From Shewanella aestuarii (GTDB taxonomy: Bacteria; Pseudomonadota; Gammaproteobacteria; Enterobacterales; Shewanellaceae), in NCBI RefSeq assembly GCF_011765625.1, contig NZ_CP050313.1, positions 430,501 through 494,500 of the forward strand: DNA of 64,000 nt. The letters run 5' to 3'. The translations under genes were made by a program, and so were the position numbers. Under the pieces are notes generated by a model. It was not told the origin of the DNA, searched no databases, and worked only from the letters and a program-made list of their open reading frames with translations. The stretch's first letter is position 1; each line of letters starts with the position of its first letter. This document shows, piece after piece, positions 1-64,000 of this stretch.

Positions 1-372
1 GGCTGTTGACGTTTGACCTAAGGTTAAGCCATACACACCAAAACCAAGTGAAATCGTCCCCAAAATTGCGCGAACATATTGCTCATTTAATTGATCAAAT
101 AGCAGATAACCCACCACAATACCGATAATGGCTGCCGGTAATAAAATCCACAGTTGACGAGAATTATGTTGTCCCCACCAAGATCTTACACTCAGGTAAT
201 CCATATAAATCAGTAGCGGCAACATAATTGCCGCAGCAGCAATAGGGCTAATCACTAATGCCAGTAACGGCACTGTAATACCACCTGCGCCGCCAGCAAA
301 ACCCGATTTAGAAATGCCAGTCATTAACACTGCTGGAATGGCAACAAGCCAAAATAAAGGATCAGTTAACAC
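1..372 (-). CDS. Sulfite exporter TauE/SafE family permease (N-terminal part; C-terminus lies beyond the window)
   Basis: Reading the minus strand from a GTG at 372 gives 124 codons open to the window edge. The product is very hydrophobic, with at least three membrane segments, and has the Gly-rich loop GFAGGAGG near residue 30 that is typical of the TSUP (TauE/SafE/YfcA) family of small-anion or sulfur-compound exporters. An internal ATG at residue 17 is a less likely start because it would cut into the first membrane segment. The family assignment is by recognition; the substrate cannot be told. The protein is incomplete because the window ends. Confidence 0.82.
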   Translation of the reverse strand, partial: MLTDPLFWLVAIPAVLMTGISKSGFAGGAGGITVPLLALVISPIAAAAIMLPLLIYMDYLSVRSWWGQHNSRQLWILLPAAIIGIVVGYLLFDQLNEQYVRAILGTISLGFGVYGLTLGQTSTA

Positions 373-524
373 GCAAAGCCTGAACGTTTTAGGTGAGTGA
401 CAAACTAAAATATCAGACTTAGCCTGTTTGGTTAAGAAACTATTTCTTTTGTTATATATTTGTGTGGTAGCCTTATTTTGTTGCAATCATGATGACTAAC
501 ACAAAGTAAAATAAAGGAATATTT

Positions 525-2111
525 ATGCAGTTATTTCATAAAGGTTTATGTATACCAGTGATTATTACCGCTAGCTTAGGGCTTAGTGCATGTGGCGGTT
601 CTGATTCTAGTGGTGATAAAACTCAGCAGCCAATAACAGGGACACCAACCCTTAAATGGACCCAAGGTCAATTTGACGATTACGCATCGTTTGCTAATCA
701 ATGTGCTGCCGATCAAACTGGTTCTGCCTTAGCTGAAAAGCTGTGGTTGCGCTCATGGAGCAATGATACTTACCTGTGGTATGACGAAATATTTGATCGT
801 GATCCTGCGCCTTATTCTGTGGCCGACTATTTTGAGTTACTGCGCACCGAGGAATTATCAGACACAGGCAATCCTAAAGATCAGTACCATTTTCAAATGT
901 CGACAGTTGAATGGGAGCAGTTGAGTGAGTCTGGTGCTTCAGTCGGTTATGGCTTTAACCTGCATCTTCGTAACGCGGCACCTGGGGTTTCACGTCAAGT
1001 TACTATCGCCTATACCGATCCTAACACCCCTGCGAGTTATGCAAACATTAGCCGTGGTGCCATTATTGTGGCGATTGACGGTGTGAATGTGGCCAATGCC
1101 AATGATAGTGCCAGTATTGATGTATTAAATAATGGCTTATTTCCAAGTGCTGCGGGCACGCCAGTGACTTTTACTATTCGAGATTTAAATGCTGCAACGG
1201 ATAGAGAAGTCACGTTAACCGCCAAAACAGTGGTTTCTACCCCAGTACAAAACACTAAGGTCATTGATACCGCAAACGGTAAAGTTGGCTATTTACAATT
1301 TAACTCGCATATTGCGACGGCTGAACGTGGCTTGTTTGATGCGATGACTAGCTTGAGTGAAGCGGGAATTGACGATTTAGTATTAGATTTACGCTACAAC
1401 GGTGGTGGGCTATTAGCGTTAGCAAGTCAGTTAGGTTATATGATTGCCGGTGCTGATGCGACCAATAATAAAGTATTTGAACGCACCAGTTTTAATGATA
1501 AATACCCAAATACTAACCCGGTTACAGGTGAAGCATTAACGCCGATGCCGTTTATTCCTGAGTCTATTGGTTTTAACCCAAGTCTGCTTAGTGCTGGCAT
1601 GGCATTACCGACTTTGAATTTAGATAGAGTGTATGTGTTAACCACAGACAATACTTGCTCAGCCAGCGAAGCATTAATGAATAGTTTACGCGGCATTGAT
1701 ATTGAGGTTATTCAATTAGGCTCGACAACTTGCGGTAAACCTTATGGTTTTTACCCAACGCCAAACTGCGACATGACCTATTTTACGATTCAATTTAAAG
1801 GTGTAAATGATAAAGGCTTTGGAGATTATTCTGATGGTTTTGTACCTAGCTTTAACCCAACCTTAGACAGTGAAATAATGGGTTGTCAGCTAGAAGATGA
1901 CTTTAACCATGCTTTAGGTGATAGTAACGAGCGTTTGTTAAGTGCGGCTTTATATTATCGTGATAATAATCAATGCCCAGCGGTTGCCATGGCATCAAGC
2001 CGTAAAAGGGTGCAGGCGCAATTTGTTGATGAAGGCTTTATGTTACAAGACACTCGTCAACAAAATCTATTAAACACCAATCGTATTGTCACCATGGGGG
2101 AGACAAAATAA
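525..2111 (+). CDS. S41 family C-terminal processing-type peptidase, lipoprotein
   Basis: A 528-residue protein with a lipoprotein signal (lipobox LSAC, Cys23), so it is probably anchored in the outer or inner membrane facing the periplasm. A PDZ-like region (about 150-240) precedes the tail-specific protease fold: DLRYNGGG around 290, the Ser-containing TCSASE near 378 and a Lys in TCGKPYG near 405, which match the S41 Ser/Lys catalytic dyad. The start has AAGGA a few bases upstream. Its stop overlaps the start of the next lipoprotein gene by one base (TAATG), so the two are translationally coupled. Its substrate is unknown. Confidence 0.88.
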   Translation: MQLFHKGLCIPVIITASLGLSACGGSDSSGDKTQQPITGTPTLKWTQGQFDDYASFANQCAADQTGSALAEKLWLRSWSNDTYLWYDEIFDRDPAPYSVADYFELLRTEELSDTGNPKDQYHFQMSTVEWEQLSESGASVGYGFNLHLRNAAPGVSRQVTIAYTDPNTPASYANISRGAIIVAIDGVNVANANDSASIDVLNNGLFPSAAGTPVTFTIRDLNAATDREVTLTAKTVVSTPVQNTKVIDTANGKVGYLQFNSHIATAERGLFDAMTSLSEAGIDDLVLDLRYNGGGLLALASQLGYMIAGADATNNKVFERTSFNDKYPNTNPVTGEALTPMPFIPESIGFNPSLLSAGMALPTLNLDRVYVLTTDNTCSASEALMNSLRGIDIEVIQLGSTTCGKPYGFYPTPNCDMTYFTIQFKGVNDKGFGDYSDGFVPSFNPTLDSEIMGCQLEDDFNHALGDSNERLLSAALYYRDNNQCPAVAMASSRKRVQAQFVDEGFMLQDTRQQNLLNTNRIVTMGETK

Positions 2112-2482
2112 TGGTTCGTTTATTTGTTGGTATAGCGACACTGTTGAGCATATCCGGTTGTAGTGCCGACATAGACGATGTTGCCGTGCCGGCTGTGATG
2201 ACATCGCCAACGCCAGCAAGTTTTACTGAGCTAAACTCAGCGCTTGGACGTTTACTTACCATGGACTCGGTGCAAATAAGCGATCAAGCTTTCAGTGGCA
2301 CCAGTGTGATAACCCTTGAGCGTACAGCCCATCAAGATAGCGCAGGTAAGTTAATAATGGGACGAAGCCATGAGATGCCGATAACTGTTCAGTTAATGAT
2401 CAAACAAGGGAAATGCTTTGTGATAGTGGATAACAAAGCTCAGTCGCGCCAGTTGAACAATGTAACCTGCAAAGCATTGTAA
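2111..2482 (+). CDS. Small lipoprotein of unknown function, coupled to the S41 peptidase
   Basis: A 123-residue protein with a clean lipoprotein signal (SISGC, Cys17) and about 100 periplasmic residues containing two further cysteines (KCF, VTC) that could form a disulfide. I recognise no domain. Its ATG shares a base with the stop of the S41 peptidase gene, and a bidirectional terminator follows, so both form a two-gene operon. A role as partner, substrate or inhibitor of the peptidase is inference from coupling only. Confidence 0.75.
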   Translation: MVRLFVGIATLLSISGCSADIDDVAVPAVMTSPTPASFTELNSALGRLLTMDSVQISDQAFSGTSVITLERTAHQDSAGKLIMGRSHEMPITVQLMIKQGKCFVIVDNKAQSRQLNNVTCKAL

Positions 2483-2499
2483 TATTATGTAATACCTAT

Positions 2500-2527
2500 A
2501 AAAAAGGTAGCTTGCGCTACCTTTTTT
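2500..2527. terminator. Bidirectional intrinsic terminator between convergent genes
   Basis: A 12-bp perfect stem (AAAAAAGGTAGC with GCTACCTTTTTT) closes a TTGC loop and has T-runs on both strands. It lies between the plus-strand lipoprotein gene and the minus-strand nucleotidase gene and can serve both. Confidence 0.9.
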
Positions 2528-2548
2528 ACTTTAACAATCAGCTAATGA

Positions 2549-4261
2549 TTAGCCTGCACAGCTGCCCACAATGGTGCCAGCTTTGGTGAAGGTAAGTTGA
2601 CCTTCAACTGGCGCAAAATCTTCAGCTTTAATGGATGGATTAGCCACAAAGTATTCACGGAATGCGGCTGCGTCAATAAGTTGGGTATTAATATAATTAG
2701 GGTGTTGGTTGATAACAGGATAACCATCACCACCGCCTGCGCTGAAGTGAATTAACGAGAAGGTATAGTTTTCTTGCTCATCAAATGCACGGCCACCTAG
2801 GCTAGCAATCTCTACGGTACCCGCATCACAATCTACCGCCATTGCAACGTCATTTAACTGTGGGAATCCACCACCGGTTTTAACGGCAATGGCAGCTAAA
2901 TAATCCGCAACTTCAGTACCTGTCATGGTGACATAAGACACGAAGTTACCAAATGGCTGAACGGTTAATACGTCACGATAAGTAATATCACCTTCAACAA
3001 TTGAAGCGCGAATACCACCTGAATTCATCACGCCAAAGTCAGCGGTGACGTTAAAGTTTTTGCTTACAAACTCAGAATAAGCGGTCGTGATTAACTGACC
3101 TAAATTGGTTTGTTGTACGCGCACAACTTCGCGATCGCCTTCTAAGCGACCATCGGTATACGAAATGACCACATCAAGTAACTCTTGGCCGCGCTCTTGA
3201 TAAGGCTTTAGCATGTCGTAAACGGCTTGGTCTTTGGTGATTTCTTCAGTGATAAACTCTAATTCGCCATCCGCATTTTTTGCTTTTAAGTTAATGGGGA
3301 TCAGCTGATAATTGGCTAAGGTTAACTCGCCATCAATATATTCAAAATCGGCACGACCCACATACTTACCCCACTCGTGGGCTTGCATAATATAGGTACC
3401 GTTTTGCTGATCCGGTTTGCAGTCATCGCCAGGTTGGAACTGAGCGTAGTCATCACCTTCCATACAAACAGGGTTTTGTGAGTGACCACCAATAATGGCT
3501 TGTAGTCGGCCTTGTTCAACTGAACGAGCAAGCATCACATCGCCAGCAGCTTCAGTGCCGTGGTTGCCATCAGCGTAATGGCCCATGTGAGTCACGGCGA
3601 ACACTAAATCAACATCTTCATTCGCGTCGATTTCGTTAAGCACTTTTTGCAGTTCGGCTTGCGGATCGGTAAAGATGAGTTTTTCTACGTGCTCAGGGTT
3701 AACAATTTTTGGTGTATCAACGGTAGTAAAGCCAATAATGGCCACACTCAAACCGTTGATGTCGAATACGCGGTAGGGTTCAAAGTAGCGAGTGTTGCTG
3801 TTTTTATCATAAATGTTGGCGGCAAGCATGGGGAAGTTTGCTAAGGTTTCTTGCATATGTAGAATGTTAAGTGGGTTGTCAAACTCATGGTTACCCACCG
3901 CCATTGCATCGTAACCTAGCATGTTCATGCCGACAAAATCAGGAATGGCTTGTTGCATGTCTGATTCTGGTACACCGGTATTGATGTCGCCGCCAGACAG
4001 TAAAATAGAGTCACCACCAGCGCGAGCGACTTCGGTTCTTATCTGCTCAATGACCGTTTTGCGAGCCGCCATGCCATATTCACCGTTATTGTTTTCCCAA
4101 AAACGGCCATGATTGTCATTGGTATGGATCACAGTAAAACGAGTACATGCATCACCTGCGGCTTCACATGCACTTAGATCTTTTTTGTCGTCGCTATTAC
4201 AGCCAGTTAATGCTACTAACACGGCTGATGCCACTAAGCCTTTTAATAAGCTATGTCTCAT
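2549..4261 (-). CDS. Bifunctional metallophosphatase/5'-nucleotidase lipoprotein (UshA/CpdB superfamily)
   Basis: A 570-residue protein with lipobox LTGC (Cys21), so it is membrane-anchored rather than freely periplasmic as E. coli UshA is. The N-terminal calcineurin-like domain shows HTNDNHGR, GNHEFD, THMGHY and GGHSQ, the metal ligands of the dinuclear site. The C-terminal 5'-nucleotidase domain has NSGGIRA and a PFGN segment that carry substrate recognition. It likely releases nucleosides and phosphate from nucleotides at the cell surface or periplasm. It is monocistronic, with a terminator downstream and a palindrome about 115 bp upstream. The exact substrate is unknown. Confidence 0.88.
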   Translation of the reverse strand: MRHSLLKGLVASAVLVALTGCNSDDKKDLSACEAAGDACTRFTVIHTNDNHGRFWENNNGEYGMAARKTVIEQIRTEVARAGGDSILLSGGDINTGVPESDMQQAIPDFVGMNMLGYDAMAVGNHEFDNPLNILHMQETLANFPMLAANIYDKNSNTRYFEPYRVFDINGLSVAIIGFTTVDTPKIVNPEHVEKLIFTDPQAELQKVLNEIDANEDVDLVFAVTHMGHYADGNHGTEAAGDVMLARSVEQGRLQAIIGGHSQNPVCMEGDDYAQFQPGDDCKPDQQNGTYIMQAHEWGKYVGRADFEYIDGELTLANYQLIPINLKAKNADGELEFITEEITKDQAVYDMLKPYQERGQELLDVVISYTDGRLEGDREVVRVQQTNLGQLITTAYSEFVSKNFNVTADFGVMNSGGIRASIVEGDITYRDVLTVQPFGNFVSYVTMTGTEVADYLAAIAVKTGGGFPQLNDVAMAVDCDAGTVEIASLGGRAFDEQENYTFSLIHFSAGGGDGYPVINQHPNYINTQLIDAAAFREYFVANPSIKAEDFAPVEGQLTFTKAGTIVGSCAG

Positions 4262-4373
4262 ATAAACCCCTAATTATTATCTTTTTTTTATAATGTATAA
4301 GCTGTTGAGCTTACTGGCGAATAGTAGCAAAAATTAAGTGTTTACTATGAAGGTTTTATGAATAAAAACTATA

Positions 4374-4391
4374 TGTAACCATTTGGTTACA
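4374..4391. promoter_or_regulatory. 18-bp palindrome resembling a TyrR-type box
   Basis: TGTAAC-N6-GTTACA is a perfect inverted repeat (seven-base arms TGTAACC/GGTTACA around ATTT). It differs from the TyrR consensus TGTAAA-N6-TTTACA by one base per arm. It lies 113 bp upstream of the nucleotidase start. The palindrome is seen; regulator identity is a guess. Confidence 0.35.
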
Positions 4392-4504
4392 GGCGGTTAA
4401 CTGTTTGTCTTTATTGGCGTAACCTTTTTGAAAAGGTGTGGTGCTTTGTCTAGCCAGAAGAGGATTGAGTCGTGGTTTTTTGGGCGAGTGTCTATGGGTA
4501 AATT

Positions 4505-4528
4505 GAGGACTGAATTGATTCAGCCCTC
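4505..4528 (-). terminator. Hairpin after the response regulator gene
   Basis: GAGGACTGAATTGATTCAGCCCTC folds as CTGAAT/ATTCAG with outer GAGG/CCTC pairing. It lies about 25 bp past the stop of the minus-strand response regulator. There is only a short A/T stretch after it on the minus strand, so termination is uncertain. Confidence 0.35.
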
Positions 4529-4553
4529 AGTGTTTCATACAAGATAAGAATAC

Positions 4554-4922
4554 TTAGAGGGAGAGATATTTATTCAATATCGCTTGGATGTCATTAGGAA
4601 GGATGGGTTTAGTTAAGTAATTATCCGCGCCTAAGTTGATGGCAAAATCTTGGTCTGATTTCTCGACTAAGCTGCTAATCACCACCACAGGAATATTGCT
4701 GGTTCGCAGATCGCCCTTTAAGTGTTTTATCACCTGATAGCCATTAATGTTTGGCATGGTGATATCGAGCAAAATAAGGTTGGGCTTTACGCTTGATAAT
4801 AGATCAAGTGCGCCAGATCCGGAGTTAGCTGACAAAACTTGATAATCATCACCTAAAATGGCCAAAAGCATGCCGGTACAAATGGGGTCATCATCAATGA
4901 CTAATATTTTTGCTTTGTCCAA
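4554..4922 (-). CDS. Single-domain response regulator (CheY-like receiver)
   Basis: A 122-residue receiver domain with no output domain. The acidic pair is IDDD near residues 10-12, the phospho-acceptor Asp lies in LILLDITMPN (about residue 53), the conserved Ser/Thr is in VVISS and the Lys in YLTKPI (about 105). No kinase gene lies next to it, so it is an orphan and its partner cannot be read from context. It is expressed on its own; the downstream region holds only a weak hairpin. Confidence 0.87.
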   Translation of the reverse strand: MDKAKILVIDDDPICTGMLLAILGDDYQVLSANSGSGALDLLSSVKPNLILLDITMPNINGYQVIKHLKGDLRTSNIPVVVISSLVEKSDQDFAINLGADNYLTKPILPNDIQAILNKYLSL

Positions 4923-5012
4923 TGTCGCCTCGTTTTTAAAATCGTTTTATACATTGTATTCAATTTTAAACTAAAAGCGAGGCGCAGATTTTAAAAGAAG
5001 ATTAATTGTAAA

Positions 5013-6533
5013 CTAAAAGAAGCCTAACGGATTCACATCGTAACTGACTAATAAGTTTTTGGTTTGTTGGTAATGGTCTAATGCAACCTTGTGAGTCTCA
5101 CGGCCAACACCTGACTTTTTGTAACCGCCAAATGCCGCATGGGCAGGGTACATGTGATAACAGTTAGTCCAAACTCGACCTGCTTGTATTTTTCGCCCCA
5201 TGCGATAGGCCAAATTAATATCCCGCGTCCACACGCCCGCGCCTAAACCAAACTCTGAGTTGTTGGCTAATGCTAAGGCTTCGGCCTCATCTTTAAAGGT
5301 GGTGACAGAGATAACGGGGCCAAAAATTTCTTCTTGGAAAACTCGCATATCATTAGTGCCTTTAAATAGGGTGGGTTGAATATAAAAGCCTTGTTGATAC
5401 TCTGTGCTGACGGGCTCAACCCCGCCGCCGATAATCACTTCGGCACCTTCATTTTTACCAATGTCGATGTAGCTCATGATTTTATCAAATTGCTCTTGTG
5501 AGGCTTGTGCGCCAACCATGACTTCAGTGTCTAGCGGGTTACCGCGCTTAATGGCTTTTGAGCGCTCAATGACTTTTTCAATAAATTGCGGGTAGATATC
5601 TTCTTGTACTAACAAGCGTGATGGACAGGTACACACTTCGCCTTGATTGAAAAATGCCAACACAGCGCCTTCAATACATTTACTTAAGTATTCGTCTTCA
5701 AAATTAACCACATCATTAAAAAAGATATTGGGTGATTTACCGCCTAGCTCAACGGTTGAAGGAATAATGTTTTCAGCAGCGCATTTCATTATGTGCGAGC
5801 CAATAGGCGTTGAGCCAGTGAAGGCAATTTTGGCGATACGGGTGCTGGTGGCAAGGGCTTGGCCTGCTTCAGCGCCATATCCATTAACTACATTCAATAC
5901 GCCTGCTGGTAATAAATCGCCTATTAACTCTAGCAGTACTAGAATTGATGCAGGTGTCTGCTCAGCAGGTTTTAGGACCACGCAATTGCCCGCCGCTAAT
6001 GCTGGGCCTAATTTCCACGCCGCCATTAATAGCGGAAAATTCCACGGAATAATTTGCCCAACAACACCTAATGGTTCACGGATATGGTATGACACTGTTT
6101 TGGCATCAATTTCAGCAGCGCTGCCTTCTTGAGCGCGTAAACAGCCTGCAAAGTAGCGAAAGTGATCCACCGCTAATGGAATATCAGCATTTAAGGTTTC
6201 GCGCACCGCTTTGCCGTTATCCCAAGTTTCGGCAACGGCTAAATAGGTTAAATTGGCTTCAATGCGATCGGCTATTTTCAATAATACATTTGAACGCTCT
6301 GCCGCTGATGTGCTGCCCCATGCTTCTTTCGCTTTGTGGGCTGCATCCAGTGCTAGTTCAATATCCTGTTTGTCAGAACGGGGGATTTTACAAAAAACTT
6401 GGCCGTTAACAGGGCTGATATTATCAAAATATTGGCCATTGACGGGCTCGACCCATTGGCCGCCAATATAGTTTTGATAGATAGGTTTGAAGTTAATAAT
6501 GGCATCTTTTTGGCCGGGTGCTGCGTAGATCAT
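5013..6533 (-). CDS. aldB: NAD(P)-dependent aldehyde dehydrogenase, AldB/ExaC type
   Basis: The 506-residue sequence is recognisably collinear with E. coli Ald[10 protein letters not shown] at the N-terminus, [10 protein letters not shown], the catalytic Glu in [11 protein letters not shown], the catalytic Cys in [10 protein letters not shown] (about residue 302), and [19 protein letters not shown] near the C-terminus. It oxidises short-chain aldehydes such as acetaldehyde to acids in the cytoplasm. The ATG is preceded by AGAGGAAAG. An AraC-family gene starts divergently about 200 bp away and is the obvious candidate activator. The symbol is by family likeness; the PQQ-pathway homologue ExaC is equally close by memory. 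Confidence 0.9.
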
Positions 6534-6734
6534 AAGACTTTCCTCTAATTGTATTTTTTGGATGTCTAATTAACCTAGTTCAAATATTGAAAATTTAACT
6601 ATTCTGAAAATCCACAGCTGTTGACTCACAGTACAAATTATCTACTTGGCGAGATTGCGGGGGGAGTGAACTGACAGTATTGAGATGGATTGTGGTACGG
6701 GATCTGTCAGTCACATAACCATTTAGGTACAAGT

Positions 6735-7640
6735 ATGATAAAAGGATTTTTACAGCCGGGCGTTGAGCCCAAAGTGCTGGTTGAGAATAAAATAAGTTTT
6801 GCCGGACCTGACACTGAGTTAAGTATTTACGATACATTCGAACAAGCCAGTCGGGTGGCGCTAAAATCAGACCAAATGCTGTTTTGCAGCATGGTGACGG
6901 GTAAAAAGGTGATGCACAGTCAAGATGATTACCAGGCGGCATTTTATCCTCATGAATCATTTGTGATGGCACCAAATCAAGCGGTAGAGATTGATTTTCC
7001 TGAGGCAAAGCTTCATCAGCCAACACGGTGCTTAGCGATTGAAATAACCCCTGAGCATGTGCAACAGGTGGCGAAAAAGCTGAATGCAATTACCCCAAAA
7101 GACAAGCAATATGGCGATTGGCAATATCAGCAAAGCTTATTGCACACCCACCATAATCAACAAACCCAAGTTTTGCTTGAACGCATAGTGGGCATTTTTA
7201 CTGAAAATCATCAAGACAGAAGCTATTTAATTGATTTGGCGGTATCGGAATTAATTGTGCGGTTGTTGCGTGATCAAACCCGTGATTTTCTATTGCATCA
7301 TAGCGAACAAGACCCAGAGTTTAATGGCTTAAATCACGCACTGCAGTACATCAAACAAAATATGACAGATACGCTAGATATTGATGCTATTTGCCGAAAA
7401 GCTTGCATGAGCCGCAGTAAGTTTTTTAATCAATTTAAAGCGCATTTGGGGTGTACGCCGATGGCATATCAACAACAAATGCGATTAAAAAAAGCCGCCG
7501 AGTTAATTGCACAAGGTCAGCAAATTACTCAAGTTTGTTTTTCGCTGGGTTATAGCAGTGCTAGCCATTTTAGTCGGTTGTTTAAGCAGTTTTATGGCAT
7601 CAGCCCAACAGAATACAAATCTCGTCACATGCACAGCTAA
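6735..7640 (+). CDS. AraC family transcriptional regulator, divergent from the aldehyde dehydrogenase
   Basis: From the ATG at 6735 (AGGT six bases upstream) the protein has 301 residues. A longer reading from a TTG at 6690 lacks a ribosome site and is rejected. The N-terminal ~180 residues resemble the cupin-like AraC_N effector domain (FVMAPNQAVEIDFPE). The C-terminal ~100 residues have two helix-turn-helix motifs, with CRKACMSRSKFFNQFK and LGYSSASHFSRLFKQFYGISP, the AraC signature. It probably controls the divergent aldehyde dehydrogenase in response to an aldehyde, alcohol or related inducer; this is inferred from arrangement. Confidence 0.87.
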   Translation: MIKGFLQPGVEPKVLVENKISFAGPDTELSIYDTFEQASRVALKSDQMLFCSMVTGKKVMHSQDDYQAAFYPHESFVMAPNQAVEIDFPEAKLHQPTRCLAIEITPEHVQQVAKKLNAITPKDKQYGDWQYQQSLLHTHHNQQTQVLLERIVGIFTENHQDRSYLIDLAVSELIVRLLRDQTRDFLLHHSEQDPEFNGLNHALQYIKQNMTDTLDIDAICRKACMSRSKFFNQFKAHLGCTPMAYQQQMRLKKAAELIAQGQQITQVCFSLGYSSASHFSRLFKQFYGISPTEYKSRHMHS

Positions 7641-7666
7641 GCCAGTTTTTGCTTAAGCGGCCTAGG

Positions 7667-8698
7667 TTATTCATTCAGTTGCTTTAGTGCTTGAGCTGTA
7701 AGCGCTTCTGAGTAAGCATTAATTTTGGGATGCTCGGGGCTCCAACCTTTGATAAATCGATGAAAATCAGCCCAAGCGATACTGAACAATGGCCGCCACG
7801 TTTGAATAAGCGCATTAGCATCAATACTGGGTTGCTGCTGTTTGAGGCTTTGTTTTAGGGTAGCAAAATAATATGCTAAATAATACTCAACAAGCGTGTT
7901 TGTTTGCGATACGGGAGCATTAAAAGTCAGGACGCTACTGAGAAAATAAGCCACATCTTTCATGCCGCAACCTCGGCCAATATATTGAAAGTCTACCGCT
8001 GCCGCTTTACTAGCATCGGGCGTAAAACAAAAGTTGGCCAACTTGGCATCGCCATGCACTAAGGTTTGATAGCGGCACGTATTTAACCGTTCATCTAATG
8101 CTGAAGCCGCCTGTTTAAGCCTGCTATCGGCTAAGGCTTTAAACTCATCGGGGCGGGTAGCTAAATGCCAATAGGTGCCAATTGGCCATAAACCTTCAGC
8201 GCTATGCTGCATAAATTGAGCATGAAAGTGCGCCAGCCACGTTAAGCAGGCTTGAATAATGCTTGGGCTACTATGACTATTGACTACGCTAAAACCCAGT
8301 TGAGCTAAATCTTCCAGCACCAACAGCATTTCATCTGAATTTATCTCAGTTTTATTACCAGTCATGTGGTTGAGTGTGCTGCTAGCACTTAACCACAAGC
8401 ATTTAGGCACACGATTATTGGCACGACAGGTATTGGCATAATGTTGATACCAATAGGCTTCGACTTGATAAGATTTGAGCTTTCGCTGGTGCGATAAATC
8501 AGTTGCCCAGCCTCTTGGGTGATGTGTGGGTTGGGGAAATTTAATCTGTTTAACAATCACAGATTGGTGTTGTCCGCCATGTAAATACACTCTGACTAGT
8601 TCGCCATAGCCTCCCCAGAGGGATTGAATCGGTTCAACACGTTTGACGCCGGTGGCATTAAGGGTTTGGGCAATACTGTTAAGTTGTAGAGTTTGCAT
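7667..8698 (-). CDS. Phosphotransferase of the APH/ecdysteroid-kinase-like superfamily
   Basis: A 343-residue protein with a kinase-like C-lobe: LVHGDAKLANFCF (catalytic HxD...N, about 215-227) and VDFQYIGRG (metal-binding Asp, about 237). The N-lobe has a plausible ATP Lys in SVIVKQIKFP and the hinge-like LLVLEDLAQLGF. This matches small-molecule kinases of the EcKinase/aminoglycoside phosphotransferase superfamily. The substrate cannot be told. It is co-oriented with the flavin reductase gene 29 bp upstream, so they may be one transcript, though no functional link is evident. Confidence 0.72.
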   Translation of the reverse strand: MQTLQLNSIAQTLNATGVKRVEPIQSLWGGYGELVRVYLHGGQHQSVIVKQIKFPQPTHHPRGWATDLSHQRKLKSYQVEAYWYQHYANTCRANNRVPKCLWLSASSTLNHMTGNKTEINSDEMLLVLEDLAQLGFSVVNSHSSPSIIQACLTWLAHFHAQFMQHSAEGLWPIGTYWHLATRPDEFKALADSRLKQAASALDERLNTCRYQTLVHGDAKLANFCFTPDASKAAAVDFQYIGRGCGMKDVAYFLSSVLTFNAPVSQTNTLVEYYLAYYFATLKQSLKQQQPSIDANALIQTWRPLFSIAWADFHRFIKGWSPEHPKINAYSEALTAQALKQLNE

Positions 8699-8727
8699 AT
8701 TATTGGGTTATGGCGCTCTAAATGGTG

Positions 8728-9363
8728 TTATTTGCTAATGATGGGGCGATTAAGGTCAAAGCGATGATCTTCAGAAATACCATAATAGGCTGACGGGCCA
8801 CCTGCGCGTAATACCGGTTGTGCCAAAGCTGTTTGATATATACCTTCTGGGCTAATTAAATGCTTGGCAATGTGTACCGCGATGACTTCTCCAAGCACTA
8901 GCCAAGTATCAATTTTATTGCCTTGAGCATCGTTAAGTTGAATACATTGGCTGAGTTTGCATTCAAAATTCACCGGGCTTTCAGCAACTCTATCAACGGC
9001 CACAATTTGGCTTGGTGCTGGGGTTAATCCGGCAAAGACAAATTCATCTTCACCTGAGGGTAATTCTGCCGAGGTTTGATTCATTTTTTCAGCGAGCTCG
9101 CGAGTGGTTAAGTTCCATACAAACTCACCGGTTTCAACAATATTAGCCACGCTGTCTTTCCAGCCTGTGCTGGCAAATCCAATAATTGGCGGAGTGTAAT
9201 TAAAGCAATTAAAAAAGCTATAAGGGGCTAAATTGCGCTGACCTTGGCTATTTTTTGAAGCAATCCAACCAATGGGGCGCGGGCTGATAATGGCATTCAG
9301 TGGATTATGCGCTAAGCCATGCCCTTGGCTAGGTTGATAAAAGTAGCGATCATCATTTGGCAT
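8728..9363 (-). CDS. Flavin reductase-like (FMN-binding split barrel) protein
   Basis: A 211-residue protein with the flavin_reduct (DIM6/NTAB) signature: ISPRPIGWIASKNSQG near residues 26-41, NLAPYSFFNCF and DTWLVLGEVIAVHI. Members bind FMN and reduce flavin with NAD(P)H or act as partners to flavin monooxygenases or as quinone reductases. No monooxygenase is adjacent. The ATG at 9363 fits the family start (short N-terminal tail before the barrel). Confidence 0.82.
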   Translation of the reverse strand: MPNDDRYFYQPSQGHGLAHNPLNAIISPRPIGWIASKNSQGQRNLAPYSFFNCFNYTPPIIGFASTGWKDSVANIVETGEFVWNLTTRELAEKMNQTSAELPSGEDEFVFAGLTPAPSQIVAVDRVAESPVNFECKLSQCIQLNDAQGNKIDTWLVLGEVIAVHIAKHLISPEGIYQTALAQPVLRAGGPSAYYGISEDHRFDLNRPIISK

Positions 9364-9457
9364 CAGGAACTCCAGTTTAAAAGGGTAGCTTTAAAGGGGA
9401 CGGAATCGTTTTATCAATCTTGATTAACTCGATTTATCCCCTTGAATAACAGTATGA

Positions 9458-11335
9458 TTAATTAAGACTTACTACTGCTAGCGCCATTATTATCGGATTC
9501 AATCTCAGATAAAGCGGCTTGTTGTTCTTCGGTGTTAGCCTGCACTGTTTTAGCATCTTCGCTTGGCTCGGTTGTTTTTTTCTCTGCATTAGCAACACTG
9601 CCAACCGGGGGTATTGTACGCTGTCTTTAAGTGTGGCTTTGGTTTCTTTACTAAAGTTAGGAAATGGCATTTCTTCTGCGGCTATCATTTGTGCCATGGT
9701 GGCTGCAGCCTGTTGTTGTATGGCGACATTGGGCTCATTATAAGGGGTTAGCACCACATGTTGGCCAGCAGGCGCAATCTGAATATTTAACTCAGTTAAA
9801 ATGGTTAAAATGTGGAAGTTTAAATCCTCTGCAATACCAAAGTAGGTAATCACATTTCCGGTATCAATATAGGCGTTAATTTTGATTAAAAACGCATCGC
9901 GTTCAATGGCAAGAAAACGAGCGCGCTGACCCACGTCCAGCACTTTAGGATGGCCCGCGAGTAGTTTTCTTAGCTCAATTAACAGAACTTGAATTTGCTC
10001 TTTGGGTGTCGCTAAGCTGATACGCAAATCTTGCTTGAATCGACGACGGTCAATCACCGAGAAGTTCTCTAATTCTTTTGATGAAAACACCGAGTTAGGA
10101 ATATGAACAACTGAGCGATCAAGTTTTCTTACTCTTGTTGATCGCAGGCCTATTTCTTCTACTGTGCCTTTAACGTCACCAAAACGGCAAAAATCACCAG
10201 GATTAATGGGTTTTGAGGCATAAATTGTAAATGCGCCAAACACGTTTTCGAGCGGTTTTTGTGCGGCTAATGCAATGGCCAAACTCCCCACACCTAAGCC
10301 GGTTAAGATGGTCGCCATATTGTAGCCTGAGCTTTCAAACCACATTAATATGCCAACAATAATAATAAGAATTTTGACAATAGCGACCACGGGGCGCAGT
10401 AATGCAATGCTGTAGTTATTCTTTTTAGTTTGAAATTGTTCAGCTTTGTAATTTGCAAATAATTCAATAACCCCTAAAGCAAGAATGGTAAACGCAAGGT
10501 ATATCAAGGTGCCATTTTCAAACCACACTCTTGCTCGCACTGAAAGTCCTAAAGCCAGTGCAATATTTTGCAAAAGCATTAAATAAACAAACCAGTGCAG
10601 ACTTCGACCACAAAATTGAGTTATTCCTTTGAGCTTTGATTCAAATATTTTGGCGATAGATTGAGCTGCCATACTGACAAAACCTGCCACTATCCAGCCT
10701 AAAAAAATACTGATAAAGAAAATAAGCGCTTGCCAGTTATCCATATGAAAAATGGTCACTTGGGGTAAAAAATTCGCTAACGCTTCTATCTGTGGAGGAT
10801 AGCCATATTGCTCCCAAAGCATAGGGACTTTAGAGATTGTCGCGTTGGATATTTTCCATATTTTGCCGCTTTTGCCATCGGGAACTAACTGCAAGTAGAT
10901 TGGTATTGGGCCATCTTCGGTTTCTAAAACCCCGAGTAAATCACGATAAGGGGGTAAATTATCGTTGCTATGGCCTGATGGTAAGTCACTAATTTGTGAT
11001 AAATCGATAATATTTTTCTTTTTCCATAAAATGTTTAATTTACGGATCAAATCGGGTGCATCTTCTTGGCGGATATTGTCAGGCAGGTAACGTAAATCAA
11101 CAAATCTACTCGCCTTTTGCCAATCATTTTTTTGAATGGCCTCACTGATCGCAATCATTGTTGACAGAGGTGTTTCACCTTCACGGCTAAATTGCTGACT
11201 GGTTTTGGCTTCAATAATGGCCTCGGTGCGTAGCTCAGCCTCTGACACCTTTTTTAAATTAATATCATCAGCTGCTTGTATCTGGATTGACGTTAATATT
11301 AAAACCGCAAAAAGCATTTTCCAAAAAGCCTGCAT
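9458..11335 (-). CDS. MscS family mechanosensitive channel with probable C-terminal frameshift
   Basis: The 625-codon frame has a signal peptide (cleavage after IQAA), a periplasmic N-terminal domain, about five membrane helices (195-365) and the MscS core GLGVGSLAIALAAQKPLENVFGAF, GDFCRFGDVKGTVEEIGLRST and HIPNSVFSS. It gates in response to membrane tension. The last ~50 codons after DSVQYP (about residue 575) are basic and look unlike protein. One more C in the C5 run (plus-strand G5 at 9607-9611) would switch to a frame reading PVGSVANAEKK..., an acidic, Glu/Ser-rich tail ending at 9462. So a one-base deletion or sequencing error is likely. Confidence 0.85.
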   Translation of the reverse strand: MQAFWKMLFAVLILTSIQIQAADDINLKKVSEAELRTEAIIEAKTSQQFSREGETPLSTMIAISEAIQKNDWQKASRFVDLRYLPDNIRQEDAPDLIRKLNILWKKKNIIDLSQISDLPSGHSNDNLPPYRDLLGVLETEDGPIPIYLQLVPDGKSGKIWKISNATISKVPMLWEQYGYPPQIEALANFLPQVTIFHMDNWQALIFFISIFLGWIVAGFVSMAAQSIAKIFESKLKGITQFCGRSLHWFVYLMLLQNIALALGLSVRARVWFENGTLIYLAFTILALGVIELFANYKAEQFQTKKNNYSIALLRPVVAIVKILIIIVGILMWFESSGYNMATILTGLGVGSLAIALAAQKPLENVFGAFTIYASKPINPGDFCRFGDVKGTVEEIGLRSTRVRKLDRSVVHIPNSVFSSKELENFSVIDRRRFKQDLRISLATPKEQIQVLLIELRKLLAGHPKVLDVGQRARFLAIERDAFLIKINAYIDTGNVITYFGIAEDLNFHILTILTELNIQIAPAGQHVVLTPYNEPNVAIQQQAAATMAQMIAAEEMPFPNFSKETKATLKDSVQYPRLAVLLMQRKKQPSQAKMLKQCRLTPKNNKPLYLRLNPIIMALAVVSLN

Positions 11336-11569
11336 AGCCTTTCTTTCCTTGATCTAAATTGGATATTGATAGTAAAAGTACTGCTTCAATATAGGTGTTT
11401 TATCGCTTCAGAGCTAGCGCGTTATGTTGATGATTGGTTTGTAAAATAATGGCATTGTGTTGCGTTAATGTTGATGCTCGATGCTGGTTTATTGGTTGGC
11501 ACTGGTTTACAGTAGCTTGATGAAGTCACATATTTGCTTTGATGCAGCCAATGGATAACAAGGACGCCC

Positions 11570-12904
11570 ATGTACGCCACCAAACTCGCTTTAGCGGTAT
11601 CACTATCTTTTAGTTTATTTAACCCCATCGCCAGTCAGGCAAGCTCATTAGCTGCCTCGGTTGAGCAGGCCTTACCTAAACTTGAGCAACTTTATTTATA
11701 TCTGCATCAACATCCTGAGTTGTCTTATCAAGAAAAACATTCTAGTGCTCGTATGGCGCAAGAATTGGCTGCACTTGGCTTTGAGGTCACTGATAATTTT
11801 GGTGGCTATGGCGTAGTGGGAATGTTTAAAAATGGCGTTGGGCCTACCGTGATGATCCGCGCTGACACGGATGGATTACCGATTATTGAGCAAACGGGCA
11901 AACCTTATGCATCCACTGCGACAGCTCTTGATGCTAATAATAATACCGTTGGTATTATGCATGGCTGTGGCCATGATATACATATGACAAGCCTGATTGG
12001 CACCGCGGCACAATTAGTGGCGCAAAAAGCCCAATGGCAAGGGACATTAATGATGGTCGCACAGCCTGCAGAAGAGGTCGGTGGTGGCGCTAAAGCTATG
12101 TTAAAACAAGGCTTATATAGCCAATTTGCTACGCCTGATGCGGTTTTAGGTTTGCATGTCAGCGCTTCAATTCCTGCGGGAAAAGTGGGGGCGGTAAGCG
12201 GCTATGCCTTGGCAAACGTCGATTCGGTTGATATTAAAATCAAAGGCAGAGGCGGCCATGGCGCTTACCCACATACGACCATCGACCCCGTAGTATTAGC
12301 CGCCAGAACGGTAATGGCATTACAAACTATCCCCAGTCGTGAAATATCACCTTTAGAGCCTAATGTGGTTACTGTGGGCTCAATCCATGGTGGCTCAAAG
12401 CATAATATTATTTCTAATGAAGTGCAGCTGCAGTTAACGCTGCGTTCATATAATCCTGAGGTGCGTGAACAGCAAATAGCTGCAATCAAGCGTATTACCA
12501 AAGGCATCGCTATGAGTGCAGGGTTGCCAGACGATCTCATGCCAGAGGTTTATGTGCATGCTGATCAATCGATCCCCTCAACCTACAATAACCCTGAATT
12601 AGCCGCTAAAGTGCAGGCCAGTATTGAGGCTGAAATAGGCCAACATAACGTACAAATTGCGCCGCCTGTGATGGCGGGAGAAGATTTTGGTTTATATGGT
12701 CGCACAGCAGAAAACGTGCCCATCACTTTATTCTGGTTGGGTGCAGTGGAGCCACAGTTATATGCCGATAGCGTCACCAATGGACAAACCTTGCCATCAT
12801 TACACTCAAGCAAGTTTGCTCCTGATTATCCCACCACGATCAGCACTGGCGTACGAGCTATGACCCGCGCTGCGCTGGATATATTTAACAGCCCTAATCA
12901 TTAA
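11570..12904 (+). CDS. Exported M20 family amidohydrolase/carboxypeptidase
   Basis: A 444-residue protein with a signal peptide (cleavage near ASQA-SS, about residue 24) followed by an M20D (hippurate/IAA-amino-acid hydrolase type) fold. Metal-site motifs seen are MHGCGHDIHM (about 130), PAEEVGGGAKAM (EE about 165), LHVSASIP and MAGEDFG near 370. GRGGHGAYPHTTIDP belongs to the dimerisation domain. AAGGAC precedes the ATG. It likely cleaves N-acyl amino acids or small peptides in the periplasm. A small lipoprotein gene lies 80 bp downstream. Confidence 0.87.
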   Translation: MYATKLALAVSLSFSLFNPIASQASSLAASVEQALPKLEQLYLYLHQHPELSYQEKHSSARMAQELAALGFEVTDNFGGYGVVGMFKNGVGPTVMIRADTDGLPIIEQTGKPYASTATALDANNNTVGIMHGCGHDIHMTSLIGTAAQLVAQKAQWQGTLMMVAQPAEEVGGGAKAMLKQGLYSQFATPDAVLGLHVSASIPAGKVGAVSGYALANVDSVDIKIKGRGGHGAYPHTTIDPVVLAARTVMALQTIPSREISPLEPNVVTVGSIHGGSKHNIISNEVQLQLTLRSYNPEVREQQIAAIKRITKGIAMSAGLPDDLMPEVYVHADQSIPSTYNNPELAAKVQASIEAEIGQHNVQIAPPVMAGEDFGLYGRTAENVPITLFWLGAVEPQLYADSVTNGQTLPSLHSSKFAPDYPTTISTGVRAMTRAALDIFNSPNH

Positions 12905-12984
12905 ACCCGATTATTGTTAGCACTAATGTTGTTCAAAAAGAGGCTTAATATCAGCCTCATTATTTATTGTCTATTGTCAAAGGA

Positions 12985-13335
12985 ATGGAAATTCAAGCTA
13001 GATTATTTTTGTTAATGTCAGTTCTGTTTTTAACTGCTTGTAACAGCACAATTAATAATACCCGAATTGAAAAAAACAAATCACTTGATGTTAATCATGC
13101 CATGCCGGAATGTGAAACCTTGTTAGCGCAACTCTCTTCTGTTGATGAGATTTACTTTTTATGTGACAAAGGCGATGTGGTATTTACCAAAGACCTTGGT
13201 CAGTCTTGGCAGCATGTGATTAAAATCGATATAGCGGATATGCAACTTAAGTTTAATGAGTTAGTTGAAGCCACCAAAGCGGAAAAGTTGAAACAACAAG
13301 CAGAAGTAAAATCACAAGATAGTACTCAGCTTTAA
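12985..13335 (+). CDS. Small lipoprotein of unknown function
   Basis: From ATG 12985 the protein has 116 residues with lipobox LTAC (Cys19). The rest has two more cysteines (ECETLL and FLCDKG) and a segment FTKDLGQSWQHV that recalls one blade of a BNR/sialidase-type repeat, followed by a charged coiled-coil-like tail rich in Lys, Glu and Ala. The start is uncertain: AAAGGA sits only 1-2 bases before this ATG, while the upstream in-frame TTG at 12967 has no ribosome site. I do not recognise a family. Confidence 0.6.
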   Translation: MEIQARLFLLMSVLFLTACNSTINNTRIEKNKSLDVNHAMPECETLLAQLSSVDEIYFLCDKGDVVFTKDLGQSWQHVIKIDIADMQLKFNELVEATKAEKLKQQAEVKSQDSTQL

Positions 13336-13495
13336 CGGAATACGGGTTAATTTCAATGCTGGGTATTTAACTGAATACGCAACAGAGCCACCATAAACAG
13401 CTTGCTATGTAGGCTGTTTAACATCCCTAAAGGATGGATTGGGCTGAAAATCGTAACAGTGAAAACATGTGTGACGCTATGCATATTCTGATAGC

Positions 13496-13530
13496 AAAAA
13501 CGGGCTCCCCATTGCTGGAAAGCCCGTTTT
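13496..13530 (-). terminator. Intrinsic terminator of dusB-fis
   Basis: AAAACGGGCT and AGCCCGTTTT form a 10-bp stem around a loop of about 14 bases. Read on the minus strand, a T-run follows the stem, 26 bp past the fis stop. Confidence 0.85.
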
Positions 13531-13555
13531 ATTACAATCACTTAGACGTTAAGTC

Positions 13556-14847
<1,292 letters not shown>

Positions 14848-14881
14848 TGCGCTATTTCACCTTGCTCTTCAAAGGGGCGCT

Positions 14882-14909
14882 ATAGTAGCCCTTTTTTACG
14901 GGCTTGAAA
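14882..14909 (-). promoter_or_regulatory. Candidate dusB-fis promoter
   Basis: On the minus strand TTTCAA (14909-14904) and TACTAT (14887-14882) are 16 bp apart. The -10 is followed by a GC-rich stretch AGCGCCCC that looks like the discriminator of stringently controlled promoters such as E. coli fis. The element match is moderate; the interpretation is inference. Confidence 0.45.
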
Positions 14910-14910
14910 A

Positions 14911-14925
14911 GGTCAATAAATGACC
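14911..14925. promoter_or_regulatory. Consensus Fis-binding site at the dusB-fis promoter
   Basis: GGTCAATAAATGACC fits the 15-bp Fis core (G at 1, pyrimidine-purine steps at 4-5 and 11-12, A/T-rich centre, C at 15) and is a perfect palindrome around ATAAA. It abuts the candidate -35, so binding there would give autorepression, as known for fis in E. coli. Confidence 0.6.
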
Positions 14926-14966
14926 TAAACAAAACTTTTTTACTTGACTTTTGATCTTAGGCAACG

Positions 14967-14998
14967 AATTGGTCAATTTATTACAAAATTGACCAATT
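14967..14998. repeat. 32-bp perfect inverted repeat upstream of dusB-fis
   Basis: AATTGGTCAATTT and AAATTGACCAATT are 13-bp perfect arms around ATTACA. The arms carry the same GGTCAAT core as the neighbouring Fis site. No T-run follows, so it looks like a protein site (Fis or another factor) rather than a terminator. Confidence 0.55.
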
Positions 14999-15078
14999 GG
15001 TTATTGCTTTCGAGTGTTGGTGCGTGTTGCAGCGAGGTAGTGGACTCGGTTATTAGGTGTTTTATGAATGTAAATGTG

Positions 15079-15960
15079 TTATTTGCGGATACCAGTTAAG
15101 CGGCTCCAGTCTTCTTTGTGACAAACGGGGTCCATCACAAACCATTGACTGTAAAAGTCAGCCACTTCTTTGGCTTGCTCTTGTAGTAAGCCTGATAATG
15201 CTAATTTGCCACCGGTTTTTACTTTATCTGCAATTAAGGGGGCTAGCTCTTTTAGTGGCCCAGCAAGAATGTTGGCTACCAGTACATCAGCTTGTAAGTT
15301 TGCGGGCTGATCTTCAGGAAGATATAACGCCAGCTTATCAGCCACATCATTACGTTCTGCGTTGGCTTTTGAAGCATCAATGGCTTGATAATCAATATCG
15401 ACTCCGGTGACTTTTTTAGCGCCAAGCTTGATGGCGGCAATGGCTAAAATGCCTGAGCCACAGCCAAAGTCGATCACTTCTTGGTCTGATAAATCTAAGC
15501 TGTCTAACCATTCTAAACAAAGTGCGGTAGTTGGGTGAGTGCCCGTACCAAAAGCTAGGCCAGGATCAAGGATTACATTTACTGCTTGTGGATCGGGTAT
15601 TTCACGCCAGCTTGGGCAAATCCACAAACGCTTACCAAATTGAATGGGGTGGAAGCTGTCCATCCATTCGCGAACCCAGTCTTTGTCTTCGACTTGCTCA
15701 ATTTTATGGGTAAAGTTTTTACCTAAAAAGGGCATAGATTCTAAAAACTCAATGGTTGGCGCTAAGTCTGTGCCTGCGTCAAATAGTGCAATTAATACGG
15801 TATCTTGCCATAACGGAGTTTCTCCGAGTTTTGGCTCAAAAATAGGTTCGTCTTGACCATCTTCATAGGTAATAGACACTGAACCTTGATCCATTAATAA
15901 CTCGCCAAGCATGTCGGCATGATCGCGATGGGTGTGAATGCGTAATTGGATCCAAGCCAT
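15079..15960 (-). CDS. prmA: Ribosomal protein L11 methyltransferase
   Basis: A 293-residue protein with the PrmA N-terminal substrate domain ([19 protein letters not shown]) and a C-terminal Rossmann methyltransferase domain with the SAM loop [15 protein letters not shown] (about 163) and VANILAGPL (about 230). It trimethylates L11 lysines and the N-terminus. It is monocistronic here, upstream of dusB-fis on the same strand with a 230-bp regulatory gap, and divergent from a LysR gene. Confidence 0.95.
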
Positions 15961-16165
15961 GAGATTTTCCTAACTGATTTTAACAATAGACATAATTTGG
16001 CCGCTATTATAGCCGATGCAATTGCGTGGTGGCAGGTTTTCGTGATGATACAAATCAAAAGTCAGTTACGATGAATTGTTTGGGTGGATGTATAGATTAA
16101 TCTACCTGTATTTATCAAAAAAATTTTGTTAATAATAAGGAAACTGACAACAAACTTGTGCTGAT

Positions 16166-17059
16166 ATGTTGACTGATGATTTAAATTTGTTTGTACGCGT
16201 GGCAGATTGCGGCAGTATTGCTGCTGCGGCTATTGAGCTAGATATTTCATCTGCTGCCGCCAGCGCGGCATTAAAGCGTCTTGAAAAACAATTAGATACC
16301 ATTTTATTTGTTCGCACAACTCGTAGTTTGCGGTTAACGGCACAAGGTGAGCGTTATTTGATCCATTGCCGCCAAGCGTTAGACCAATTGTTGTTAGGTC
16401 AGCAAGCACTACTGAGTGAGAAGGGTAAAATATCAGGTGACTTGAATATTTCGGTGTCTTCTGATTTTGGTCGCAATGTCCTGTTACCTTGGTTAGATGA
16501 CTTTTTAAATGCTTATCCTGAATTATCAATAAAGCTGGATATTGGTGACAATCTTAGTCATTTTTTACATGACAAAATTGATATGGCGTTACGTTATGGT
16601 AATCCGCCTGATTCAAATCAAGTTGCCTTTAATATTTGCCATACTCAGCGCGTGTTATGTGCCTCACCTGAGTATTTGGCAAAACATGGGGAGCCTAAAA
16701 AAGTTGCTGAGTTGTCGCAACATAATTGCCTTATTTTTAAAGTCGATGAGCGTGATTATGACTTGTGGAATTTTCGGCGAGATCAGCAAGAATATAAAGT
16801 ACGGGTTAGTGGTAATCGTAGAAGTAACGATGCTGAAGTCACAAGGCGCTGGGCAGTGGCTGGTCAAGGCATTGTGTTTAAAGCGGCTCTTGATGTGGTG
16901 AATGATATAAAAAGTGGCAGGTTAGTCGCCATTTTAACCGACTATACCAGCGAGCCCGTTCCCCTTAGCTTGATTTGTCATGGGCGTGATCATGTTACCC
17001 CTGCTATGTTGCTATTACGCGATCAATTACGCCAACATTGCCAACAGTTATTAGCGTAG
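16166..17059 (+). CDS. LysR family transcriptional regulator
   Basis: A 297-residue protein with the LysR winged HTH in residues 1-60 (DLNLFVRVADCGSIAAAAIELDISSAAASAALKRLEKQL) and a substrate-binding domain from ~90 on (GDLNISVSSDFGRN). It resembles the DsdC/AaeR-like group that acts on neighbouring or distant genes. The start ATG has only a weak ribosome site. It lies between prmA (divergent) and frdCAB (downstream, same strand, 210-bp gap), so a link with either is uncertain. Confidence 0.88.
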   Translation: MLTDDLNLFVRVADCGSIAAAAIELDISSAAASAALKRLEKQLDTILFVRTTRSLRLTAQGERYLIHCRQALDQLLLGQQALLSEKGKISGDLNISVSSDFGRNVLLPWLDDFLNAYPELSIKLDIGDNLSHFLHDKIDMALRYGNPPDSNQVAFNICHTQRVLCASPEYLAKHGEPKKVAELSQHNCLIFKVDERDYDLWNFRRDQQEYKVRVSGNRRSNDAEVTRRWAVAGQGIVFKAALDVVNDIKSGRLVAILTDYTSEPVPLSLICHGRDHVTPAMLLLRDQLRQHCQQLLA

Positions 17060-17203
17060 CGATTGTTTTGCAATATGTATGATGGGGTTGGTACTCGAAG
17101 CAATGATTATTTTGGCTCTCAAGGTCAATCGCTCAAAGTGTGATCAGTCTCTAAGTCCTATTTGATTGTCAGTGACTCATGCTGATTAATTGAGTGTTGC
17201 TAA

Positions 17204-17217
17204 TTGATACATATTAA
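17204..17217. promoter_or_regulatory. Candidate FNR/EtrA box upstream of frdCAB
   Basis: TTGATACATATTAA matches the FNR consensus TTGAT-N4-ATCAA in 9 of 10 defined positions and lies 54 bp before the frdC ATG. A CRP-like half-site TGTGA is at 17139-17143. An anaerobic fumarate reductase operon is an expected EtrA or CRP target; binding itself is inference. Confidence 0.45.
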
Positions 17218-17270
17218 AAACTTGTTATGGTCACTATTCATAATGGTATTCTCATAGGATATGTAAATAG

Positions 17271-18014
17271 ATGGCTGATACTCCAACGCCCTCAAAACCA
17301 AAGGTGACAGTACAAACAACCAAAGGTTTTTCTCATCCGATTTGGGCAGCAAGAGCAGATAGATTACAAAGCATGACCGGCGTGTTGTTGGGAGTGTTTT
17401 TAATTATGCATCTGCATTTCGAATCTAGCATCTTATTAGGCAAAGAAGCCTTTTATCATGTTGCGCAATTTCTTGAAGGCGGCATTTTCAGTGAAACCGG
17501 CCACGGTTATCCGCTACTTACACAAATATTTTCTGGGTTTATGCTCGTTGTGGTATTGCTCCATGCGGCATTTGCTTTACGACGTTTTCCTACTCAAATT
17601 GGCCAATGGCGTGCATTAAGAAATCAAATGCGTTTTTTACCCCATGAAGACACTAAAATTTGGTTCTGGCAGATGATCACCGGTTTCTTACTGTTCTTTT
17701 TGGTGCCAACGCATATTTTTACCATGATCACTAACCCTGAAATTGGCCCGCATCTGTCAGCTGAGCGGGTGTATGTTCAGAATGTGTGGATTTTATATAT
17801 TTTGCTGTTACCCGCTGTGGTGATTCATGCGGTATTTGGTTTGTACCGTGTCGTCGTGAAGTGGGGCTTAATTGAGCGCCGATTTGCATTACTCAAATTT
17901 GCCAAAGTGATGTTGGCTTATTTAATGGTAATTGGTGTGGCCAGTCTAGTGGCATATATTGTCATTGGGCGGTCGCTTGAATTACCTGTAGTGCCATACG
18001 TGCCGATGCTGTAA
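17271..18014 (+). CDS. frdC: Fumarate reductase cytochrome b subunit (dihaem type)
   Basis: A 247-residue membrane protein with five hydrophobic helices and several helix histidines ([35 protein letters not shown]), as in the single-subunit dihaem cytochrome b of Wolinella-type quinol:fumarate reductase. It oxidises menaquinol and anchors FrdAB to the cytoplasmic side of the inner membrane. Gene order frdC-frdA-frdB, 20 bp to frdA, matches epsilonproteobacterial operons rather than E. coli frdABCD. AGGATAT precedes the ATG. Confidence 0.93.
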
Positions 18015-18034
18015 GCGCCTGGAGTATAACTAGA

Positions 18035-20023
18035 ATGAAAATTATCTACACCGACACCTTAGTCGTTGGCGCGGGCCTCGCCGGATTGCGTGTCGCCATC
18101 GCTTCAAAAGAACGGGGTCTTGATACCTTAGTGTTATCACTGATCCCTGCTAAACGTTCCCATTCTGCTGCCGCCCAAGGTGGCATGCAAGCCAGCCTTG
18201 GCAACACAGTTAAAGGCATGGGTGATGATGAGGATGTCCATTTTCAAGACACGGTAAAAGGCTCTGATTGGGGCTGCGATCAGCAGGTTGCCCGTATGTT
18301 TGCCCATTGTGCTCCTAAAGCTGTGCGTGAATTGGCTAACTGGGGCGTGCCTTGGTCGAGAGTTACGAAAGGCGACCGTGAAGTTATTGTTAATGCTGAA
18401 AAAGTTACCCTAACCGAAGCAGAGCAAGCCCATGGATTAATTAACGCGCGTGATTTTGGTGGTACCAAAAAATGGCGTACTTGTTATACCGCTGATGGTA
18501 CTGGGCATTCCTTGTTATATGCCGTTGATAATAAAGCGATATCAATGGATATTCCGGTGCATGAACGCATGGAAGCCTTAAAAATTATCCATGACGGCAA
18601 GCGCTGTCACGGGGTGATTGCTCGCTGTTTAATTACAGGTGAGCTTCGCGCCTATATTGCTAAATCAACCACCATCGCGACTGGTGGTTATGGCCGAATT
18701 TATGAAGTATCAACCAACGCTATTATTTGTGAGGGGATTGGCCAAGCATTGGCACTTGAAACTGGCGTAGCCACTTTAGGTAATATGGAAGCGGTGCAGT
18801 TTCACCCCACTGCGATTGTGCCCGTAGGGATTTTAACCACCGAAGGTTGTCGGGGTGATGGCGGAATTTTGCGAGATAAAGACGGTTATCGGTTTATGCC
18901 CGACTACGAGCCAGAGAAAAAAGAACTGGCATCCCGTGATGTCGTATCACGCCGTATGACCGAACATATGCGCAAGGGTAAAGGGGCAGATAGTCCCTAT
19001 GGGCCACATTTATGGCTCGATATTACCTTACTTGGGCGCAAGCATATTGAAACCAACTTACGCGAAGTGAAAGAGATTTGTGAAAACTTTTTAGGTATTG
19101 ACCCCGCCAAAGATTGGATCCCAGTTCGGCCTACCCAGCATTATTCAATGGGCGGGATCCGAACCAAACACACAGGCGAGAGCCCGCAGTTATCTGGTTT
19201 ATTTAGTGTCGGCGAGGCTGCATGTTGGGATATGCATGGCTTTAATCGCTTAGGCGGCAATTCATTGGCAGAAACGGTTGTAGGCGGAATGATAGTGGGT
19301 AAATATGTTGCTGATTATGGTGAGCAACATCATTTAGAGGTTGATACCGCATTAATCGAGCAATTTGGCACAGTGTTACAAAAGGAAATTGATCGGTTAA
19401 TTGATGGCGATGGCACCGAAAATCCGTTTGAGCTCAAGCTGGCAATGCAAAAAATCATGATGGACTATGTGGGCATTTTTAGAAATGGTAATGAGCTGCA
19501 AAAAGCCGTTGATGAGTTATCAGACTTGTTAGTCCGTTCACGTAATATTGGCATCAAAACCAAAAAGCGCCATGCAAACCCTGAGTTAGTTGAAGCGTTA
19601 CGGGTGCCAAGAATGCTAAAGGTGGCACTAACCGTGGCCTGCGGTGCGAATGCGCGCACAGAAAGCCGCGGCGCGCATTCACGTGAAGATTATCCTCAAC
19701 GTAACGATAAAGACTGGCTAAATCGCACCTTATCGAGTTGGCCTGATAGTAATGCATTAGTGCCTGAGCTGACTTATGAAGCCTTAGATGTGATGAAAAT
19801 GGAATTACCACCGGGCTATCGTGGTTACGGGGTTGATAATGCGATTGTGCATCCTGATACGCAAAAACGTCAGCAACAAATTGATGCCATTCTTGCTGAG
19901 TTAGGGGATGTCGATCGTTATGCTAAACAAGCGGCAATTATGCCGTTTGAGCTACCAGAAGCCTTGCGTCCAAAGAATGAAAGATTATCTGACACCCTAT
20001 CGGCTTTTGGAGACAAAGCATGA
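18035..20023 (+). CDS. frdA: Fumarate reductase flavoprotein subunit
   Basis: A 662-residue flavoprotein with the FAD-binding [15 protein letters not shown], the covalent-FAD His in [11 protein letters not shown] (about residue 44), QFHPTAI and TEGCRGDGG of the active site and the C-terminal HxxY(S)MGGI motif. It reduces fumarate to succinate in the cytoplasm using electrons from FrdB. Length fits the Wolinella/Campylobacter type (longer than E. coli FrdA). It overlaps frdB by four bases (ATGA), so the two are translationally coupled. Confidence 0.96.
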
Positions 20024-20760
20024 TAAATACACCTAGAACAATTCGCTTTGACATCTTTCGCTATGATCCGCAAGACCCTCAAGATAAGCCCAAAATGGTG
20101 ACTTATGAGGTAACGGAAGCGCCGGGGATGACAGTCTTTATTGCCTTAAATCAATTACGAGAAACCCAAGACCCATCCTTACAATTTGATTTTGTCTGCC
20201 GAGCGGGGATCTGCGGTAGTTGTGCGATGGTGATCAACGGCATTCCAACTTTAGCGTGCCGGACACTTACCGCGAATTATGCTAATGGCAACATCAAACT
20301 GATGCCACTGCCGGGGTTTGAGTTAATTGGTGATTTATCGGTTAACACGGGCAAGTTTATGCGTGAACTGGCCGAACGCCTGCAATTATGGTTACAACCC
20401 GATGGTGTTGAGAGTAATATTCACCGTATTGAAAAACCAATGGACCCCGAAGAGGCAGCTAAGCTTTATGAGCTTGAGCGCTGTGTTGAATGCGGGGTTT
20501 GCGTGTCTGCGTGTGCTACCAAGCAAATGCGAGACACTTTTGTTGGCGCAGTAGGCATGATGAAAATAGCCCGCTTTGAGTTAGACAGTCGTGATGCTCG
20601 CACCGCAGAAGATTTTTATCATGTCATAGGTAATCAAGATGGCGTATTTGGTTGTATGACATTACTTGGTTGCCAAGATGCCTGTCCAAAAGATTTACCT
20701 CATATGCAACAAATTGCCTACTTACGCCGAAAAATGGCACACACCATCGTCAGTTGTTGA
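20020..20760 (+). CDS. frdB: Fumarate reductase iron-sulfur subunit
   Basis: A 246-residue protein with the plant-type [2Fe-2S] motif [11 protein letters not shown] and a downstream Cys (LACRT), then [11 protein letters not shown] and [12 protein letters not shown], giving the [4Fe-4S] and [3Fe-4S] clusters. It relays electrons from the cytochrome b haems to the FrdA flavin. It is the last gene of frdCAB and is followed 17 bp later by an intrinsic terminator. Confidence 0.96.
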
Positions 20761-20776
20761 TCACCTTAGTTTATAT

Positions 20777-20810
20777 AAAGCCGTTTAATTGTATTAGACG
20801 GCTTTATTTT
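20777..20810 (+). terminator. Intrinsic terminator of frdCAB
   Basis: AAAGCCGT pairs with ACGGCTTT across a 13-base loop and a T-rich run follows on the plus strand. Confidence 0.85.
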
Positions 20811-20972
20811 TAAGGCCAATAAATCTTATAGAATTTAACAAGTTTTGAATAAATCCCATTATTGGGCTCGATGAGCCACTCAAAGTCAAACTAAACAATA
20901 AAAGGCAAACATAGATTGTTAAAACCAATTAACAGTGGCATTTTAGTCACTTGAATTTTGGCATGAAAGGAT

Positions 20973-21851
20973 ATGACTTTGAAAACAAAATGGATAACCA
21001 TACTTGGGTTATGTGCATTAGCGAATTTGTGTTTAAGTGGGTGTGCAAGTCAACAAGTGAATACCAAAAGTAGCGTAATGGATTACTTATATCCAAAATC
21101 AGCAGATATGCAGGTTTCCCCAACTATCCCGCACTTAAATTTACCTCTGAGGGTGGGGGTGGCTTTTGTTCCCGTGAGTGATTCTCGATCATATGCCAAT
21201 AACTTTTGGAGTGGACAAAGCTATGCTGGAGGCTTAACTGAAGCGAAGAAAACCGAGATTCTTGAGCATGTTGCCGACAATTTTAGGGGCTTAGATTTTG
21301 TCAGCAATATTGAGGTGATCCCTTCAGCTTATTTAACTGCAGGAGGCAGCTTTGCTAATCTTTCTCAGATCAAAACAATGTATGGCATTGATGTCATCGC
21401 ACTCGTTTCTTATGATCAAGTGCAATTTACCGACGAAAGTGTTTTATCGCTAAGTTATTGGACAATTGTTGGGGCGTACATTGTTTCTGGCGAGAAGAAT
21501 GATACCAATACTTTAATAGATACAGTGGTTTACGATATAGCCAGTCAATCTATGTTGTTCAGAGCTCCCGGTACAAGCCAAGTCTCTGGTCGTTCGACAC
21601 CGATTAATTTAGCTGAAGAGTTAAGAGCTGATAGTCTAAAAGGATTTGAGCAAGCATCGATCAATATGGTTGAGAATTTAAAAACTCAATTAGCTGTTTT
21701 TAAACAGCGGGTAAAAGAAAATCCTGAACAAGTAAAAATCACCCGCAGTGAAGGCTATAGTGGCGCAGGTTCAGTGAGGCTATTTGACTTTATGTTATTG
21801 ATGGGGTTGTTGTTGGGCTATCGATGGCTTTTTAATAGTGCTAGAAGCTAA
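20973..21851 (+). CDS. Rhombotarget-type lipoprotein
   Basis: A 292-residue protein with a lipoprotein signal (LSGC, Cys24). The last ~30 residues consist of a small-residue segment SGAGS, a hydrophobic helix FMLLMGLLLGYRWLF and a basic end (NSARS). That layout resembles the GlyGly-CTERM/rhombosortase sorting signal, and the overall layout recalls the family named rhombotarget lipoprotein. The middle contains a segment (VRVGVAFVPVSDSR, EILEHVADNFR) like other lipoproteins that sense or assemble envelope components. AAAGG precedes the ATG. No rhombosortase gene is in the window. Function unknown. Confidence 0.72.
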   Translation: MTLKTKWITILGLCALANLCLSGCASQQVNTKSSVMDYLYPKSADMQVSPTIPHLNLPLRVGVAFVPVSDSRSYANNFWSGQSYAGGLTEAKKTEILEHVADNFRGLDFVSNIEVIPSAYLTAGGSFANLSQIKTMYGIDVIALVSYDQVQFTDESVLSLSYWTIVGAYIVSGEKNDTNTLIDTVVYDIASQSMLFRAPGTSQVSGRSTPINLAEELRADSLKGFEQASINMVENLKTQLAVFKQRVKENPEQVKITRSEGYSGAGSVRLFDFMLLMGLLLGYRWLFNSARS

Positions 21852-21924
21852 GTTAGTTTAAACCTCTGTTTGCTAAACGCTATTGTCGCTGTGTTTCTGG
21901 CGTTTTAGTTTTATGATTCAATTG

Positions 21925-21953
21925 AAAAAAAAAGGCCGCTAACTTAGCGGCCT
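21925..21953 (-). terminator. Intrinsic terminator of the tannase-family gene
   Basis: AGGCCGCTAA/TTAGCGGCCT forms a strong GC-rich stem; on the minus strand it is followed by nine T. It lies 87 bp past the stop of the minus-strand esterase gene. Confidence 0.88.
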
Positions 21954-22039
21954 GTGACGTAATCTTAGATGATGAAGTTTGGTTTATCAGATTACAAAAT
22001 TAACAAGTTGGGGGCTTGTTATCTCACTAAGCTGCGAGC

Positions 22040-23767
22040 TTATTTAGGGGCCACGCAGTTAAAACTGGCTGCTTCTTCAATATTGCCTGAGCCACTATAG
22101 GTTGCAATTTGTGGAAATGGGCATAATGGGCGCGTGCGAGTTACCGACCAGTCGCTCGGTAGCTCAGTGTTATCAGCACGAACAGCTGCCACAACGCTTT
22201 GAGGTTGAACACCTTGCTCTACCCAATCAACAAGTTTATCGAGCATATCAAATTGATCGGTAGCAGTACCGTTACCGCAATGATTCATACCGGGTACAAG
22301 ATATAAGCGTGCAAATTCATCTGCAGCTCTGTTATTGGCATCTTGTAATTCCTCAAACCATTTAATGGTATCAGTTGGTGAAAATACTGCATCTGATGAA
22401 CCGTGGACCACCATCATTTTTCCGCCACGATCTCGCATGGTGCTGAGGTTAGTCGCATCTGGCGGAGTCATAAAATCCATAGACGATTCAGTGTAGTTTT
22501 CATCGATAGCATAAATGCGTGCTATATCGGTATCCATATTAAATGAGTTAACAAATTCAAAGCTACCTGCTTCAGTGCGACCATCGTAAGGCGTTGGTGA
22601 GGTTGAGAAGATAAAAGCCACTGCGCCAGGATCACGCATCATTGCCATAAAAAATTCCCAGCCATAGTAATCATTGGTACCCATTCCAGCGTCGTAAGGA
22701 AAGTTACTATAGATAGCTTCGTCAGTATGGCTGTTACGAGGGCCGGACATAATGTTAGTTAATACGGTTTTCTGGGCATCCGTTAAACAATTGCCATCAC
22801 GTTCACCACTGCAGCTTGGGACGTCACGGTTGAGATCGAAAGCCTCTTGGCAGCCAATAAGATCGTTGATCATGCCATCGCTAGCGCCATCTAAAGCGTC
22901 ACATTGTTGTAAAACTTTGGCTGACACCAAAGCAAATTCTTGCTGAGTAAAGCCACTTTGAAGCGAGCTTAGTACATTTACCGCATCGACATCGACCAGA
23001 GTTGCATATTGTTGGATGCCATACATTTGAGACACAGCGGCTTTTGGTAGATTAAATCCGGGATTGCCGACTAAAAAGCCATCGTACATGTCGGCAAAAC
23101 GGCTAGAGGCAACCATAGTGTGGCGGCCACCATTTGAGCATCCGCCAAAATATGAGCGATCTGGTTGTTTGCCATAAGCGGTTTCAATCAGTGATTTTGC
23201 CATAGGTGTTAGTTGAGCAACTGCGTTGTAGCCGTAATCTAATCGTGCTTGTGGATCAAGACCAAACATTGGCGTAGGGGCTTGATGGCCTGCATCTGAA
23301 CTGATCACCGCAAAACCTTTATTTAATGCAGAAGCATTTTTATCTTCAGATATCATAAAGCGGCCCACCGCTTCTTTGACTGCGCCATCAAGTCCACCAT
23401 TAGCTTGATAGTAAAAGCGGCCTGTCCAATCAACGGGTAGACGCATTTCAAAGCCAATATGATATGAGGCGTTATCCACTAATCCAACTCGCTCATTCAT
23501 TATTCCCGTTACTAAGCAATGTGTTGGGGCTGGATAAATTTCGCCGCCAGCATATTCAACATCACCCGCTGCAATGAGTTCTGCTTTAGTAATGCTGGTG
23601 TCGGAATAAATAAATTGTTCAACTAGCTCGTTACACATAGATAAGGTTGCTGGAGTTGCAGGTGCCAGTATTGGCAGTGACTTGTCATCGGATGAACTAT
23701 TACAGCCAAAAAGTGTGATGCATAAAGGGGTCGCGATTATGGGGAACCAAATATTTTTTGATTTCAT
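22040..23767 (-). CDS. Tannase/feruloyl esterase family lipoprotein
   Basis: A 575-residue alpha/beta hydrolase with lipobox LFGC (Cys22). The nucleophile motif is GGCSNGGRH (about residue 190), and HGSSDAVFSP and PGMNHCGNG near the C-terminus carry the Asp and His of the triad; paired Cys beside Ser and His are typical of this family. It probably hydrolyses esters of aromatic acids such as gallate or ferulate outside the cytoplasm; the actual substrate is not evident. It is monocistronic. Confidence 0.85.
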   Translation of the reverse strand: MKSKNIWFPIIATPLCITLFGCNSSSDDKSLPILAPATPATLSMCNELVEQFIYSDTSITKAELIAAGDVEYAGGEIYPAPTHCLVTGIMNERVGLVDNASYHIGFEMRLPVDWTGRFYYQANGGLDGAVKEAVGRFMISEDKNASALNKGFAVISSDAGHQAPTPMFGLDPQARLDYGYNAVAQLTPMAKSLIETAYGKQPDRSYFGGCSNGGRHTMVASSRFADMYDGFLVGNPGFNLPKAAVSQMYGIQQYATLVDVDAVNVLSSLQSGFTQQEFALVSAKVLQQCDALDGASDGMINDLIGCQEAFDLNRDVPSCSGERDGNCLTDAQKTVLTNIMSGPRNSHTDEAIYSNFPYDAGMGTNDYYGWEFFMAMMRDPGAVAFIFSTSPTPYDGRTEAGSFEFVNSFNMDTDIARIYAIDENYTESSMDFMTPPDATNLSTMRDRGGKMMVVHGSSDAVFSPTDTIKWFEELQDANNRAADEFARLYLVPGMNHCGNGTATDQFDMLDKLVDWVEQGVQPQSVVAAVRADNTELPSDWSVTRTRPLCPFPQIATYSGSGNIEEAASFNCVAPK

Positions 23768-24079
23768 CGTAGAGTACGTCCTATGTGAAGATATTTGTTA
23801 CAAAACAAATACAATAAATATAGGTTAAATGTATTATGTTTGAATGTATGAGTAAATGTGATGGAGGTTGAAGTTGGAATTTGATCGCAAAGTTTTTAAC
23901 TTGTGGTTGTTACCTCACAAATTTAACAACTTGTATTCATTAAGTGTGGTGTTTCTGGTAGGTAAGAGGCCTAGAACGGGAGAGATATCAAATTAAAGTG
24001 AATACTGCTGAATAAAAAATGCCGCTAATAAATTAGCGGCATTTTTTATTCAGATTACTGTACTCAAACGATAAGAGAA
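23768..24079. other. 312-bp gap: esterase promoter region and rho terminator
   Basis: No gene. The left part is the upstream region of the minus-strand esterase gene, with AT-rich sequence and the repeated CTTGTGGTTG.../AACTTGT words but no clear operator. The right part holds the rho terminator described separately. Confidence 0.6.
24014..24047 (-). terminator. Intrinsic terminator of rho
   Basis: AAAAAATGCCGCTAAT pairs perfectly with ATTAGCGGCATTTTTT around a two-base loop. It lies 33 bp past the minus-strand rho stop and has T-runs on both strands. Confidence 0.92.
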
Positions 24080-25345
24080 TTAGCTCTTAGCACGTTTCAT
24101 TGCAGTAAAGAATTCATCGTTAGTCTTGGTCATTGCCAATTTATCGATAAGGAATTCCATACCTGACACTTCATCCATAGGATTAAGAATTTTACGTAAA
24201 ATCCACATCTTTTGTAGTTCATCAGGCGTGGTTAGCTTTTCTTCACGACGTGTACCAGAACGGTTAAAGTCAATCGCAGGGAATACACGTTTTTCAGCCG
24301 CTTTACGAGAAAGGTGTAATTCTTGGTTACCCGTACCTTTAAATTCTTCGTAAATTACTTCATCCATTTTCGAACCGGTATCTACCAGCGCTGTAGCGAT
24401 AATGGTTAAGCTGCCACCGTGTTCAATATTACGTGCAGCACCAAAGAAACGCTTTGGACGGTGAAGTGCGTTAGCATCAACACCACCAGTCAGTACTTTA
24501 CCTGATGATGGAATAACCGTGTTGTATGCACGAGCAAGACGAGTAATAGAGTCTAATAAAATGACCACATCTTTTTTGTGCTCAACTAAACGCTTGGCTT
24601 TTTCGATAACCATTTCAGCCACCTGAACATGTCGGCTTGCTGGCTCATCAAAGGTAGACGCAATGACTTCACCTTTAACCATGCGTTGCATTTCAGTCAC
24701 TTCTTCAGGACGCTCATCGATTAGTAATACCATCAACACCACCTCAGGGTTGTTGTAGGTAATACTTTGCGCCATGTTTTGCAGTAATAAGGTTTTACCC
24801 GCTTTTGGCGGTGCAACAATCAAACCACGCTGACCTTTACCAATTGGAGAACATAGGTCAAGAATACGTGAGGTGATGTCTTCTGTAGAACCGTTACCAC
24901 GTTCCATGCGTAAACGTTCTTCTGCATGTAATGGGGTTAAGTTTTCAAACAAAATTTTGTTGCGAGAGCTTTCTGGTTTGTCAAAGTTTACTTCTGACAC
25001 TTTGAGTAAAGCGAAATATCTTTCACCTTCTTTTGGTGGACGGATCTTACCAAAAATGGTGTCACCGGTGCGCATGTTAAAGCGACGGATTTGGCTCGGT
25101 GAAACATAGATATCATCAGGGCCGGCTAAGTATGAGCCGTCAGAACTTCTTAAAAAACCAAAGCCGTCTTGAAGGATTTCGAGGACACCGCCACCGAAAA
25201 TGTCTTCTCCGCTTTTAGCGTGGGCTTTTAAAATTGAGAAGATAATATCTTGCTTTCGAGCACGTGCCATGTTTTCTAGCTTCATGCTTTCAGCTAATGA
25301 AACTAAGTCGGATATCGACGTGTCTTTTAATTCTGTTAAATTCAT
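24080..25345 (-). CDS. rho: Transcription termination factor Rho
   Basis: From the ATG at 25345 ([10 protein letters not shown]) the product has 421 residues, the family length; a longer reading from a TTG is not needed. Seen are the RNA-binding cold-shock-like domain ([12 protein letters not shown], about 62), the Walker [13 protein letters not shown] (about 175), Walker [11 protein letters not shown] and the Q/R-loops. Hexameric RNA helicase that ends transcription. It lies after trxA on the same strand, separated by a terminator-like hairpin, as is usual for enteric-like genomes. Confidence 0.97.
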
Positions 25346-25501
25346 TTGTGGGAGTCTTGTGTTACATGACAAAGCTTACCGCAACCAATCAGTAAGGGTT
25401 TCGAAAAAATTTATGATTGATAAACGAGAAGAGGTTTAATTGAAAAAATCTGAGATATAAATTAGCACTATCTGGTTATGACGTCCAGATTTTTAGCAGA
25501 A

Positions 25502-25535
25502 AAATGGCACAAATTGTTTAAAACTTGTGCCATTT
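25502..25535 (-). terminator. Intrinsic terminator of trxA
   Basis: AAATGGCACAA pairs with TTGTGCCATTT (11 bp); on the minus strand a T-run follows. It lies 21 bp past the trxA stop, between trxA and rho. Confidence 0.8.
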
Positions 25536-25556
25536 ATCATAATCAAATAATGATTT

Positions 25557-25883
25557 TTAGATTTTTGCGTCAATAAACTCTTTTAATTGAGTTTTAGAAA
25601 GAGCGCCAACTTTGGTTGCGACTAACTCGCCACCTTTGAACATTAATAATGTTGGAATGCCACGCACGCCGTACTTAGCAGGTGAGCCATTGTTTTGATC
25701 AACGTTTAATTTAGCAACAGTTAACTTACCTGCATACTCTTCAGCTATGTCATCTAAAATTGGGGCAATCATTTTACAAGGACCACACCACTCAGCCCAA
25801 AAATCAACTAACACCGGAGTGTTAGACTTTAATACGTCATTTTCAAAGCTGTCATCGCTTAGGTATACAATTTTATCGCTCAT
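25557..25883 (-). CDS. trxA: Thioredoxin 1
   Basis: From ATG 25883 (GGAGA eight bases upstream) the protein has 108 residues, the size of E. coli TrxA. The redox motif is [10 protein letters not shown] (about residues 29-38), with the cis-Pro segment RGIPTLLMF. Cytosolic dithiol reductant for ribonucleotide reductase, methionine sulfoxide reductases and others. The eight-codon N-terminal extension in the open frame is not likely to be translated. It precedes rho and is divergent from rhlB. Confidence 0.96.
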
Positions 25884-26215
25884 GTTGTTCTCCAGATTTG
25901 GTTCCATTGCTAGTTTATTAATGGCTTACCATGTATATTGGGTTGGTTGAAAAGCTTTTCAAGTGACCGTGTAAATATCCGCACACACTATTCTTTGACA
26001 TTATGTGCAGGGCATCATCAGCTTTTATTAATGATGATGTGCATTTTTGGGCTTCTCAATGCTTAGTGTTTTTAGGTAACATACTGATTATCCTATAAAG
26101 AACGCTAAGCAGTGAGATGCTCTGAACGTTGCATAATGAATATGAACGGATAAACAATGCAGCTATTTCAAACGATCGTATCTTTTTTTGCAACCCCAAC
26201 AGGTATGCTGGTGCT
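25884..26215. other. 332-bp divergent control region between trxA and rhlB
   Basis: No gene. It holds the upstream signals of both flanking genes. A hairpin-forming GCATCATC...GATGATG is near 26009-26038, followed by ATTTTT, and might attenuate the rhlB leader or be chance. No good operator stands out. Confidence 0.45.
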
Positions 26216-27523
26216 ATGAGCCAAACACATTTATCAACACAAAAATTTGCTGATTTCCCGCTGCAACCCGCAGTATTATCAGCTTTAAACGAGAATAGCT
26301 TTGAATTTTGTACTCCAATCCAAGCGTTATCTCTTCCTATTTTATTACAAGCAAAAGATATAGCTGGCCAGGCGCAAACTGGTACAGGTAAAACAATGGC
26401 ATTTTTAGTGGCCACGTTTAATCATTTATTATCCGTTGCAGAGCCAGAAGGTCGAAAATCAACCGATCCGCGAGCCATTATTATGGCGCCCACCCGTGAA
26501 CTCGCGATTCAAATAGCCAAAGATGCTAATTTATTGGTTAAGCATACTGGTTTAAAAGTGGGTATTGTTTACGGTGGCGAAAGCTATGAAACTCAACGTG
26601 AAGTACTCGACAAAGGTGTCGATATACTCATTGGTACCACAGGGCGAATTATTGATTACGTGCGCCAAGGCGTGATCAGTTTGAATCATATTCAAGCCGT
26701 GGTACTTGATGAAGCCGATCGGATGTTCGATTTGGGCTTTATCAAAGACATTCGCTTTTTATTCCGTCGTATGCCAGATGCTAAGTCTCGCCTAAATATG
26801 TTGTTTTCAGCCACGCTGTCAATGAAAGTGCAAGAGTTAGCTTACGATCATATGAATGATCCTGAAAAAGTTGAAATAGCGCCGCTAGAAAAAACCTCGA
26901 AAAATATTAAAGAGGAAATTTTCTATCCGTCTACTGAAGACAAAATGCGTTTATTACTGACTTTGATTGAAGAAGATTGGCCAGAAAAAGCCATTGTTTT
27001 CTCAAACACCAAGCATAGTTGTGAAAACTTATGGGCACACCTTGAAGGTGATGGTCATCGTGTCGGATTATTAACCGGTGATGTTCCGCAAAAGAAGCGT
27101 ATTCGTATTCTTGAGCAGTTTACCAATGGTGATTTAGATATTTTGGTTGCAACTGACGTTGCTGCGCGTGGCTTACATATTTCCGATGTTAGCCATGTCT
27201 ATAACTATGATTTACCCGATGACTGTGAAGATTATGTTCACCGTATTGGTCGTACGGGGCGTGCCGGTCAAAAAGGTATTTCAATCAGTTTTGCTTGTGA
27301 GCAATATGCATTAAATCTGCCTGCAATTGAGACATACATTACTCACACCATTCCGGTGACTAATTATGACCGCGAAGCTTTGTTAGATGACCTACCGCCA
27401 CCTGTGCGCATTCATCGCAAGCATCCAACAACTCGTACCCGTGATGGTGCAAATAAAGGCGCTCATCGTAGCGGTGGTCCTAGACCTCCTCGTCATAGAG
27501 CGAACACACGAAGACATTCATAA
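26216..27523 (+). CDS. rhlB: ATP-dependent RNA helicase RhlB
   Basis: From ATG 26216 ([15 protein letters not shown]) the protein has 435 residues. DEAD-box motifs in order: Q-motif [10 protein letters not shown], motif [21 protein letters not shown] in [13 protein letters not shown] in FSATLS, and the C-terminal lobe [10 protein letters not shown] and [10 protein letters not shown]. The C-terminal tail is Arg-rich. RhlB is the RNA helicase of the RNase E degradosome in related bacteria. The start chosen avoids a 29-codon extension. It directly abuts a ppx/gppA-like gene, as in E. coli (rhlB-gppA). Confidence 0.94.
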
Positions 27524-28450
27524 ATGCCTCAACTTGCTTCCTCTAAACCTTATGCTGCTATCACGTTAGGCTCTAATAGCTTTAACATGATGGTGGCATC
27601 CACCATAGCCGGCAAACCTCATGTTATTGCTAAATACAAACGTAAGGTCCGACTTGCAGAAGGGATCGGCGCTGACGGCCTATTGAATGAAGAAGTGATG
27701 CAACGTGGGTTAGCATGCTTGAGCATGTTTGCTCAGATGCTAAAACAACATCAGATTACTGCTGACAATGTGGCAGTCATTGCGACTGCAGCATTGCGAA
27801 CCATCAGCAACGTTGATGAGTTTCATCAACGCTCCCTGCCGATATTAGGCCATCCAATTGAAGTCATTTCTGGTTTGCGCGAAGCCGAATTAATTTACCA
27901 GGGCATGGTGGCTACCACCGCAGGCCAAGGTAAGCGTTTGGTGATTGATATTGGTGGTGCCAGTACCGAGTTTATTATTGGCGAAGGTAAAAAAGTGCTG
28001 TTTAAAACCAGTTTGCCTTTTGGTGGAGTGCTTTTTAATCAGCAATTTTTTAATCGAGCACCGTATCAAATGCTTGATTTTGAACAAGCAAAGCAAGCGG
28101 TTGAGTTGATTTTGACTGAGAGCATCAGTGAATTAATCGCGCATGGCTGGGATTGTGTAGTCGGTGCATCAGGCGTAGTGCAGTCTGTGGTCTCTGTTTT
28201 GCAGCATCGTAAGCAATCTGAAGTGATTACTTTGGCTGTATTGCAATCACTTAAAGCTGAAGTGTTGTCACAAGCCGATCAAAGCTTATCAGGCATCAAG
28301 GGGTTAAGTGCTGAAAAGGCACCTACTTTTGCTTCAGGCGTTGCTATTTTGCTGGCTTTGTTTGAGTTGTTATCGATTAATAGCTTAAATCTAGCAGGCG
28401 GTGCGTTGCGTGAAGGGGTATTGCATATGCTGGCTAATAGGCAAGCCTAG
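27524..28450 (+). CDS. Ppx/GppA family phosphatase, short form
   Basis: A 308-residue member of the exopolyphosphatase/guanosine pentaphosphatase family: ITLGSNSFNMMVA at the N-terminus, ATAALRTISN, the phosphate-binding IDIGGASTEF (about 143) and VGASGVVQSVV. It has only the two actin-like lobes; the C-terminal HD-like extension of the ~500-residue E. coli GppA/Ppx is absent. Activity could be on polyphosphate or pppGpp. Its ATG follows the rhlB stop with no gap, so the genes form one transcript. A bidirectional terminator follows. Confidence 0.87.
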   Translation: MPQLASSKPYAAITLGSNSFNMMVASTIAGKPHVIAKYKRKVRLAEGIGADGLLNEEVMQRGLACLSMFAQMLKQHQITADNVAVIATAALRTISNVDEFHQRSLPILGHPIEVISGLREAELIYQGMVATTAGQGKRLVIDIGGASTEFIIGEGKKVLFKTSLPFGGVLFNQQFFNRAPYQMLDFEQAKQAVELILTESISELIAHGWDCVVGASGVVQSVVSVLQHRKQSEVITLAVLQSLKAEVLSQADQSLSGIKGLSAEKAPTFASGVAILLALFELLSINSLNLAGGALREGVLHMLANRQA

Positions 28451-28474
28451 TGAGTTGTTTTAAGGTAATAACTA

Positions 28475-28507
28475 AAAAAATAGGTCGTAATTAACGACCT
28501 ATTTTTT
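28475..28507. terminator. Bidirectional intrinsic terminator
   Basis: AAAAAATAGGTCGT pairs with ACGACCTATTTTTT around a short AT-rich loop. It serves the plus-strand rhlB-ppx pair and the convergent minus-strand thioredoxin-like gene. Confidence 0.93.
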
Positions 28508-28524
28508 ATCTGTATTGGGTAAAA

Positions 28525-29076
28525 TTATTTTAAAATGTTAACCAAGTCAGCTTCTAAACTCACAGTTGGACGTTCAACAATGCGACCAATCTCTTCGCCT
28601 TTTTGCTGAATGATAAAGGTTGGAATACGAGTGAACTCATATTTAGCCGCTAAACCTTCTGGGTCAACTTTACTGCGATCAACACCAATATAGGTCACCT
28701 TGATATTAGGGTTGGCTACTTCTTCAATTAAGCGCATAAAACGAGGAGTTTCACGGTGACAATCTGGGCACCAAGTACCGATAATGACAACAATGTCAGT
28801 TGGCTCGGTGACATTTTTTAATGCCGCAATTTGCGCCGCATCTGTTGCATAGTGTTGATATTCTTCACTGTAACCTGGTAAATCTTTGGCAAGAGTTTCA
28901 GTTGTTACGATACCTGTAATAATCACTTCTTTTTTCTCCTCGCTGCAAGTCGCCATAAAACCTTGTGGCGCTTCATCAAAGCTACAACCGCTGTCAGCGA
29001 TAGCGTTAGAAACGACCAGTTGGCTACTAAAGAATATTGCCGTAGTGGCTAATAATGTTTTTACGCTATTGTGCAT
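28525..29076 (-). CDS. Periplasmic thioredoxin-like protein
   Basis: A 183-residue protein with a signal peptide (cleavage near SNAIA-DS) and a thioredoxin fold with redox motif GTWCPDCHRETPR (about residue 100) and cis-Pro FTRIPTFII. The CPDC active site resembles exported TlpA/ResA-like or thiol-disulfide exchange proteins. It probably keeps cysteine pairs reduced or delivers reducing power in the periplasm, possibly for c-type cytochrome assembly; the partner is not shown. It is monocistronic. Confidence 0.8.
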   Translation of the reverse strand: MHNSVKTLLATTAIFFSSQLVVSNAIADSGCSFDEAPQGFMATCSEEKKEVIITGIVTTETLAKDLPGYSEEYQHYATDAAQIAALKNVTEPTDIVVIIGTWCPDCHRETPRFMRLIEEVANPNIKVTYIGVDRSKVDPEGLAAKYEFTRIPTFIIQQKGEEIGRIVERPTVSLEADLVNILK

Positions 29077-29230
29077 GATAAGACCTCAAAGAAATAGAAA
29101 AAGATAGCTTTGAGGCTATTCAATCATGGCATAGTCAATCTGTTAAGTCAGTGAATGTGTTGATGTTATCCTGATCACGTATTTGTTTTTATTTATTAGC
29201 AAACTGTGAACTAGTACTTAATACCAGTGT

Positions 29231-29317
29231 AGATTTTTAGAATGTAGAATAACGACTTATCGAAAATCTGCCTTATTATCACGCATTTTGCCTACGCAAT
29301 CCCTGTCCACTTATTTA
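29231..29317 (+). repeat. Dispersed ~88-bp repeat, copy A
   Basis: About 87 bases that align with 44908-44995 almost ungapped. Shared blocks include ATTTTTAGA-TGTAGAAT, CCTTATTATC, TACGC-AT and CTGTCCACTTATTTA. By eye roughly 70% of positions agree. It is intergenic and has no coding frame. Confidence 0.7.
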
Positions 29318-29350
29318 TTGTGATTGGCAAGTGGTTATTATTGAAGCAAT

Positions 29351-29375
29351 AAAAAAGGAAGCGTTATGCTTCCTT
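29351..29375 (-). terminator. Intrinsic terminator of hemB
   Basis: AAGGAAGC/GCTTCCTT around GTTAT with an A6 run on the plus strand (T-run on the minus). It lies about 40 bp past the hemB stop. Confidence 0.85.
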
Positions 29376-29417
29376 GTCATAAAAAATACTGCCTAAATCT
29401 GAACTGCGTAATTCAGG

Positions 29418-32371
<2,954 letters not shown>

Positions 32372-32377
32372 TGGGCC

Positions 32378-33178
32378 TTATCCATGGCTTGATAGGTTAA
32401 AAAAGTCGACACTGTTTTGATAACAGTGGCCCGCTAACTCGGCGTATTCTTGTTGGCGAAGTTTGGCCATGGTTTGCACAATATAGGGTAGGTATTCCGG
32501 TAAATTTTTACTGGATTTAGGTTTAGGGCGCATACTGCGTGGCAGTAAATAGGGGGCGTCGGTTTCAGCCATCAGCCGATTATTGGGAATGTATTTAACC
32601 AGCTCGGCTAAAGACTGCCCACGACGTTCGTCACAAATCCAACCTGTAATCCCAATATATAAATCAGCGGCTAAACATGCGTCTAACTCAGCTTTATTCC
32701 CGGTAAAGCAGTGTAAAACCGCTTTGGGTAAATCTTGGCGGTAGCGATTTACAATGTCGATAAAATCATCGTGCGCATCACGGCAATGCATATATACAGG
32801 CATGTTTAGCTCACAGGCAATGTCGAGTTGCTGGGCAAATGCATGACGCTGTTGGTCTCGGGGAGAAAAATCGCGATTATAATCAAGACCGCATTCGCCA
32901 ATGGCAACAACCGTTGGGTGTTTGGCTAACTGTTTCAGTGTCTCTGCACTATGTTCATTCCAGTGACGAGCATAATGAGGGTGAACGCCTGTGGTGCAAA
33001 AAAGCTGTTGAGGATATTGCTGGCACACATTAATGGCTTGCGCGCTTTCTTCAAGTTCGCTGCCAATAACAATTAAAGGCGAAACATCTTGTTTCGCCGC
33101 TTGTTGGATGATGTCGTGGCAGTTGTCTATTAAGTTGGCACTTAATAGATTAACAGCAATATCAATATGCTGGATCAT
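32378..33178 (-). CDS. tatD: TatD family DNase/metal-dependent hydrolase
   Basis: A 266-residue protein matching E. coli TatD closely: IDIAVNL at the N-terminus, TTGVHPHYA, IGECGLDYNRDFS, MHCRDAHDD, VLHCFTG and ETDAPYLLP. Like true TatD, it has no HxH pair at the N-terminus. TatD is a 3'-5' exonuclease/DNase, not needed for Tat export itself despite operon membership. It lies downstream of tatABC and one small gene on the same strand. Confidence 0.93.
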   Translation of the reverse strand: MIQHIDIAVNLLSANLIDNCHDIIQQAAKQDVSPLIVIGSELEESAQAINVCQQYPQQLFCTTGVHPHYARHWNEHSAETLKQLAKHPTVVAIGECGLDYNRDFSPRDQQRHAFAQQLDIACELNMPVYMHCRDAHDDFIDIVNRYRQDLPKAVLHCFTGNKAELDACLAADLYIGITGWICDERRGQSLAELVKYIPNNRLMAETDAPYLLPRSMRPKPKSSKNLPEYLPYIVQTMAKLRQQEYAELAGHCYQNSVDFFNLSSHG

Positions 33179-33199
33179 GTCAGGTGTTTTGATAACGAG

Positions 33200-33781
33200 C
33201 TATTTTACACGCTTAACACGTGTTGTAGAGTTGCGATCGTCGCTACCTAATAAAAATGAGCTCAACGCCCCTTTTTTAATAAAGATAGTTTGGCCTTTTT
33301 TTACTTTATAACGCTCATTACCGGTTTGTTTCCAAACATGACCATTGGTCAAAGTAACAATTAACGCGCCGTAAGGGTCTTTATCGACTTCTGCCACTTG
33401 GTAATAAAGCTGCTCAATCACTTCTTCATCGACTCTTTTTTGCAGCCCAAAGGATTCAGCTTGGCTAGAGTTTTGTGATTGAATGTTTTTTGTTTGAGTT
33501 GCTGAGGAAATTGGAGACGTAGCAGGAGTAGTATTTTTTGTTACAGCAGGCACAGAGGTTGCAGTTATTGGCGCTGATACCATCACAGGAGTGGTAACGG
33601 CTTCGGCTTTAATGGCACTAGTTGTCGATTTAAGGTTGGCCGCTAAATCGTCATAACACATTAGGCGGTCAAGCTTATCGGCTTTAACCGCACATAATGA
33701 TAATTGTTGTTCTAATCCATTGTTGGCTTGTACAGCCGTAGAAGCCAAAATAAGGCTAGCCGTTATCCAAGTTAAGCGCAT
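33200..33781 (-). CDS. Exported protein of unknown function between tatC and tatD
   Basis: A 193-residue protein with a signal peptide (cleavage near VQA-NN). N-terminal CAVKADKLDRLMCYDDLAA has two Cys; the middle (about 55-115) is a low-complexity Thr/Ala/Ser/Pro linker; the C-terminal part (DPYGALIVTLTNGHVWKQT...VKKGQTIFIKKGALSS) reads like a small beta-barrel or SH3-like domain. I have no firm family. It is likely in one transcript with tatABC and tatD; a link to Tat is context only. Confidence 0.72.
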   Translation of the reverse strand: MRLTWITASLILASTAVQANNGLEQQLSLCAVKADKLDRLMCYDDLAANLKSTTSAIKAEAVTTPVMVSAPITATSVPAVTKNTTPATSPISSATQTKNIQSQNSSQAESFGLQKRVDEEVIEQLYYQVAEVDKDPYGALIVTLTNGHVWKQTGNERYKVKKGQTIFIKKGALSSFLLGSDDRNSTTRVKRVK

Positions 33782-33827
33782 GATTTATTCCTTGTTATTG
33801 TTAACTAATCACTTTGCAGGTTAGCGA

Positions 33828-34577
33828 TTAGCTATCTGCGTGCTCATTCTCTGGCACGTCTTCTTCTTTTGGGGTGTACAGTTTAGCAGCTAATAAACCA
33901 CCTTCAAACAATAGCAGCATAGGTATTGCTAGCATGGTTTGTGAAATAATATCAGGAGGAGTTAATAGCATGCCAATCACAAAGGCACCAACCACAATAT
34001 ATGGGCGTTTTTGTTTTAGCTCGTCAGGGCTTGTGACTCCGGCCCAGCATAATAAGACAACAGCCACAGGAATTTCAAACGCTAAACCAAACGCAAAAAA
34101 TAGTTTTAAGATGAAACTTAAGTAGCTACTGATGTCGGTAGCGACCTGAACGCCCTCGGGAGCGACGCTGGTAAAAAAGCCAAATACAACAGGGAATACA
34201 ACATAATACGCAAAGGCAATACCCAAATAAAATAGTAAAGTACTGCTAACGAGTAAAGGTACAACTAGGCGTTTTTCGTGTTTATATAAACCCGGTGCCA
34301 CAAATGACCAAATTTGAAATAACACATAAGGTATCGCAACAAAAAACGACAGCACTAAGGTTAATTTAAAAGGGGCGAAGAATGGCGCAGCAACGTCAGT
34401 CGCAATCATACTGCCGGTTTCAGGAAGCGATTGCATTAACGGTAGGGCAACATAGTGATAAATATCATTTGCCCAATACACTGTGGCAATAAAAACTAAT
34501 AAAACACTGCCAATCGCTTTGAGTAACTTGTTACGTAATTCAAGCAAATGACTAATAAGCGGTTGCTGCTGCGACAT
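33828..34577 (-). CDS. tatC: Sec-independent protein translocase TatC
   Basis: A 249-residue inner-membrane protein with six hydrophobic helices and the family motif near the N-terminus ([13 protein letters not shown]) plus [12 protein letters not shown] and the conserved Glu in [14 protein letters not shown]. TatC binds the twin-arginine signal peptide. The gene starts three bases after tatB, within tatABC. Confidence 0.96.
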
Positions 34578-34580
34578 GAA

Positions 34581-34997
<417 letters not shown>

Positions 34998-35228
34998 TTA
35001 CGCCTGTTCTTTGTCCTTAGACTCAGGCTTCTTTTCAGCGGCCTGTTCAGAGGTTTTTGCAGTAGTATCTTCGATTGATTTTTTCTCATCTTCAGATGCC
35101 ATGGCATTTTTAAAGCCTTTTACTGCGCCGCCTAAATCGCCACCTAAAGAACGTAACTTTTTAGTGCCGAATAATAAAACAACGATAAGAGCTATGATTA
35201 AAAGCTGCCAAATACTGATGCCGCCCAT
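34998..35228 (-). CDS. tatA: Sec-independent protein translocase TatA
   Basis: A 76-residue protein with the TatA N-terminal membrane helix and hinge ([23 protein letters not shown]) followed by an amphipathic helix ([11 protein letters not shown]) and a charged tail. It forms the pore-like oligomer for folded-protein export. AGAGGAAAT precedes the ATG. First gene of tatABC; ubiB ends 110 bp upstream on the same strand. Confidence 0.96.
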
Positions 35229-35337
35229 GAGATTTCCTCTTTAAAAATATAAATGGTGTTTTGTTTCACAAAACTTAAAAAACCATCATAACGTCGAATT
35301 CTTTAAGTATTATGAACCTCTAATAAATTAGTGCTAG

Positions 35338-36987
35338 CTAAAATTTGCGATTTTTTGGCCTAGATCGCCATCCTGTTATCCATAAAATACAGCCAAGACC
35401 AATACAAATGTAGGCGGGCCACAGTGTAACGCTTTGGGTGAATAATATTGTGCCACAGATCAACAATACGGCAGAAGTGATCAGCAAATAATTACTTTTG
35501 TGAGATTTTTGTTGGTATCTTAGATATTTATCCAACATTTGTTGCTGACTGCCGAGCAATTTTCGGCCTAATTTTAAGTTATCGTAAATCAGCTCAGGAA
35601 ATTCAGGAAGCATATCAGCCCAGTATGGCGCATTGGTTTTTACTTTTTTAAACATAGCCTTAGGGCCAACCTGTTCATCCATCCAATTTTCTAAAAAAGG
35701 CTTGGCTGTTTGCCATAAATCTAATTGGGGATATAACTGTCGTCCTAAACCTTCAATATACAGTAAGGTTTTTTCAAGCAGCACCAGTTGTGGCTGCACG
35801 ACAATATCAAAGTGACGTGCGGTTCTAAATAGTTCAAGTAATACATGGCCGAAAGAGATTTCGTCTAATGGCTTGTTAAACATAGGCTCGCAGACTGCTT
35901 TTACGGCTTGCTCAAAGGCCAGTACATCTGTGTGTTCTGATACCCAACCTGATTCAATATAAAGTTGTGCAATACGATGATAGTCACGATTGAAAAAGGC
36001 TAAAAAGTTTTCGGCAAGGTAACGTTTATCTACCTCAGTTAAGGTGCCCATAATGCCGCAATCAAGGCCGATGTAGTATGGGTTTTCTGGATGGTCGGTA
36101 CTAATGAAGATGTTGCCAGGGTGCATATCGGCGTGAAAAAAGTTGTCACGAAATACTTGGGTAAAAAATAGCTCTACGCCACGCTCTGCCAGTAATTTGA
36201 AGTTGGTGCCTTGGGCGCGTAATGCAGCGGTGTCTGACACGGGAATACCGTATATTCGCTCCATTACCATTAAGCGTTTATAGCAATGTTCTTCATATAC
36301 ATAGGGAATATAAAGTGCATCGGAATCCAAAAAGTTATTACGTAGTTTGATTGCGTTTAAAGCTTCTAGCTTTAAATTTAGCTCACCTAAAATTGTGGTG
36401 CGATAATCTTCTATGACTTCAGCTGGGCGTAAGCGATTACCGTCGCCTAATAACATTTCCAATAAGTTAGCGGCTTGGGTCATCAACTGTAAGTCGGCTT
36501 CTATTTTGGCTTCAACATTAGGACGTAATACTTTAAGCACGACTTCTTTGCCGTTAGATTTTAACGTGGCGGTGTGTACTTGCGAGATAGATGCGCTGGC
36601 CAGTGGTGTTTCGTCGAAGTTATCGAACAGGTCTTCAATTGGCTGTTCTAAGGCTTCTTCAATGGCGATGCGAGCTAAGGCGGAATCAAAAGGAGGCACT
36701 CTATCTTGCAACATGGCCAGTTGATATGCCCATTCATCATCAAGTAAATCTCGACGAGTGGAGAGCATCTGGCCAAGTTTAATGTATACAGGCCCTAATT
36801 CTTGCATGGCGAGTTTTAGACGCTCAGCAGGATTCTTATCTTTATGGCGATTGCGCAGCCAGAAAAAACAGCCACGAAGTAATTTGAAGTACCACGGCGT
36901 TTTGTGTTTTGGGAGTAAATCATCTAAGCCGAATTGAAGCACGGTTTTAATGACATGGTAACCACGCCTGATACTAGCAATTGTCAT
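35338..36987 (-). CDS. ubiB: Ubiquinone biosynthesis protein UbiB (atypical kinase/ATPase)
   Basis: A 549-residue protein with the ABC1/ADCK/COQ8 family features: the KxGQ motif in [12 protein letters not shown] (about 70), the Ala-rich loop ASASISQVH, the VLRPNV Lys, the DMHPGNIF catalytic loop (about 288) and DCGIMG. Two membrane helices are at the C-terminus (about 500-540). It supports late coenzyme Q biosynthesis as an ATPase of the Ubi complex. Its ATG overlaps the ubiJ stop by four bases. Confidence 0.95.
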
Positions 36988-37604
36988 GACGTTATTTTGT
37001 CTCTTATTTGGGAAACACGCATTTCGATTTGCTCGGTTTGCGTGACAAGTTGTTGCAGGTTATCACGAAAATGCACATATTCGATTTTATGTGGGGCAAG
37101 TCGGTATTCTTCTGTGGTGAGTTGACCTAGGTGTGAACGGGTCTTAACAAAAACATTGCGTAACGCTTGGTTAATTTGTTTACCTGTGCTCAGCAGTTTA
37201 TGGGTTGGCGCATCACCAATATATCGTGATAACGGCTCAGCAAAATCAAATTCGATGTGCTGCATAAAGTGACTGAAGGTTTGTAATAGCTGGGTATCAC
37301 CTTCAATACTGAGTTTATCTTGTTTAATAAGCTCGGTGAGATTTGCGCCTTCTCGTAACTGATATAAGGTTGAGACATCGGCGCTAACAGTAAGATCACT
37401 TTTAGCGTCGTATTGGCTCATCACTTGAATTTGCTTAGCAAATATCAAGTAAATAGGCCAACTCAGTTGGCTTAATTGAATGCAAATCACTTTGCCATGT
37501 AAACTTTTAAGGCGGTTGTAATCTTGTTTGGCGCTAGGTGGCAGTTGGTTAAAACCGATTTCAATGGCTGCACAAGCTAGCAAAGCAAAGTGATTTACTG
37601 ACAT
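36984..37604 (-). CDS. ubiJ: Ubiquinone biosynthesis accessory factor UbiJ (SCP2 domain)
   Basis: A 206-residue protein with an N-terminal SCP2 lipid-binding domain (about 15-120, [33 protein letters not shown]) and a C-terminal helical region ending in a coiled coil ([22 protein letters not shown]). UbiJ binds ubiquinone intermediates and holds the Ubi metabolon. It sits between ubiE and ubiB, sharing one base (TAATG) with ubiE. Confidence 0.93.
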
Positions 37605-38359
37605 TAAAACTTGAACCCTCGGTGAAGAGCAACTATACCGTCGGTCATGTTGGTGTAGTCAACTTGTTCAAAGCCGGCATCAATCATCATTTGTTTTAAT
37701 GTTTCTTGATCTGGGTGCATACGAATAGACTCAGCAAGATATTCATAGCTGTCTGCATCTTGGGTTATCAGCGCACCCATTTTAGGTAATACTTTAAAGC
37801 TGTATAAATCATAAACTTTACGCATGACTTCATGCTGTGGTTTTGAAAACTCAAGCACTAATAATTTTCCACCAGGCTTTAAGACACGCTGCATTGAACG
37901 AAGTGCGGCGTCTTTGTCGGTAACATTTCGCAACCCAAACGCAATGGTAATGATGTCAAAATGATTGTCTGGAAAAGGCAGAGCTTCAGCATTGGCTTGT
38001 ACATAACTGACATTGTTTACTATGCCTTTGTCGCGCAATTTGGTACGACCAACTTTTAACATAGACTCATTAATGTCAGCTAAAATCACTTGGCCGCGTT
38101 CACCAACTAAGTTTGAAAACTTAGCGGTTAAATCGCCAGTTCCGCCAGCTAAATCAAGCACTTTCATACCAGGGCGAGCCGCTGCAACTTCAATGGTATG
38201 ACGTTTCCAAAAACGATGAATACCGAATGACATTACGTCATTCATAATATCGTATTTGGCAGCAACAGAATGGAATACATCCGCAACAAGGTCAGCTTTC
38301 TTTTCAGCTTCAACAGTTTTGTAGCCAAAATGGGTGTTTTTTTGTTCGCCCTCAGACAT
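37604..38359 (-). CDS. ubiE: Bifunctional demethylmenaquinone/2-methoxy-6-polyprenyl-1,4-benzoquinol methylase
   Basis: A 251-residue SAM methyltransferase with [18 protein letters not shown], the SAM loop [15 protein letters not shown] (about 70), ADINESMLK and [16 protein letters not shown]. UbiE makes the C-methyl step of ubiquinone and menaquinone. First gene of ubiEJB, which probably runs into tatABC. Confidence 0.97.
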
Positions 38360-38567
38360 GGGTATATTCCTATAATTGCGATTATGAATTGCTAGTGTAA
38401 ACCAACGCCGTAGCTTGCTATATCAACTCAGTCAAAGAGTGTGATAACAATCAAGCCAATGTTTAATGAATACGCGCTAAAGATGAATTTGATCACTTCA
38501 ATCATGCGCAGATAATGTGGTTACGGCGTGCAAAAATTTGCTTCGCATTAGAGCATAACTTACCAAT

Positions 38568-38641
38568 AAAAATCTAGGCCTATAACCACTTTAGCTTGTG
38601 ACAAAGTATCAAACATTAGCCGAGCTTGGTGCTAGATTTTT
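38568..38641. repeat. 74-bp element bounded by 10-bp inverted repeats
   Basis: AAAAATCTAG and CTAGATTTTT, perfect inverted repeats, flank 54 bases just past the arginase-like stop, between that gene and the ubiE promoter. It could be a terminator with a long loop or a small repeat unit; low evidence. Confidence 0.3.
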
Positions 38642-39668
38642 AATTTAATCGACCTTGGATATAGCTGTATATCAGTTCGCTGATCCCTTGCCCCACATCT
38701 CGATAGCCGGCATCTATACCTGCTTCATGGCACTGTGGTGCGGCTTCTGCTAAGTGTAAATAGGCGCAATCACATTGCTTTGCTAGCTGATACACATAAT
38801 GGCAGGCATCAAGTAAGGGGACGCCAGCGAATGAGCTAGCGCTGCTTGGCATTTTAGTGATGGCATCAACGTCTAATTCAAGCCCAACGGGTAAATTAGT
38901 GTGATTTAAGTTTTGGCAAATTTGACTTATAGCTTCATCTAGGGTGATTTCTCGACGAACCCAAATTTGTTGAAAACTATGCCAGCTAGCACCAAACAAG
39001 CTGAGTTGTTCTAATGTTGCCTCACTATTTTTAAGCTCATGTAAACCAAGAATATGATAATAACTGAGGGCACCATTAGCCGCAGCATAACTAAAACCAT
39101 TGCCACTATGACGACCTTCTCTTGGTCGGAAATCACTATGCGGATCAAGGTTTACCGCAGCAAGCGGGCTATTAAAAGCTTGTTTGGCCGCAGTGAGTAA
39201 GCCATAAGCATTATTATGCCCACCACCAATCACAATGGGCTCTAAGCCGACTTTAAAAATCGCTTGGCAAATCGTGATAACGTGATGGTCTAACTCTGCT
39301 GTGGCTCGTCTTAATGTTTCAAGATCGGCTTGTTCATCGAGTTGATTTTCTAAAGTTATCTGGCCGACCACCAGGCACTCTTGGCCTTGCAAGTAACGAT
39401 TGGATTGTAAATTGGCGAATTGGCGTAAACTCGCACTAAAAGCTTGATTGGCACCAGCGCGGCCTAAGTTAGCTCTTGGGCCAATATCCTCTTGAATTCC
39501 CAGTAGCGCAAATTTTGCACCATGCTGCTTGGCATTTAACAATGCGGCTTCGAGGTTTTTTTCACCTGATTCAAATGACAAGCACTGCATGTGTTGCGCT
39601 AGTTTTGTTTCACCTTGGCGATAATTCACTATGGCCTTGAGATCATTGATATGAAATGGAATTAACAT
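38640..39668 (-). CDS. Arginase/formimidoylglutamase-family ureohydrolase
   Basis: From ATG 39668 (AGGA upstream) the product has 342 residues. Ureohydrolase metal-site motifs are present in order: GGGHNNAYG (about 150), DPHSDFR (about 175) and ELDVDAI (about 280), giving the His, Asp-x-His-x-Asp and Asp-x-Asp ligands of a di-Mn centre. The GGGHNN form differs from the usual GGGHE/D and resembles some formimidoylglutamase proteins from Bacteroidetes. It would hydrolyse a guanidino or formimino group in amino acid catabolism. No histidine-utilisation gene is adjacent. Confidence 0.75.
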   Translation of the reverse strand: MLIPFHINDLKAIVNYRQGETKLAQHMQCLSFESGEKNLEAALLNAKQHGAKFALLGIQEDIGPRANLGRAGANQAFSASLRQFANLQSNRYLQGQECLVVGQITLENQLDEQADLETLRRATAELDHHVITICQAIFKVGLEPIVIGGGHNNAYGLLTAAKQAFNSPLAAVNLDPHSDFRPREGRHSGNGFSYAAANGALSYYHILGLHELKNSEATLEQLSLFGASWHSFQQIWVRREITLDEAISQICQNLNHTNLPVGLELDVDAITKMPSSASSFAGVPLLDACHYVYQLAKQCDCAYLHLAEAAPQCHEAGIDAGYRDVGQGISELIYSYIQGRLN

Positions 39669-39714
39669 GGTGATCCTCTTTGCAAGAAAAACAGAATTAG
39701 CGAAATTTTGGCAT

Positions 39715-39738
39715 AAAAAAGCCAGCAATGCTGGCTTT
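39715..39738 (-). terminator. Intrinsic terminator of rraA
   Basis: AAAGCCAGC/GCTGGCTTT around AAT, with T-run on the minus strand. It lies about 30 bp past the rraA stop. Confidence 0.88.
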
Positions 39739-39767
39739 AAATACTGATATCGTTTTAGTGTAACAGC

Positions 39768-40253
39768 CTAGTCAATGTCGAGTGGTTCTGGCGATAAAAT
39801 TACCCCAGTATTGTCCGCATAGATATGATCGCCAGGTAAGAAGGTGACACCGCCAAAGTTAACTGGAATTTCAACTTCACCTACGCCATTACCATCCGCA
39901 CCGACTGGAATAGAAGCCAGAGCTTGAATACCAATATCTAACTCTTCTAATGTGTCAACATCGCGCACTGAACCATAAACTATGATGCCTTCCCAGTTAT
40001 TTGCTACGGCAACCTCGGCAATACTTGCGTCAATTAAGGCGCGTCTAAGTGAACCGCCGCCATCAACCAGTAATACTTTACCTTGTCCATCTTCTTGTAA
40101 AGCATCAACAATTAGCCCGTTATCTTCGAAGCATTTTACTGTACTGATTGAGCCGCCAAATGAACTGCAGCCACCATAATTACTGAACATAGGTTCGACT
40201 ACATCGACCACATCTATATACATATCGCACAATTCTGAGGTGTTGTATTCCAT
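39768..40253 (-). CDS. rraA: Regulator of ribonuclease activity A
   Basis: A 161-residue protein matching RraA along its length: [10 protein letters not shown] at the start, [30 protein letters not shown] and [12 protein letters not shown]. RraA trimers bind RNase E and inhibit RNA decay by the degradosome; the fold is shared with HMG/CHA aldolases. It is monocistronic. Confidence 0.94.
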
Positions 40254-40629
40254 AGTTAACTCCTGTGGGCTGCAAATTAATTGCTGATAAACGTAAAGTT
40301 AAATGAATTATATGGGGTTTTTATTAAATTAACAGCGTTATTCGTCACGACATTGTTGCAAATCAAATGGACTCAATTATACTGTTTGTAGGACGTAGTG
40401 TTTTGTATTTAGAACGATGTGTGGTTTTAACAATTATTTACTAGTTAATTTAACAGGTTAGCTACTAATTAAGACCTTTATCATCAGCATGTGCCGACTC
40501 AATGCGCTCACCGTTATCACTTGTTCAATCGTTTGTGGTTTTTAACGTTTAATTTAGTTAACTATTTGCTTTAGGGGCATGGAACCCTCGCGCACATCAA
40601 GGATGGTAGATAGCCTAGAAGAGGTTCTT
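40254..40629. other. 376-bp gap between rraA and the YgjV-like gene
   Basis: No gene. It carries the rraA upstream region (minus) and a candidate plus-strand promoter at 40356-40383, leaving a leader of about 240 bases before the YgjV-like ATG. No terminator or known riboswitch was recognised. Confidence 0.5.
40356..40383 (+). promoter_or_regulatory. Candidate sigma-70 promoter with long leader
   Basis: TTGCAA (40356-40361) and TATACT (40378-40383) are 16 bp apart on the plus strand. Predicted start near 40390, about 240 bases before the next ATG. Confidence 0.4.
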
Positions 40630-40884
40630 ATGGAAAGTATTAATATGGTTGAGATTTTAGGTTATGTCGCTTCTGTTATGGTAGCGATTTCGTTGATGAT
40701 GAAAGACATAATTTGGTTGCGTTGTCTTAATTTTGTAGGCTGTGCTTTGTTTGTTGCTTATGGTTATTCAATTGATGCTTGGCCTGTTGCGGGGATGAAT
40801 GCATTTGTAGCTGGTATTAATGTTTTCCATTTGATTAAAATTTATCGCAATAAACAACTTCAAGCTGAGCCAACTACTGCTTAA
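40630..40884 (+). CDS. YgjV-like small inner-membrane protein
   Basis: From ATG 40630 (GAGG five bases upstream) the protein has 84 residues; the longer open frame from 40579 is rejected for lack of a ribosome site. It has about three hydrophobic helices with VEILGYVASVMVAISLMMKD, a conserved-looking WLRCLNFVG and FVAGINVFHLIKI, which resembles the YgjV/DUF family of small membrane proteins. Role unknown. A GC-rich terminator follows. Confidence 0.6.
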   Translation: MESINMVEILGYVASVMVAISLMMKDIIWLRCLNFVGCALFVAYGYSIDAWPVAGMNAFVAGINVFHLIKIYRNKQLQAEPTTA

Positions 40885-40902
40885 TAAACCTTTTTCTTGA
40901 AG

Positions 40903-40934
40903 CAATCGCCCTGTGTGATTAAGGGCGATTGTTT
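40903..40934 (+). terminator. Intrinsic terminator of the YgjV-like gene
   Basis: CAATCGCCCT pairs with AGGGCGATTG (10 bp) around a nine-base loop, followed by TTTGTC. The T-run is short. Confidence 0.7.
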
Positions 40935-41027
40935 GTCATAAATATTTCTAATATTTGTCACTGTTAAGTCATTGCCTCCGATTAACCTGCATGCATGGTT
41001 AAGTAAAACCTATATCTAGGGGGAGCA

Positions 41028-41537
41028 ATGGAACATGTTGCCAAAGTTGATCGCTACTTTTTCTATTTAATAATCGATATCACTCGTAAGCATAAACTGT
41101 CTCACTGTGCCTTACAGGTTTCTGCCACAGGTGATGGGCCTTTATATGTTTACCTATCCGTTGCCATATTGATTGGCCACTCTCAAGGGCAGGCATTTTT
41201 TAACTTGTTACTGCTCAGTTTCATGGTTGAATTACCGCTTTATTTGCTGTTGAAAAACACTATCCGACGCCAGCGTCCTTGTTATGTCTTTGCTGGATTT
41301 ACCAATGGTTTTTATCCTAGCGATAAATTTAGTTTACCTTCTGGGCATACTGCTGCGGCATTCGTGTTTGCCAGTGTTTGTTATCAATTTATGCCGTGTT
41401 TATCTCTCGTTGCTTATAGCTGGGCTGTTGCTGTTGGATTATCGCGTGTCGCTTTAGGGGTACATTATCCACTTGATATTATTGCTGGTATTGGACTGGG
41501 AATGGGCTCGGTGAGATTAGCTGAACAAGTGATTTAA
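41028..41537 (+). CDS. PAP2 family membrane phosphatase
   Basis: A 169-residue membrane protein with the acid-phosphatase/PAP2 motifs KNTIRRQRPC (about 75-85), LPSGHTAAA (about 103) and SRVALGVHYPLD (about 140). Family members dephosphorylate phosphatidic acid, undecaprenyl pyrophosphate or similar lipids in the membrane. AGGGGGAGCA precedes the ATG. The glycosyltransferase gene follows 36 bp later on the same strand, so a lipid-linked sugar role is possible, but unproven. Confidence 0.85.
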   Translation: MEHVAKVDRYFFYLIIDITRKHKLSHCALQVSATGDGPLYVYLSVAILIGHSQGQAFFNLLLLSFMVELPLYLLLKNTIRRQRPCYVFAGFTNGFYPSDKFSLPSGHTAAAFVFASVCYQFMPCLSLVAYSWAVAVGLSRVALGVHYPLDIIAGIGLGMGSVRLAEQVI

Positions 41538-41573
41538 TCTTTACATGATATAACTCAATGTTGGGTAGATGGC

Positions 41574-42623
41574 ATGAAAATACTTTACGGTGTGCAAGGG
41601 ACGGGTAATGGGCATATTACCCGAGCAAGGTTAATGGCTAAAGCACTCAAAAAACAGGATATCGAGGTCGATTTTTTGTTTAGTGGTAGGCCAGTTGAGC
41701 AGTATTTTGATATGCACGATTTTGGTGATTATCAATGCTATAAAGGTTTGTCTTTCGTGACAGAAAGTGGTCGGGTAAACATGCTAAAAACGGCCAAGCG
41801 GAATTTATCTGCTGCAATTTTTACTGAGGTAAACACACTAGATTTGGGCGGTTATGATTTAGTGTTAAATGATTTTGAGCCAATAAGCGCATGGGCTGCG
41901 AAACAGCAAAAGATCACCTCAATTTCTATCAGTCATCAAGCTGCGTTGAAGTATCCTGTGCCAAAACAAGGAAGTAGCTGGTTTGATGAATTATTATTGC
42001 ATCATTTTGCGCCGGTGGATTTATCATTAGGTTGCCATTGGCATCATTTTGGTTGCCCCATTTTACCGCCATTTGTTGAAGTGCCCGATCATGTGCAGCA
42101 ACTTAGCCATCAAATATTGGTTTATTTACCTTTTGAAAATGCCGATAACATTGCTGAGTTTTTAAAGCCATTTAGCCAATTTCAGTTTTATGTTTATCAC
42201 AGTGTGAAGCCTATTTTACCATTGCCTGATAATATTCACTGGCATGGTTTTAGTCGCCAAGGATTTAAGCAACATTTGGCGCAATGCGGTGGTGTGATTG
42301 GCAATGCCGGATTTGAACTCGCCAGTGAAGCGATGGCATTAGGTAAAAAGTTATTGGTAAAACCTTTATTAGGGCAATTTGAGCAATCTGCAAATGTGGC
42401 GGCATTGGATTTATTGGCGGCTGCGGACAGCATGCAAACCCTTGACCGCAGCAAGTTGTTTCGATGGTTAAAAGCGCCATCGCCTAAACCGATAAGTTAC
42501 CCCAAAGTGGGCGATGCGCTGGCTATCTGGCTTAAATCGGGGCAGTGGCATCAATCACAATCCTTATGCGATGAGCTATGGGCTCAAGTGGAGTTGCCTG
42601 AAAACTGGCATAAAAGGCAATAA
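41574..42623 (+). CDS. Glycosyltransferase-like protein of the MJ1255/VC2487 family
   Basis: A 349-residue protein with the GT-B-like N-terminal signature MKILYGVQGTGNGHITRARLMAKAL, DFLFSGRPVEQYF, the acceptor segment QAALKYPVP and the C-terminal GVIGNAGFELASEAMALGKKLLVKPL, the donor-binding region. It belongs to the family seen in MJ1255 and VC2487, putative UDP-sugar transferases with unknown product. It may share an operon with the PAP2 gene; a bidirectional terminator follows. Confidence 0.85.
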   Translation: MKILYGVQGTGNGHITRARLMAKALKKQDIEVDFLFSGRPVEQYFDMHDFGDYQCYKGLSFVTESGRVNMLKTAKRNLSAAIFTEVNTLDLGGYDLVLNDFEPISAWAAKQQKITSISISHQAALKYPVPKQGSSWFDELLLHHFAPVDLSLGCHWHHFGCPILPPFVEVPDHVQQLSHQILVYLPFENADNIAEFLKPFSQFQFYVYHSVKPILPLPDNIHWHGFSRQGFKQHLAQCGGVIGNAGFELASEAMALGKKLLVKPLLGQFEQSANVAALDLLAAADSMQTLDRSKLFRWLKAPSPKPISYPKVGDALAIWLKSGQWHQSQSLCDELWAQVELPENWHKRQ

Positions 42624-42646
42624 AAGATGGGTGAGAGTCTTAATAA

Positions 42647-42677
42647 AAAGCCACTGCTGAGTAATGGCAGTGGCTTT
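42647..42677. terminator. Bidirectional terminator between glycosyltransferase and rsd
   Basis: AAAGCCACTGC pairs with GCAGTGGCTTT (11 bp) with A/T flanks on both sides. It serves the plus-strand glycosyltransferase gene and the minus-strand rsd. Confidence 0.85.
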
Positions 42678-42717
42678 ATAGGTAAGGTTATTTTTTATTG
42701 TGATAAATGGCGGTTAT

Positions 42718-43185
42718 TTATGAGTAACGGCTGTGAAGGATTTCTATCAGCTCATCCTCAAATTCAAAGCGTGTTTCCATTGCTTGAGCCAATTGCGCTA
42801 AGTCTTTATCAAGGTGATATAGGATTTCATCATTTTCAGACTCTGTGTATTTATCGTTAAAGTCTAAAGCGATATCTGTGCTTTCACTGATTTTAGGTAA
42901 TAATGTTTGGGCCGTTGCTTTGCTTTCTTGGCCATGTTTTGCACATGCACTGACTACTTTATCGTAAACCTCAAAATGACCTTCTGACACATAATCAACA
43001 AGTTGAGCGCAGAAATCCTTTACATCTTCAATAGACGGTAGTGTTTTGTCAGTGTTTCTATTTGGCGCAAGACCGGCCAATTTGAAGTACTTAACGAGCA
43101 ATTTGCGACGATGCGTTAACCACTGGTCAATTAGCTTATTGGCGCCACCCCAACGTTTTTCCGCTTTTTCGAGTTTTGTTAGCAT
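42718..43185 (-). CDS. rsd: Regulator of sigma D (Rsd/AlgQ family)
   Basis: A 155-residue helical protein matching Rsd: MLTKLEKAEKRWGGANKLIDQWL, HRRKLLVKYFKLAGL, DFCAQLVDYVSEGHFEVYDKV and LGEALEARF-like LAQAMETRFEFEDELIE. Rsd binds free sigma-70 in stationary phase and favours use of alternative sigma factors. It lies beside hemE, a neighbourhood shared with E. coli (rsd-nudC-hemE). It is convergent with the glycosyltransferase gene. Confidence 0.9.
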   Translation of the reverse strand: MLTKLEKAEKRWGGANKLIDQWLTHRRKLLVKYFKLAGLAPNRNTDKTLPSIEDVKDFCAQLVDYVSEGHFEVYDKVVSACAKHGQESKATAQTLLPKISESTDIALDFNDKYTESENDEILYHLDKDLAQLAQAMETRFEFEDELIEILHSRYS

Positions 43186-43658
43186 ATTGATTCTCTAAGT
43201 AGCAACCTTTTGATAACTTCTACTGTATTTGACAATAGCTAACCTGATCAACTGTTTTATTTTTTTTCTGACAATGGACAAACCAGAGGAGATAAAGATA
43301 GGAGAATGAGAAAGATAAATGCGCGTCAATAAAAAACCCAATGATAGAAATCTATCATTGGGTCAAAATAGTTTTTGAGGGCTCGATGTGTCGTGCTTCT
43401 TGATTGTTCTTGCTAGCGCATACTTTTTATATCAAACGCACAGGGTTGGTGCAACCATTTATCACGATAATTAGTTTATACAATAATCAGTTTGCCTTAT
43501 TTTTTAAAATTTTTGTGATGAGAAGTTAGCTGAAAGTTAGTATTTCGCCCAAGAGAATTAGGATTAGTTCACATAAATATTGCTTAACTGGTTACATTAA
43601 TAGCGTAAGTGCTAAACTACTCGCCAGTGGAAGTCATAAAAAGTAGGAATTAAGCCAA
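43186..43658. other. 473-bp gap between rsd and hemE
   Basis: No protein gene. It holds the candidate minus-strand small RNA (43331-43420) and the upstream regions of rsd (minus) and hemE (plus). No other structure was recognised. Confidence 0.6.
43331..43420 (-). ncRNA. Candidate small RNA with promoter and intrinsic terminator
   Basis: On the minus strand, TTGCAC (43454-43449) and TATAAA (43431-43426) are exactly 17 bp apart, giving a start near 43420. Some 70 bases on, ACCCAATGATAGA/TCTATCATTGGGT forms a 13-bp perfect stem followed by six T (43336-43331). No minus-strand reading frame ends there, so a terminator with no gene implies a ~90-base transcript. The body is Hfq-type U/A-rich. 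The -35 match is weak (3 of 6); it could also be a leader or terminator fragment. rsd lies downstream on the same strand. Confidence 0.5.
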
Positions 43659-44723
43659 ATGGCAGAACTAAAGAATGATCGTTATTTACGTGCTTTATTA
43701 AAACAACCTGTTGATAGAACTCCTGTATGGATGATGCGTCAAGCTGGACGTTATCTACCTGAATATAAAGCAACTCGTGCTGAAGCGGGTGACTTTATGT
43801 CTCTTTGTAAGAACCAAGATTTAGCCTGTGAAGTTACTTTGCAGCCATTACGTCGTTATGACTTAGATGCGGCTATCTTGTTCTCAGATATTCTTACTGT
43901 TCCTGATGCTATGGGCTTAGGCTTGTATTTTGAAACTGGTGAAGGTCCACGTTTTGAACGCCCAACAGATACCATCGACGCGATTAAAAAGCTTTGTGTT
44001 CCAGATCCTGAAGACGAACTCGGTTACGTGATGCGTGCCGTTAGCACCATTCGTCGCGAGCTAAAAGGCGAAGTACCTTTAATTGGTTTCTCTGGTTCAC
44101 CTTGGACACTTGCTACTTACATGGTTGAAGGCGGTTCAAGCAAGACATTCGAAAAGATCAAAAAAATGGCTTATGAAGAGCCAGCAACATTACACATGCT
44201 ATTAGATAAGCTAGCTGATTCAGTAACTTTGTACTTAAACGCGCAAGTGGCTAATGGTGCACAATCGTTAATGATTTTTGATTCATGGGGCGGTGCGTTA
44301 TCTCACCACGCTTACCGTGAGTTTTCATTACGTTACATGCAAAAAATTGTTGATGGCTTAACACGTGAAGCCGACGGCCGCACTGTTCCTGTTACCTTAT
44401 TCACTAAAGGTGGCGGGTTATGGTTAGAAGCCATGGCTGAAACCGGCTGTGACGCATTAGGTTTAGATTGGACTGTTGATATTGGTGATGCACGTCGCCG
44501 TGTTGGTCATAAAGTGGCGCTGCAAGGCAACATGGACCCATCTGTGCTTTACGCTTCTCCTGAGCGTATTCATCAAGAAGTGGATCAAATCTTATCTGCT
44601 TATGGTGAAGGTACTGGCCATGTCTTTAACTTGGGTCATGGTATTCATCAGCATGTTAATCCTGAGCATGCGGGTGCTTTCATTAACTCTGTGCATGAGT
44701 TATCGGCTAAATATCATAAGTAA
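43659..44723 (+). CDS. hemE: Uroporphyrinogen decarboxylase
   Basis: A 354-residue protein with the HemE N-terminal motif [15 protein letters not shown] (about 20-35) and the Asp loop [12 protein letters not shown] (about 76-87), plus [17 protein letters not shown] and LGLDWTVD. It decarboxylates uroporphyrinogen III to coproporphyrinogen III in haem synthesis. Two hairpins follow its stop. With hemB in the same window it supplies haem for the many cytochromes. Confidence 0.97.
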
Positions 44724-44752
44724 TCATTAAGCTATTGCATTGTGATAATGCC

Positions 44753-44777
44753 AAAAAAGACGAGCCACGCTCGTCTT
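44753..44777. terminator. Terminator after hemE
   Basis: AAGACGAGC/GCTCGTCTT around CAC. A-run on the left gives a T-run for minus-strand transcripts (histidine kinase side), so it can act on both. It lies 30 bp past the hemE stop. Confidence 0.8.
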
Positions 44778-44790
44778 AGATGAATGACAA

Positions 44791-44818
44791 CAAGGCCACC
44801 TAATTATAGGTGGCTTTG
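44791..44818 (+). terminator. Second hairpin after hemE
   Basis: CAAGGCCACC pairs with GGTGGCTTTG (one G-U) and is followed by a short T stretch TTGTT. It backs up the first terminator. Confidence 0.6.
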
Positions 44819-44907
44819 TTGTATGTGTTGTTGGCACGACTTTTTGGCTAATGCCTTTAATCAATGACGGATCATGCTAACTTTTGAAAATAGCTGATGA
44901 CCGCGTT

Positions 44908-44995
44908 AAATTTTTAGATTGTAGAATCACTGCCGTCAAAAAAATCTTCCTTATTATCGTTCATTTATCGTACGCTATGTCTGTCCACTTATTTA
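44908..44995 (+). repeat. Dispersed ~88-bp repeat, copy B
   Basis: Aligns with 29231-29317. The end CTGTCCACTTATTTA overlaps the stop codon of the histidine kinase gene (44993-44995), so the repeat supplies the 3' end of that gene. Confidence 0.7.
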
Positions 44996-46483
44996 CTTTG
45001 TTTGGTATAGCTCAATCATAAATTGACTGCCTTCTCCAGGTGTACTGTTAATATTAATGTGGCATTTCAATAGTGTAAGTAGTTGCCTAACAATAGCGAG
45101 GCCAACGCCTAGTTGAGGGAGTGAGCTATCATTGTTGTATTTTACATAGGCCGGTTTAGACTCAAATTGGCTTAGAGATAACTGGATTAACGCTTCTACT
45201 TCATGTTGATGCATTCCGGCGCCCGTGTCTTCAACCGTAAGCCAAAGTTGCTCATCTTTTAGCTGGGTATAAATCGAAATAGTGCCGCCACTTTGGGTGT
45301 AACGAAGGGCGTTATCAACCAAATTATTTAATACTCGGCGCATTAATTGTGGGTCGGTTAAAATAAGTTGGCTGTTGGGGTTCTCTAGCTTAAGGCTCAC
45401 ATTTAAGCTTTCTGCTCTGGGGGTGAAGGTTTGTTTCACTTGAGCTAATAATTCATTTAAGTCTACTTGTTTCACATGTGCTTCGATTTGACCATTTTCA
45501 AGCGCCGCTAATTCCAACAGTTGTGCCAGTAACTGTTGTAAAGTTTGCCCTGAATTTGCCGCGTATTGAATTAGCTCTGCATCACGTTTTTCGTTCGGTA
45601 AAATTAACCACGTATCTATGTAGCCCAATAGCGCAGTAAGTGGTGTTTTTAGATCGTGCGATAAGTGCAACAAGAAGTCATGTTTTGCTTGTTGTTGACG
45701 TTTTGCTTGCTGTTGTTGCTGCTGAATTTCATGCAATAACTGATTGATATGATGACTAAGCTGACTAATTTCGGCACTACCGCTATAACGTTGAGGTAAT
45801 GCTAAGTTCGGCTGCATAGGTTGGTTTGTTAACCGGGTTAAGTCCTGTGCCATTTTTTGGACTGGGCGAGTGAAGTAGCGTAATAACATCACAAATAATA
45901 TCAAGGCAAATACTACCCAAAATCCGATTGTCGCTCCCCAGATTTTGGGCTTGTTTTCCGCAGTAATCAGGGCTTGCCAGCTGTCATAGTCTTCACCACC
46001 AATAATCACGTATAAATAACCGCTGTGCAGCCCTTCGCTGTTAATTAGTTTGCTCACCGAAAATATCTTTTTTGTGTTTTTGGTGCGAGGATCTGTGCCT
46101 AAAATGGGTAAGCTTGCACCGTTTAAAAATTGCCTAATTGCGCTCAAATCAACCCAATGGTTTTTAATTTTTTCAGCTTTGGCATCATAGGCGATAATTT
46201 TACCGTCGGGGTTTAGGGTATAAATTTCAAAACTAGGACCTAACAACATAAAATCATGAAAGGCCTCTTTCAGCGCTGCATCAGAGGTGATTCCTTGTGA
46301 CAATAATGGATTAATATGTGCCATATGCTGAGCTAATTCACTATGTAGTGATTGTTGGATCTGGTTGCGGCTAAATTCATGGTTTAGTTGTAACCATTGC
46401 CATAGGGCGAAAAAAAGTAACAATACAATAAGGCTAGTGGTAATAAAGAGTCGATTAAATAAGCTGCTGAATAAATTAGTCAT
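44993..46483 (-). CDS. Sensor histidine kinase
   Basis: A 496-residue inner-membrane kinase: TM1 (about 10-28), a periplasmic loop (about 30-185), TM2 (about 187-205), HAMP-like linker with a Gln-rich stretch IQQQQQQAKRQQQ, then the phospho-His in LLHLSHDLKTPLTALLGY (about 273), N-box NNLVDNALRY (about 387), G1 DTGAGM and G2 GVGLAIV. The gene overlaps the upstream response regulator by one base, so they are a pair. The signal is unknown. Its stop lies inside the dispersed repeat. Confidence 0.92.
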   Translation of the reverse strand: MTNLFSSLFNRLFITTSLIVLLLFFALWQWLQLNHEFSRNQIQQSLHSELAQHMAHINPLLSQGITSDAALKEAFHDFMLLGPSFEIYTLNPDGKIIAYDAKAEKIKNHWVDLSAIRQFLNGASLPILGTDPRTKNTKKIFSVSKLINSEGLHSGYLYVIIGGEDYDSWQALITAENKPKIWGATIGFWVVFALILFVMLLRYFTRPVQKMAQDLTRLTNQPMQPNLALPQRYSGSAEISQLSHHINQLLHEIQQQQQQAKRQQQAKHDFLLHLSHDLKTPLTALLGYIDTWLILPNEKRDAELIQYAANSGQTLQQLLAQLLELAALENGQIEAHVKQVDLNELLAQVKQTFTPRAESLNVSLKLENPNSQLILTDPQLMRRVLNNLVDNALRYTQSGGTISIYTQLKDEQLWLTVEDTGAGMHQHEVEALIQLSLSQFESKPAYVKYNNDSSLPQLGVGLAIVRQLLTLLKCHININSTPGEGSQFMIELYQTK

Positions 46484-47214
46484 TAGTGGGCATGTATCTG
46501 TGGTGGTGAGAATTTATAGCCAACACCCCACACGGTTTTAACTAAGTCATGCTCAGAACAACGTGAAAGTTTGTTGCGTAAACGATTAATGTGGCTATTT
46601 ACTGTGTGTTCATATCCGTTGTAGCTATATCCCCATACAGCCTCTAATAATTGTAAGCGGCTAAAAACTTGTTGTGGGTGTTTGGCTAAAAATAACAGTA
46701 AATCAAATTCACGCGCAGTGAGCTCTAACGGATTATCAAAGGCTGTGACTTCACGGGTGGTAGCATTAATGCTCACGCCATTAAAGTTTAATTGTTGGTT
46801 GTTGTCATTCAGGCTTTGGCCGCGCCTTAATAAGGCTTTTACCCGTGCCCGAAACTCAAGTACGCTGAAGGGCTTGATCAAATAATCATCTGCACCGGCT
46901 TCTAACCCAAGAACGATATCGGCTTCTGTATCTTTGGCGGTTAATAACATGATGGGCACCTCTTTTTCTGCCTGCCTGAGTTGTTGGCATAACATAATGC
47001 CGTCTCCATCAGGCAACATGCGATCTAATAGAATTAAGTCGATTCTAGTGTGCTCAATGATCTGCATCGCATGTTTTAAGGTAGTGGCATGAAACACTTC
47101 ATAATTTAGCGCTTTAAGATTTAGCATCAGTAATTTTGCTAAATCTTGCTCATCTTCAACCACTAAAATATGTTGTGGGCTAGCGTGTCCGTTATGTTTA
47201 GCCAAATGATTCAT
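46483..47214 (-). CDS. OmpR-family response regulator
   Basis: A 243-residue protein with a receiver domain (ILVVEDEQDL, phospho-Asp in LILLDRMLPD about 62, MLLTAKD, LIKPFSV) and a C-terminal winged-helix domain (LTAREFDLLLFLAKHPQQVFSR, GYEHTVNSHINRLRNKL, TVWGVGYKF). It pairs with the downstream kinase (TAATG overlap) and lies 90 bp after two spondin-domain genes on the same strand, so it may control them. Confidence 0.93.
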   Translation of the reverse strand: MNHLAKHNGHASPQHILVVEDEQDLAKLLMLNLKALNYEVFHATTLKHAMQIIEHTRIDLILLDRMLPDGDGIMLCQQLRQAEKEVPIMLLTAKDTEADIVLGLEAGADDYLIKPFSVLEFRARVKALLRRGQSLNDNNQQLNFNGVSINATTREVTAFDNPLELTAREFDLLLFLAKHPQQVFSRLQLLEAVWGYSYNGYEHTVNSHINRLRNKLSRCSEHDLVKTVWGVGYKFSPPQIHAH

Positions 47215-47304
47215 TAATATTCCCCAAGACAGATCCGTGCATCTAGTGCAGTAGACCTGTTATGAGGAAGATTAATTTCACATTGGTTAATTTTTTATCA
47301 AGAC

Positions 47305-48030
47305 TTATTGGGTTCGGACAATTTTTACCGCCAAAACGGGGTTGTCAAATCGATGCGATGGCATTAATACAGAATCATCTAAGCCATCATATTGCGTGAT
47401 AACACCCGGATGAATATGCACAAAATCAACATCATCTCGGTTAGCATTAAAACCTTCACCGCCATCAGCAGGGCCGGGTATCGTGCCTTTTTGTTCGCTG
47501 TTGTCTTCAGTGCCAGCATCGTATGCCATGTTATGCATCATCGATGGCATATCTACTTGCATGCCGGCAATACTGATACTGTTGAGTCCGGTGAAGGCAT
47601 CGTTGGTATTAACCAGCATGGTTGCTAAGCTGATATTGGCAACGTCAGCTTCTGCTAATGTCAGAATGAGCGTTTCACTCATACCGGGCATTAACATGCC
47701 AACACCATTGACACTGCTGTTAACAACCTCAAGTGCTGCAATGTCGGCGGTATCTCCACCCTCGGCCATTTTCTCTATCGCGACACTTGCAGGTTCACCC
47801 GCTTGCCATAACATCGCATCGGCACTGTGGGATGCCAAAATAACCGGTGACATGGGTTGATTGGCGGTTAAGTTAGTCACAGTGACACTAAAGGTTTGCA
47901 TCACCACGGGGGCAGGCTCGGGCGTGACTAGAACATCATTATCATCGTCACTTCCACATGCTGTCAGCAAGCTAGTGCTGACGACTATTGCCAGTAAACT
48001 TGGCTTAAGGTTTAAGTTTGTAGGCTTCAT
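47305..48030 (-). CDS. Spondin-domain lipoprotein
   Basis: A 241-residue protein with lipobox LTAC (Cys25) and a Spondin_N-like domain (TVTNLTANQPMSPVILASH, AGEPASVAIEKMAEGGDTADI, ...VHIHPGVITQYDGLDDSV). It is about 30-40% identical by eye to the next spondin gene, so the two are tandem paralogues. The conserved His in HIHPG and acidic residues suggest a metal- or ligand-binding site. Location is the membrane surface. Role unknown; bacterial spondin-domain proteins are poorly described. Confidence 0.82.
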   Translation of the reverse strand: MKPTNLNLKPSLLAIVVSTSLLTACGSDDDNDVLVTPEPAPVVMQTFSVTVTNLTANQPMSPVILASHSADAMLWQAGEPASVAIEKMAEGGDTADIAALEVVNSSVNGVGMLMPGMSETLILTLAEADVANISLATMLVNTNDAFTGLNSISIAGMQVDMPSMMHNMAYDAGTEDNSEQKGTIPGPADGGEGFNANRDDVDFVHIHPGVITQYDGLDDSVLMPSHRFDNPVLAVKIVRTQ

Positions 48031-48041
48031 GGGTTACCTCC

Positions 48042-48743
48042 TTATTTGACCGTAACCACGACTTTCGCTACAGGGTTTAACCAACGGTGAATACGGCTGT
48101 CTAAATCGCTGGCACCGCCTGCAGTATCTGTGTCACCCAATACACCAGGGTGTGTATGAATGTACATGTTGTCGGCACTGTCCATCACTCCTGTACCGTT
48201 GGTGCCGCCATTACCACCAGGTGCAGCAGGGATACCGGCTGCTCCTGGCATGCCACCGCCATTAATGATTTCGTCATTGGCTTCAGTACCTGCGTCATAG
48301 GCGTTGATATAAACAGTATAGGTGCCCGCTTCAGTTGGAATAGTCCAGCTATCTAAACCAATAAAAGCATCATTAGTTGGTAGCACCATGGCAACGATAG
48401 AAAGGTGGGTGTTATCACCTGTGTTTAACATGACATCATTGACACTGACTCCCGGGGCAAGTAATCCCATGGCTGGATTTGTTGAGCTAACACCATTTGC
48501 AGCTATTACGGCAGTATTGAGATCGGCAATATCACCTCCTTCCGCCATTTTTTGTAATGCGGGTGAGGCCATTTCACCTAAGTGGAATAAATGACTATCG
48601 GTGGTGTGGGCAGCAATCAGCAATGGGGTAAAGTGGTTTCCGTGAGTAAGATTAGTGACACTGACTTCAATCTCTGCGGCTTGAGTTGATAAACTAAATA
48701 AACCTGCTGCCAATAGGCTAGCGTTAACTAATGTACGTTTCAT
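48042..48743 (-). CDS. Spondin-domain secreted protein
   Basis: A 233-residue protein with a signal peptide (cleavage near TQA-AEIEV) and the same Spondin_N-like domain: SVTNLTHGNHFTPLLIAAHT, GEMASPALQKMAEGGDIADL, a Gly/Pro/Ala-rich loop near 165-180 and YIHTHPGVLGD. It lacks a lipobox Cys, so it is soluble or released, unlike its paralogue 11 bp downstream. The two probably share a transcript, with the two-component genes after them. Confidence 0.82.
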   Translation of the reverse strand: MKRTLVNASLLAAGLFSLSTQAAEIEVSVTNLTHGNHFTPLLIAAHTTDSHLFHLGEMASPALQKMAEGGDIADLNTAVIAANGVSSTNPAMGLLAPGVSVNDVMLNTGDNTHLSIVAMVLPTNDAFIGLDSWTIPTEAGTYTVYINAYDAGTEANDEIINGGGMPGAAGIPAAPGGNGGTNGTGVMDSADNMYIHTHPGVLGDTDTAGGASDLDSRIHRWLNPVAKVVVTVK

Positions 48744-48906
48744 AACCGAGCTCCTTTTGTTGAATTACAGCTAGTATTGCAAAGGGATCTCACTGGCTTA
48801 TCGCCAAATTATCACGAAAGTTTAACATCGTTAGTTTCAGGCTATTTTATTATGCTAAATTAGCAGGAAGACTAACCCTTAATATCAAATAAAAAGAATA
48901 AATAAT

Positions 48907-49458
48907 ATGATAAAAGTGTTACATCAAGATGATTTTAAAGCGGTATTAGCATTGGGTGAGCAAGTGCATGGTCAGGGCTATATGGATATGGATGAACTGA
49001 CTGCCATTTATCACAAAGGAATAAAAAATGGTATTAATGCCAATTTTGTTGCGATTGAAAATGATGAATTAGTGGGCTTTAGATTAACCTATGCTGCAGG
49101 CCAATGGCAGCAAGATCAATGGTGTACTGTTGAGCGCTGGGGAGTTGACTTTGAAGATGTGTGTTACTTTAAATCCAATACCATTGCTGAACATGGTCGC
49201 GGGAAAGGATTAGGCGGACGCCTTTTACAAGCTTCTAAAGAGGCGGTTATGGCACAAGGCGCTAAAGCTGGTGTCAGCCATTTATGGCAACAAAGCCCCA
49301 ATAATGCAGCAGTTCGTTATTTTACCAAAGCTGGTGGAAAATTAATCAAACAGCACCCGAACCGTTGGCATCAACGGCATATGGGCGAAGATTATATCTG
49401 CGTGCTTTGTGGCGTTGATTGCCACTGTGTGGCGTGTGAAATGTTGTTAATATTTTAA
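48907..49458 (+). CDS. GNAT family N-acetyltransferase with Cys-rich tail
   Basis: A 183-residue protein with a GNAT acetyl-CoA loop HGRGKGLGGRLLQ (about 99-110) and the C-terminal half of the fold (NAAVRYFTKAGGKLI). The end YICVLCGVDCHCVACEMLL has five Cys in CxxC...CxC...C spacing, which is unusual for GNATs and might bind zinc or form disulfides. It starts a tight three-gene run with the small membrane protein and the FAD oxidoreductase. Confidence 0.83.
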   Translation: MIKVLHQDDFKAVLALGEQVHGQGYMDMDELTAIYHKGIKNGINANFVAIENDELVGFRLTYAAGQWQQDQWCTVERWGVDFEDVCYFKSNTIAEHGRGKGLGGRLLQASKEAVMAQGAKAGVSHLWQQSPNNAAVRYFTKAGGKLIKQHPNRWHQRHMGEDYICVLCGVDCHCVACEMLLIF

Positions 49459-49466
49459 AGGGTTAA

Positions 49467-49694
49467 ATGATGACAACATCGATTCAAACATTGTCTGAAA
49501 TGCACTGTCCAACATCAGCAGAGCTTAAATTACTCAAGTTTGAGTTAGATAAACTTGAGTTGGAAAACCTGAAACTGTCAAAAATTGTGCTTTATTTGAA
49601 ATTTGTTCAAATGATTGTTTTTATACCACTTGGCATCGTGGTTTTGCTTTTAATCGCATGTAAATGGGAACAAGTTTTACAGTTATTAGGCTAA
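49467..49694 (+). CDS. Small protein with coiled coil and one membrane helix
   Basis: A 75-residue protein: a Leu/Lys/Glu heptad-like stretch (LKLLKFELDKLELENLKLSK, residues 20-39) followed by one hydrophobic helix (FVQMIVFIPLGIVVLLLIAC). AAGGG precedes the start; ATG 49470 is an alternative. It is eight bases after the GNAT gene and five before the FAD oxidoreductase gene, so it is in that operon. I do not recognise a family. Confidence 0.62.
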   Translation: MMTTSIQTLSEMHCPTSAELKLLKFELDKLELENLKLSKIVLYLKFVQMIVFIPLGIVVLLLIACKWEQVLQLLG

Positions 49695-49698
49695 CAAA

Positions 49699-51048
49699 AT
49701 GCAACCTTATGATCCGCTGATAAATATCAATCCCCAACATCAACCTTCGGCAAATAGCTATTGGGCTAGCACCATGCCAGTGCCACAAGCCAATCCGGCG
49801 TTAAAAGGTTGCCAGCAAACGGATGTGGCCATTATTGGTGGTGGCTACACAGGTTTATTAACCGCTTATTATTTGGCGACTGAATTTAATATTGATTGCC
49901 ATGTACTTGAAGCCAATCAAGTGGGCTTTGGTGCCAGCGCCCGTAATGCGGGGTTTGTGCTTAAAGGTTCTGGTCGTTTGGGCTATAGCGCCATGGCAAA
50001 GCGTTGGAATATCGATGTTGCTAAGGGGATTTACGCTGAGTTTACCGAGGCGGTTGCGCGAGTGGACGGTTTGATTAAGCAGCATCAAATTGATTGTGAT
50101 GTGCAAGAAACAGGCTACTTAAAAGTGGCTCATAACCCTAAAGCGTTAGCACAACTACAAAATGCTGCTGCGTTTATTCAACAACACTTTGGTGATGGTG
50201 CCGAGTTTATTGACCGTGAGACGTTTTGTGAGCAATACATGAATCATCATCAGGCTTATGGTGCATTAAGGTTAACTGATGGCTTTGGGATTAACCCATT
50301 AAAATTATTACTGGGTTATAAAGACATGGTGCAGCAAGCCAAGGTGTCGATATCAGAACAATCTTGCGTGCTTGAATGGCATCAACAGCAGGGCAAACAT
50401 CGCTTAATTACTGACTCAGGTGAGTTGCTTGCTAATCAGGTGATTATGGCGGGTAATGCTTATACGCCGAAACGATTTAATGCGGCAACCGATAACAAGT
50501 ACTTACCTATTTTAAGTAATGTGATTGTTACTGAGCCATTAACCCTTGATGAGCTGCAGCAAGCTGGCATTCATACGTCGCAAGTCACTATGGATACTCG
50601 CATTTTGAAATATTATTATCGGCTGTTGCCAGATAATCGTTTGCTATTTGGTGGTCGAGGCGCGGTGTGGGGCAAAGATGCGGCAAACCCTATTTATGGG
50701 CAACGACTCAAAATGGCCTTAGATAAATGCTTTCCGGCATTACAGCATAAAGCAATTGCCTATAACTGGACGGGCTGGATTGCGGCCTCGTTCGACGATA
50801 TGCCACATGTGTACAGCCAATATGGTGTGGGTTATAGCTTAGGCTATTGCGGTGCGGGTGTTTCTTTTAGTAGTCAGGCCGCTTATCGACTTGCCCAAAG
50901 TATGGCAGGCGTATCTCGGCCTAATTTACCTCTATATCAGCAGCCTCTACCGGCACAACCACTATCGATACTGCCCTTTGGCCAGTTAAAGCGCATAGGG
51001 CAGTGGGGGTATTATCATTACGGTTGGCTGAAAGATAAATTTAGTTAA
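49699..51048 (+). CDS. FAD-dependent oxidoreductase (DAO family)
   Basis: A 449-residue protein with an FAD-binding Rossmann motif VAIIGGGYTGLLTAYYLA (about 44-61), GFGASARNAGF (about 75) and the C-terminal DAO motif GYCGAGVSFSSQAAYRLA. This resembles gamma-glutamylputrescine oxidase-like or glycine/D-amino-acid oxidases; the substrate is not shown. It is the last gene of the GNAT operon and its stop codon overlaps that of the convergent antiporter gene. Confidence 0.87.
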   Translation: MQPYDPLININPQHQPSANSYWASTMPVPQANPALKGCQQTDVAIIGGGYTGLLTAYYLATEFNIDCHVLEANQVGFGASARNAGFVLKGSGRLGYSAMAKRWNIDVAKGIYAEFTEAVARVDGLIKQHQIDCDVQETGYLKVAHNPKALAQLQNAAAFIQQHFGDGAEFIDRETFCEQYMNHHQAYGALRLTDGFGINPLKLLLGYKDMVQQAKVSISEQSCVLEWHQQQGKHRLITDSGELLANQVIMAGNAYTPKRFNAATDNKYLPILSNVIVTEPLTLDELQQAGIHTSQVTMDTRILKYYYRLLPDNRLLFGGRGAVWGKDAANPIYGQRLKMALDKCFPALQHKAIAYNWTGWIAASFDDMPHVYSQYGVGYSLGYCGAGVSFSSQAAYRLAQSMAGVSRPNLPLYQQPLPAQPLSILPFGQLKRIGQWGYYHYGWLKDKFS

Positions 51049-52526
51049 CTGGCAACAAGGTGATCGTCTTTAACGGTTGCATTTAACGGTTCAATTTTTA
51101 TATTGAAGTATGCATAAGTCGCGCTAACTAGTGGGCATACAAGGTTAAAAAATGCATAAGGTAAGTAGGCAAAAGTTGCCACGCCCAGCGTACTGGCCAT
51201 AAACGCACCGCAGGTATTCCAAGGCACTAATGGGCTCGTGACGGTGGCAGAATCCTCTAAGGTGCGACTTAAATTAACTGCGGCTAGGTTTCTGTTGGTG
51301 TACTCCATTTTTAACATTCTGCCGGGCAAGACAATGGCAATATATTGATCACCTGTAATGATATTCGCCCCAATACACACGCCTAAAGTGGTGATGATTA
51401 AACTGCTAGTTGATGTTACTAAACTTAAAAGGCTTTCAAGCAAACGCCCAAGTAACCCTGTGACTTCCATTATGCCACCAAAAGCCATGGCACATAAAAT
51501 TAACCACACGGTCGTGACCATGCTGCTCATGCCACCTCGGCTTAATAGGTTATCGAGTACCGCATCCCCCGTACTAGCCACGTAGCCATCAAACATGGCA
51601 ATCCAAATCCCTTTTACCAGAGCGACTACATTAGGCAAACTTTCATCGTCAACATACGCTAACACGTTGTCAAACTGAAATAATGCTGCGCAAATTGCGC
51701 CTGCTAAGGTGCCAATTATAACGGTGGGAAACGCAGGCATTTTTTTGTGGGCTAAAAATAACACCACTAATAATGGCAACAATAGATGAGCGCCAGGTTG
51801 GTAGGTTTGTTCAAGCAATAGCAAGGTATGAGTTAATTGATTCGATACCGGTTCTACATTGCTATTAAAGCCGATTATCGTATAGGCAATAATGGCAATG
51901 ATAATGCTAGGAAAGGTGGTCCATGTCATATGCTTGATATGGGCAAAAATATCGCTACCGGCTACAGCAGGAGCTAGGTTTGTGGTATCAGACATGGGTG
52001 ACATTTTATCGCCAAAATAGGCGCCGCTAATAATAGCGCCAGCGGTAATGCTAGGGTTTAATTCCATTGCAGAGGCGATACCAATGAGCGCAATGCCAAT
52101 GGTGCCAGCCACTGTCCATGAACTGCCAATGCTTAAGGCTACAATGGCGCACAACACACATGAGGCGGCATAAAAATACTGTGGATTTAATATCTGCATG
52201 CCGTAATAAATCATAGTGGGTACTGTGCCCGCTAAAATCCATGTACCAATTAACGAGCCAACACTAAATAAGATCAGCAATGCGCCTGTGGCAATGCCGA
52301 TACTTTTCACTATGCCTCGTTCCATTTGATTCCAGCTAAAGCCATTTTTAAAACCAATAACCATTGCGATACAAGCTGCAAGTATTAAAGCGATTTGGTT
52401 TGCACCAGCAGAGCTGTCAGATGAAAACAGATAGACAGCCGAGGCTAGCATGATGATCAGCGAGAAAACGGGAATGAGTGCGTCAAGTAAGCTGGGTTTG
52501 AATGGAGTAGATGAGTGAGCAGACAT
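51045..52526 (-). CDS. Na+/H+ antiporter of the NhaC family
   Basis: A 493-residue inner-membrane protein with about 12 helices and NhaC-like motifs: SIGSSWTVAGTIGIALIG, FGDKMSPMSDTTNLAP and NLSRTLEDSATVTSPLVPWNTCG. NhaC-family carriers exchange sodium for protons, or a carboxylate or amine for ions (tyramine/malate-lactate antiporters are related). The substrate here is not known. The ATG is followed upstream by an AT-rich tandem repeat. Confidence 0.87.
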   Translation of the reverse strand: MSAHSSTPFKPSLLDALIPVFSLIIMLASAVYLFSSDSSAGANQIALILAACIAMVIGFKNGFSWNQMERGIVKSIGIATGALLILFSVGSLIGTWILAGTVPTMIYYGMQILNPQYFYAASCVLCAIVALSIGSSWTVAGTIGIALIGIASAMELNPSITAGAIISGAYFGDKMSPMSDTTNLAPAVAGSDIFAHIKHMTWTTFPSIIIAIIAYTIIGFNSNVEPVSNQLTHTLLLLEQTYQPGAHLLLPLLVVLFLAHKKMPAFPTVIIGTLAGAICAALFQFDNVLAYVDDESLPNVVALVKGIWIAMFDGYVASTGDAVLDNLLSRGGMSSMVTTVWLILCAMAFGGIMEVTGLLGRLLESLLSLVTSTSSLIITTLGVCIGANIITGDQYIAIVLPGRMLKMEYTNRNLAAVNLSRTLEDSATVTSPLVPWNTCGAFMASTLGVATFAYLPYAFFNLVCPLVSATYAYFNIKIEPLNATVKDDHLVAS

Positions 52527-52536
52527 TAAAATCCTT

Positions 52537-52582
52537 ATTATTTTTTTAATTATTTTTTTAATTATTTTTTTAATTATTTTTA
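52537..52582 (+). repeat. 12-bp AT-rich tandem repeat upstream of the nhaC-family gene
   Basis: Three perfect copies of ATTATTTTTTTA from 52537 to 52572 and a shortened fourth copy. It begins 10 bp before the ATG of the antiporter (minus) and so lies in its leader or promoter. Copy number could vary between strains. Confidence 0.75.
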
Positions 52583-53255
52583 ATCTGTCGATAGCACAAA
52601 ATAATCATTAATTGATTTGTTAAATAAATGTATCAAAGAGGAGCTATCCTGACATAAAGCAGATAACCAAGTCGAGCGATTTACCCTAAAGGCTTGGAGT
52701 GGATAAATAAACAGCAGATGGGGTTGTGATTAAGATTGCGTTATTAATAACTTTCTATTCAATTATTAATGTATTTTTTGATTTTTTAAGCTGTTTTTGG
52801 GGTGGTAGTTTGAATAAAATTTTTGCCTTTTTAGCGTAATGCCTCTCATTAAATTGATTGTTTCATCGTTTGTTTTATTGCTTGTTGGGTTGTTACTGCC
52901 TGTTGGTTGTGACTATTTTTATCAAGGCAATGAATAAACTGTGGATTTGATCCATCAAAAGCGATTATTGGTTTTGAGTTTTTAGCTTTAATCTAGCGTC
53001 ATTGAATTGATTAGCGATAAAAACGCAACACGATTATCGCACTTATGGTTGTTTTACATCATTTTCATAAAGTGAATCTTTACGCAAGTGAGCAATAGCC
53101 TCAAGGCTGACAAATTACCAGCAGATAAGATGAACTGATATTTTTCTGGGTAAAAACGCCCTGCGAAAATAACCATACCAATCACGAATACATTACGGAT
53201 TGCTAAGCGACTTTGAGTACAAGCTATCCTTTTTTACCGATTTTCATCTCCCTTT
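52583..53255. other. Geneless stretch between the antiporter and purD
   Basis: No frame longer than 60 codons is present on either strand. The sequence is AT-rich; the right end carries a plus-strand terminator (53256-53282) with no CDS in front of it. A small hairpin AGCC-TCAA-GGCT is near 53099. It may contain a small RNA or a decayed gene. Confidence 0.55.
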
Positions 53256-53282
53256 GCCGAGTTAATTACTCGGCTTTTTTTT
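53256..53282 (+). terminator. Orphan plus-strand intrinsic terminator
   Basis: GCCGAGT/ACTCGGC around TAATT, then eight T. Nearest plus-strand gene upstream is the FAD oxidoreductase, 2.2 kb away, across the antiporter gene, so another transcript probably ends here. Confidence 0.75.
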
Positions 53283-53398
53283 GGCTGAGATTCACCAGTT
53301 GAGTACGAAAGGATAAATCTACAGTGGTTAAAGAGGGGATGCGGATAATTTATCAAAGCTTAGCATGGAGTAACGATAAAACCTTGTCCACCTAAACT

Positions 53399-53435
53399 AA
53401 AAATCCCTGTGATGCAGGCATCACAGGGATTTTTT
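53399..53435. terminator. Terminator of purHD
   Basis: AAATCCCTGTGATG pairs perfectly with CATCACAGGGATTT (14 bp) around CAGG, with T-runs on both strands; about 20 bp past the purD stop. Confidence 0.93.
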
Positions 53436-53455
53436 ACGCAGAAAAAACTGACGAA

Positions 53456-54757
53456 TTAGGCTTTTTCTTGCTCACGCGCAATCGCACGGTAGGCAATATC
53501 GGTACGGAAGTACACATCATCCCAATGGATAGCGTCTACTAAAGCGTAAGCGGCTTTTTGCGCTTCTGTTACCGTATTACCTAAAGCCGTCGCACATAAT
53601 ACGCGGCCACCATTTGTTACTACATGACCGTCTTTCATGCTGGTGCCAGCATGGAATACTTTAGCCTTGTTATCGCCAAGCGATAAGCCGTCAATGACAT
53701 CATGTTTACGATAGGCATCAGGGTATCCACCGGCAGCCATCACAACACCAACCGCTGCACGAGAATCAAATTCAGCTGTTACTTTATCTAACTCACCACG
53801 GGTAGCGGCTAAACAAAGCTCAACGATATCTGATTGCAGACGCATCATAATGGGCTGAGTTTCAGGGTCACCGAAACGGCAATTGTACTCAAGCACTTTT
53901 GCGCTGCCATCAGGCGCAATCATTAATCCTGCATATAAAAAGCCAGTGTAAACGTTGCCTTCAGCAGCCATTCCGTCAACAGTTGGACGAATAACGTTAG
54001 CGATAGTCCAATCGTGAACGGCTTGAGTGACCACAGGCGCAGGTGAGTAAGCTCCCATGCCACCAGTGTTCGGGCCGTTATCGCCATTGTCGCGGGCTTT
54101 ATGGTCTTGGCTGGTGGCCATGGCTAGAATGTTTTTACCATCTACCATCACGATAAAGCTTGCTTCTTCGCCTTTTAAAAATTCTTCGATAACCACGCGC
54201 GAGCCGGCGTCACCAAATTTGTTGCCAGCTAACATGTCATCGATGGCCGCATCCGCTTCGGCTTGGTCTGCGGCAATAATTACCCCTTTACCAGCGGCTA
54301 AACCGTCAGCTTTAATGACAATAGGGAAGCCGGTCTTGGCAGTGACTTCAGCCACATAAGCTTTGGCTGGTGCTATCTCAGTAAAGTTTGAGTAAGCCGC
54401 TGTCGGAATATTATGACGGGCTAAAAAATCTTTGGTGAAGGCTTTAGATGATTCAAGCTGGGCAGCACCTTGTGTTGGGCCAAATATCGCTAAACCTGCT
54501 TCATTAAAGGCATTGACTACGCCCAATGATAATGGCACTTCAGGGCCGACTATGGTTAGTTCAATACTGTTGTCTTGTGCAAATGCGACTAACTGAGCAA
54601 TGGCTTCAACTTGAATGTTAACGTTTTCTAGTTTTGGCTCTAAGGCTGTGCCAGCATTGCCTGGTGCAACAAATACCGTGTCAACTTGTGGTGATTGTGC
54701 AGCTTTCCATGCTAGGGCGTGCTCACGTCCGCCACCGCCAATTACAAGTACTTTCAT
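53456..54757 (-). CDS. purD: Phosphoribosylamine-glycine ligase
   Basis: A 433-residue ATP-grasp enzyme: MKVLVIGGGGREHALAWK at the N-terminus, FGPTQGAAQLESSKAFTK, VIKADGLAAGKGVIIA (about 150), GEEASFIVMVDGK and NCRFGDPETQ. It joins glycine to phosphoribosylamine in purine synthesis. It follows purH, with a small hairpin between them. Confidence 0.97.
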   Translation of the reverse strand: MKVLVIGGGGREHALAWKAAQSPQVDTVFVAPGNAGTALEPKLENVNIQVEAIAQLVAFAQDNSIELTIVGPEVPLSLGVVNAFNEAGLAIFGPTQGAAQLESSKAFTKDFLARHNIPTAAYSNFTEIAPAKAYVAEVTAKTGFPIVIKADGLAAGKGVIIAADQAEADAAIDDMLAGNKFGDAGSRVVIEEFLKGEEASFIVMVDGKNILAMATSQDHKARDNGDNGPNTGGMGAYSPAPVVTQAVHDWTIANVIRPTVDGMAAEGNVYTGFLYAGLMIAPDGSAKVLEYNCRFGDPETQPIMMRLQSDIVELCLAATRGELDKVTAEFDSRAAVGVVMAAGGYPDAYRKHDVIDGLSLGDNKAKVFHAGTSMKDGHVVTNGGRVLCATALGNTVTEAQKAAYALVDAIHWDDVYFRTDIAYRAIAREQEKA

Positions 54758-54803
54758 TGGTTCACCCCTAAAAATATCAAAATTAATTATGTTCTTATAA
54801 CGA

Positions 54804-54828
54804 AAAAAGCAGCCCCATAAGGCTGCTT
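54804..54828 (-). terminator. Hairpin between purH and purD
   Basis: AAGCAGCC/GGCTGCTT around CCATAA with a T-run on the minus strand. It looks like a partial terminator inside the purHD operon. Confidence 0.65.
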
Positions 54829-54842
54829 AATTCAAAGGCTAT

Positions 54843-56432
54843 TTAATGGCGGAAATGACGCATACCAGTAAATACCATGGCAATGTTGTGTTCATCAGCA
54901 GCCGCGATGATTTCTTCATCACGGATTGAGCCGCCTGGCTGAATAATACAACTAATGCCGGCTGCCGCAGCTGCGTCAATACCATCACGGAATGGGAAGA
55001 AAGCATCCGATGCCATAACAGAACCTTCAACTACTAAACCTTCGTCAGCGGCTTTTATACCAGCCACTTTGGCCGAGTAAACGCGGCTCATTTGGCCTGC
55101 ACCCACGCCGATGGTCATGCCATCTTTGGCGTATACAATGGCGTTTGATTTAACAAACTTGGCCACTTTCCAGCAGAACATTAAGTCTTTTAATTGCTCA
55201 GCCGTTGGTTGACGTTTTGACACCACAGTGACATCAGCCATATCGACCATGCCTTGGTCACGATCTTGTACTAACATGCCACCATTGACACGCTTGTAAT
55301 CAAAGCTGCTGGTTTTTGCTTGCCACTGGCCACACTCTAATAAACGTACGTTTGCTTTAGCTGCAACGATGTCGCGGGCTGCTTGGCTTACTTTAGGGGC
55401 AATAATGACTTCAACAAATTGACGATCAACAATGGCTTTTGCTGTTTCAGCATCTAACTCTTGGTTAAAGGCAATGATGCCACCAAAGGCAGAGGTTGGG
55501 TCAGTTTTAAATGCGCGGTCATAGGCTTCTAAAATGTTGTTGCCCAACGCGACACCACAAGGGTTTGCGTGTTTAACAATCACACACGCAGGGCCGTCAA
55601 ATTCTTTAACGCACTCAAGGGCCGCGTCAGTGTCGGCGATATTGTTATAAGACAGTGCTTTACCTTGTAACTGAGTGGCACTGGCTACTGAAGCTTCGTC
55701 AATGTTGATATCAACATAAAACGCAGCTTTTTGATGGCTGTTTTCACCATAACGTAAGTCTTGTTTTTTGACTAACTGGGTGTTGTAAGTGCGTGGGAAC
55801 TGAGAATCTTCATGGCATTCGTCAGTGCTGTGTGCTGGCACCATAGTACCGAAGTAGTTAGCAATCATGCCATCATAAGCAGCAGTATGCTCAAAGGCAG
55901 CAATGGCTAAATCAAAGCGAGTCTCAAGGGTTGTGCTGCCGTTGTTTGCTTGCATTTCAGCAATTACGCGGCTGTAATCTTTAGCGTTCACCACAATGGT
56001 GGTGTCTTTGTGGTTTTTGGCGGTTGAGCGAACCATGGTTGGGCCGCCGATATCGATGTTTTCTACCGCGTCAGCTAAAGTGCAGCCTTCTTTTGCCACA
56101 GTTTGGGCGAATGGATATAGGTTAACGGCAACTAAATCGATAGGTTTGATGGCGTTTTGTTCCATCACTAACTCGTCAATACCGCGACGAGCCAAAATGC
56201 CACCGTGCACTTTAGGGTGCAAGGTCTTAACACGACCATCCATTATTTCAGGGTGACCTGTGTAGTCAGAAACTTCGGTAACAGGGATGTTGTTGTCGGC
56301 AAGCAATTTTGCTGTGCCACCAGTTGATAACAGTTCAACACCTTGAGCATGCAAAGCTTGAGCAAATTCAAGGATTCCAGTTTTATCTGAAACGCTAAGT
56401 AGGGCGCGACGAATTGGTCTGACAGTATTCAT
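54843..56432 (-). CDS. purH: Bifunctional AICAR formyltransferase/IMP cyclohydrolase
   Basis: From ATG 56432 the protein has 529 residues, the E. coli length; ten upstream in-frame codons are dropped. The N-terminal cyclohydrolase part has [25 protein letters not shown] and [11 protein letters not shown]; the C-terminal transformylase has [20 protein letters not shown] and [10 protein letters not shown]. It performs the last two steps to IMP. It is transcribed with purD and divergent from zntR. Confidence 0.97.
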
Positions 56433-56749
56433 GTAGGTACAGGGTCCACTATTTAAGTTCAAGGATCTTTCGCAAATCAGATTAAGCTAAGTTGCAATCT
56501 GCTTTGCCAAAGTCCCTCAAGTGTATTTCGCGGCTGTTATGTTACTTTTTATCTATGCCGATTCTGAGCGCGCGTATTTTAACGTAAAGCTCACTGTTTG
56601 CGTGTTTTTTCTGCGTGATTTCACAATATTGAAATCCGAACAAAGGCAGAGTTAATTTAGTCACAGAAAACCCTTGACCTTATATTAAACTCTAAGGTTT
56701 ATACTTGGGGTAATGTAATCCGTTTTTTCATTAATGTAAGGAGCCGATA
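56433..56749. other. 317-bp divergent control region of purH and zntR
   Basis: No gene. Near 56588-56603 the minus strand reads ACGCAAACAGTGAGCT, whose left half equals the PurR box consensus ACGCAAACGTTTGCGT; the right half is degenerate, so the PurR link is weak. The right end holds the MerR-type promoter of zntR. Confidence 0.45.
56674..56705 (+). promoter_or_regulatory. MerR/ZntR-type promoter and operator
   Basis: TTGACC (56674-56679) and TATACT (56700-56705) are separated by 20 bp, the long spacer typical of MerR-family metal promoters. The spacer contains the dyad ACCTTA-N10-TAAGGT (56677-56698), a fitting operator. It lies 45 bp before the zntR ATG, so the regulator controls itself and the permease. 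Confidence 0.75.
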
Positions 56750-57220
56750 ATGTATCGGATTGGTGAGCTGGCAGCGCTTTGTGACATTAAAGCCGATACG
56801 CTGCGCTTTTATGAAAAGCATGGTTTATTGTCGCCCTCTAGCCGCTCAGAGGCAGGATATCGCTTATATACCAAAGATGACGCGGCAAGATTGCGCTTCA
56901 TTTTACGCGCTAAAGCGGTGGGGTTTACCTTAAATGAAATTGCTGAATTACTGTCAATTGAATTAGACAAAGCCAATTGGGCTTGTGCTGATGTTAAAGG
57001 CTTGGTCGATAACAAGCTTGCGCAAGTTAAAATGAAGTTGGCCGAATTAACTCAGTTTTCAAATTCACTACAACGTTTATCTAATGCTTGCTGTGGCGGT
57101 CCTGACAGCGCTGAGCATTGTAGTATTTTAGAAGCGCTGGAATCAGAAGATAAACAACTGAAGACTAAAAAAGAAACGCACCATAAAGCACATCATCATT
57201 CATCAACTCATTCGTCTTAA
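56750..57220 (+). CDS. zntR: MerR-family zinc-responsive regulator ZntR
   Basis: A 156-residue MerR-type protein with N-terminal HTH (MYRIGELAALCDIKADTLRFYEKHGLL), a coiled dimer helix and the metal loop: Cys79-like WACADVKG and NACCGGPDSAEHCSILEAL, matching the zinc-binding Cys of ZntR (C114, C115, C124). The end KKETHHKAHHHSSTHSS is His-rich and is not in E. coli ZntR. AAGGAG precedes the ATG. It likely activates the promoter just upstream in high zinc or a similar metal. Confidence 0.85.
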   Translation: MYRIGELAALCDIKADTLRFYEKHGLLSPSSRSEAGYRLYTKDDAARLRFILRAKAVGFTLNEIAELLSIELDKANWACADVKGLVDNKLAQVKMKLAELTQFSNSLQRLSNACCGGPDSAEHCSILEALESEDKQLKTKKETHHKAHHHSSTHSS

Positions 57221-57292
57221 TCGTTGATTTGGTTATCTAACAGATGATCAAACAAGCACAGAATGCGTAATGAGTTGTTGAAGGAGAACACT

Positions 57293-58732
57293 ATGTTATT
57301 AGAACAGTTATTTGAAAATTTTATTCACCTATTTTTAGAATCGGCCCCGTGGTTACTACTTGGGTTGGTGTTAGCAGGCTTATTAAAAGTGTTTGTGCCA
57401 ATGGCATGGATGCAAAAGCAGTTGGGTGGCCATGGATTTAAAACCGTGCTCAAAGCGGCAATATTGGGCGCACCGCTTCCTTTGTGTTCTTGTGGTGTTA
57501 TTCCTGCAGCAATTGGCTTGCGTCGCGCCGGTGCATCAAAAGCGGCCACTACCTCATTTTTAGTTTCGACTCCTGAAACTGGGGTCGACTCGGTTACTGT
57601 ATCTTATGTGTTACTTGGGCCGTTTATGGCCATAGTAAGGCCAATTGCGGCGATAACCAGTGCGATTGTGGCAGGGCTTTTAGTGGGCCGTGATGATAAA
57701 GATGACGGGATTTCTGGCGGCGCGACTGGCCGTCATGATGACAGCACGGTTAACACTGACACCATTGAGTCTGTTAAGGCTAACACGGCGGCAAAGGCCT
57801 GTTGTTCAACTACAACCCAGCCAATAAACAAGCCTGAAAAACCAGCGAGTTGCTGTAACAGCAAAAAAGCTGCCAGTGACACTGTTTCGCAATTTCGCCC
57901 TGTGACTGAGCCATCGAGTAGCCTGTTAAAACCTTCGATGATGACAGCATCAACTTCAGCCACACCAAAACTTATGCCTGTTAACACGTCAAAAAGTCAA
58001 AGTTGCAGCAAAACCGCAAGCGAGGCAAAGCCAAAAACTAGCTGCTGCGCATCAACATCTATCGAAAGTGATATGCAACCCGTGGCTCAACAGGGAAGTA
58101 AAGGCGCGGCAAGTTGCTGTGCTTCAACCAAAGATATGGCGACCGAGTTAAAGCAGCAATCCATCATTAGCCGCATTGCTAGCGGTTTACATTATGGTGC
58201 GACCGATTTAGTACGTGATACCACCTTGTGGCTATTGGTTGGTTTGTTTTTTGCAGCGCTAGTACAAACTTATGTACCAGGAGATTTTTTAGCTAAGTGG
58301 GGCGATGGTGTTTTAGCTATGTTAGTGATGGTACTGGTATCTGTGCCTATGTATATCTGTGCTACCGCCTCAACACCTATTGCAGCGGGTTTGTTATTGG
58401 CAGGAGTATCACCAGGAGCGGTATTGGTGTTTATGATGGCAGGTCCAGCAACTAACATTGCGACCTTGGGTGTTGTGAGCAAAGAATTAGGTAAGCGCGC
58501 TTTATTGGGATATTTAGGCGGAGTGTTGGGCGTCGCTTTAATTGCCGGTATGCTAGTGAATTACCTAGTTGCTACCTTTGGTTTTGAGGTAATGCCACAA
58601 ATCGGCCATGAACATCAATTATTACCACAAGGGGTTGTTGCTATTTGTGGCATTATACTCGCGCTATTAATGGCCAAAGTGGTGTGGGATAAAATTCCAA
58701 AGCAGAAAAAGTCTGACTCTTGTTGTTCGTAA
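57293..58732 (+). CDS. Permease (ArsP_1/DUF318 type) with Cys-rich central linker
   Basis: From ATG 57293 (AAGGAG six bases upstream) the protein has 479 residues. The two membrane halves (about 10-135 and 310-470) have the family's duplicated pattern, with PLPLCSCGVIPAA and FLVSTPETGVDS in half one and CATASTPIAAGLLLAG and MAGPATNIATLG in half two. The linker (about 140-300) holds four Cys-Cys pairs, and the C-terminus ends SDSCCS. It lies 72 bp after zntR, on the same strand, so it likely exports or sequesters a soft metal or metalloid such as zinc. Confidence 0.82.
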   Translation: MLLEQLFENFIHLFLESAPWLLLGLVLAGLLKVFVPMAWMQKQLGGHGFKTVLKAAILGAPLPLCSCGVIPAAIGLRRAGASKAATTSFLVSTPETGVDSVTVSYVLLGPFMAIVRPIAAITSAIVAGLLVGRDDKDDGISGGATGRHDDSTVNTDTIESVKANTAAKACCSTTTQPINKPEKPASCCNSKKAASDTVSQFRPVTEPSSSLLKPSMMTASTSATPKLMPVNTSKSQSCSKTASEAKPKTSCCASTSIESDMQPVAQQGSKGAASCCASTKDMATELKQQSIISRIASGLHYGATDLVRDTTLWLLVGLFFAALVQTYVPGDFLAKWGDGVLAMLVMVLVSVPMYICATASTPIAAGLLLAGVSPGAVLVFMMAGPATNIATLGVVSKELGKRALLGYLGGVLGVALIAGMLVNYLVATFGFEVMPQIGHEHQLLPQGVVAICGIILALLMAKVVWDKIPKQKKSDSCCS

Positions 58733-58900
58733 TTTCATCTATTAACATTTTTTTGATTGATATCCTGTAATCCCACTGTTGCCCAGATGTTTTTATTTTG
58801 TTATCAAGCGGAGGGTGTTTGAAACAGCTTGTAACAAAAGCTGATCAAGATCTTACTTTTGATACAAAGTCATTAAGTTTAATAACTGTCAGTCTTGTAC

Positions 58901-58916
58901 TGTGACCAATATCTCA
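58901..58916. promoter_or_regulatory. CRP-like site upstream of the cytochrome gene
   Basis: TGTGA-CCAATA-TCTCA matches CRP TGTGA-N6-TCACA in the left arm fully and three of five in the right. It is about 90 bp before the start. In Shewanella, CRP controls several anaerobic cytochromes; this instance is weak. Confidence 0.3.
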
Positions 58917-59004
58917 ATGATTTAACCTATTCATCATTACTATTAAATTGCGTTTATACCTATAAAGTAGTAATTCGTCTAAAGGCGATAGTGGAGTGAT
59001 GATG

Positions 59005-60978
59005 ATGAAAATGAACCTATGCAAAATAGCGTTTCTCGTCGCAACTGCAATGGGGGTTGCAGCTTGCGGCAGTGATGGCAAAGATGGACAAGATGGCGCA
59101 CCGGGTATACCAGGCGAACCAGGTCCAGGACCTACACCACCAACAGTAGAAACCTCTACTGTTACTAATGTGGAAATGATCAATCATATGATTGAAGACG
59201 GTAAGGTGACTATTGAATTTGGTATTACCAATGAAGATGGTATCGCTATTACTGGCTTAAAAGATGCTTCTGTATATTTAGCGGCAATGACCGAGAATGG
59301 TATCCAACGTAGCCGTGATGGCAGTGTTGGTGGCAGTGCTACTGTTGGTGGTAATTCTCCGACAGAAGGTGCAAGTATTTCGTTACTGGATAACGGAAAC
59401 TACCAGTTTGTTGCTCCTATGGCAGCAGTTAAAGCTGATACAGAAGGTTTGATCCGATTACAAGTGGGTGGTGGCGACATTGCTCAATCACCATATTTAA
59501 TTATCGATAAGCCTGAAATGACTCATACAACAACGACAGAGACTTGTTATTCGTGTCACGTTGATTATGCAACCTCTGATCTGAGGCATTCTCGCTATGT
59601 TGCTTTAAATACAGATGGCCAAGTCGATTTTGTTGGTGGCTGTATGGTGTGTCATAACAACGTACCACGTGATATCGCTGAAGATGGCTCATCTTTGAAC
59701 ACGGGTGGTTACGCTAAAAACACCATGCAGAAATTGGGTCACGTCAATCACCAGAAATTTGAAAAAGATTTCACACCAGCAAATTGTTATACCTGTCATG
59801 CTGAACCTGTAATGAACACCAGTATTGCAGGCAATGGCTGTACTGATTGTCACACTGGTTCAAGCGCGACTAAAGTACAAAACTTTTATGCAGCCAATGA
59901 CGACTTTGATGTTCGCGCATTACATGCTAATGCAGCGGGTATCACTGAACGTAAAGAAATGCGTGAAAACTTCTACACTGAAACTTCAGCTGTTTACTTC
60001 GATGAAACGTTAGAATTTACTGATCACAAAGATGTATCTTGGGTTGGTGGTTACTGTGTTGACGTTAAATTGTTTGATAACTCTGGTGAAACTCCAGTGC
60101 AATTAAACATTGGTGAAATGTATGAAGCGCATACCATCACCTACGCTGGTGCTTATGTGAATGCGTACGACAACGAAACTGACTCAATTGTTGCCCGTGT
60201 CATCGGTCATGGTACTGAAGGTTATGTTGAGCGTGAAGATGGCACTCGTTCAGTTTGTTATGGACAGTTATTAAATGGTCCTGGTAGCGGCTATGAAAAC
60301 GCACATCTAACCACAAGTTCACGCGTAACTTTAGCTGATGCAAACTGGCAAGATGATGATGGTAAGTTTGGTGTTTCTTTGACTGGCTTCTCTGAAGTAG
60401 TCGACAATACTTTTACACCTATCGATAAGCCATTCTCACGTCGTCACAATGTTGATGCGCAAAGCTGTACAACTTGTCACACCAATGAAACTAACTACCA
60501 CAAAAATGGTAGTTACAACAACGGTGGTGAGTCTTGTATAGCTTGTCACAACAATGGTCAAGATCGTCGTGCAGGAAACTCAGCGCCAGGCTTTGGCCCT
60601 ATGGTTCACAGCATGCACTGGGGTGTAGGCAGTGGTAAAGGTACTGACGATGCAAATTCAGCAAGCGAACTAAATGCTGATAACTGCGTATCATGTCACT
60701 CTACTGGCATTAACTTAAATGCTATTCCAAACCGTTACATGCTATCTAGAGCATACAATGGCGGTGTCTCAGGTGTTATGACAAGTCCGATTATGGCTAA
60801 CTGTTTTGCTTGTCATGATGGCGCACAAGCCTTAAGCCACATGGAGCAAAATGGGGGTGAGCTTAACGTACCTAAAACGTTAGATTGGTTCACACAGCCT
60901 ACTGCTGAATCTTGTGCAACTTGTCATGCTGAAGGTCGTTCATTTGGTATCGAGAAGTATCATAACTTTGAGCGTTAA
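59005..60978 (+). CDS. OmcA/MtrC-family multihaem c-type cytochrome lipoprotein (nine CXXCH)
   Basis: From ATG 59005 (GGAG eight bases upstream) the protein has 657 residues, lipobox VAAC (Cys21) and a collagen-like Gly-x-x run (GKDGQDGAPGIPGEPGPGP) just after it, as in OmcA. Nine CXXCH haem sites are visible: CYSCH, CMVCH, CYTCH and CTDCH in the first haem domain (about 180-290), and CTTCH, CIACH, CVSCH, CFACH, CATCH in the second (about 480-640). MtrC-family proteins usually have ten (5+5), so one of the first set is missing. Between are two non-haem Cys. It is likely an outer-surface electron-transfer protein. Confidence 0.9.
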   Translation: MKMNLCKIAFLVATAMGVAACGSDGKDGQDGAPGIPGEPGPGPTPPTVETSTVTNVEMINHMIEDGKVTIEFGITNEDGIAITGLKDASVYLAAMTENGIQRSRDGSVGGSATVGGNSPTEGASISLLDNGNYQFVAPMAAVKADTEGLIRLQVGGGDIAQSPYLIIDKPEMTHTTTTETCYSCHVDYATSDLRHSRYVALNTDGQVDFVGGCMVCHNNVPRDIAEDGSSLNTGGYAKNTMQKLGHVNHQKFEKDFTPANCYTCHAEPVMNTSIAGNGCTDCHTGSSATKVQNFYAANDDFDVRALHANAAGITERKEMRENFYTETSAVYFDETLEFTDHKDVSWVGGYCVDVKLFDNSGETPVQLNIGEMYEAHTITYAGAYVNAYDNETDSIVARVIGHGTEGYVEREDGTRSVCYGQLLNGPGSGYENAHLTTSSRVTLADANWQDDDGKFGVSLTGFSEVVDNTFTPIDKPFSRRHNVDAQSCTTCHTNETNYHKNGSYNNGGESCIACHNNGQDRRAGNSAPGFGPMVHSMHWGVGSGKGTDDANSASELNADNCVSCHSTGINLNAIPNRYMLSRAYNGGVSGVMTSPIMANCFACHDGAQALSHMEQNGGELNVPKTLDWFTQPTAESCATCHAEGRSFGIEKYHNFER

Positions 60979-61039
60979 TGATTGATGATTGTCCATTATC
61001 ATTTTAGTTTGATAATGAGATAGCATGATTATAGCGAGA

Positions 61040-61067
61040 AAATGGGAGCCACTGGGCTCCCATTTTT
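61040..61067. terminator. Bidirectional terminator after the cytochrome gene
   Basis: AAATGGGAGCC pairs with GGCTCCCATTT around ACTG, with A/T runs on both sides; it lies between the convergent cytochrome and nuclease genes. Confidence 0.9.
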
Positions 61068-61102
61068 ATATGTGTTATCGATATTTGATCACAAGAGATG
61101 AA

Positions 61103-61897
61103 CTACTTTGCTAAAATTTGATTTAATTTTTCAGCTAAGCGTACACCCGCTTGTTGTACGCGTTTTTCAATCACAGGTTTATGAATAAACACATAGTTGA
61201 AGCGTAAGTCATCTTCACCATCACGATTTTTTTCTAATTGATAAGCCGAATCACGAAGTGCTTTTGACTCATCTGCCCACTGATAGTAATTTTTACCCTG
61301 CCAAGCTTTCACATCATCAGCATTAAAGTGGCTTAAAAAGCCAGTGTATTCGGTATAGCTTAATTCTTGATGATTAAGAATTTTACTATCCCATACTGAA
61401 TGTAGGTTTGTTTGTTCACCAAACCACTTCAGTTTAATAGCATTTCCGCCTTTATCGTGGCTGTGACCAACATGCAGCGGTTGATGAATATCACCCACAA
61501 AATGCACATAAAAGGCTAAAGCTTCGAGTTTTTTCGATGCACTCAGGTTAGGGTTTGCCAGTGCTCGTTCAAAGTCTTCAAGTTTTGCAATAATATCGCC
61601 ATCTTCACTGCGTTTAACTGTTTGCCAAGTTTCGTCATCTGCGATTGAAACATAATGCCAAGGCCCGGCATGATCCCAATTTTTGTCAGAACGAATTTCA
61701 TCTGCCCATGTGGATAACTGAGCAAGTGACTTGCCATTGGAAATGTTATCGATTGCTTGTTTAGCATCATTGGTTAAATTATTTTCTGCGATTTGACCAA
61801 TCACTCGATGCCCTAGAGGACCAAATGCTTGTGCTTGGTCTACCAGACCGCCATTTATGACCATGCCAAGACTAATGGCAAGTACCACTTTTTTCAT
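61103..61897 (-). CDS. S1/P1-type nuclease, exported
   Basis: A 264-residue protein with a signal peptide (cleavage after AQA). The mature start FGPLGHRVIGQIAE is the zinc-binding N-terminus (usually Trp1; Phe here). Downstream are DEIRSDKNWDHAGPWHYV, LAFYVHFVGDIHQPLHVGHSHDKGGN and HSVWDSKIL, the three-zinc site of S1/P1 nucleases. It probably cuts single-stranded nucleic acids in the periplasm or medium, making nucleotides for the 5'-nucleotidase type enzymes. It is monocistronic. Confidence 0.9.
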   Translation of the reverse strand: MKKVVLAISLGMVINGGLVDQAQAFGPLGHRVIGQIAENNLTNDAKQAIDNISNGKSLAQLSTWADEIRSDKNWDHAGPWHYVSIADDETWQTVKRSEDGDIIAKLEDFERALANPNLSASKKLEALAFYVHFVGDIHQPLHVGHSHDKGGNAIKLKWFGEQTNLHSVWDSKILNHQELSYTEYTGFLSHFNADDVKAWQGKNYYQWADESKALRDSAYQLEKNRDGEDDLRFNYVFIHKPVIEKRVQQAGVRLAEKLNQILAK

Positions 61898-62080
61898 GAA
61901 AACCCCGATTGTTTTTTAATTATTTATCGATATAAATGCCCGTTAATACAGGCATAGACTAGCGACTTTAGATGACCACAAGATGACACTGTATCAATAC
62001 TGTTACATCTTGGTGGATCATTTGTTGTTATTTTACGCTAATTTAGACATGAAATTGCAACAAATGTTCTATACAATTCT

Positions 62081-62117
62081 GCGCAATCAAGTTTTTACTC
62101 TAAAAATTTGATTGCGC
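62081..62117 (+). promoter_or_regulatory. Strong hairpin in the leader of the TonB-dependent receptor
   Basis: GCGCAATCAA (62081-62090) pairs with TTGATTGCGC (62108-62117), a G-U pair and TTTTT/AAAAA continue inward, leaving a five-base ACTCT loop. It lies 54 bases before the ATG, just after a TATACAAT -10-like box. Either an RNA stem in the leader or a protein operator. Confidence 0.6.
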
Positions 62118-62170
62118 TTGCCCTACAGCAGGATGCACTTAAAAATTATAATTTCAGGGGTCTGAATACA

Positions 62171-64000
62171 ATGTTAAATAATAAAATCAGTCGCTTAGCG
62201 CTAGCGACTTGCTTTGCTATGGGTGTTAGTTTTCCCGCCATGGCAGCTGATACCGCATCAAATATCCGTGGTCAAATTGTTGGTCCACAAGGAAATGCTG
62301 TTACAGATGCAAAAATTACCATTATGCATGAACCAACAGGCACTGTGACCGAGGTGACAGTGGGAGCTAATGGCGAGTTTTTTGCCAGAGGCTTACGTGT
62401 TGGTGGTCCTTACATTATCAAAATTGATTCAGATGAATTTGCTGATGATGTTGAGCAAAACTTATTTTTAAATGTAGGTGAAACCTTCCGTTTTAACCGA
62501 ACTTTACAACTTGCGGCAGACATGGAACGTATCGGCGTTGTTGGTAGTGCCAGTTATTACCGTAGTGCTGGTGGCGACAGTGAATTTGGCGCGAAAGAAA
62601 TTGCTAACGCACCAGGTGTTAGCCGCGACTTGAAAGATGTATTACGCCAAAATCCAATGGCGGTTGTAGGTACTGATGGTATCTCAATGAGCGTTGCGGG
62701 TATGAACCCACGTTTTAATACCTTTGTGGTTGATGGTATTTCGCAAAACGATGACTTTGGTCTTAACTCAAATGGTTATCCAACCCAGCGTTCACCTATT
62801 TCATTAGATGCAGTTGAAAGTGTGGCATTAAATGTGTCGCCTTATACGGCCCGTAATGGCGGCTTTACTGGCGCACAAATCAATGCGGTAACCAAATCGG
62901 GTACTAATGATGTATCAGGCAGTGTGTTTTGGGAAACTACTAACGACAGCATGGCAGGTAAAACTCAGCCAGATGATGAAGGTAAAAGAATAAATCAAGA
63001 TTTTGAAGAAACCACATTTGGTGGCACGATTGGTTTTCCACTGATTAAAGACACCTTGTTCTTCTTTGGATCTTATGAAAACTTTGACTCACCCAAGTCT
63101 GCTGCTTATGGTCCTGCTGGTAGTGGATTTGCTAAAAGCTCAGATATTACCTTAGAAGAATTTACCAAAATTCAAAACATCGCTTCTAGCGTATATGGGT
63201 TAGATACCATTGGTACGTTTGACGCAAACCCGCAAGAAGAAGATGAGAAAATCTTAGCTAAAGTTGACTGGAATATTAACGATCAACATCGTGCAAGTTT
63301 CACCTATCAATATACCTTAGGTAACTTAACCAACAATATTTCAGAAAACACTTCACAGTTAACTATGTCGAGTGCTTGGTATAACAAAGAAGAAAAGTTA
63401 GAAACCTATGCCGCTAACTTATACAGTGATTGGACCGATGATTTCAGCACTGAAATTAAAGTGGCTTACAAAGACACCACCTCTAATTCAAACACCATTG
63501 ACGATTTAGGCATTGGTAGTGTGAGCATTCAGACCTATGATCGCTCGGGTGACAGAGTGGTTTTTGGTACCGATAAGTCTCGCCAAGCGAATAAGTTAAA
63601 CAACCAAAACTTAGAAGTACGTTTTGTGGGTGATTACTATTTAGGTGACCACAATATTGGCTTTGGTTTGCAATACAATAATGTTGAAGTGTTTAACTTA
63701 TTTGCTCAAAACGTCATTGGTAACTGGTCATTTAACAGCATTGAAGACTTTGAAAATGGTGTGGTTGATCAATTCTTTTATGCTAATGCCAAATCGGGTA
63801 ACCCGAACGATGTGGGCGCAAGCTTTAACATGGATACCTTAGCGTTATTTGTTGAAGATTCTTGGGATATCACCGCTGATTTAGAATTAACGTTTGGTAT
63901 GCGTTATGAAACCATCAGCATGTCAGATTCGCCATCATTAAATCAAAACTTTGTTGACCGTTACGGCTTTGCTAATAACAAAACTATGGATGGTAAAGAC
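62171..64000 (+). CDS. TonB-dependent outer-membrane receptor with carboxypeptidase-regulatory-like domain (3' end lies beyond the window)
   Basis: An open frame of 610 codons with a signal peptide (cleavage near AMA-ADT), a carboxypeptidase-regulatory-like N-terminal domain (NIRGQIVGPQGNAVTDAKITI, about 28-95), then a plug domain (GVSRDLKDVLRQNPMAV...SVAGMNPRFNTFVVDG) and the start of the beta-barrel. AGGGG precedes the ATG at about ten bases. It imports a large substrate such as a siderophore, sugar or peptide; none is evident. A hairpin precedes it. Confidence 0.9.
   Translation, partial: MLNNKISRLALATCFAMGVSFPAMAADTASNIRGQIVGPQGNAVTDAKITIMHEPTGTVTEVTVGANGEFFARGLRVGGPYIIKIDSDEFADDVEQNLFLNVGETFRFNRTLQLAADMERIGVVGSASYYRSAGGDSEFGAKEIANAPGVSRDLKDVLRQNPMAVVGTDGISMSVAGMNPRFNTFVVDGISQNDDFGLNSNGYPTQRSPISLDAVESVALNVSPYTARNGGFTGAQINAVTKSGTNDVSGSVFWETTNDSMAGKTQPDDEGKRINQDFEETTFGGTIGFPLIKDTLFFFGSYENFDSPKSAAYGPAGSGFAKSSDITLEEFTKIQNIASSVYGLDTIGTFDANPQEEDEKILAKVDWNINDQHRASFTYQYTLGNLTNNISENTSQLTMSSAWYNKEEKLETYAANLYSDWTDDFSTEIKVAYKDTTSNSNTIDDLGIGSVSIQTYDRSGDRVVFGTDKSRQANKLNNQNLEVRFVGDYYLGDHNIGFGLQYNNVEVFNLFAQNVIGNWSFNSIEDFENGVVDQFFYANAKSGNPNDVGASFNMDTLALFVEDSWDITADLELTFGMRYETISMSDSPSLNQNFVDRYGFANNKTMDGKD

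Follow-up and report, generated by a model that had tools for sequence, protein, structure and literature searches.

Introduction

ZntR-controlled promoters of E. coli have a 20-bp spacer with a dyad, and ArsP is an organoarsenical permease. The system closest to the locus described here is SO_0443/SO_0444 of Shewanella oneidensis MR-1: in the parts available to us, a 2011 study (PMC3219624) reports that MR-1 needs SO_0444 when stressed with ZnSO4 or CuCl2, that the gene shares an operon with the ZntR-like SO_0443, and, in a table that does not tie it to a particular stress, that complementation is among the evidence for SO_0444. The accessible portions of other accounts report upregulation of zntR and SO_0444 in CdS/MR-1 (PMC12366296) and a family member in Nitratiruptor that is induced by Cd and Cu and clustered with a cytochrome, TolC, and a winged-helix regulator (PMC10092412). 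As far as the available text of PMC3223726 goes, every one of the 16 Shewanella genomes compared has ZntR, two of them lack CueR, and the Shewanella ZntR motif is moderately different from the known one. We found no further descriptions of a ZntR-permease unit in the accessible portions of the open-access literature, PMC3223726 and PMC10142276 included, nor any support there for arsenite or lead as a substrate; the accounts of SO_0444 and its family cited above point to Zn and Cu, plus Cd induction or upregulation.

The regulator and the permease belong to a known system

The stretch of Shewanella aestuarii DNA analyzed here (64,000 nt; the window) contains, all on the + strand:

56674..56705, +, ZntR-type promoter read from the sequence (TTGACC 56674-56679, 20-bp spacer, TATACT 56700-56705)
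56677..56698, +, candidate, likely ZntR operator read from the sequence (22-bp dyad ACCTT-N12-AAGGT)
56750..57220, +, zntR, Zn(II)-responsive MerR-family regulator, 156 aa (NF007069 and TIGR02043 scores)
57281..57286, +, AAGGAG ahead of the permease start, likely its ribosome-binding site
57293..58732, +, SO_0444-family Cu/Zn efflux permease with a PF03773 core, 479 aa from the probable start (NF033936, PF03773)

In profile searches the regulator scores above cut-off with two equivalog models, NF007069 (226.5 bits; cut-off 143) and TIGR02043 (215.6 bits; cut-off 167.95), and it is assigned to the ZntR family because these curated models score above cut-off, not because of residue 119. Residues C79, C114, C115, and C124, which we take to be Zn ligands, are present in the window ZntR, and all four occur in 105/105 ZntR sequences checked. 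His119, a Zn ligand of ZntR in the strict E. coli sense, was not found: the window protein has Asp at this position, which among the 105 sequences is Glu in 72, Asp in 17, Arg in 15, and Ala in one. His123 is present in the window ZntR and in 104 of the 105. The original prediction had also singled out a His-rich tail, and the tail is indeed rich in His (6 among the last 28 residues); because the number per tail varies from 0 to 12 across 105 sequences, window counted, we see no special feature in it and dropped the idea of a His tail peculiar to this ZntR.

The permease matches NF033936, "SO_0444 family Cu/Zn efflux transporter", at 520.2 bits (cut-off 300) over model positions 1-350 of 351. 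Its anticipated ArsP/DUF318-type character was confirmed by PF03773 (ArsP_1; 155.9 bits, cut-off 32.3), and it scores 163.2 bits against NF040736 (efflux transporter SaoE), under the cut-off of 325. Many of the 120 closest proteins listed are named as SO_0444 family in public sources, the others being called "permease" or left unnamed; in a search by sequence, the permease had no relative among solved structures at E up to 0.001. The open reading frame as listed begins at 57263 and stops at 58732, and because AAGGAG lies at 57281-57286, the gene probably starts at the ATG at 57293 rather than at 57263.

The original prediction could match the pair to no described system, and in this it was mistaken. 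Given the NF033936 equivalog match and the Zn/Cu mutant phenotype published for SO_0443/SO_0444 of MR-1 (as described in the accessible part of PMC3219624), the proposal of a new, undescribed metal export system was rejected: the unit is an already known system, with a named family and a phenotyped member in MR-1. The correction places it in a family that is kept across Shewanella.

Promoter architecture and proposed regulation

The predicted order of a 20-bp-spacer promoter, zntR, and permease is borne out by the sequence and the reading frames. The -35/-10 pair with this spacer is present in 107/111 Shewanella loci, window counted, and absent from four, a tally made up of 93/105 loci with a first pattern and then, with a slightly wider pattern, 8 of the 12 misses and 6 further loci. 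Because of this recurrence, the pair is not a chance occurrence. The promoter is missing from a sigma-70 scan list because the scan admits only spacers of 16-18 bp. Across the genome that contains the window, the operator box occurs once free of mismatches, the next best sites carrying 2; when up to 3 are allowed, 87 sites appear, versus 50 for a reversed control pattern. The gap between zntR and the permease is 72 nt (with the permease start taken as 57293), and the site scan listed no terminator-like or promoter-like site within it.

It is very likely that zntR and the permease form a ZntR-regulated, two-gene operon for efflux of cytoplasmic Cu and Zn, probably also Cd, of the same kind as SO_0443-SO_0444, and the original reading of a compact unit for metal detection and export under ZntR control is well supported. 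ZntR would sit on the 20-bp-spacer promoter and remodel it upon metal binding, and zntR and the permease would then be transcribed together, as the MerR family and the promoter layout suggest. The permease would export Cu and Zn through its core, with metal probably held at C65-S-C67 and C356, and a disordered Cys-Cys linker and a C-terminal Cys-Cys tail would probably capture metal, buffer it, or pass it on to this core.

The permease is closely followed, on the same strand, by a multihaem cytochrome with an MtrC/MtrF-type domain (58996-60978), the start of which looks lipoprotein-like by eye; there is no tRNA in 50000-64000 of the window.

Distribution of the unit

NF033936 matched in all of the 117 Shewanella genomes sampled from a larger group, in 115 of them over cut-off. 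We read 111 loci, window counted, leaving out G049, G055, G078, and G097, in which changes of frame, stops, or contig ends break up the match, as well as G015 and G074. A ZntR-type gene lies adjacent upstream on the same strand in 111/111 loci (105 by motif, 6 by reading frames), at gaps of -22 to 93 nt if the permease is assumed to start 64 residues before its CSC motif. The zntR-permease unit is thus standard across the genus. We also note that in G097, G055, and G049 the match to the permease is spread over different frames or carries stops, and that G097 has two identical-scoring places.

ZntR is present in 56 of 57 named loci (two of which are pieces of one genome), with purH on the other strand beside ZntR in 53; besides Shewanella, these loci cover Psychromonas, Enterovibrio, and Paraferrimonas. 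At class level, 25/274 genomes, the window's own counted, have a match at E up to 1e-60. When 26 class-level loci (L127-L152) were scanned on the same strand with simple motifs, which miss many regulators, a MerR-like gene was seen only at L127, and ArsR-like genes were seen at L136, L150, L151, and L152, three of these four loci being from one genome. The tie to ZntR is thus typical of Shewanella and its near kin and may not hold for the whole family.

Metal genes elsewhere in the genome

The genome that contains the window (G000; three contigs, completeness 100) has a single P1B-ATPase over cut-off, at C1:1937049-1938692. Its same-strand neighbors, labeled by reading, are a membrane protein, a FixH-like protein, and an Fnr-like regulator, and this setting suggests an ATPase of the CcoI/FixI type (oxidase assembly) and not of the ZntA/CopA type. 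Neither a ZntA- or CopA-type ATPase over cut-off nor a CueR over its own cut-off was found in this genome, the best match to the CueR model being the window ZntR. There are two cation diffusion facilitators and two CzcA-type RND matches over cut-off (C2:102380-105507 and C1:3835831-3838961), each of the latter running on into an adjoining second match that has an open frame of its own, as a pseudogene or a sequencing error would give. Cytoplasmic metal export in this genome may rest on the window permease and the two cation diffusion facilitators. In 16/117 Shewanella genomes, a number that includes this genome and one only 52% complete, the strongest P1B match does not go beyond E 1e-160, a level shared with the CcoI-like protein described above, with neighbors examined in this genome only. 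A useful hint is that in some Shewanella the SO_0444-family permease may take the place that ZntA and CopA have in E. coli. A second PF03773 permease, L001, is encoded at C1:3797327-3798229, next to a 76-aa open reading frame that has a CxxC motif and looks thioredoxin-like by eye.

Core cysteines and the Cys-Cys linker

The cysteine features of the permease are:

57485..57493, +, codons of C65-S66-C67, invariant in alignment A1 (66 sequences), at the predicted helix break of the first half
57692..58165, +, Cys-Cys-rich linker, approximately residues 134-291, with four Cys-Cys pairs (predicted model, pair conservation)
58115..58120, +, codons of C275-C276, the linker pair common to near and distant relatives (26/26 near and 39/39 distant A1 rows)
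58358..58360, +, codon of C356 (in YICAT), invariant in A1, at the modeled helix break of the second half
58721..58726, +, codons of the C-terminal C477-C478 (a Cys-Cys pair lies within the last 8 residues in 110/111 Shewanella loci)

Alignment A1 consists of the window permease and 65 proteins chosen from 239 others listed (26 near and 39 distant rows), and C65, C67, C275, C276, and C356 are invariant in it. The predicted model places a helix break at residues 60-65 of the first half of the permease, and C65-S-C67 and C356, at matching breaks of the two halves, probably constitute a candidate metal-binding site. The permease is modeled as a two-half membrane protein, and the model has a no more than suggestive likeness to elevator-type secondary transporters, a class of folds that includes ArsB, NaS1, INDY, and CNT; a Foldseek search gave no match at E <= 0.001. 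From the charge distribution, the linker and the C-terminal tail probably lie on the cytoplasmic side. The accessible part of PMC13188914 describes a selenoprotein member of the family with a UxC motif, which would correspond to C65-S-C67 here.

As originally counted, the permease has five Cys-Cys pairs, four in the linker (170-171, 187-188, 251-252, and 275-276) and one at the C-terminus (477-478). Residues 141-274 of the linker are almost wholly predicted to be disordered (pLDDT <50 over 141-190, 192-216, and 218-274). Within A1, C238 is Cys in 26/26 near and 35/39 distant rows, and C170 and C171 are each Cys in 25/26 near rows and in 22/39 and 25/39 distant rows, respectively. The alignment is gapped at pair 187-188 in 39/39 distant rows and at pair 251-252 in 37/39, so a core permease can do without them. 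At the C477-C478 columns, none of the 39 distant rows has Cys and 38 are gapped.

Alternative readings of the permease and its linker

The PF03773 domain would also allow the permease to be mainly an arsenical exporter like ArsP, its link to metals being secondary. We regard this as highly improbable and rejected it as the main role: the permease matches the Cu/Zn equivalog NF033936, ZntR is its upstream neighbor in 111/111 loci, Zn and Cu are the stresses for which the accessible part of PMC3219624 gives a phenotype of SO_0444, and, as a guess, L001 could fill an arsenical role in this genome. We hold to a Cu/Zn exporter, and the remaining alternatives concern its linker. The linker is low in complexity, Ser/Ala/Lys-rich, and poorly conserved apart from its cysteines, and some distant relatives lack Cys-Cys pairs, as expected if the pairs were mostly functionless drift in a spacer. 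Against such drift stand the 583 linker pairs observed over the 111 loci versus a mean of 75 (maximum 96) in 100 composition-preserving rounds of shuffling, although these related sequences are not 111 independent events. Every locus has at least three pairs (3, 4, 5, 6, and 7 pairs in 6, 12, 44, 46, and 3 loci), Ser directly precedes 505 of the 583, and for the window linker the shuffled mean is 0.41, none of 20,000 shuffles reaching 4. Drift is very unlikely as an explanation.

A more serious contender, to which we give an appreciable but minority share of our belief, is that the linker of this same exporter is a metallothionein-like store or a gating sensor and not a delivery arm. It is favored by the predicted disorder, by the retention of 3-7 pairs while linker length varies widely (81-202 residues, median 150, in the 111 loci, apart from one where a run of N inflates the value to 408), and by a core permease that can do without pairs 187-188 and 251-252. 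Conversely, C275-C276, which adjoins the second half, is present in all 65 other A1 rows, and its constancy fits a fixed point of hand-over. Cys-Cys pairs are wholly absent from at least four class-level relatives, L135, L136, L139, and L143 (in counts that exclude L150), which speaks against a strict need for pairs. Our searches of an open-access library yielded nothing on the role of the SO_0444-family Cys-Cys linker; this role, a testable question, and a possible dependence of this strain on the unit are the remaining points of interest. We would offer only tentatively, as somewhat unlikely, the wider idea that ZntR is the main cytoplasmic Cu and Zn switch in this genome, where no ZntA, CopA, or CueR turned up, with as its chief or only target a secondary-type exporter whose tethered, length-variable, disordered Cys-Cys arm is a built-in metallochaperone or buffer; if true, a single protein would couple buffering with export, in contrast to P1B-type ATPases and their folded metal-binding domains.

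Comparison with known systems

Like E. coli ZntR/ZntA, the locus combines a ZntR-type regulator containing C79, C114, C115, and C124 with a dyad-bearing 20-bp-spacer promoter. It differs in that the neighbor of zntR is a PF03773 permease and not a P-type ATPase, and the regulator itself differs from E. coli ZntR in Asp119, in His123, and in a 16-residue C-terminal extension past the 140 residues aligned to NF007069. With ArsP the permease shares the PF03773 domain, but it belongs to another curated subfamily, has a ZntR neighbor and a long Cys-Cys-rich linker, and its relative SO_0444 has a Cu/Zn phenotype in the accessible part of PMC3219624; SaoE (NF040736) is a related permease model, below whose cut-off the window permease falls. 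Relatives within the SO_0444 family vary in linker length and in the number of Cys-Cys pairs. The closest likeness is to SO_0443/SO_0444 of MR-1, drawn from the NF033936 equivalog score and the ZntR-permease order and not residue by residue, and the operon with ZntR, a feature of MR-1 and not of the whole family, is found again in the window, with both genes on the same strand and 72 nt apart.
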